IMG/VR virus record: IMGVR_UViG_3300020469_000232
Coordinates: 1-26,062 of that record
Source: a virus
Strand: one strand, 5' to 3'
Length of the DNA: 26,062 bases
In this document: positions 1 to 26,062 of the stretch, piece by piece
Layout: each line of letters opens with the position of its first letter
Numbering within the stretch: position 1 is the stretch's first letter
Notes under the pieces: generated by a model
Databases searched by the model: none
What the model saw: only the letters and a program-made list of their open reading frames with translations
Told to the model about the DNA's origin: nothing
Program-made: the position numbers and the translations under genes

Positions 1-110
1 ACGATACCTGGAATAAGTTGACCTGTTGCTAAGTAGATGCCACCGAATAGAACGAATGCGAACATTGCTGGTCTACCGATTGCTCTCTCGAAGATATCTT
101 TATTGTTCAT
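1..110 (-). CDS. hli: High-light-inducible protein (HLI), 3' end cut by window
   Basis: Partial gene; about 36 codons are visible from the ATG at 110 to the window edge. The protein has the HLI signature: ERAIGRPAMFAF (chlorophyll-binding helix with E, R and an A-M pair) and ends in ATGQLIPGI, like the neighbouring full HLI. HLIs are single-helix thylakoid proteins of the chlorophyll a/b-binding superfamily that protect photosystems during light stress. Phage copies are thought to keep the infected host photosynthesising. The start overlaps the stop of the upstream hli as TAATG, so the two are probably translated together. The stop lies outside the window but the match to its neighbour suggests only a few residues are missing. 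Confidence 0.85.
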   Translation of the reverse strand, partial: MNNKDIFERAIGRPAMFAFVLFGGIYLATGQLIPGI

Positions 111-129
111 TAGAAGATACCTGGAATAA
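3..129. repeat. 14-base direct repeat within the tandem hli genes
   Basis: GATACCTGGAATAA occurs at 3-16 and 116-129, encoding the shared C-terminal QxIPGI of the two HLIs. It shows that the pair arose by duplication, or at least that this part is under the same constraint. Confidence 0.7.
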
Positions 130-307
130 TTTGTCCAGTGGTGATGTAAGCACCTAGTAATGCTACAAAACCGATCATAGCCCAACGACCATTAACTTTT
201 TCTGCATTCTGTGGATATCCTTCGTAGTTAACTGTCTCGTCAACGTAAGGGATTGGTTCTGTGGAATAGATATTTTGTCTTCCACCACTTTCAGTAACTG
301 TTGTCAT
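110..307 (-). CDS. hli: High-light-inducible protein (HLI), complete
   Basis: This 65-residue protein has a polar N-terminal half and a C-terminal HLI domain. The signature EKVNGRWAMIGFVALLGAY is followed by TTGQIIPGIF, the usual ending of cyanophage HLIs. The conserved Glu, Asn-Gly-Arg and Ala-Met are the chlorophyll-binding helix residues of the family. Expected role: a thylakoid-embedded photoprotective protein. The ATG at 307 lies about 30 bases below a near-consensus sigma-70 promoter (336-364), so the host RNA polymerase probably transcribes it early. No clear Shine-Dalgarno precedes the start. The stop overlaps the start of a second hli (TAATG), giving a tandem pair. Confidence 0.93.
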   Translation of the reverse strand: MTTVTESGGRQNIYSTEPIPYVDETVNYEGYPQNAEKVNGRWAMIGFVALLGAYITTGQIIPGIF

Positions 308-335
308 TTGTAACTATGTTAAGAACTGTAACAAT

Positions 336-364
336 AATATATAGCAATTGTTAAGTTTTGTCAA
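336..364 (-). promoter_or_regulatory. Sigma-70-type promoter for the hli pair
   Basis: On the minus strand TTGACA (364-359) is followed by exactly 17 bases and then TATATT (341-336). The -35 box is a perfect consensus and the -10 box is close. The predicted transcript starts near 329, about 20 bases before the hli ATG at 307. Host sigma-70 polymerase could use it without any phage factor. Confidence 0.8.
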
Positions 365-394
365 GCCTTAAATCCTGACAGAGTTACTGATTTT

Positions 395-553
395 TTATGA
401 GTGATATAACTTCTTCTTATGAATGTCTCTGAGTTGCTCTGCTAAAACCTGTGCCTCATTAAAGTTTCCGTCACTAACCTGTTGATGGAGTCTATCAACC
501 AGAAGTTCTATATAATTTCCCAAGAAGTCCTGATCGGATTCAAAGTCAGTCAT
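395..553 (-). CDS. Small acidic cyanophage protein, function unknown
   Basis: A 52-residue ORF beginning MTDFESDQDFLGNYIELL and ending in a basic DIHKKKLYHS tail. The middle (LVDRLHQQVSDGNFNEAQV) looks helical. I do not recognise a function. Support for it being real comes from its position directly below a near-perfect sigma-70 promoter (577-605), its filling of an otherwise empty gap, and its phage-like composition. There is no obvious Shine-Dalgarno; the predicted leader is only about 17-20 bases. Confidence 0.7.
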   Translation of the reverse strand: MTDFESDQDFLGNYIELLVDRLHQQVSDGNFNEAQVLAEQLRDIHKKKLYHS

Positions 554-576
554 AGAAACGTTTGAATGGAACCTAC

Positions 577-605
577 TATATAGCAGACTTTTACCACCCT
601 GTCAA
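577..605 (-). promoter_or_regulatory. Sigma-70-type promoter for the 52-residue ORF
   Basis: On the minus strand TTGACA (605-600), a 17-base spacer and TATATA (582-577) form a near-consensus host promoter. The -35 box overlaps the TGA stop codon of the upstream endonuclease gene. It is almost the same design as the promoter at 336-364. Confidence 0.8.
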
Positions 606-1069
606 TTAAAATAGTCCTTTCTATAGTATCTTCCTAGTATATTGCTGTTGTAGTATGCGGGTTTACCGTCCCCCATCTTTTCTGTCAGTACATTGTTTAT
701 GAACAACTGTCTTGTCTCTTCGTAGTTTGTCTTACCTACTGTAAGGTGTAGAGATAACAACTCACGTTTAAAAATTTCTTTACCAAATACTTTAATGTCT
801 TCTTTTAGTTCGGGGCAAGATCCATAGTACTTCTTCCAGTCTGATTCTGAGGTAACTCTTCGCTTTCCTCCTTTGGGTTTTCTTTTCTGGTAGAAATACT
901 TTCGTCCGATGTATGCCTTTCCATTCTGAAGATTTGTAATCCTGTAGACGAAACCGAACTTATCGTCAATATCATCAGAAGTAAAAGCTGTGCCTTTATA
1001 TAACCAGGGATTTTCATAATCAATCGCAGAGTCCGTCTTCGTCGTTTGTATCACTGTAAGAGAGTTCAC
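602..1069 (-). CDS. GIY-YIG-like putative endonuclease
   Basis: A 155-residue protein resembling the GIY-YIG (Seg-like) endonucleases of T4-like phages. It has GFVYRITN at about residues 38-45 in the place of the GIY strand, and YIGRKYF at about 53-59 giving the YIG motif with the following Arg. Then come ESDWKKYYGSC, ELKEDIKVFG and a late NSNILGRYY segment, all typical of phage free-standing members. Such enzymes nick or cut DNA and often act as homing endonucleases. The first element is degenerate (GFVY rather than GIY), so activity is not certain. The start is probably the GTG at 1069; another in-frame GTG is at 1054. It overlaps the upstream small ORF by about 50 bases. Confidence 0.75.
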   Translation of the reverse strand: MNSLTVIQTTKTDSAIDYENPWLYKGTAFTSDDIDDKFGFVYRITNLQNGKAYIGRKYFYQKRKPKGGKRRVTSESDWKKYYGSCPELKEDIKVFGKEIFKRELLSLHLTVGKTNYEETRQLFINNVLTEKMGDGKPAYYNSNILGRYYRKDYFN

Positions 1070-1178
1070 TATCTCTACTTATATGATATGCAGCAGGGTT
1101 ACTATAGACCTCAGACTCAAGTTCACTTGTAATGTCCTTGAGTTGTCTGATGATTTGTTTTAGTCTTGCCTTATTCAT
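1020..1178 (-). CDS. Small helical protein coupled to talC, function unknown
   Basis: This 52-residue ORF begins MNKARLKQIIRQLKDITSEL, probably one amphipathic helix, and ends in a strongly acidic tail (SDTNDEDGLCD). Its ATG overlaps the TGA of talC as ATGA, so I take 1178 as the start rather than the TTG at 1202. Translation is probably coupled to talC. Function unknown. An acidic helical protein made with TalC could be a partner of it, but that is only a guess from position. Confidence 0.7.
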   Translation of the reverse strand: MNKARLKQIIRQLKDITSELESEVYSNPAAYHISRDSELSYSDTNDEDGLCD

Positions 1179-1831
1179 AGTCCTGCCTGTAACGCTTTCC
1201 AATCCTCGTCAAACTTATCAAGACCTGTCTTGGTTAGAATATGTTCAAAGAGTTTTCCAAATATATCAAACGGTACAGTACATACGTTAGCACCAACACC
1301 AAAAGCATCGGGTACATCTTTAGGAGTACGAATAGATGCTGCAAGAATGTTTGTCTCTATGTTATGAATGTCATAGATGTTTCTTATCCCTTTGATAAGA
1401 TCCAAACCATCCCAGTATTGATCGTTGACACGTCCAATGAAAGGTGAGATATAAGTTGCTCCTGCTTTAGCAGAGAGAATTGCTTGTGCTTGTGAGAATA
1501 CTAGAGTAACGTTAGTTGATATACCATCTGCCGAAAGGTCTCCACAAGCGATAAGACCCTCACGTGTGCAAGGTATTTTAATTGTAATGTTAGGTGAGAT
1601 AGGTACATACTCAGATGCCATCTCCAACATCTCTTCTGCTGTATCACCAACTACTTCTGCTGAGATAGATGAATCCCAAGGAAATAGATCGGCAATTCTT
1701 TTTATAACTTCTTTAGGGTCTTGTCCCTGTTTCTTCATCAATGATGGATTGGTTGTAATACCATCAATCAAACCAGTCTCAACAGCGTGAGATATAAGAT
1801 CTGGATCAGAACAATCAAGAAAGATTTTCAT
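1175..1831 (-). CDS. talC: Transaldolase, TalC/fructose-6-phosphate aldolase-type
   Basis: A 218-residue class I aldolase of the TalC/FSA subfamily, matching the usual 215-220 residue length. The start MKIFLDCSDP carries the conserved early Asp, TTNPSL is at 26-31, and K85 in NITIKIP is the Schiff-base lysine. STNVTLVFSQAQA (105-117) and ATYISPFIGRVND (125-137) follow. It transfers a dihydroxyacetone unit in the pentose phosphate pathway. In cyanophage infection this is thought to steer host carbon towards NADPH and ribose for nucleotide synthesis, which fits the RNR genes upstream. The ATG at 1831 is preceded by AGGAG at good spacing, so I prefer it to the upstream GTG-type start at 1855. 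A CTAAATA motif and a terminator lie just upstream. Confidence 0.95.
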   Translation of the reverse strand: MKIFLDCSDPDLISHAVETGLIDGITTNPSLMKKQGQDPKEVIKRIADLFPWDSSISAEVVGDTAEEMLEMASEYVPISPNITIKIPCTREGLIACGDLSADGISTNVTLVFSQAQAILSAKAGATYISPFIGRVNDQYWDGLDLIKGIRNIYDIHNIETNILAASIRTPKDVPDAFGVGANVCTVPFDIFGKLFEHILTKTGLDKFDEDWKALQAGL

Positions 1832-1857
1832 TGTACTGCTCCTAGGTTTTGTCATAA

Positions 1858-1864
1858 TATTTAG
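1858..1864 (-). promoter_or_regulatory. Candidate late promoter (CTAAATA) before talC
   Basis: Minus-strand CTAAATA lies 27 bases before the talC ATG and directly after the terminator at 1868-1891. It differs from the T4 late consensus TATAAATA at its 5' end. The same heptamer precedes other genes here (13920, 17346). Use as a promoter is inferred. Confidence 0.45.
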
Positions 1865-1867
1865 AAT

Positions 1868-1891
1868 AAAAAAGAGGGCGATATGCCCTCT
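1868..1891 (-). terminator. Intrinsic terminator upstream of talC
   Basis: The arms AGAGGGC (1873-1879) and GCCCTCT (1885-1891) form a perfect 7-bp stem with a 5-base loop. On the minus strand the hairpin is followed at once by six T residues. It ends the transcript of the small-gene cluster at 1926-2356 and separates it from talC. Confidence 0.9.
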
Positions 1892-1925
1892 AGTGTATCA
1901 AATAAAACTGTATTTGTAAACAGTG

Positions 1926-2012
1926 TTAGTGATTGTACAAAAACCGAACTTCAGCGTAGATGATCGTCAAGAAAACCACAGATGCTACTAGGATTTCTGT
2001 TGTAACTATCAT
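1926..2012 (-). CDS. 28-residue hydrophobic peptide, possible single-pass membrane protein
   Basis: A very short ORF (MIVTTEILVASVVFLTIIYA, then EVRFLYNH) whose residues 1-20 could form one membrane helix with a charged tail. Its ATG overlaps the TGA of the DUF4278-like gene (ATGA), the coupling used throughout this genome, and the terminator follows 35 bases after the stop. The size and shape resemble the small photosystem or cytochrome subunits of cyanobacteria, but I cannot match it to a named one. Confidence 0.6.
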   Translation of the reverse strand: MIVTTEILVASVVFLTIIYAEVRFLYNH

Positions 2013-2134
2013 TTATTGATAAGTTCTTTCTCTAATTTTACACCACGGTAAACTAGATCGACCTTGTTTGCTTGCTGAGTTTGGTTGTTTTTGTTGGTGT
2101 CATATACAACACCACGGTAAGTGACTTTTGCCAT
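2009..2134 (-). CDS. DUF4278-like small protein
   Basis: A 41-residue protein with two copies of a YRGV element: TYRGVVYD at 5-12 and VYRGVKLE at 29-36, separated by a Gln/Asn-rich linker. This layout matches the DUF4278 family, common in cyanobacteria and their phages, whose function is unknown. A strong Shine-Dalgarno (GGAGA) sits six bases before the ATG. The stop is coupled to the next peptide by an ATGA overlap. The family assignment is from memory of the motif. Confidence 0.75.
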   Translation of the reverse strand: MAKVTYRGVVYDTNKNNQTQQANKVDLVYRGVKLEKELINK

Positions 2135-2176
2135 TGGGTTTCTCCAAAGTAGTAGGGTTTTTTAGTCCCCGTTCCT

Positions 2177-2356
2177 TCAGTCAACTTTTGCGTCCGATGG
2201 GAAACATACTGGGTCAGTGTGTGCAACTATAACTCTTGTTAGTTCTAATCTCTCAGATCTATTAGGGTTATTACTTACAGATTCTAATAGTTCAGCAGCG
2301 TGATCACAATCAAGTGGTGCTCCTATTGCTATTAGACTGAGTAGTATGTGGTACAT
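2177..2356 (-). CDS. Conserved small cyanophage protein, function unknown
   Basis: This 59-residue protein starts MYHILLSLIAIGAPLDCDHA, a hydrophobic N-terminus ending near a Cys. A helical ELLESVSNNPNRSERLELT segment follows, then an AHTDPVCF tail with a second Cys. The N-terminus could be a signal-like or membrane-associated helix. I recall close relatives in many marine cyanophages, always unannotated. No Shine-Dalgarno precedes the ATG; instead there is an unusual G+C-rich leader with short hairpins (2358-2410). Confidence 0.75.
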   Translation of the reverse strand: MYHILLSLIAIGAPLDCDHAAELLESVSNNPNRSERLELTRVIVAHTDPVCFPSDAKVD

Positions 2357-2357
2357 A

Positions 2358-2410
2358 GGATGAACGAACCGTTCCGAGTCGGCTTACTTGCGTCCCTAGT
2401 GGGATGAACG
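2358..2410 (-). promoter_or_regulatory. G+C-rich structured leader flanked by 9-base direct repeats
   Basis: The minus-strand sequence CGTTCATCC occurs at 2410-2402 and again at 2366-2358, just before the ATG at 2356. The roughly 35 bases between are much richer in G+C than the surroundings and can form short stems: TCCC-acta-GGGA, CCG-act-CGG and GAAC-ggttc-GTTC. It could be a regulatory 5' leader, a protein-binding site or a small RNA. No known riboswitch was recognised. Confidence 0.45.
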
Positions 2411-2417
2411 TAAAGGT

Positions 2418-2446
2418 ATATTAGCATACCCACATATATTTAGCAA
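2418..2446 (-). promoter_or_regulatory. Possible promoter for the 2356-1926 small-gene unit
   Basis: Minus-strand TTGCTA (2446-2441), a 17-base spacer and TAATAT (2423-2418) with an extended TG before the -10 box resemble a sigma-70 promoter. The overlapping heptamer CTAAATA (2443-2437) also resembles a late promoter. Either would place the G+C-rich leader at the 5' end of the transcript. Weaker than the promoters near hli. Confidence 0.45.
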
Positions 2447-2447
2447 C

Positions 2448-2585
2448 CTAATCCTTTCTTTTTTTCTTCTTATACTTCGGTTTACCTCTCTTCCCATTAT
2501 CATCTAAGTAATTTCTGGGTTCTCTGCGAAGGTCGTGCTTAAGTTTTCGGAGATACTTGAGGTGAAGTTGAAATTCACTACGCAT
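2448..2585 (-). CDS. Small basic protein overlapping the end of the oxygenase gene
   Basis: A 45-residue ORF in a different frame from the 2OG-oxygenase gene, overlapping its last 82 bases. It reads MRSEFQLHLKYLRKLKHDL, a helical start, then REPRNYLDDNGKRG and a very basic KPKYKKKKRKD end. GAGAAAAG lies just before the ATG. The composition is protein-like, not random, and the ORF runs beyond the oxygenase stop to 2448. It could bind nucleic acid. The overlap is longer than others here, so this needs homologues to be sure. Confidence 0.5.
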   Translation of the reverse strand: MRSEFQLHLKYLRKLKHDLRREPRNYLDDNGKRGKPKYKKKKRKD

Positions 2586-3136
2586 CTTTTCTCATTATAT
2601 TGAGGGTTACTGGATGCGTGGTACTGCAATCCATCAAACAAAACGAATCTTCCTTGTCTTGGTTCGACCTTCTCTTGTATCTCTAACTTCTGTGGTGTAC
2701 CATCATACTTGTTCTTAAAGAAGTATGTTGCACCATCAGAGTCATTAACATAATAGAGTATTGTCCAATGAGGTTGATCAAAATCCACGTGTGGAGTGTG
2801 ATACAGATGTTTTGTTTCCTTTCTAGTTAAAAGATTGATCTTAATACGTCTGAACTGACCAAACTCTATGTCATTATTTGCTGCTATCCATTTCCATATT
2901 GGTTCTGTTATTCTTTCGTATGCAGTAGGAGATACAACAGACCCTAACGTGTCTATAACAGTGTGTTGAAATTGTATATCCTCACCCGAAAGTGAATCTT
3001 TAATACTTGTATTGAACTCTGTATCATACGAGGTTGTCTCACTCTGTAGATACCACGGCCAATATGGGTTATGTAATAGTCTTGCTTTGGTTGGTTCGGA
3101 GATGTTACTCGGTACCTGACCTATCAGAAATGTCAT
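2504..3136 (-). CDS. 2-oxoglutarate/Fe(II)-dependent oxygenase (first copy)
   Basis: A 210-residue protein with a prolyl-4-hydroxylase-type double-stranded beta helix. H116 and D118 in HTPHVDFD and H173 in QYHASSNP are the expected iron ligands. R184 in KRCVVNFNF is in place to bind 2-oxoglutarate. TILYYVND and RFVLFDGL are typical core strands. The substrate is unknown; phage members may hydroxylate proteins or modify nucleotides. I take the ATG at 3136 as the start, since the longer reading begins with TTG at 3148. It overlaps the upstream gene by 32 bases and follows the RNR genes in the same unit. Confidence 0.85.
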   Translation of the reverse strand: MTFLIGQVPSNISEPTKARLLHNPYWPWYLQSETTSYDTEFNTSIKDSLSGEDIQFQHTVIDTLGSVVSPTAYERITEPIWKWIAANNDIEFGQFRRIKINLLTRKETKHLYHTPHVDFDQPHWTILYYVNDSDGATYFFKNKYDGTPQKLEIQEKVEPRQGRFVLFDGLQYHASSNPQYNEKRCVVNFNFTSSISENLSTTFAENPEIT

Positions 3137-3419
3137 AATTAATTTCAAAGTTTGATAAACCTTCTACCTCAGACTTTGTTTCTATGATCTTAGGTTTAGG
3201 TTGAGATTCATCCCATTCTTTATGAATCTGTTCGACCTGTGAGTCTACAGATTTCATAGTATTCTCGATCTTTTGTTCTATCCACTTATCTTTTAACCAC
3301 GCTATCAATCCAAGCAACAGATGAGAGATTGGGAAGCGTTGCTTCTTTGCCCACCTCTCTGCCTTTGCATACCAAGGGTCAACACCCTTACCAAACTGTT
3401 TCTCAAAGTTTAAACCCAC
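3105..3419 (-). CDS. Unknown protein between nrdB and the oxygenase
   Basis: A 104-residue protein that starts with GTG inside the last codons of nrdB (17-base overlap). It has a basic N-terminal part (DPWYAKAERWAKKQRF), a short hydrophobic stretch HLLLGLIAWL (about 34-43) that could be a membrane-associated helix, a probable coiled coil (KIENTMKSVDSQVEQIHKEW) and an acidic C-terminus. I do not recognise the family. In other T4-like phages a glutaredoxin gene is often near nrdB, but there is no CxxC here, so it is not one. Confidence 0.7.
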   Translation of the reverse strand: MGLNFEKQFGKGVDPWYAKAERWAKKQRFPISHLLLGLIAWLKDKWIEQKIENTMKSVDSQVEQIHKEWDESQPKPKIIETKSEVEGLSNFEINYDISDRSGTE

Positions 3420-4584
3420 TGAATGTGTTCTTCTTTACGTTTTGTTTGATAGCACCAACAACATAAGACTCTATTTCAGTTTCCTGTGGAGCATTCTGTT
3501 GTCCTTTGCTATTTAGCCAGTGTTGTGTCCACGGTAGAGGGTTATTTCTGAGTGGAATATCATAGACAGGACTCAAACCGATTGCTTTCATTCTACGATT
3601 AGCAATCCATTCAACATACTGATGTAGTAATGTTGCATTTAATCCAATCATAGTTCCATTACTAAACAAATAATCAGCCCACTCTTTCTCTTCTTCTACT
3701 GTTTTCTTAAACATACCATAGACATTCTGTTCTTCTTCTTTCATTATCTGTAGTATGTCTTCGTCATCTCCTTGTGCCCACTTACTTAAGATCTGTTGGG
3801 TGAGTACAAGATGTTGAGACTCGTCTCTTGCGATGAGGGAAATGATCTTTGCTGATCCTTCCATAAGTTTGAGTTCCCCAAAACCAAAGCTACAAGCAAA
3901 GCTAACGTAAAAGCGTATTCCCTCCAGTATGTTAACATTGACAACTGCCCTGTAGAGATGTCTCTTGAGTTCTTTTAGAGTCCAAGTTGATGTTGGACTC
4001 TCTTTCCAATCTGGTTTCCATAAATTACTTTGTCCATATTCTTGTGCATAGTTTAAGAAGTCATCGTATGCCTTTGTGACAGACTGTGCTCTTGCTATAA
4101 TCTTTTCATCGTCAAGGATAGAATCAATTACTTCTGATGGATCTGAGTACACATTCTTGATGATATATGTATATGATTGACTATGAATCATCTCCATAAA
4201 CTGCCATACATTCATAGCAGACTCTAACTCAGGTAAAGATACCCAAGGCATAAATGCCATCCCAGGTCCTCTACCCTGTACAGAGTCTAAAAGTATCTGA
4301 TACTTTAAGTTACTTGTAAAGATATGCTTTTGTGGTTCAGTTAATTGTTGATAGTCTCCTCTATCCTTCTGTAAAGATACCTCTTCGGGTCTCCAGAAAT
4401 AACTTAACTGTTGCTGTGTCAATTTTTCAAAGACAGGATACTTTTGTTTATCGTATCTTTGTACACCTAGAGGTTCCCCAAAGAACATAGGTTGTTTTGT
4501 ATGATCGTGTTTGTGCTTATTAAAAACAGTAACTCCTTTAATTTTTTTATCTTCAGAGTTTAGTTTAAACTTTGCAACTGTCAC
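3403..4584 (-). CDS. nrdB: Ribonucleoside-diphosphate reductase, beta subunit (class Ia type)
   Basis: A 393-residue protein, close to T4 NrdB (388). It holds the di-iron centre and tyrosyl radical that start catalysis in NrdA. Likely ligands are D100, E131 and H134 (FMEMIHSQSY), E221, E255 and H258 (ARDESQH), with radical Tyr138 four residues after H134. FFGEPLGVQRYD and FFWRPEEVSLQKD-type segments near 34-74 are typical of phage NrdB. The start is GTG at 4584 with GGAGGA seven bases upstream; this Shine-Dalgarno is encoded within the last codons of nrdA, whose frame it overlaps by 20 bases. All key residues are present, so it should be active. Confidence 0.97.
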   Translation of the reverse strand: MTVAKFKLNSEDKKIKGVTVFNKHKHDHTKQPMFFGEPLGVQRYDKQKYPVFEKLTQQQLSYFWRPEEVSLQKDRGDYQQLTEPQKHIFTSNLKYQILLDSVQGRGPGMAFMPWVSLPELESAMNVWQFMEMIHSQSYTYIIKNVYSDPSEVIDSILDDEKIIARAQSVTKAYDDFLNYAQEYGQSNLWKPDWKESPTSTWTLKELKRHLYRAVVNVNILEGIRFYVSFACSFGFGELKLMEGSAKIISLIARDESQHLVLTQQILSKWAQGDDEDILQIMKEEEQNVYGMFKKTVEEEKEWADYLFSNGTMIGLNATLLHQYVEWIANRRMKAIGLSPVYDIPLRNNPLPWTQHWLNSKGQQNAPQETEIESYVVGAIKQNVKKNTFSGFKL

Positions 4585-6871
4585 AGTCTTCCTCCAGTTC
4601 TAGTGAATTTAATAGATCATCAAGTGCAGGAGAAGACATACCGACTCCCTGTGGAATAATTGGATCTTCTAGATCCTTCTTCGCATCATATGTATTTTGA
4701 TAGTAACTTGTTTTCCAACCGTACTTATAGGTTGTTAGTAAATCAAGCATCATAACATCCATTGGTACCTCATTGTCTTCATAGTTCTCTGGATTATAAC
4801 TCCAGTTTCCACTGATACCTTGGTCAAAGAATTTCTGCATTACAGATACAACTTTTATATACCCTTCGTTAGATGGCATATCCCACAACAATGTATATTT
4901 AGATTTTAGATGAGGGAAGCCAGGCACTATTTGTTTAAGAGGTCCTTTCTTCGATTTCTTAATGGACAGGTATGCTCTAGGAGGTTCGATTCCGTTTGTG
5001 GCATTTGACACAATGGAACTACTCTCCGAAGGCATCTGTGCGGACAATGTTGAGTGCCTGAGACCGTAGGTTGCGATATCATTCCGTAGACCATCCCAAT
5101 CATATTTTAAAGGGAAATTAGTAATTTCATCAACTTCGTTCTTATATGTATCAATAGGAAGAATTCCATCAGCATACTTAGTACGGTGGAAGTACTCACA
5201 CTTACCTTTCTCTTGTGCTATTTGATTGCTTGACTTGAGTAAGAAGTATTGGAATGCTTCTGTTAGTTCGTGTGTAAGATCATATGCTTCCTGATCATTA
5301 TACTTAACACCATTCTTGGCAAAGTAATGTGCAAGACCAATGAATCCAACACCTAATGATCTACGTGCTAGTGTGCTACGTTTTGCTGCCTCTACAGGGT
5401 ACTCCTGATAATCAATGATCTCTTCAAGACCACGCACTGCAAGATCACATAGTTCTTCTAGTTGATTTACCTGTGTAATTTTACCTACGTTAATAGCAGA
5501 TAGAATACACAATGCAATCTCACCTTCCTTGTCATCAATATGTTGAATAGGAGTTGTAGGTAATGTAATCTCTTGACAGAGGTTACTCATACTTACTTTG
5601 TCTTTGAATGAACTATGAGTATTACAGTGGTCAATATTCATAATATAGATACGACCTGTCTCTGACCTCTCCTTAATAAGATTATGGAATAGGTTGTGTG
5701 CTTCCATAGTCTTTCTTGGGATGCTTGAATCTGTTTCATACATCTCATACATTTCATCAAACTTATCAGTACCAAACGCTTCATATAAACCAGGTACATC
5801 GTTTGGAGAGAAGAGACTCACTTCACCATTAGCAATATACCTTTGGTAAAAGAGGGAACTAATCTGTATACTGTAGTCCAGTTTTCTTACACGGTTATCT
5901 TCTGTTCCTTTATTATTCTTAAGGACAATAATATCTTCTATTTCTGAGTGCCAGATGGGGAAGTGGACAGTTGCTGATCCACCTCTGATGCCATTTTGAG
6001 TGCAGCATCTGACAGTTGCTTCAAACTTTTTGAGGAAAGGGATAACACCTGTGTGTTGAACTTCACCACCCCTGATTTTACTGTTGATCGCACGGATCCT
6101 ACCTGCGTTGATGCCGATTCCAGCACGCTGTGCGACATATTTGCCAATAGCCATATCGCTAGAAAAGATACCATCGAGGGTGTCATCAACATCAACCAGA
6201 ACACAAGATGCAAATTGGCGAAGAGGTGTCCTGACTCCTGCGAGCACTGGTGTCGGTACGTTGATTTTTCCTTTGGAGGTTGAGTTGTAGTATCGTTTGA
6301 CATAATCGAGTCTTGTGTCCTTTGGATAGTTTTGGAATAAAGTTGCTGCCACCATTATGTACATATACTGAGGTGTCTCATAGAGACTCCCAGTTGATCT
6401 ATCTTGTACAAGATACTTGTCTACGATCTGACGTAGACCAGCATAGGTAAAAATATAATCACGTTCGTGATCAATAAAAGAATCAATCTCATCCCATTCT
6501 TCGTCTGAATATTTATTTAAAATGCTTCCATCATACACACCTTCTTGTGTGCACTTCTCTACGTGTGATTTTAGATGAACCATTCCTTTCATCCACTCAG
6601 GAAATACTTGCTTCTGAATGGTGTATAGAAGGAGTCTAGCAGCAACGTATTGATAGTTAGGTGACTCTTCACTTATAAGGTCATTAGCAGAACGAATAAG
6701 GATGCTCTGAATATCTTCAGAACGAATCCCATCAGTAAACTGAAGATTAGAATTCATCTCTACCTGAGATGCACTCGTTCCTGCAAGACCATCACAGGCA
6801 AACTCAACCATTTTATGAATCTTATCTAGGTTGAGAGGTTCGGTAGTACCGTTCCTTTTAATTACATTCAT
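4565..6871 (-). CDS. nrdA: Ribonucleoside-diphosphate reductase, alpha subunit (class Ia type)
   Basis: The catalytic subunit, about 768 residues, reduces ribonucleotides to deoxyribonucleotides for phage DNA synthesis. An ATP-cone-like N-terminus (NVIKRNGTTEPLN) is followed by the active-site set: C223 (FASCVLVD), N430/C432/E434 in SNLCQEI, and C455 (ALCILSAINVG). Near residue 730 is YYQNT, the two tyrosines of the radical path. The C-terminal DCDSCKV carries the CxxC pair re-reduced by thioredoxin or glutaredoxin. I chose the ATG at 6871 because it overlaps the primase stop as ATGA; an ATG four codons earlier (6883) is also possible. nrdB follows with a 20-base overlap. Confidence 0.97.
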   Translation of the reverse strand: MNVIKRNGTTEPLNLDKIHKMVEFACDGLAGTSASQVEMNSNLQFTDGIRSEDIQSILIRSANDLISEESPNYQYVAARLLLYTIQKQVFPEWMKGMVHLKSHVEKCTQEGVYDGSILNKYSDEEWDEIDSFIDHERDYIFTYAGLRQIVDKYLVQDRSTGSLYETPQYMYIMVAATLFQNYPKDTRLDYVKRYYNSTSKGKINVPTPVLAGVRTPLRQFASCVLVDVDDTLDGIFSSDMAIGKYVAQRAGIGINAGRIRAINSKIRGGEVQHTGVIPFLKKFEATVRCCTQNGIRGGSATVHFPIWHSEIEDIIVLKNNKGTEDNRVRKLDYSIQISSLFYQRYIANGEVSLFSPNDVPGLYEAFGTDKFDEMYEMYETDSSIPRKTMEAHNLFHNLIKERSETGRIYIMNIDHCNTHSSFKDKVSMSNLCQEITLPTTPIQHIDDKEGEIALCILSAINVGKITQVNQLEELCDLAVRGLEEIIDYQEYPVEAAKRSTLARRSLGVGFIGLAHYFAKNGVKYNDQEAYDLTHELTEAFQYFLLKSSNQIAQEKGKCEYFHRTKYADGILPIDTYKNEVDEITNFPLKYDWDGLRNDIATYGLRHSTLSAQMPSESSSIVSNATNGIEPPRAYLSIKKSKKGPLKQIVPGFPHLKSKYTLLWDMPSNEGYIKVVSVMQKFFDQGISGNWSYNPENYEDNEVPMDVMMLDLLTTYKYGWKTSYYQNTYDAKKDLEDPIIPQGVGMSSPALDDLLNSLELEEDCDSCKV

Positions 6872-7866
6872 ACCTTCTTCCATTTAGATAGTTTTAATTT
6901 TGCTTGCAATCCACAATAGCAATTAGATTCTACAAGACTTTTTACATTATGTCCAGCGAGAGACATTTCGTTTATGTCCTTTTGCACAACGTTAGTTGGC
7001 CAAATGACTACCTTATCTCCTGAGTCGATGCGTTGGGAGATTCTGTCGGTGATTTCTCTACTACGTGGTTCGTTATCAAAAACCCAAATATAATTGCTCC
7101 AACCAAGCGTCCGAATATTAATATCGGAGCCGCACATAGCAACCGAGTTTTCCAAGAAGAGACTGTCGATTGGTCCTTCTGTAATGTAGATGGGGTCATT
7201 TGTTTCTAAGTGATCGAGTCCGAAAAGTTTAGGTTTAGTTTGATCAAATATGATCGTGATGTATCTCATCTTCGCATTGGGAAGCAGTGACCTACCTTGT
7301 ATCCCAAACCATTTACCAGTACTATCTGCTAATGGGATGATGATGCGAGGTTTGTCATTTGATAAGTTATCAAAGGTGTGCTTCTCTGAGTTTACGTACT
7401 TCTTAAACTCTTCAGCATAGTACAAACGCTTGAGTTTTTCTTCAGGAATCTGTCTTGATTCCAGATACTTTCTCGCAGGGTGTTCTTTATTTAGCGATAG
7501 AATATTTGGAAGGTTGGTGCCTGTATTAAAGGTTGGTGAGGATTTAAACAACTCAGGTTTAGGGTCTGCTACACGTGTACCTTTTCCTGTAAAACCTTCT
7601 TTGTATCGCTCCAATACATACTGATCATAAAGATCCCTTGCGTTATCCTTTAAGAAGTTTCCGAGAGTCCTACCGACACCACAGTTGTGGCATTTAAAGA
7701 TGATGTCTTGCCCTTTAGCAAAAAAATAACCCCTTGCTTTAGACTTATGTTTCTTACTGTCACCACAATAAGGACATCTAAAGTTGTAGAGGTCTGATTT
7801 CTTTTCTTTAAATTTTTCTAGTCTGCTTCCTACAATACGAGCATACTTAGTCTCGATAAAACTCAC
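6868..7866 (-). CDS. 61: DNA primase, T4 gp61-like
   Basis: A 332-residue primase, near the size of T4 gp61 (342). The N-terminal zinc ribbon has C31/C34 (CPYCGD) and C59/C62 (CHNCG). The TOPRIM domain follows, with E230 in YITEGPIDSLF and D264/E266 in WVFDNEP as metal-binding acids. It makes RNA primers for the lagging strand together with the gp41 helicase, also in this window. The start appears to be GTG at 7866, since the nearby ATGs are in another frame; no strong Shine-Dalgarno is visible. Its stop overlaps the nrdA start. It begins a DNA-metabolism unit just after the virion-like block. Confidence 0.93.
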   Translation of the reverse strand: MSFIETKYARIVGSRLEKFKEKKSDLYNFRCPYCGDSKKHKSKARGYFFAKGQDIIFKCHNCGVGRTLGNFLKDNARDLYDQYVLERYKEGFTGKGTRVADPKPELFKSSPTFNTGTNLPNILSLNKEHPARKYLESRQIPEEKLKRLYYAEEFKKYVNSEKHTFDNLSNDKPRIIIPLADSTGKWFGIQGRSLLPNAKMRYITIIFDQTKPKLFGLDHLETNDPIYITEGPIDSLFLENSVAMCGSDINIRTLGWSNYIWVFDNEPRSREITDRISQRIDSGDKVVIWPTNVVQKDINEMSLAGHNVKSLVESNCYCGLQAKLKLSKWKKV

Positions 7867-7880
7867 GCATCATTTTAGAT

Positions 7881-8255
7881 TTACTTGTTAATACTACTTG
7901 ATGCTGATCCGTTTGTCAATATTGGCACAACAATCCTTTGACCTATAGGACTTACTAGGAATGAAATGATTGCTAATGATCCAAATATACTCCACATCTT
8001 TTTCTCCATCATCCTGAGTCTATCATCTACTTTACGAATGTCTCTCTCACATCCTTTCTTTATAGCACTCGTCTCTCTATTAACGTCAGCAGATAGTCTG
8101 TCTATCTTCTCAAACAATACTTCGTCTATCTTATCTTGCTTGTCTAACTTCTCATTATGGACAGCAAGAAGTTGACCCATCTTCACAGAGTTCTCTTGAA
8201 GTGTGTCTACTACTTTTTCTAACCTTTCTATTATTGCTGAATTAATATCAGACAT
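7881..8255 (-). CDS. Coiled-coil protein with C-terminal membrane segment
   Basis: A 124-residue protein. Residues 1-85 are mostly charged heptad-like helix (IIERLEKVVDTLQEN, KIDRLSADVNRE, RDIRKVDDRLRMMEKK). A hydrophobic segment MWSIFGSLAIISFLV at about 87-101 follows, then IGQRIVVPIL and a polar end. This resembles XhlA-type or other membrane-anchored coiled coils of phages, some of which aid lysis. Function is not proven. It is the last gene of the lysine-rich block; its ATG overlaps the previous stop as TAATG. Confidence 0.75.
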   Translation of the reverse strand: MSDINSAIIERLEKVVDTLQENSVKMGQLLAVHNEKLDKQDKIDEVLFEKIDRLSADVNRETSAIKKGCERDIRKVDDRLRMMEKKMWSIFGSLAIISFLVSPIGQRIVVPILTNGSASSSINK

Positions 8256-9535
8256 TACATTGCTGCTTGACGTTTACTCCAATAAAAATCTCTCACACCT
8301 TGAGGTAATACCCTTGTGATTTTAATATTCTTCAACTGTTCTGGTCTGTAAATCTTTCTTAGTTGTATTTTAACATCAGAAGGATTCTTTGCATAGTATA
8401 TAAATTCGATCTTTCCATCATCTAGACTTACGTAGAAGGATAGTAACATAGATTCATATCCTTCTTTCATCGAAGGAACTCTACAATCTACTTTATTTAC
8501 TCCATCTTTAGACTTCTTACACTTAAATTTATACTTTCCTTTGGGTTTTAATTGAGTAGTTCCACCTAAAGGTTGATCTAATCCTGCTGTAGGACCATTT
8601 TCATCAGCATCTCCAGAGAATCCAGCAGCATCACCACTACCTGTACTCATAGTAGGTGCTTCTTCTTTTATTTTAGTTTTAACACCACGTTTTTCTTTGT
8701 GTGCTTTATGTCTTGCGTCCATTGCTACAAGTCTTTCAGCAGGGTCAGCAGCATTGCCACCTGTTCCTGTTGCCCTTACGTTTCTAACAGATGCTTTACC
8801 ATAGTTAGAACGACCACGCTCTTGACTTAATCTTTGATTGTCACTGTCCTTTTGTCTTTCATTAATCATCTCTTCTTTATGTACTTCTCCTTTCATCAAG
8901 TCACCATTAGACATCACGTGCATACCTTTTGGTATTGGTTTGCATTTCTGTCCATCTTTACACCAGTACTCACCTTCACCACAAGCTTCTTTACTTTCTC
9001 TTGTAACTCCTGCTTTGGATCTTGCTTTCTCAGAAAATGATTTGATTATTGCTTTTGCTATAGCACGTTTACCATAAGGATTACTCTTTCTTCCAAGAGG
9101 AACCTTCTTATCTTTCTTCATTGTAAGTTCATCTAACGCTTCTTCTTTATATGCTTGCACTCTAGTCTTACCAATAACATATTTTGGATCGTTCTTCATT
9201 GCTTTCTGTGCATCTGCTTCATCATTTTTATTCACATTTATAATTGTCTTTCCACCTTTTTTAGTTTTAGTATGTGCAATATTACCCATTTCTTCATTAC
9301 ACTTCCACTTGTCCAACGCTAATTTTTTACGAGTTGGTTTGCCATCCTTCATCATAGGACCTTTGACACCACTCATACGTGCACAGAAAGATCTCTTACG
9401 AGGACCTCCCTCTGGTTGTGGTGCTTTTAAATCAGAACCAGGATTCTCACGTTCGTAAGACTTCCTACCTTTCTCATTCAAACCACCCTCTTTATTTTTT
9501 CCTTCTTTACGTTGCCACGCAGCAGTCTTTGCCAT
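8255..9535 (-). CDS. Lysine-rich protein with N-terminal DUF6321-like domain, probable virion protein
   Basis: A 426-residue, very basic protein. Residues 1-80 match the DUF6321 pattern (AWQRKEGKNKEGGLNEKGR, SYERENPGSDLKAP, ARMSGVKGP, GKPTRKKLALDKW). SNPYGKRAIAKAI then precedes a Cys-bearing block (EGEYWCKDGQKCKPIPKGM) and KFKCKKSKDGVNKVDCR, and a more ordered C-terminal 70 residues that may be a globular domain (LLSFYVSLDDGKIEFIYYA). Clustering with other such proteins and lack of enzyme motifs suggest an internal virion or scaffold-associated protein. Recurrent KEE/HKEE patches between modules may be maturation cleavage points, which is a guess. TAATG overlaps occur at both ends. Confidence 0.8.
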   Translation of the reverse strand: MAKTAAWQRKEGKNKEGGLNEKGRKSYERENPGSDLKAPQPEGGPRKRSFCARMSGVKGPMMKDGKPTRKKLALDKWKCNEEMGNIAHTKTKKGGKTIINVNKNDEADAQKAMKNDPKYVIGKTRVQAYKEEALDELTMKKDKKVPLGRKSNPYGKRAIAKAIIKSFSEKARSKAGVTRESKEACGEGEYWCKDGQKCKPIPKGMHVMSNGDLMKGEVHKEEMINERQKDSDNQRLSQERGRSNYGKASVRNVRATGTGGNAADPAERLVAMDARHKAHKEKRGVKTKIKEEAPTMSTGSGDAAGFSGDADENGPTAGLDQPLGGTTQLKPKGKYKFKCKKSKDGVNKVDCRVPSMKEGYESMLLSFYVSLDDGKIEFIYYAKNPSDVKIQLRKIYRPEQLKNIKITRVLPQGVRDFYWSKRQAAM

Positions 9536-9903
9536 TACAGTTCAGTTAATTGTTTAGCGATCAAAGGATCAATTTCTACAAAATCTAATGAACCACAGGG
9601 TTCTGGGTATCTATTAAGATATACCAAATATGTTTTTAGTATGTCCCAGTATTGTCTATCAATTTTATATACCAATAAAGGTATAGAAGCTTCACCAAAT
9701 ACATTGAACAATACTATAAGATGATTAATAATAAGATGATTACGTAATGCCCCAGTTTTTATATACCTACCGAACAGTCTCTTTAGATATTTGAACCTCA
9801 TCATATCTTCTAAGAAGTCATCGTAGGTTACAGACTGGGGATTATCGTAATGTTTCATTGCAAAGAGCAAGAAGTTCTCTGCATTTAATGTATCAATTCT
9901 CAT
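9535..9903 (-). CDS. Conserved cyanophage protein, function unknown
   Basis: A 122-residue, apparently globular, mostly helical protein rich in aromatic and Leu/Ile residues: NAENFLLFAMKHYDNPQ, DFLEDMMRFKYLKRLF, NHLIINHLIVLFNVFGE and YWDILKTYLVYLNRYPEP. I recall similar unannotated proteins in many T4-like cyanophages beside structural genes (possibly the family catalogued as DUF7207, from memory). Unlike its neighbours it is not lysine-rich. It lies 22 bases below the Ig-like virion gene and is coupled to the next gene by TAATG. A structural or assembly role is inferred only from position. Confidence 0.75.
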   Translation of the reverse strand: MRIDTLNAENFLLFAMKHYDNPQSVTYDDFLEDMMRFKYLKRLFGRYIKTGALRNHLIINHLIVLFNVFGEASIPLLVYKIDRQYWDILKTYLVYLNRYPEPCGSLDFVEIDPLIAKQLTEL

Positions 9904-9919
9904 ACCAAAGGGTTAAGGG

Positions 9920-9937
9920 TTCGGTTTATGAACCGAA
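9920..9937 (-). other. Perfect hairpin at the 3' end of the Ig-like virion gene
   Basis: TTCGGTT (9920-9926) and AACCGAA (9931-9937) form a 7-bp stem with a four-base loop, covering the last codons and stop of the gene at 9926-10750. No T run follows on the minus strand, so it is not a standard terminator. It may stabilise or mark the end of the abundant virion mRNA. Confidence 0.5.
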
Positions 9938-10750
9938 TGTTAATGTAGCAGCACCGTTAGTGTACTTAGTAGTAGCACCTTTGCTTGTATTTAACACGCA
10001 ACGATACTTGTATCCATTAAGTGTTGTTCCACCAAGTCCACTGTATGCAAGAGTTGCAGTAGTGAAGTCAGCGTATGTGATACCAGTGTCTGTGTTAGCA
10101 GCGATATCTACCCAACGAGTAGTAGCACTTGCTGTCTGTCTCTGCCATTTGAATGACTTAGTACCAGACTGATCAACTGTGAATGCAGCAACGAATGTTC
10201 CAGCACCACTAGATGAAGTAGAGTTAGCGGGTTGTGTACCAACTGTGATAGTTTCAAGTACGTCTGCTGCTAATGTATCATCAGCATCATCACCAGATGT
10301 TCCAGCAGCAACCTTCATAGGTACAAGACATTCTGCCTTGTGCTTTGCTGTACCATTGTGTGTTTGATACGTGCGATATAACCACCAGCCAGGTCCTGAT
10401 ATGCCACGTGATTTGTTAGATGCAATTCCATCTTCTGTTGTGTCAACAAACACAAGGTCGTATGAATTACTATCTCCACCTTTAATTACAAATTCTGCAA
10501 CTGATTTAGGTGGTGTTCTCCTTACAACAGATGCAGCAGCAACTGTTGCTGTACCTCCTGCATATACTTTGTGTAGTTCTATTGCTGTTGTACTTGTTAC
10601 CTGTTTAACAATGTAAGCGACGGAAGAAATTTCCAACACGTCACCAACAACAACTGTATCGCCAGCATTTTTTGATACAGTAGCGTCTCCGTTGGTGACT
10701 CCTATTGTATTTGAAAATGCAGCAGCGTCAATTTTTCCGACGACAGACAT
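9926..10750 (-). CDS. Virion structural protein with C-terminal Ig-like domain
   Basis: A 274-residue protein, rich in Ala, Thr, Ser, Gly and Val, with a composition typical of virion proteins. The N-terminal part is beta-rich with an AGDTVVVGDVLEI segment. The middle holds GISGPGWWLYRTYQTHNG, which I recognise as conserved in cyanophage structural proteins. From about 190 an Ig-like fold follows (TVDQSGTKSFKWQRQ ... YSGLGGTTLNGYKYRCVLN), with the Trp and Tyr-x-Cys spacing of such domains. Ig-like domains decorate phage capsids and tails and may bind cell surfaces. A perfect T4 late promoter lies 37 bases upstream, supporting strong late expression. It may be a head decoration or tail protein; which one cannot be told. 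Confidence 0.87.
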   Translation of the reverse strand: MSVVGKIDAAAFSNTIGVTNGDATVSKNAGDTVVVGDVLEISSVAYIVKQVTSTTAIELHKVYAGGTATVAAASVVRRTPPKSVAEFVIKGGDSNSYDLVFVDTTEDGIASNKSRGISGPGWWLYRTYQTHNGTAKHKAECLVPMKVAAGTSGDDADDTLAADVLETITVGTQPANSTSSSGAGTFVAAFTVDQSGTKSFKWQRQTASATTRWVDIAANTDTGITYADFTTATLAYSGLGGTTLNGYKYRCVLNTSKGATTKYTNGAATLTFGS

Positions 10751-10787
10751 TTAATTGTTCTCCAATAATGTTCTTTATTCTATAATT

Positions 10788-10795
10788 TATTTATA
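10788..10795 (-). promoter_or_regulatory. T4-type late promoter TATAAATA
   Basis: The minus-strand octamer TATAAATA matches the T4 late promoter consensus exactly. It lies 37 bases before the ATG of the Ig-like virion gene and just after a terminator-like hairpin (10807-10845). In T4 such sites are read by RNA polymerase with gp55, gp33 and the sliding clamp. Confidence 0.85.
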
Positions 10796-10845
10796 AAAAC
10801 AAGAACACCGTTAGGTTAGCGACTCTGAAGTGCTTCCTTAACGGT
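10793..10845 (-). terminator. Probable terminator overlapping the end of the 64-residue ORF
   Basis: On the minus strand ACCGTTAAGG pairs with CCTAACGGT (arms 10845-10836 and 10815-10807; one bulged A) across a 20-base loop. GTTCTTGTTTTTAT follows. The hairpin includes the last codons of the gene at 10816-11010. The T tract is interrupted, so termination may be partial. It separates this gene from the late promoter directly after it. Confidence 0.6.
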
Positions 10846-11010
10846 CTCTAGAAGTTTGTCATCTGCTGTTGTTTTTGTCATCTTGACTGCCTTACCTAGG
10901 ATTACAAGACATAGATCAATTAATTTGTCACCAAGTTCAGCATCATCTGGAATCTTAGCTACTGCATCTCCAATAATTTTGGATGCAAATGGGAGTAGAA
11001 AGGACAACAT
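10816..11010 (-). CDS. Small helical protein near virion genes, function unknown
   Basis: A 64-residue protein. A hydrophobic N-terminus (MLSFLLPFASKIIGDAVAKI) is followed by DDAELGDKLIDLCLVILGKAV, KMTKTTADDKLLETVKEAL and QSR, probably two or three amphipathic helices. I recall relatives with this pattern in other cyanophages, unannotated. The N-terminal helix could insert in a membrane, so a lysis-related role is possible but unproven. The gene ends in a hairpin, just before a late promoter. Confidence 0.7.
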   Translation of the reverse strand: MLSFLLPFASKIIGDAVAKIPDDAELGDKLIDLCLVILGKAVKMTKTTADDKLLETVKEALQSR

Positions 11011-11044
11011 AGTCTTTCATAATAAGTTTACTACTATATGTATG

Positions 11045-11347
11045 CTACTTGTCTGCCTTAAATTTACCGTCCTTGACGTAACCCCATTTACCTTTACTTA
11101 ATGCTTTGACACCTTTCTTTGGATCTCTTTTAGATTTTGCTGTATCCCTTGATTTTATATCGTCTCTAAATTTCTTCCAGTCTTTACCCACTTTCTTTTT
11201 ACCGTGAGTCATCTGGAGTTTTCTCTTCTCGTTCTCATCTTTATTCTTCGCAGCTTCCTTCTTCCACTTGCTATCTGTGTAGAACGATAATGTTCTTTCT
11301 TTTAACATTGGATCATCGTAGAAAGCGTCTGGAAGTATCTTTTTCAT
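11045..11347 (-). CDS. Highly basic small protein, probable virion-associated
   Basis: A 100-residue protein with a short acidic start (MKKILPDAFYDDPMLKERTL) and then almost continuous Lys-rich sequence (SKWKKEAAKNKDENEKRKLQ ... KKVGKDWKKFRDDIKSRD). It ends in GKWGYVKDGKFKADK. The composition suggests DNA or RNA binding, or packing in the virion with DNA. Its ATG overlaps the stop of the large lysine-rich protein upstream (TAATG), so the two are made together. No known family recognised. Confidence 0.7.
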   Translation of the reverse strand: MKKILPDAFYDDPMLKERTLSFYTDSKWKKEAAKNKDENEKRKLQMTHGKKKVGKDWKKFRDDIKSRDTAKSKRDPKKGVKALSKGKWGYVKDGKFKADK

Positions 11348-12708
11348 TACACTTTCTTACAGTCTGGTACTGATTTACCATCCTTCATCTTAGTTGTTGT
11401 TGCTGTGTAACCTTTCCAACAAGACTTTTTCTTAGGATCTCTACCGATGTTCTTACGTGCTGTTGCCAGTGAAGATTCAGACATATCAGGTGCTGGTGTT
11501 GAAGAAGGTTCTTGACCCGCTTTAAATTTCTTAAATGATTGCACTTTCTTATCCTTACTAGGTTTATTTAGTTTGAATTTAACTTTACCGTCTCCTTTAT
11601 AAAGACCATAAGATGTTCCTTCATTAGTATGTGCAAATGCCTTTCTCATCTTACCAATAACATCTCCTTGTAGATGAGGTGGATATTTTGAGTCGTCTTT
11701 TTTCTTCTTAGCTTTTACACCATCACCTAGTTTACTATGAGTAATCTCTGGTTGATAACCTTTACCTTCATCTACAATTTTAACAGGCATTGAAACTGTT
11801 CCTTTACCTGGCACATACTTTGTAGTTCTAGGTTTCTTAGGATCGTCACTCTTGAAATCCTTGTGAATCTTAGAGTATTCCTTTTTAGTCATCTTCAATT
11901 CTTCCTTCTGCAACTTATCACTTGCATCTAATACACCTTTGTGTCTCTTCTGCATCTTTTTATAGTCACCTTTCATAGCACTGGTTCCTATCTCAGTTGC
12001 TGCTTTCTTGACGTAACTTCCTAATGTTTTTTTACTTACTTCAGAAACCATTACCTTGTCTGCTGGTCTTGCTGCTGCTGGTTTCTGTGTCTGTTCACCG
12101 TATGTAATACAAGGAGTTTGACCACATCCACAGTTCTTCTTACACATATCTTTAGCAACAGTCTCTTCCTTTACACCTTGCTCCTTTTTCTTTTTCATAG
12201 TATTGCGATAAGAATTTGCTGCAAATCTTTCAATAGTTTTTTCTAATGCTTTCACTGCCTCTGGATGTGACTTACTCATATCCATTGTTCCTTTGTATCC
12301 TTCTTTAACTCCCTTAGTTTTCTTACCTCTTCGATTGTAGTGGTCGTCCCTTCTATCTCTTTGGATACCACCACCAAGTGCAAGAGATCCATAAGGATTA
12401 CCATACCGTGCGTTTCTTGCAGACGATCTTTTGTAATCTGGAATCTTGTTATCTACCTTTGCTTCTCCTAGTTTTTCCTCACCCATAATCTTGCCCCCAG
12501 ATTTTTTGATTTTAGCTTTAACAATATCAAGTGCAGTTGCACCCTTGCCATACTTTTTCTCTGATCGTTTCTGAAGTACGGTCTGCCCCTTAACCTTATC
12601 GTTATGTCTATAAGGTTGTGTTGTAGCGTCTGTCTTCTTTGGATGAGAAGGATCGCCACCCGCCATAGCAATGCGATCTTTTACAGTATCGTATGCTTCT
12701 TCTTTCAT
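11347..12708 (-). CDS. Large lysine-rich modular protein, probable virion protein
   Basis: A 453-residue, very basic, low-complexity protein built of short modules also seen in other cyanophage virion proteins. It begins KEEAYDTVKDRIAMAGG. GNPYGSLALGG is near 103-113, a Cys cluster (CKKNCGCGQTPC) near 188-200, SKKTLGSYVKKAATEIG near 224-240, and SCWKGYTATTTKMKDGKSVP at the C-terminus with a final Cys. The GNPYG and C-terminal Cys modules resemble SNPYG and the FKCKKSKDG part of the protein at 8255-9535, so the two may be related. The Cys cluster might bind a metal. Function unknown; it may be an internal head protein ejected with the DNA. Confidence 0.75.
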   Translation of the reverse strand: MKEEAYDTVKDRIAMAGGDPSHPKKTDATTQPYRHNDKVKGQTVLQKRSEKKYGKGATALDIVKAKIKKSGGKIMGEEKLGEAKVDNKIPDYKRSSARNARYGNPYGSLALGGGIQRDRRDDHYNRRGKKTKGVKEGYKGTMDMSKSHPEAVKALEKTIERFAANSYRNTMKKKKEQGVKEETVAKDMCKKNCGCGQTPCITYGEQTQKPAAARPADKVMVSEVSKKTLGSYVKKAATEIGTSAMKGDYKKMQKRHKGVLDASDKLQKEELKMTKKEYSKIHKDFKSDDPKKPRTTKYVPGKGTVSMPVKIVDEGKGYQPEITHSKLGDGVKAKKKKDDSKYPPHLQGDVIGKMRKAFAHTNEGTSYGLYKGDGKVKFKLNKPSKDKKVQSFKKFKAGQEPSSTPAPDMSESSLATARKNIGRDPKKKSCWKGYTATTTKMKDGKSVPDCKKV

Positions 12709-12712
12709 TTCC

Positions 12713-13180
12713 TTAGTGTTTGTGACTTTCAGCGATAACTGTTTCTAATTGATCAACAGCCACCATACTATGTAGATTGTCAGACTCATCGATGATGTCG
12801 TAATGAGTAACTATATGTGTGTTACCATCTGCATCTGGTTGATCCATCTCAACTAAAGTGTGTGCTTCTGGTACAGTCTTACATAGACCTAACTCAGCGT
12901 GCTCAACATACTTAGCACAGATGTGGGTCTCTTTGCCCATTGCTTTTGCTACAGTCTTTCTCTTGTTGAGAAGATACTTATCACTCTTATCGTGATCTCC
13001 ATCGTTGTCGATGTCTTTATCTTCTTTACCAACTGGATCTAACTTTTTCTTTGCTGCTTCTTTTAACTCAGCAATTTGGTTTGAGATGATGGTACGGATG
13101 GCTTGTTCTTCTGACATAATCTGTTCCTTTTTAGGATTAACAATAACTTGAGTTTTTTTGGATTTGGATTTTTTAGGCAT
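12713..13180 (-). CDS. Virion-associated protein with EF-hand-like calcium loop
   Basis: A 155-residue protein. After a Lys-rich N-terminus and a helical segment (SEEQAIRTIISNQIAELKEA), residues 55-70 read KDIDNDGDHDKSDKYL, with D58, D60, D62, D64 and D67 forming an EF-hand or dockerin-like calcium loop. I recognise this motif from many cyanophage structural-region proteins. The C-terminal half (ICAKYVEHAELGLCKTVPEA, HIVTHYDIIDES) looks globular, with two Cys. The ATG at 13180 overlaps the upstream stop (TAATG); an internal ATG at residue 22 is an alternative start. Calcium could help assembly or folding. Confidence 0.75.
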   Translation of the reverse strand: MPKKSKSKKTQVIVNPKKEQIMSEEQAIRTIISNQIAELKEAAKKKLDPVGKEDKDIDNDGDHDKSDKYLLNKRKTVAKAMGKETHICAKYVEHAELGLCKTVPEAHTLVEMDQPDADGNTHIVTHYDIIDESDNLHSMVAVDQLETVIAESHKH

Positions 13181-13899
13181 TAGAATTTGGGGAATTCTTT
13201 TTTAAAAGCATCAGATGCTTCCTTGTGCTTACCAGAGTTTGTGAGTTTCTTGATAGCATCAAGTTTCGCACGCTTCTTTAATTGTTCTGGTGTTGCCTGT
13301 TCTTCCTGTATCCCTACTCTAGCTCTCCACGAACTAGACTTAGGATCCTTAAGTTCTTCTCTATCCTTCTCGAATGTTTCTTGAATAGCTAACATTCTTC
13401 GGACTCTATCTACTCTAGATTCCATACTGGTTTCTTCTGTATTAGTTTCTTCATTCTTAATTTCTTTTTCTGGTACTTCGTGTGGGATAACATTTCCATC
13501 AGCATCTTTCTCGTGATGTTCTGCTACCACTTCTTCTTTTTGTACAACGTTTGTACCAGTACCTTCAACTCCACCTTTGTATCCTGCTTTCTTAGCGTCA
13601 CCTTTTGCTTCTATAGACTTCATAGCAGCAGATGTTGATCCTTCAGTGGATGATTTCTCTTTTGGTGTTTCGATCTTGCCACTAGCAGCAGATGGTTTTG
13701 CGTTGATTGTATTTGCAAGTGCAGTTTCTAGAACTATTGCAGCAATCTCAAGCTGTGTTTTACCTGTCAATCTCTCATTAATATATTTTTGTACAGCATC
13801 ACCTTCGTAATTATGTTGTGCATACTCGACAACATAGGTTACTGATTGTATATCCTGATGATTATACTTGATGAGCTTCTGTGCTAAATTTAGATCCAT
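13180..13899 (-). CDS. Acidic/basic repetitive protein, probable virion or scaffold protein
   Basis: A 239-residue protein with two parts. Residues 1-65 look folded and helical (MDLNLAQKLIKYNHQDIQSV, INERLTGKTQLEIAAIVLE). The rest is mostly disordered and charged, with KEEVVAEHHEKDADGN, then SRVDRVRRMLAIQETFEKD and RARVGIQEEQATPEQLKKR, ending in a helical basic tail. This resembles other phage head-interior proteins, but no family is certain. A CTAAATA motif lies 20 bases before its ATG. It is coupled by TAATG to the calcium-loop protein. Confidence 0.7.
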   Translation of the reverse strand: MDLNLAQKLIKYNHQDIQSVTYVVEYAQHNYEGDAVQKYINERLTGKTQLEIAAIVLETALANTINAKPSAASGKIETPKEKSSTEGSTSAAMKSIEAKGDAKKAGYKGGVEGTGTNVVQKEEVVAEHHEKDADGNVIPHEVPEKEIKNEETNTEETSMESRVDRVRRMLAIQETFEKDREELKDPKSSSWRARVGIQEEQATPEQLKKRAKLDAIKKLTNSGKHKEASDAFKKEFPKF

Positions 13900-13918
13900 T
13901 TGACCAAAACTGATAAGA

Positions 13919-15085
13919 CTATTTAGTGGTTACTTGTTTTTTGAAGTCGGAAAACTTCTTGACTGATTGTCCAGGTGTCATTGCTTGTACAGCACTTCTG
14001 ATAGTATCTTGCCCGACTTTCCAGTCGTTACCAGTACCACCATCATCTGCTGATGGATGCTTTTCCACCACTTCATTTAATGAAGTCAACCAACAATTAA
14101 ATTCCCAATCGTGTTCATCTTTAAAGATGACGTAGTTTGTACCACGGTAAACTACTTCTCCACGTACCCCTGTGTCGGAGTGTTCTACAAGTGTACCTAA
14201 TGAGAATATCTCACCAGATATATATGCTTCACGTAGATCATCTTGTGCAAGTTTGGGTGCAATCTTCCACAATTCTGTCACTTGTTCTTCCTCTGGTGCA
14301 TCTGAGATGCCCATACCCTTACGTACTTCTTCCATCAATTTCTTACCGCCAGAGAATCCTTTTGGTAATCCTTTTGAGAATCCTTCAAAATCACCTGATG
14401 CTGCATAAGTACGCATCTTAGATGCACTCATACCCTCGACACCATCGGCATCGGGGTCTCTTTCACCAGCAGATACTACACTGAGTTCTGCAAAGTCATA
14501 TGCCACACCATTATATTTTTCAAGTAGTGCTTTGAATTCTGATACACGATCAGAACCAACGACCATAGTAACACCTGAGTAACCTTCTTGATTTAATGTT
14601 GATAATACATTGAAAATGTTTGACATATCACCATCGTTAACAATAGCATCAGAGTGTTCTTTAAACATCTGTTGCATAAATTGTATCTTGGTCTCTGGTT
14701 CCAATGGATTCTTTTTAGGATCCACTGTTCTGCTTGGGTATATCCTGTAGGCATCTGCTCCTTCAGCAGCGACTGTGCTTAAAAGTTTTTCGTGTCCTAC
14801 AGTTGGAGGATTAAAGCGACCAAAAGTTAATGCAATAGTACCAAGTCCTTCTCCACCGTTCTCTTCTTGATGAGCATCTTCTTCAGCACCTTGGTTTGCA
14901 CCTTGTGTTGCTTGATCTGCTTCTGCTTTAGAGACAGCGACAAGACGTTCACCACCTTCAGACTTAGCAACAATGTTACCTTGTCTATCAGCATAGTATC
15001 CGTGTCCTGCGTGTGCAAGTCCTCGCTTTGCAGCAGCTTCACCAGCAACTGTTCGAGCTTCTTTTAGGAATTGACTTAACTTCAT
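13919..15085 (-). CDS. HxGH-family nucleotidyltransferase (NMN adenylyl/cytidylyltransferase-like)
   Basis: A 388-residue protein. Residues 1-80 form a small-residue and Glu-rich N-terminal extension (start MKLSQFLKEARTVAGEAAAK). The Rossmann-type nucleotidyltransferase core begins with TFGRFNPPTVGHEKLL (87-102), whose TVGH corresponds to the (H/T)xGH motif. VVGSDRVSEF follows at 175-184 and SASKMR at 220-225 replaces the usual ISxTxxR. A C-terminal part (RGEVVYRGTNYVIFKDEHDW, about 297-316) looks like a small beta domain of its own. Such enzymes join a nucleotide to NMN, phosphopantetheine or choline/glycerol phosphates. The substrate here is unknown. Its position among likely late genes, with a GATAAATA promoter, suggests a late or virion-carried enzyme. 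Confidence 0.85.
   Translation of the reverse strand: MKLSQFLKEARTVAGEAAAKRGLAHAGHGYYADRQGNIVAKSEGGERLVAVSKAEADQATQGANQGAEEDAHQEENGGEGLGTIALTFGRFNPPTVGHEKLLSTVAAEGADAYRIYPSRTVDPKKNPLEPETKIQFMQQMFKEHSDAIVNDGDMSNIFNVLSTLNQEGYSGVTMVVGSDRVSEFKALLEKYNGVAYDFAELSVVSAGERDPDADGVEGMSASKMRTYAASGDFEGFSKGLPKGFSGGKKLMEEVRKGMGISDAPEEEQVTELWKIAPKLAQDDLREAYISGEIFSLGTLVEHSDTGVRGEVVYRGTNYVIFKDEHDWEFNCWLTSLNEVVEKHPSADDGGTGNDWKVGQDTIRSAVQAMTPGQSVKKFSDFKKQVTTK
13920..13926 (-). promoter_or_regulatory. Candidate late promoter (CTAAATA) overlapping a stop codon
   Basis: Minus-strand CTAAATA shares its last bases with the TAG stop of the nucleotidyltransferase gene and lies 20 bases before the ATG at 13899. Same heptamer and placement as at 17346-17352. 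Confidence 0.4.
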
Positions 15086-15113
15086 TAACTACGTTATTGC
15101 TTTTTCCAATAGT

Positions 15114-15121
15114 TATTTATC
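15114..15121 (-). promoter_or_regulatory. Late promoter GATAAATA overlapping a stop codon
   Basis: Minus-strand GATAAATA fits the NATAAATA form of the T4-type late promoter (7 of 8 to TATAAATA). It overlaps the TGA stop of the upstream ligase-like gene and lies 28 bases before the ATG at 15085. Confidence 0.65.
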
Positions 15122-16313
15122 AACCCCAGTTCTTCTCGACTGTGAAGTTGGCACGGGAAAATTCTAGTCGGTCAACCAATTTCACTGCTTTTCCAGCTCT
15201 GATGGCAACAAATCCTTCGGGTGCAGTCACTTTAAACCCAGTATCAGTCTTGATATATGTACCTATTCCTTTTATTTTTTCTAACTGTTTAATTACTATA
15301 TTTTTTGCGTAGATTATGTTCATATAGGATGCAACAGTCATATAAACTGCTTGCTGATTCACTAATAAAAACTGCATTCCATCTACTTTTACCTTCTCCC
15401 ACTTCTTTTTCGCTGCTTCTGTCTTCTTCATACCAATCTCTTTGTCAAGAGTCTCACTAAAATATGCAGTAAATCCTACTGCTATCTTTCTAGCATTCTC
15501 TAACCTCATACCCTTTCTTACAAACCTGTTAAAGTATACCTTAAACATAGCATTGAACATAAACCTACCAGTACCAGTTCCAACAAGTGTATCCAAGAAT
15601 TTAGATGCTTGTTTTAGTGATCCTTCTGTTCGATTTACAGCAGCATTATACTTCTGTCTCTCATCTGAGGTGAACATAGACTGACGAGTTGCATCTTTAA
15701 ACTCAGCAGTAGCAGCATAAACATCTTTATGTGTACCAAAGTTTGCTCTGTTGACACCAAACTGTGCTTGCATAGCACCTAGTTCATTACCAACATATTT
15801 TGTATGAAATACTATACCAACAGTGGCATCGTTAACTTGTTTGTATATTGCTGATCCTTTTTCAACACAATATGTAATAGTGTTAGGTGTAAAAGTAATA
15901 CAGTTCTTACCTTTTATTTTCTGATAGTTCTTATCTCCATTAGTAAAGAGAAGATCACCTTGTATTACACCTTTAATACCTATCTTAGGTAGAAACTCTA
16001 GACATAATTTTAATTTCTTAGCAAGTTCACCTTGATATTCGTGAAAGGCAATGTCACTTTCATTGTATATTACTTTAGGATTTGTCTTATTGAATACTGA
16101 TTTTGTACCAACAAAAAATTGTTCTGTCTCAGGGTCAATACCACAGATAATAGCGGGTGCACCATCCCATTTAGTAGTAATCATCATACTACTAGGTTTT
16201 TCTGACAACATATCACCCAACTCTCTCAGGAAAGTGATAGCATTTTTGCCACCCTTTGTTCCATCGTTGAGTATATCGTCTTCTAGATGCTCTAAGTGTG
16301 TATTTTTTGCCAT
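15120..16313 (-). CDS. KxDG ligase-like nucleotidyltransferase (DUF6267-like)
   Basis: A 397-residue protein starting MAKNTHLEHLEDDILNDGTK. TTKWDGAPAIICGIDP (46-61) carries K48-W-D50-G51, the KxDG motif I in which ATP-dependent DNA ligases, RNA ligases and capping enzymes hold AMP or GMP on lysine. FVGTKSVF (67-74), GVIQGDLLFT (115-124) and VGIVFHTKY (165-173) sit where later ligase motifs would be. The pattern matches what I recall as DUF6267. The C-terminal half is basic, helical and unassigned. A nucleic-acid ligase or an enzyme that nucleotidylates another target is inferred. The ATG at 16313 is preferred over the longer reading from 16442, which would overlap the upstream gene by 122 bases. 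Confidence 0.75.
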   Translation of the reverse strand: MAKNTHLEHLEDDILNDGTKGGKNAITFLRELGDMLSEKPSSMMITTKWDGAPAIICGIDPETEQFFVGTKSVFNKTNPKVIYNESDIAFHEYQGELAKKLKLCLEFLPKIGIKGVIQGDLLFTNGDKNYQKIKGKNCITFTPNTITYCVEKGSAIYKQVNDATVGIVFHTKYVGNELGAMQAQFGVNRANFGTHKDVYAATAEFKDATRQSMFTSDERQKYNAAVNRTEGSLKQASKFLDTLVGTGTGRFMFNAMFKVYFNRFVRKGMRLENARKIAVGFTAYFSETLDKEIGMKKTEAAKKKWEKVKVDGMQFLLVNQQAVYMTVASYMNIIYAKNIVIKQLEKIKGIGTYIKTDTGFKVTAPEGFVAIRAGKAVKLVDRLEFSRANFTVEKNWG

Positions 16314-16320
16314 ACTATTA

Positions 16321-17319
16321 TTATACCATAGTTGCGTTAGTTCTGCCCGACACAAAAACTTTAGGATATATACCGACTCTTGCTCCTCTAAAGACTTGAT
16401 CGTCAACTTCAAACCTTCTGTCACTACGATAGGTAGCAGCAAAGAATGCTTCGTAGTCTCCTTTTGTAAATGATCTTACTCCTTCACTATTGTTATACAC
16501 TACGTGATCAGACCACTGTAACTCAAAACAATTATCCTCATTCTTTTTAGGTTTTAGTATTGGATCACCCTGCCCTACCATAGTTACATTCTCAATACCA
16601 TTCTTTTTCTGTCCATAGTTAGTACCAAACACTGACATACCTATAAGTTTAGTATCTTGTACCTTTTTATAGGTGGGTGTCTGTAATTTATTGTCTGCAA
16701 CATAACCTGACGTTGCTCTTAAAAATTCTTCTGTCTCAGGATGGTTTTGTATAGCACTTCCTGCTTGTTTAGATAGACCACCGTACTGTTGAAATGATTT
16801 TGCACCTCCTGCTTTCTTATGTGATATGTAAATGGCATCAATTTTTCTAGTACCTTTCATCTGTTCTATAACAAAATCTGCTTTAGCTTCTCTACCACTA
16901 ACTTTTTCAGTTACATCTCTCACACCCACACAATTTTCAAACTCACCTAAAGGTGTACAAATTTTTATAGGTCCCGATGGGATAAAAGACTTTACTAACT
17001 TATCAAGATTGTCCATAGCAACTTGTTCAGACTTCATTACATTTGCTCTACCCTTGATAGGTTTAGAAATGACACCTAGTGGCATCCAACCTGATTTATT
17101 ATTTACTGTTACGTGTGCACACTCAGATCTTTTGATCTTCTTAGATCTGTTACTCTTTAATTTAAATTTTGTGTTGGTAGCAATAGTGCGAATGATCTTT
17201 GTACCCTGTTCATTCCACAATAAAGCATTCTTTTCAGAATTTACAGTAAGTTCTAGGTTGTCCCACTCTGGATTGTTACCAATATATTGATCGAATTTTG
17301 CTGGTGATAGATTCGCCAC
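16321..17319 (-). CDS. Unknown protein with possible restriction-nuclease-like motif
   Basis: A 332-residue protein. Residues 1-100 are basic and beta-rich. A central segment reads GREAKADFVIEQ, then DAIYISHKKAGGAKSFQQYGG (split here for length: DAIYISHKKAG, then GAKSFQQYGG). The order Glu, Asp, strand, S-x-K, then QYGG resembles the core of PD-(D/E)XK nucleases, with KADF giving the Asp and ISHKK the Lys, but the second acid is not standard. No specific family recognised. The start is GTG at 17319 with AGGT upstream. A CTAAATA motif lies 26 bases before it. The ligase-like and HxGH genes follow with gaps of 7 and 34 bases, so the three may act together. Confidence 0.6.
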   Translation of the reverse strand: MANLSPAKFDQYIGNNPEWDNLELTVNSEKNALLWNEQGTKIIRTIATNTKFKLKSNRSKKIKRSECAHVTVNNKSGWMPLGVISKPIKGRANVMKSEQVAMDNLDKLVKSFIPSGPIKICTPLGEFENCVGVRDVTEKVSGREAKADFVIEQMKGTRKIDAIYISHKKAGGAKSFQQYGGLSKQAGSAIQNHPETEEFLRATSGYVADNKLQTPTYKKVQDTKLIGMSVFGTNYGQKKNGIENVTMVGQGDPILKPKKNEDNCFELQWSDHVVYNNSEGVRSFTKGDYEAFFAATYRSDRRFEVDDQVFRGARVGIYPKVFVSGRTNATMV

Positions 17320-17344
17320 TCATTCTACCTAACTCCGTCAGTAT

Positions 17345-18031
17345 CTATTTAGGAATAGGAGGTATATCAAACAGTACATCATTGATGTATCCTTCAGCAA
17401 ACTCAGGTGAGAACCATTTACTTAGAACTGCTTTAGTCTTTTTGTTCTTACGTTGTTGCATACAATAATATATTTGATCATCAAATCTCAGCATAGTATT
17501 GACCCAGTTATTATCTTTCTTCGCTTTGTTTACTACATCAACATAAAAATTGATAAACTCTTCAATCATACAACCATACAATGCTTTCTCATCTTCAGTA
17601 CGAAGACGCATAAACTGACAGTAAGGAGAGAATATATCTGCCCACTCTGGTAGTGGTCTCTTCTCCTTAAACTGATACTTGTTAGAAATTTTACTTAGTT
17701 TTTTATAAACGTTCTCTGTTTTATATACTGGTGATATATCTGCTATAGCAGCAGTAACTACAGTTGGTGTTGCAACAATGTCAGCACCAAAAATAGGTAT
17801 AGGGTAGTCTGGATCTGGGTATAGAACACAGTGCATTACCTCTATATTATCAGTATATCCAGTTTCTAAATGAACCTTACGAACACCACGACACTCGTGC
17901 ATCTCATTAACAATAAAGACATCATCCTTTTCTATAATAGGATACTCGTTATGATGAGATTTTAAATCTGGTAAATTTTCACAGGAGTCTCTAATTATAC
18001 TAGCAACGTGTTGTACTAGAGAGGATGTCAC
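17345..18031 (-). CDS. pcyA: Phycocyanobilin:ferredoxin oxidoreductase
   Basis: A 228-residue ferredoxin-dependent bilin reductase that reduces biliverdin IXa towards phycocyanobilin. Compared from memory with Synechocystis PcyA it keeps VRKVHLETG (H54, E56, like H74/E76), VMHCVLYPDP (H67, like H88) and IFGADIV (D84, like D105). AAIADISP, LPEWADIFSPYCQFMR, IYYCMQQRKN and a final VLFDIPP also match. All three catalytic residues are present. A PebS-type activity is less likely given this match. The GTG start at 18031 overlaps the mazG stop as GTGA, with GAAGGTG just upstream. The product may support light harvesting or signalling in the infected cell. Phage-borne pcyA is known from marine cyanophages. 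Confidence 0.93.
   Translation of the reverse strand: MTSSLVQHVASIIRDSCENLPDLKSHHNEYPIIEKDDVFIVNEMHECRGVRKVHLETGYTDNIEVMHCVLYPDPDYPIPIFGADIVATPTVVTAAIADISPVYKTENVYKKLSKISNKYQFKEKRPLPEWADIFSPYCQFMRLRTEDEKALYGCMIEEFINFYVDVVNKAKKDNNWVNTMLRFDDQIYYCMQQRKNKKTKAVLSKWFSPEFAEGYINDVLFDIPPIPK
17346..17352 (-). promoter_or_regulatory. Candidate late promoter (CTAAATA) overlapping the pcyA stop
   Basis: Minus-strand CTAAATA overlaps the TAG stop codon of pcyA and lies 26 bases before the GTG start at 17319. It marks the likely switch from the replication block to the late block. Confidence 0.45.
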
Positions 18032-18642
18032 CTATCACCTTCAGCACGATTTTCAGATTTCTCTACAGTAAACTCACCATCTGGATACCTAGCAGCAAGT
18101 TTAATAGTATTCATATAGATTATTTCTTCCATACGTACACCCAATGCCATACAAGCATTAGAAGCATACCACATAATATCACCTAGTTCTAACATTAGAT
18201 GTTCTTTGTTGTCTTCGTTGTATGGTTTACCTTGGAACTTTATCTTCTTGACTATTTCCATAAACTCTCCTGCTTCTGCTACCAATCCTGATGCAGCAGT
18301 ATCAAGTCTAGCAATATTACACTTTGCCTTCTTAAGTTCTTTTAATCTAGTTATCATTTTATCTAGATCTTTTGACTCTTCACTTGTACATAGGTCAACA
18401 AAGTGAGCATACGCATCAAGGTCAACTTCAAATTTCTTTCCTGCGTTCTGTTTATCTTTTGCTTTTTGTTTTTTATATGCTTCTTTTCCTTTAGGAGGTT
18501 GAGGTGTATCAAATCCTTTAGGTAAATCTTTTTTTCCTGTTGGGAGACCAGTATTCGCTGGTATTGTATCTACTGCTGGTTGCTCTTCTGGTGGAATTGT
18601 GCCATCAACTCCTGCTACCATTGGGTTCTTAGGGGTAATCAT
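18028..18642 (-). CDS. mazG: MazG-like nucleotide pyrophosphohydrolase with long N-terminal extension
   Basis: A 204-residue protein. The C-terminal two thirds (about 75-192) are a MazG all-alpha NTP pyrophosphatase domain. Metal-binding acids are E126/E129 in AEAGEFMEI and E152/D155 in LELGDIMWYA; VRMEEIIYMNTIKL and ARYPDGEF follow as usual. Cyanophage MazG proteins have been reported to act on dNTPs such as dGTP and dCTP rather than on ppGpp, so recycling of host nucleotides is likely. Residues 1-70 are Pro/Lys-rich and probably disordered (PPEEQPAVDTIPANTGLPTG ... KEAYKKQKAKDK), an addition over the shorter common phage form. It is coupled by ATGA to gp41 before it and by GTGA to pcyA after it. 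Confidence 0.9.
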   Translation of the reverse strand: MITPKNPMVAGVDGTIPPEEQPAVDTIPANTGLPTGKKDLPKGFDTPQPPKGKEAYKKQKAKDKQNAGKKFEVDLDAYAHFVDLCTSEESKDLDKMITRLKELKKAKCNIARLDTAASGLVAEAGEFMEIVKKIKFQGKPYNEDNKEHLMLELGDIMWYASNACMALGVRMEEIIYMNTIKLAARYPDGEFTVEKSENRAEGDR

Positions 18643-20051
18643 ACTTTAAAGTCAGTGAATTTTTTGGAAACAACCTCAGTTGGATCTATATTTTTTAAAA
18701 GGTGATGTGCATCCATCTTTTTGTCAGGAAGATCTAAGACCTGTTGACCAGAATCAGAGATTGTACCTTGCTCATCTGCATCATACAGTCTCATTTTATT
18801 CCTGTCAAGTCCGACAACAAATCTTTTGTTGGATGTAGGGTCGTTGTAACGGTTCTTTAATTGTTTGACCATCAACTGTCCTACCGCTTCCATATCCTCA
18901 GTACTAATGAGAGCAAACATAAAGTCAGCAGTAGCGGGAAGACCGAAACTTTCGCTTGTATCAGTAAGATCAACGTCACTACTACCGTAGCCAGCACGAG
19001 TCGTCTGAGTAGCGGAGATGATAGGTACATTAGCCTCAACTGCAAGACCACGGAGTTCTTCAGCAATCGCTTTAACATACGTATATGAATTTACAATAGC
19101 ACCTTTATACCTAGCAGATGCACATATATTTAGGTAGTCAATATAGATGATATCTGGTTGGAATGACTTCTTGATTGCTAGTTCTTGAAGCAATGCCTTG
19201 AAGTGACCTACGTGTGCTGATGCTGTTGGGTATTCCTTTACTACTAATCTTCCAGTTGTCTTACTCTTTAACTTCTCTATCTTAGTATCGAACATAGATT
19301 TCGGAAGTTTGTCCAACTGTCGGCAATCCACGTTGAGACAGTTGGCATCAATTCTTTCTGCAATTTTCTCTTCTGCCATCTCCATAGTAATATAGAGAAC
19401 GTTATAGTTACTTTGTAAGTTAGCACTAGCGAAATGGCACATAGCAAGAGACTTACCCACACCAGTACCTGCGAGAACAATATTAAGAGTCTTGTTAGGA
19501 AGACCACCCTTTGTGACTTTGTTGAAGAATTCCAAGTCGAAAGGAATACGGTCTTCACGTTTGTGGTAGAAGTCGAATCTTGCATCTGATTCCTCGAAGT
19601 AATCGTGACCAACAGAATTATCGAAACTTACTGATAACGCACTAGAGAGTATAGATGGGATGGCATCACGTGTTTGTTTTCCATCACCACTACCGTCAGC
19701 AATTTGTATAGATTCAAGTAAAGCAATATAAATTGCACGATCACGACACCATTTCTCTGCTGTATCTGTCAACCACTGTGCTTCTCGTGGTTCACTATCT
19801 AATTCGTTTAAAGTTGTTATAACCTGTTTAAAACTTTCATCATTAATATCTGTACGACCTTCAATCTCAATAGTTAATGCTTCTTTTGATGGAAGATTAT
19901 CGTACTTGATGAAGTAACTATTTAGTTCTTCAAACAGTATCTGATTGGTACGATCTTCAAAGTATTCTTTTTTAACGTGTGGCAAAACCCCTCTAGTAAA
20001 CTCTTGATTGAATACTAGAGAGGATATTACTAGAGATTCTATGTTATCCAT
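18639..20051 (-). CDS. 41: Replicative DNA helicase, T4 gp41-like (DnaB family)
   Basis: A 470-residue DnaB-type helicase, near T4 gp41 (475). The N-terminal helical domain (1-150) is followed by the RecA-like motor. Walker A is AGTGVGKS (194-201), ITMEMAEEKIAERI is motif H1a-like (221-234), and Walker B is IIYIDYLN (301-308) with D305. ISATQTTRAGYGS near 345 is motif H3. It is the hexameric 5'-3' helicase that opens the fork and works with the gp61 primase (6868-7866). The ATG at 20051 overlaps the upstream gene by 13 bases, and the stop is coupled to mazG (ATGA). Confidence 0.95.
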   Translation of the reverse strand: MDNIESLVISSLVFNQEFTRGVLPHVKKEYFEDRTNQILFEELNSYFIKYDNLPSKEALTIEIEGRTDINDESFKQVITTLNELDSEPREAQWLTDTAEKWCRDRAIYIALLESIQIADGSGDGKQTRDAIPSILSSALSVSFDNSVGHDYFEESDARFDFYHKREDRIPFDLEFFNKVTKGGLPNKTLNIVLAGTGVGKSLAMCHFASANLQSNYNVLYITMEMAEEKIAERIDANCLNVDCRQLDKLPKSMFDTKIEKLKSKTTGRLVVKEYPTASAHVGHFKALLQELAIKKSFQPDIIYIDYLNICASARYKGAIVNSYTYVKAIAEELRGLAVEANVPIISATQTTRAGYGSSDVDLTDTSESFGLPATADFMFALISTEDMEAVGQLMVKQLKNRYNDPTSNKRFVVGLDRNKMRLYDADEQGTISDSGQQVLDLPDKKMDAHHLLKNIDPTEVVSKKFTDFKV

Positions 20052-20542
20052 TCTGGTTTACGATCTGGTTTACGAAGATAATTATAGCATACCCAAGGTT
20101 TAGATGCTATGTAACGTTTGTATGCTGTAAAAGTGTCGATAGTATTATCAAATTTAAACTGATCGTACATAGCACGAACGAAATTCGTGGGTTTAGTATA
20201 TGCTTTTGGAAATAGATTGTCAGCACACTCGATAGTATGTTGACAACTGTGTTTCTTATCATAACGATAAGTATATTCTGCACACAATGCAAGACCGTGT
20301 TCTATCAACCAACGAAAATTAATCTGTGCCCATACTGTACAGGGATGATTACGAAACGCACCTTTCTCTGTCTTATATGGTTCACCATTGAGTTTAGGTA
20401 AGTCACCGAAACCGTGACCCCACTTTTCTGATGCAACAATAGAAAGCATTTGACAAGTTTCTAGTGGCATCTTGACAATGTGTTTATCAGGTAGAACCTT
20501 TGCCGACTTATGTGGGCAAGGGTCTGTCACGAAAATATTCAT
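20039..20542 (-). CDS. Conserved phage protein of unknown function (possible DNA-repair-like)
   Basis: A 167-residue protein starting MNIFVTDPCPHKSAKVLPDK. It has DKHIVKMPLETCQML (about 20-34), FRNHPCTVWAQINFRWLIEH (63-82), ALCAEYTYRYDKKHSCQ and DTFTAYKRYIASKPW near the end. Many charged and His/Cys residues are conserved as I recall them in T4-like and other marine phages, which suggests an enzyme. I have seen it linked with the pyrimidine-dimer glycosylase family, but cannot confirm this from the sequence. The ATG at 20542 is chosen over an upstream TTG; it overlaps the stop of the previous ORF as TAATG. Confidence 0.75.
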   Translation of the reverse strand: MNIFVTDPCPHKSAKVLPDKHIVKMPLETCQMLSIVASEKWGHGFGDLPKLNGEPYKTEKGAFRNHPCTVWAQINFRWLIEHGLALCAEYTYRYDKKHSCQHTIECADNLFPKAYTKPTNFVRAMYDQFKFDNTIDTFTAYKRYIASKPWVCYNYLRKPDRKPEWIT

Positions 20543-20691
20543 TACCAAGTTTTAGTGTGAGTGTTTACATCACCTTCAACGTGATTATGATCTATTTCGT
20601 CTATGTGAGCGTGTTCAATATTGAAGTGCTCTAGAGCTTGTGCAATTCTTTCAAGTGCAGTTGCAATTCTGTCAGTGTCAATAGGGTTCAT
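20542..20691 (-). CDS. 49-residue His-rich protein, function unknown
   Basis: A small ORF with MNPIDTDRIATALERIAQAL, a likely amphipathic helix, then a His-rich acidic tail (EHFNIEHAHIDEIDHNHVEG) with six His residues that could bind a metal. It is linked on both sides: its ATG overlaps the oxygenase stop (ATGA) and its stop overlaps the next ATG (TAATG). This double coupling strongly supports a real gene. Function unknown. Confidence 0.8.
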   Translation of the reverse strand: MNPIDTDRIATALERIAQALEHFNIEHAHIDEIDHNHVEGDVNTHTKTW

Positions 20692-21242
20692 ATGTAATGA
20701 CAATAAGTACCAACGATGTACTTGTCGTCACTGATAGCAGGAAGTCCTGCGTGAGGAAAAGTCCATAGTGGTGGGAACATTAATAGTCTACATTCGATTG
20801 CAGAATATTTCAAGTCTCCAAAGACAGTTTCTCCACCGTCTGTAATAGTATTCAAATACCAAAACAAAGCAAGAAATCTTTTAGCACTAGAATGATCTCC
20901 AACATCAACGTGACGATCAAATCTATCATCAGTACCTTTACGATACTTCTTGATTCTAAATTCTTCTAGTGAACTCTGTGCAGGAAAGAACTCTGAACAA
21001 TCACACTCATCCATATACTTTTTACCATAGTAATGAGCAGATTCTATGAGGGCATTTTGAATTTGATCCCAGTCGTTATGTCCTTGCTCTAAGTGAGCAG
21101 TTATATTGTATTGTTTAAATTGTGGACGACCATTCCTGTCCCAATTTTCTAGTTCTTTTTCTTTTTCAAATAAATCAATCGCTACTTTACAGACACTTTT
21201 AGGTATAGCATCATCATAGATTTTGATGTAATTATGATCCAT
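20688..21242 (-). CDS. 2-oxoglutarate/Fe(II)-dependent oxygenase (second copy)
   Basis: A 184-residue prolyl-4-hydroxylase-like protein. The iron ligands are H111 and D113 in DRHVDVGD and H164 in FPHAGLPA; K174 in SDDKYIVGTYCHY is in the 2-oxoglutarate-binding position. FLALFWYLN and GGETVFGDL are typical core strands. It is unlike the first copy at 2504-3136, which uses Arg there, so the two are different enzymes rather than a recent duplicate. Substrate unknown; the replication context suggests a protein or nucleic-acid target. The ATG at 21242 overlaps the uvsX stop by 11 bases. Confidence 0.9.
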   Translation of the reverse strand: MDHNYIKIYDDAIPKSVCKVAIDLFEKEKELENWDRNGRPQFKQYNITAHLEQGHNDWDQIQNALIESAHYYGKKYMDECDCSEFFPAQSSLEEFRIKKYRKGTDDRFDRHVDVGDHSSAKRFLALFWYLNTITDGGETVFGDLKYSAIECRLLMFPPLWTFPHAGLPAISDDKYIVGTYCHYI

Positions 21243-22251
21243 AACTAAATTCTTGTTTAGCAGCAGCGTCCAATGCTTTCATAATTTCTGGTGTAAAATA
21301 CTTTTCTGGGTCTTTTAACATTGCTTTAGGATAAACTGAACTCTCACCGACCTTGATACGATTACCAGTTTTTTCAAACACACCGTGTTCTAAACCTAGT
21401 TCAATCATACCATAATACTTATCAAGTCCTCTTTCATCATAAAACAATCTAGTAGAAATCTTTTTGTTCTCTCTTGTAAATCTAGACTTCTTAGTTTCAC
21501 ATCTAATTAAGTTACCTACAACATCTGTACCATCTTTTTCTTTTGCTTTAGATAGATACACGATAGTAGATGCAGCATACTTAAGACCACTACCTCCACC
21601 CATTTCTTTAGTAGGCATATAAGCACCAACTACATCATAGGTGTGGTTAGTAACAATTAATGGTACATCTGCCTTACCTAGTTTCAATGTCAAAACTCTG
21701 AAGATTGCTTTCACAACTTGTGCTCTTGTCATATCTCTAGTCTCTTTCCCTGCTTCTGAGTCTTCAATCTCTTTTGTAGTAGAAAGCATACCAAGACTAT
21801 CAAGAACAAACATCATAGGTTTGCGATCTTTCTCATCTAGTTTTAAATAGTTATCGAGCACTACAAGGGATTGTTGTCTGAACTGTTGTACTGTTGCAAC
21901 AGGTATAATCATTACTCGTTTTGTATCAATACCTCTTTCAGCAAACATCTGTTTAGATACTGCTGACTCTGATTCAAAGTAGAATACTCCTGCGTCTTTA
22001 TTTGTTTCTAAGAAATTCTTAATAATACTTAAGGTAAAGAATGTTTTACCTGTACTAGATTCTCCTGCTAGTGCTGTAATTTTATTTGATGGTAGACCTC
22101 CATAGATACTACCACTTAATAGACCATTAAATATGTAACTACCTGTATCAATAAAAGAGGATACATCACCAGCAGAGATTCCATCGTCTGCTAGTGAGGC
22201 ATACTCATTATCTATTGTCTTAATTACGTCTGTAAAAAATGATGATGTCAT
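21232..22251 (-). CDS. uvsX: UvsX recombinase (RecA-like)
   Basis: A 339-residue RecA-family ATPase. The Walker A motif is GESSTGKT (63-70), and MMFVLDSLGML contains the Walker B Asp. PLIVTNHTYDVVGAYMP and KEMGGGSGLKYAAS are the segments of the DNA-binding loops, with IRCETKKSRFTRENK typical of UvsX. It coats single-stranded DNA and drives strand exchange for recombination-dependent replication and repair. The start MTSSFFTDVIKTI at 22251 overlaps the gp43 stop as ATGA; the longer reading from 22293 lies within gp43 and is not needed. Confidence 0.95.
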   Translation of the reverse strand: MTSSFFTDVIKTIDNEYASLADDGISAGDVSSFIDTGSYIFNGLLSGSIYGGLPSNKITALAGESSTGKTFFTLSIIKNFLETNKDAGVFYFESESAVSKQMFAERGIDTKRVMIIPVATVQQFRQQSLVVLDNYLKLDEKDRKPMMFVLDSLGMLSTTKEIEDSEAGKETRDMTRAQVVKAIFRVLTLKLGKADVPLIVTNHTYDVVGAYMPTKEMGGGSGLKYAASTIVYLSKAKEKDGTDVVGNLIRCETKKSRFTRENKKISTRLFYDERGLDKYYGMIELGLEHGVFEKTGNRIKVGESSVYPKAMLKDPEKYFTPEIMKALDAAAKQEFSYGS

Positions 22252-24725
22252 ACAAAAAATTCTTCTAGTGATGGTACCTTTTCTGCTTGCCACCTTATAG
22301 TATCAAGGATGACTTGCAATGGGTCAAGGAAACTCTTCTTAAATTGTAGGTCATAGTCTATAGACTTGTCAAGTCCGAACTCTGTTGGAAGTGTTTGGAA
22401 AAATGACACTACGTTCTCACCAATTCTGTTGGGAGTACGTAAGTATAGAAACTTAACCTTCTCTCCATCCTTTATTATAGGATACTTGTGTTGGAGTTTC
22501 TTATTATTAACGTGGAAATTATATAGGAGAGCACCACGTACGTGAATGGGAGTTCCCTTTACAAATACTGTAGCAGATCCCTTAAACTTTGCAATGTTGT
22601 TACAACCACGAGGAAATGCAATGTCTTCGGGTGGTAACATTTCAAATTTTGATCTGAACTTAGCAATGAAATCTTGTAAATCAGACTCACTACCATTCAT
22701 AGTTACCTGTAATGCTTCTTTAATTGCTGTACGACAAGCAGCAGGGGTAGATGATTTAACTGCTTCGATACCCATCATCTTTAGTTTAGGTTCATCATAC
22801 TGAACACCTTCACTATTCCATACGTTGAGAATGTATCTCTTCTTAGCAGTCCAGATGCCTTTGTTAGCGATGTTCTCTCGCTTCATAAACATTTTCTGCT
22901 CGTATGCGTTTACAAAGGTTGCCAGTTCTTCATAAGAATTCGTAATATACTTTTCAAATTCCACATCACACACCTTTTCAAGGAACCTAACAATGTCTTG
23001 ATCGCTTGCCTCTCGCTCCTTGAATATAGTTTCAACCAGAGGACCCAAGTTAAGATAAATGGAATCGGTATCAGAAGCAATAACATAATCAGTCTCCTTT
23101 GTTTTTAAAATTTTGTTAATGTAAGAGTTCATTTTGTTTTCTATCCAACGGATAGATAACTGACCTGACAATGTGATTGCTTCAGCATTGGCAAGACTAT
23201 AGTATCGGAAATATTGATTTCCAACAGCACCATAGGCACTGTTCAACTGAATCTTACGTGCCATCTGGTTATTATTGAACGCTGATATGTCATCTAATAG
23301 TGATTTGTCTTTAGTCTTTTCATACTTTTTCTTAGCAGCAATCATTTTCTTCTTATAGATCACACGCTCATCATAGATCTTCTTCATCATCTCTGGTAGA
23401 AAACCGTGGATGTCTTTTCTATACTGTGCTCCATTAGCAGCAACACAATACTTACCAACTTGTATATCTTGTGCCAACATCTTATCTACAGATGCGTGAG
23501 GATGTCTTTCAGTTACAAGTGTTTCTGGAGAAATATTATACTGCATAATAAGGTGTGGATATAGACTATTCAAGTCAAACGATACAACCCAATCGTACAT
23601 ACCAGGTTTAGGATCTTTAACATATGCTCCTGCATACTTATCGTTCTTATCTGAGTCTCTTCTAGGTGGTACACATATCTTTCTTTCTTTTAGATAATTG
23701 TAGATGAGAGTATCCCACATACGAACCTGTGAATATACATCTGTAAAATTAACCTTGGCATCATAAGACATAGTAACCGCTAGTTCAAGAAGTTTCATCT
23801 TCTCTTCCAGTCTGTCAACTAGATCAACGTCAAGGATGTTGTACTTAACAAACTTATCCCAATCATTAGTATAGAATGCTTTAAAGTTCTCATACTCACT
23901 ATGATTTAACTTACCTTGTCCAAGTTCTACAGATGCAATATGTTCAAGACGATATGATTCTTGATTTGTGTATGTGAATTTACGATAGAGATCTAGGTAA
24001 TCGAGGATACTAACACCAACAAGTTCATAAGAAAGATTCCTACGACCTTGAATATAAATCTCACGCATATTTACTTTGTTCCAAGGAGACAAAGACATCA
24101 TAAACTTCTCACCAAGTATCCTATCCAATCTCCTGCAAAGATATGGAATATCATATAAGTTACAGTTCCAACCAGTGACAATATCAGGTGTGTATTGAAC
24201 CCACCAATGAATAAAGTCATCTAACATCTTCTGCTCTGTATCAAAGTAACGATAGTTAGTACCACCACCTTCATACTCACGAGTTCCCCAAGTTATAAAC
24301 TTACCAGAAGCATAATCTTTAATAGTAATGAGGAGCATCTTTTCTGCTGCTGCATCTACATCAGGAAATCCATTCTCACATTCAACCTCAATATCAATAG
24401 TATAGATCTTCATATCTTTTAAATTGAAAGAGATCTGATCTGGAAATCTTTCACTGATCCACTGATATACGAAGCGTTCATATCCGTGAACCTCAAACTT
24501 ATCTACACCTTCATACTTCCTTAAAAATTCTCTTGCTGCTTTAGCACCATCGTGCTTGACTTCTGCCATTGGTTTACCATCAAGTGATTTCCACTTGCCA
24601 GTTGGCGATGGTACAAACAAACTTGGTTTGATTATATCCTTGTACGTTACTGGTTCTCCACCCTCATACCCTCGGCAAAGGATGGAATCACCTAACAACG
24701 TCACATTAGTATAGATTGAACTCAA
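22248..24725 (-). CDS. 43: DNA polymerase, T4 gp43-like (family B)
   Basis: An 825-residue replicative polymerase with all catalytic motifs. The 3'-5' exonuclease has D111/E113 (YTIDIEVE), N187 and D192 (VTGWNCNLYDIPYL), and Y295/D299 (YNILD). The polymerase has D384 in SFDLNSLYP (motif A), K491 with NSAYG at 495-499 (motif B), and D552/D554 in SDTDS (motif C). It copies phage DNA with proofreading. The start is TTG at 24725, overlapping the previous stop as TTGA, with AGAAGG five bases upstream. No in-frame ATG lies near it, and the N-terminus SSIYTNVTLLGDS fits cyanophage gp43. The C-terminal SLEEFFV fits a clamp-binding tail. Confidence 0.96.
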   Translation of the reverse strand: MSSIYTNVTLLGDSILCRGYEGGEPVTYKDIIKPSLFVPSPTGKWKSLDGKPMAEVKHDGAKAAREFLRKYEGVDKFEVHGYERFVYQWISERFPDQISFNLKDMKIYTIDIEVECENGFPDVDAAAEKMLLITIKDYASGKFITWGTREYEGGGTNYRYFDTEQKMLDDFIHWWVQYTPDIVTGWNCNLYDIPYLCRRLDRILGEKFMMSLSPWNKVNMREIYIQGRRNLSYELVGVSILDYLDLYRKFTYTNQESYRLEHIASVELGQGKLNHSEYENFKAFYTNDWDKFVKYNILDVDLVDRLEEKMKLLELAVTMSYDAKVNFTDVYSQVRMWDTLIYNYLKERKICVPPRRDSDKNDKYAGAYVKDPKPGMYDWVVSFDLNSLYPHLIMQYNISPETLVTERHPHASVDKMLAQDIQVGKYCVAANGAQYRKDIHGFLPEMMKKIYDERVIYKKKMIAAKKKYEKTKDKSLLDDISAFNNNQMARKIQLNSAYGAVGNQYFRYYSLANAEAITLSGQLSIRWIENKMNSYINKILKTKETDYVIASDTDSIYLNLGPLVETIFKEREASDQDIVRFLEKVCDVEFEKYITNSYEELATFVNAYEQKMFMKRENIANKGIWTAKKRYILNVWNSEGVQYDEPKLKMMGIEAVKSSTPAACRTAIKEALQVTMNGSESDLQDFIAKFRSKFEMLPPEDIAFPRGCNNIAKFKGSATVFVKGTPIHVRGALLYNFHVNNKKLQHKYPIIKDGEKVKFLYLRTPNRIGENVVSFFQTLPTEFGLDKSIDYDLQFKKSFLDPLQVILDTIRWQAEKVPSLEEFFV

Positions 24726-24970
24726 AGTGCCTTCTTGTAGTTTTTAATAGTATCTTCTGATGGATCTACTATAGTCAAAACAACATCAGAAGTCAAGAAC
24801 AGATCTCTTTGATCTGAATAAAGAGGATACTTTTCAAAAATTAGTTCACCGTCTTTTCCTGTAACTTGATAGCAGTTAGTAATTAAGTAAGATGGTTCTT
24901 CATCCAACTCAGTCACTTCCCCCATCAGATACATCTGGTTCCTCAGAATTATTAGTTTTAACGGATTCAT
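24722..24970 (-). CDS. Small Sm-like-looking protein directly before gp43
   Basis: An 82-residue, beta-rich protein: MNPLKLIILRNQMYLMGEVT, DEEPSYLITNCYQV, then LIFEKYPLYSDQRDLFLTSD and VVLTIVDPSE. The first strand pair with an acidic turn and a later asparagine recall the Sm1 motif of Sm/Hfq-like proteins, though this is only a pattern match. The ATG at 24970 has GGAGAA about ten bases upstream; I reject the longer reading from 25009. It overlaps the gp43 start as TTGA, so its translation may set the polymerase level. Confidence 0.75.
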   Translation of the reverse strand: MNPLKLIILRNQMYLMGEVTELDEEPSYLITNCYQVTGKDGELIFEKYPLYSDQRDLFLTSDVVLTIVDPSEDTIKNYKKAL

Positions 24971-25301
24971 TGTGATGGTTCTCCACGAGTGTATTCCACT
25001 TACCCTCAACTTCTGGGTGTGGTGTGTAAATTGTTGCTACGTTATTAAGAACTACTAAGGTTCTATTGTTTAACGATAGAGGTATCCAAGGAAATAATTC
25101 TAATTGTAAATCATTTATTTTCTGTGGATCCGAAGAGTTTTGGTCTGCGAACATTTGTTCTGCTGTACAGTCTATCGTAATTTGATAGGGGTTTGTCAAC
25201 ATATAACCTATAGGTGTGTAATGTTCTTTGTCAGGATATGCTTCCTGTACTTCAGCTATTACGTCCTCTCCGTTGAGCATTCTTACGATTTTTGTAGTCA
25301 T
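24909..25301 (-). CDS. Second small Sm-like-looking protein before gp43
   Basis: A 130-residue protein. Residues 1-15 (MTTKIVRMLNGEDVIAEV) and MLTNPYQITID match in outline the same parts of its neighbour (LKLIILRNQMYLMGEV and LITNCYQV), so the two may share a fold. It continues with LQLELFPWIPLSLNNRTLVV and ends in an acidic, disordered tail (NNSEEPDVSDGGSD). No function known. In T4 this position is held by regA and clamp-loader genes; this protein does not look like RegA or gp62. The start at 25301 is preferred over the longer reading from 25340. Confidence 0.7.
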   Translation of the reverse strand: MTTKIVRMLNGEDVIAEVQEAYPDKEHYTPIGYMLTNPYQITIDCTAEQMFADQNSSDPQKINDLQLELFPWIPLSLNNRTLVVLNNVATIYTPHPEVEGKWNTLVENHHNESVKTNNSEEPDVSDGGSD

Positions 25302-25494
25302 AATTTTTTTCAAATAGGTTGTTATATACTCCACGAACAATGTCAGTCATTGCTTTTCGTGCAGTAATGTTCTTTTCATCAGACAATATCCGAGCATAAT
25401 TTAGGATATCATCAACCGCTTGAGTAGGAACATCAAGAGTAACACTCTCGTATTCTCGACACTCTCTCGGTGTACAGTTTAAATAATGGTTCAT
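25252..25494 (-). CDS. Small cyanophage protein, function unknown
   Basis: An 80-residue protein with MNHYLNCTPRECREYESVTL, a helical QAVDDILNYARILSDEKN and ARKAMTDIVRGVYNNLFE, then a basic tail (KNRKNAQRRGRNS). The helix-rich middle resembles small DNA-binding or adaptor proteins. I recall similar unannotated proteins in cyanophages. It overlaps the next gene by 50 bases. The extra basic tail lies entirely in the overlap and may be a late addition. Confidence 0.65.
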   Translation of the reverse strand: MNHYLNCTPRECREYESVTLDVPTQAVDDILNYARILSDEKNITARKAMTDIVRGVYNNLFEKNYDYKNRKNAQRRGRNS

Positions 25495-25500
25495 AAGAAA

Positions 25501-25524
25501 TAAAAAAGAGACCCTCTGGTCTCT
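25501..25524 (-). terminator. Intrinsic terminator
   Basis: AGAGACC (25507-25513) and GGTCTCT (25518-25524) form a perfect 7-bp stem with a four-base loop. On the minus strand six T residues follow. It lies seven bases after the stop of the gene at 25531 and just before the ATG at 25494, so it separates the edge genes from the replication block. Confidence 0.9.
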
Positions 25525-25530
25525 TCTGTT

Positions 25531-25698
25531 TTAATAAGATGGTTCAAGATCGTGTGGATCAGGTTGATCTACTACTACTGAATATGTAATATCATCCCAA
25601 TATGAATGATATAACCGACCCCATATTACTTCAAATTCGCTGTCATTTAAGTTCTTAAATAAACAACGATCCTTTAGGTAAATGTGATACGTTTTCAT
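25531..25698 (-). CDS. Small cyanophage protein, function unknown
   Basis: A 55-residue protein: MKTYHIYLKDRCLFKNL, DSEFEVIWGRLYHSYW, then an acidic DDITYSVVVDQPDPHDL end. The opening MKTYHIYLKDRCLF is one I recall from many cyanophages near the polymerase genes; no function is known. AGGAGAAT lies about 11 bases before the ATG, and the intrinsic terminator begins just after its stop. Confidence 0.8.
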   Translation of the reverse strand: MKTYHIYLKDRCLFKNLNDSEFEVIWGRLYHSYWDDITYSVVVDQPDPHDLEPSY

Positions 25699-25706
25699 CT
25701 GTGTCT

Positions 25707-26062
25707 TTATTCTCCTAAAGTATGTATAACTGGTTTCTCATTCTTAAGAACCTTATACAACTCTGGATTTTCTGCTGTTGAAACAGGAATAAATTCTTCA
25801 GAAGAATCAAATCCATCAAAGCGTTCTGCTTGGTTAATTACTATTGAACCTGTCTCTCCTGATACTGATCTATGGAATGTTTCTCTAGGTATTACTAGAG
25901 CACCACTATAGATGTTCAAGTGTACAATATGATATGGACACTTCCAGTTATAGTTTACAAGTTCAAAAGTTCTTTCACCTGACAAGACACGATTGTGATC
26001 TTGCTGATATCTGTGGATGTAGAATTGCTTTGCACCTACCATATCATCTGGTGGTGATACAG
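25707..26062 (-). CDS. Unknown protein, possibly cupin-like, 5' end cut by window
   Basis: At least 117 residues; the frame is open to the window edge (VSPPDDMVGAKQFYIHRYQQ), so the real start may lie outside. An internal Met at 26042 could also be the start. The middle and C-terminal parts (SGALVIPRETFHRSVSGETG, SIVINQAERFDGFD, EEFIPVSTA) suggest a beta-rich cupin-type fold with a His in a strand-turn (FHRS). No function assigned. A stop at 25707 precedes the next gene by eight bases. Confidence 0.7.
   Translation of the reverse strand, partial: VSPPDDMVGAKQFYIHRYQQDHNRVLSGERTFELVNYNWKCPYHIVHLNIYSGALVIPRETFHRSVSGETGSIVINQAERFDGFDSSEEFIPVSTAENPELYKVLKNEKPVIHTLGE

Follow-up and report, generated by a model that had tools for sequence, protein, structure and literature searches.

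A candidate 'cut, join, transfer' gene cassette in T4-like marine phages, with a ligase-like protein of the Kyanoviridae

Introduction

In T4-like cyano-, pelagi- and methylophages, three neighbouring genes probably constitute a late 'cut, join, transfer' cassette, in which the protein DUF6267 is the candidate ligase of the Kyanoviridae; a joint function of the three products is what we infer. Few marine viruses are as common as the T4-like cyanophages and pelagiphages, which replicate by a T4-type machine. What seals DNA or RNA in the Kyanoviridae, for which no ligase was recognised in the genomes checked, becomes a directly testable question, since DUF6267 is found throughout these genomes, has ligase-like motifs and in one member carries a split intein at its putative active site. 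Furthermore, an exchangeable nuclease slot and an apparently head-addressed enzyme point to a nucleic-acid processing system that is partly located in the particle.

The cassette lies in a T4-like Kyanoviridae fragment of 26,062 nucleotides (the window), with all three genes, and therefore all motifs positioned below, on the minus strand. They encode nuc, a candidate type-II-restriction-like nuclease of 332 residues (16321..17319; identified with PADLOC REase_II PDLC03459 and an AlphaFold model); DUF6267, a 397-residue candidate KxDG ligase-like covalent nucleotidyltransferase (15120..16313; PF19782, E=2e-126); and NTase, an HxGH nucleotidyltransferase of 388 residues (13919..15085; PF01467 above cut-off, phrog_395 E=7e-91), whose relatives are annotated under the name 'cytitidyltransferase'. 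The three open reading frames and their motifs are positioned as in the first-pass annotation. For DUF6267 the ORF listing gives a TTG start at 16442, while the ATG at 16313 is the most likely start; when this is used, the lysine of KWDG is K48.

In the mechanism that we propose, K48 of DUF6267 would be charged with a nucleotide, and the protein would activate and seal polynucleotide ends, standing in for the missing gp30, Rnl1 or Rnl2. The slot nuclease would make or trim cuts, either in host or competitor DNA or in recombination and packaging intermediates. NTase could supply or recycle a nucleotide cofactor or modify ends, the closest named activity being NMN adenylyltransferase-like. Its N-terminal peptide would scaffold it into the prohead, so that the enzyme may be delivered with the DNA. 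In a more far-reaching version, which is possible but distinctly more doubtful, DUF6267 is an unrecognised Kyanoviridae-wide ligase from an undescribed KxDG branch, working in a single, partly head-delivered cut-and-seal unit with an exchangeable nuclease and a packaged NTase.

Association and expression of the three genes

A gene-neighbourhood survey bears out the suspicion that the three genes co-occur in other phages, and strongly so: nuc, DUF6267 and NTase are more than chance neighbours. NTase lies at most 3.5 kb downstream of DUF6267 in 97 of the 105 loci with enough sequence. The adjacency within the Kyanoviridae partly reflects shared descent, and DUF6267 is located far from NTase in S-CREM2, S-CAM7, S-T4 and ACG-2014f.

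Conserved gene order is the basis of one alternative, in which the genes are independent, a virion-borne, NMNAT-like NTase tops up NAD+ early in infection, and DUF6267 and the nuclease have unrelated roles. It would agree with the fact that NTase alone of the three has been found in virions and is interpreted as NMNAT-like in the literature (PMC9602691; PMC10665884), that NTase has its own late-promoter-like box, and that it is present without DUF6267 in EC.P1 and phiM12. However, DUF6267 and NTase form one 591-aa ORF in S-PM2, and further viral proteins of 599-947 aa, bearing cytidyltransferase names, match the DUF6267 model. Moreover, in Stenotrophomonas phage DLP_6 the cassette is present despite a different gene context, with the position of the slot protein kept, and all nine records that contain DUF6267 in the first set also have an NTase. 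Independence of the genes is thus rather improbable. Linked loss was also considered for Sinorhizobium phage phiM12, in which DUF6267 is absent and the NTase homologue gp159 lacks the catalytic motifs, but this co-decay was rejected as proof because a second, intact phrog_395 NTase is encoded elsewhere in the same phage.

The neighbourhood of the T4 RNA ligase gene offers a parallel: a nuclease gene (denA) adjoins rnlA, close to the pseT end-repair genes. The Kyanoviridae cassette differs from it in having no kinase/phosphatase, a different nuclease and an HxGH NTase instead.

Late-promoter-like motifs or small gaps had been noted before all three genes; the motifs hold across the family for two of the three, as judged from box counts against background. 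ATAAATA occurs within 70 nt before the gene for 60/107 slot genes and 34/110 NTases, but only for 6/133 DUF6267 genes (background 1.9%). In the window, where the motif is found 3 times against 9.4 expected by chance, an exact box identified by motif scan precedes only NTase (15114..15120, about 29 nt upstream of its start). The boxes support late expression.

An exchangeable nuclease slot

An ORF of at least 200 aa occupies the slot upstream of DUF6267 in 116 of 135 loci. Of these 116 ORFs, 106 fall into seven clusters with at least three members each, and comparison of representative clusters with each other by hhalign revealed no profile similarity. A conserved D-x(n)-SxK is present in six of the seven clusters by a strict rule and in the seventh by eye; in ten control families it is absent, with the exception of one slot paralogue. 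The motif was judged by conservation within clusters, alongside these controls, as a single regular expression across clusters is too rough. Given that hhalign found no link between the clusters, the shared D..SxK represents motif conservation and not demonstrated homology. Nevertheless, the occupant of the slot usually appears, from its motif, to be a restriction-type protein that is exchanged between lineages.

In nuc itself, residues 146-330 match PADLOC REase_II PDLC03459 with E=1.4e-6. The motif II-like D148 (16876..16878), which opens a predicted strand, is invariant in 34 relatives. S166-H167-K168 (16816..16824), an S-x-K that replaces D/E-x-K, is conserved and stands at the end of predicted strand 158-168, and E98 (17026..17028) is an acidic residue on the preceding helix 94-111. 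Besides D148, S166 and Q178 are invariant in the family, while H167, K168 and E98 are nearly so. This arrangement, with a helix E followed by D and SxK on consecutive predicted strands, is reminiscent of the PD-(D/E)XK type II restriction enzymes; nuc departs from them by its S for D/E, by neighbours without a methyltransferase gene and by the lack of a PDB fold match. Its AlphaFold model (pLDDT 91) has an SH3-like N-terminal domain, to which all Foldseek matches in the PDB are confined, no nuclease fold being retrieved; nuc has no Pfam match either. The idea of a restriction-type nuclease is therefore sustained by the REase_II match and the conserved D..SxK, but not by a nuclease fold in the PDB.

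It could also be imagined that restriction-type nucleases of a selfish or competitive kind occupy the slot, being exchanged by recombination beside an important gene and contributing nothing to what DUF6267 or NTase does. The extreme sequence turnover and the similarity to type II restriction enzymes would fit such a role. Yet the slot gene lies nearly always immediately upstream of DUF6267, with a median gap of about 25 nt, a position that is kept in DLP_6, and a late-promoter-like box is common to the slot gene and DUF6267. On balance, purely selfish occupants seem unlikely, and a nuclease that belongs to the cassette is preferred.

DUF6267 as the candidate ligase

The motifs of DUF6267 follow the order of the covalent nucleotidyltransferase/ligase superfamily: motif I KxDG, III QGD, IV EGxV and V KxVxR. 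In the window, they correspond to KWDG (16161..16172), with K48 as the candidate nucleotidylated lysine; the invariant, motif III-like Q118-G-D120 (15954..15962); the motif IV-like E366-G-F-V369 (15207..15218), with EG[FYI]V in 184/186 sequences; and the motif V-like K378-L-V-D-R382 (15168..15182), with K[LIF]VxR in 180/186, which departs from KxK. Among distinct members, 132 of 134 have KxDGxP; the remaining two are an ORF that is frameshifted or truncated and a member in which an intein interrupts the protein right after KWDG. The KWDG lysine singled out in the first-pass annotation is thus kept in every intact member, and the split intein, in the locus L162, is inserted exactly after KWDG.

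As in T4 RNA ligase 1 (rnlA, PF09511), KxDG comes after a strand ('TK-x-DG'), and a motif IV EG[YF]VA is followed by a motif V K[IL] (by eye; hhalign P=0.027). DUF6267 is different in that a helical insert, some 130 residues long and missing from short forms, precedes motif IV and that motif V reads KxVxR instead of KxK, and there is no sequence-significant homology. Indeed, hhalign found no significant similarity to Rnl1 and Rnl2 profiles made from viral contigs, with a best P=0.027 over the motif IV/V stretch; 21 members searched gave no Pfam ligase match; and profile HMMs of DUF6267 and nuc, searched against PDB sequences, returned chance matches only. The AlphaFold model is confident (pLDDT 86.8), and a Foldseek search with it against the PDB retrieved no ligase. 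Against a viral structure library, weak matches to RNA ligases were obtained (E=0.034 and 0.98), which are the first functionally named ones when cytidyltransferase-, NrdB- and SET-domain-named proteins are set aside. A literature search on 'DUF6267' and on 'cytitidyltransferase' found no paper. The proposal of a ligase-like protein is supported by its motif set, but the model has no match to a ligase fold in the PDB.

The genomic distribution adds a further argument. DUF6267 is carried by all 16 complete Kyanoviridae genomes tested, and in none of the 16 was there a match to PF01068, PF09414 or PF09511 (ATP DNA ligase and T4-type RNA ligases), three profiles that all match T4 as a positive control. 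An NAD+-dependent ligase was considered as well and discarded, since PF01653 was absent from a set of 12 records that included 8 Kyanoviridae. DUF6267 is the sole ligase-like gene found in the Kyanoviridae genomes checked. Since it occurs in 16/16 genomes, none of which has a recognised ligase, it may be the missing ligase of the family. Outside this set, DLP_6 and Vibrio phage 2.275 have a DNA ligase alongside DUF6267.

A KxDG nucleotidyltransferase does not have to join ends, and DUF6267 might instead cap RNA, nucleotidylate a protein or control the neighbouring nuclease. The second lysine missing from motif V would be in line with this, as would the fact that neither Foldseek nor profile comparison reaches ligases. 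Such a non-joining role is, however, improbable in view of the RNA ligases in the viral library, weak as these matches are, and of the lack of any other ligase in the Kyanoviridae genomes examined.

NTase and its presence in the virion

NTase belongs to the HxGH class, as had been recognised from its TVGH and SASKMR motifs: it matches PF01467 above cut-off, and both motifs are kept in nearly all relatives. The nucleotide-binding GRFNPPTVGH (14792..14821) is kept in 125 distinct relatives, and SASKMR (14411..14428) is a conserved motif of the ISSTxxR type. These elements are shared with NMN/nicotinate-nucleotide adenylyltransferases and cytidylyltransferases. Unlike these enzymes, NTase has an additional N-terminal tag and C-terminal domain, and its equivalog scores are far below the cut-offs; for the NMN adenylyltransferase equivalog TIGR00482, whose cut-off is 112, the score is 15.7 bits. 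No match was found by phmmer against PDB sequences.

The N-terminus of NTase, MKLSQFLKEA (15056..15085), is a capsid-targeting peptide of the T4 type, as in the internal head proteins ipII and ipIII, which start with MKTYQEFIAEA; they share an M[KR]xxxF[IL]xEA-type decapeptide, with a cleavage-like [FY][ILV]xE|A site. In NTase, unlike in ipII and ipIII, the decapeptide is attached to an enzyme, and the cleavage site is putative. Such a tag is present in 74/125 NTases versus 28/1249 other ORFs. NTase has been detected by mass spectrometry in virions of S-SZBM1 (PMC9146016) and S-CREM2 (PMC10665884), and the N-termini of both virion NTases fit the tag. DUF6267 is absent from both of these virion proteome tables (PMC9146016; PMC10665884), and the slot protein from that of S-SZBM1 (PMC9146016). 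Carriage in the virion, which had been suggested for the whole trio, is therefore supported for NTase, by these published data on homologues and by the peptide, but not for its two partners in the phages concerned.

All three proteins might also be packaged in the head, as the T4 internal proteins and Alt are, and injected for takeover or counter-defence, cutting host or competitor DNA and repairing phage nucleic acid on entry. Such a kit is hard to reconcile with a tag on NTase only in this window and with the failure to detect DUF6267 and the slot protein in S-SZBM1 virions or DUF6267 in S-CREM2 virions, and we consider it improbable despite the tagged relatives elsewhere. These include 22/140 DUF6267 proteins and 13/178 slot or nuc-family proteins, compared with about 2% of other ORFs. 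In the loci L211, L222 and L231 both the nuclease and DUF6267 are tagged, and in Melnitz-3 the N-termini of the two proteins resemble each other. In some other marine relatives, with a tagged DUF6267 or nuclease, these proteins may therefore be packaged too.

Linkage of the three genes

The 26-kb window derives from a T4-like marine phage, its source record being a virus contig. The minus-strand genes of the window run in the order DNA polymerase, uvsX (called by position and by relatives), gp41 helicase, mazG, bilin reductase, nuc (a candidate restriction-type nuclease, 16321-17319), DUF6267 (KxDG ligase-like, from the ATG at 16313 to the stop at 15120) and NTase (an HxGH nucleotidyltransferase, 13919-15085), followed by head-protein genes and then primase, nrdA, nrdB and talC. 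The bilin reductase (17345-18031), between mazG and nuc, scores above the NCBIfam cut-off for PcyA (phycocyanobilin:ferredoxin oxidoreductase); it is present in the closest relatives (L002-L007) and was not detected in the survey's other loci.

All motifs that the first-pass annotation had named in the three proteins are real when checked on the window sequence, and the three-gene module it described is confirmed as more than a chance neighbourhood: in 97 of 105 loci NTase follows DUF6267 within 3.5 kb downstream, and in S-PM2 (resequenced record) both are fused as one 591-aa protein. The phrog_455 model likewise covers both. In the first set of records, the nine that are DUF6267-positive all have an NTase as well, although phrog_395 is broad and gives hits in cellular control genomes too. 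In DLP_6, nuclease, DUF6267 and NTase stand together in a different context, beside thymidylate synthase and exonuclease VII. There are counter-examples, since DUF6267 is located elsewhere, away from NTase, in S-CREM2, S-CAM7, S-T4 and ACG-2014f. By reasoning, we infer a joint function of the three proteins.

DUF6267 as a candidate ligase

The DUF6267 product matches PF19782 (E=2e-126), a Pfam family of unknown function for which a literature search found no paper. KxDGxP (motif I) occurs in 132 of 134 distinct members, K48 of KWDG being invariant; of the two exceptions, one is interrupted directly behind KWDG and the other is a truncated or frameshifted ORF. A motif III-like Q118-G-D120 is invariant among full-length forms, while motif IV-like EG[FYI]V and motif V-like K[LIF]VxR are found in 184 and 180 of 186 members, respectively. 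The AlphaFold model (pLDDT 86.8) combines a beta-rich core with a helical insert (216-344) that precedes the motif IV/V strands; the insert is largely missing from short forms (P-SSM4, S-RIM2, S-SSM5, ACG-2014f), in which motifs I, III, IV and V are retained.

The ligase-like reading proposed earlier is thus well supported by motifs, but Foldseek of the model against the PDB gave no match. In a viral structure library, relatives include DUF6267-NTase fusions, and the first functionally named matches, leaving out cytidyltransferase-, NrdB- and SET-domain-named proteins, are two RNA ligases, both weak (E=0.034 and 0.98). Profiles of the T4 RNA ligases Rnl1 and Rnl2 gave no significant alignment, the best, a non-significant one, covering motifs IV and V of Rnl1.

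The catalytic sites of important proteins are preferred places for inteins, and a split intein at KWDG is therefore an independent mark of this motif as a likely working active site. A single case came up in IMG/VR, locus L162, in which DUF6267 is a fractured gene (2893-5215). The first piece (2893-3396) runs up to KWDG and continues, from the very next residue, as an intein N-half (TIGR01445, E=2e-6, above cut-off); an intervening ORF (3424-4077) precedes the second piece (4055-5215), an intein C-half ending VLVHN|SPAVF and the remainder of DUF6267. The arrangement is like that of known split-intein fractured phage genes.

DUF6267 is present in all 16 complete Kyanoviridae genomes searched (S-CREM2, S-CAM7, ACG-2014f, HTVC008M, Melnitz-3, S-SZBM1, P-SSM4, S-SSM5, S-PM2, S-8S56, S-CAM3, S-CAM9, S-T4, S-RIM2, P-RSM6 and C48C1). 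None of these matches the ligase families PF01068, PF09414 or PF09511, for all of which T4, included as a positive control, gave hits; PF01653 was not found in the eight genomes checked for it. This makes DUF6267 a good candidate for the Kyanoviridae's missing ligase, the alternative being that these phages use the host's ligase instead. Elsewhere, phiM12 has all three ligase families without DUF6267, Vibrio phage 2.275 has all three with it, and DLP_6 has a DNA ligase alongside DUF6267. According to Petrov et al. (PMC2993671), the replication group to which gp30 DNA ligase belongs includes many quasicore genes that one or more marine cyanophages lack.

An exchangeable position upstream of DUF6267

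No Pfam family matches nuc. Its nuclease-like reading is well supported by similarity to the PADLOC REase_II model PDLC03459 (residues 146-330, E=1.4e-6) and by conserved motifs: among 34 diverse relatives, K146, D148, S166, Q178 and G181 never vary, and E98, H167, K168 and Q177 hardly do. The S-CAM7 homologue is annotated 'type-2 restriction enzyme'. In the AlphaFold model (pLDDT 91), E98 lies on a helix, D148 opens strand 149-155 and S166-x-K168 closes strand 158-168, which is the core order of PD-(D/E)XK nucleases, except for a Ser where the second acidic residue would be. In a Foldseek search of the PDB, however, only the N-terminal SH3-like domain was matched, so that the nuclease fold is putative.

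Upstream sequence of 1 kb or more was available at 135 distinct DUF6267 loci, of which 116 have an ORF of at least 200 aa ending just before DUF6267 (median gap about 25 nt). By BLAST, 106 of these slot ORFs form seven clusters of at least three members, that of nuc having 35, and a few small ones; hhalign detected no relationship among the clusters taken as representatives. Under a strict rule, D-x(n)-S-x-K is nevertheless conserved at aligned positions in six of the seven, and by eye it is seen in the seventh (e.g. DITVTADGRPVYLSLK). This conserved pattern is absent from ten control families from the same loci; one apparent match turned out to be a slot paralogue. The position before DUF6267 thus looks, on motif grounds and with no homology between clusters implied, like a slot for exchangeable nucleases.

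Probable late expression

ATAAATA stands within 70 nt of the start, typically about 30 nt upstream, in 60 of 107 slot genes and 34 of 110 NTase genes, and in only 6 of 133 DUF6267 genes (background 1.9%). This would fit two late transcription units, slot gene with DUF6267 and NTase with the genes following it. The late-promoter-like boxes suggested for the module hence hold for slot genes and NTases across relatives, while of the three genes in the window only NTase has an exact box. Another of only three in the window (10788-10794, minus strand) lies about 38 nt upstream of a head-protein gene (9926-10750).

The nucleotidyltransferase and the virion

NTase is an HxGH enzyme by its PF01467 and phrog_395 matches; models for NMN adenylyltransferase stay far under their cut-off. 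Its N-terminus, MKLSQFLKEA, resembles the capsid-targeting MKTYQEFIAEA of T4 ipII and ipIII, a peptide of the kind used for loading foreign proteins into T4 heads (PMC3012670, PMC10229621). The tag pattern is carried by 74 of 125 NTases versus 28 of 1249 other ORFs, the relatives not being independent and the p-value indicative only. Mass spectrometry has already detected NTase in virions of S-SZBM1 (S-SZBM1_140, N-terminus MRFRQFIIEA; PMC9146016) and S-CREM2 (gp154, MKNFSSFLTEA; PMC10665884), and it is reported for S-SCSM1 and S-CBWM1 too (PMC9602691).

The idea that the trio is carried in the virion is consequently supported for NTase only: S-SZBM1_141 and _142 (DUF6267 and slot protein by gene order and length) and S-CREM2 DUF6267 (gp87) are absent from the respective virion tables. 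A similar tag occurs on 22 of 140 DUF6267 proteins and on some slot nucleases (DUF6267/slot examples in L061, i.e. Melnitz-3, L222 and L231). To our knowledge, the novelty lies in combining DUF6267 as sole Kyanoviridae ligase candidate with an upstream D..SxK slot of exchangeable occupant, with capsid-targeting peptides and with a split intein placed at KWDG.

Directly downstream of NTase, S-CREM2 gp155 and gp156 are virion proteins too, as is S-SZBM1_139 (L074 7492-8726 and L070 8310-9683); head-internal proteins may be encoded by 13180-13899 and the genes that come after it in the window. Tag-type N-termini also occur on other uncharacterised ORFs close to the cassette (L066 9242, L098 1244, L207 2420 and others), and the tag could serve for listing candidate injected proteins of marine T4-like phages. 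In S-PM2 and S-CAM3, the C-terminal domain of NTase is a separate 91-aa ORF (L057 9525-9800, L073 7521-7796, L063 7805-7996) whose annotation is either cytitidyltransferase or a subunit of ribonucleotide reductase, the latter looking like a mis-annotation. Finally, phiM12 gp159 (L055 9005-10813) is a large homologue of the NTase-containing proteins of DLP_6 and L162, in which decayed HxGH and SASKMR motifs (LKLNPATVEH) suggest a role that would be independent of catalysis.
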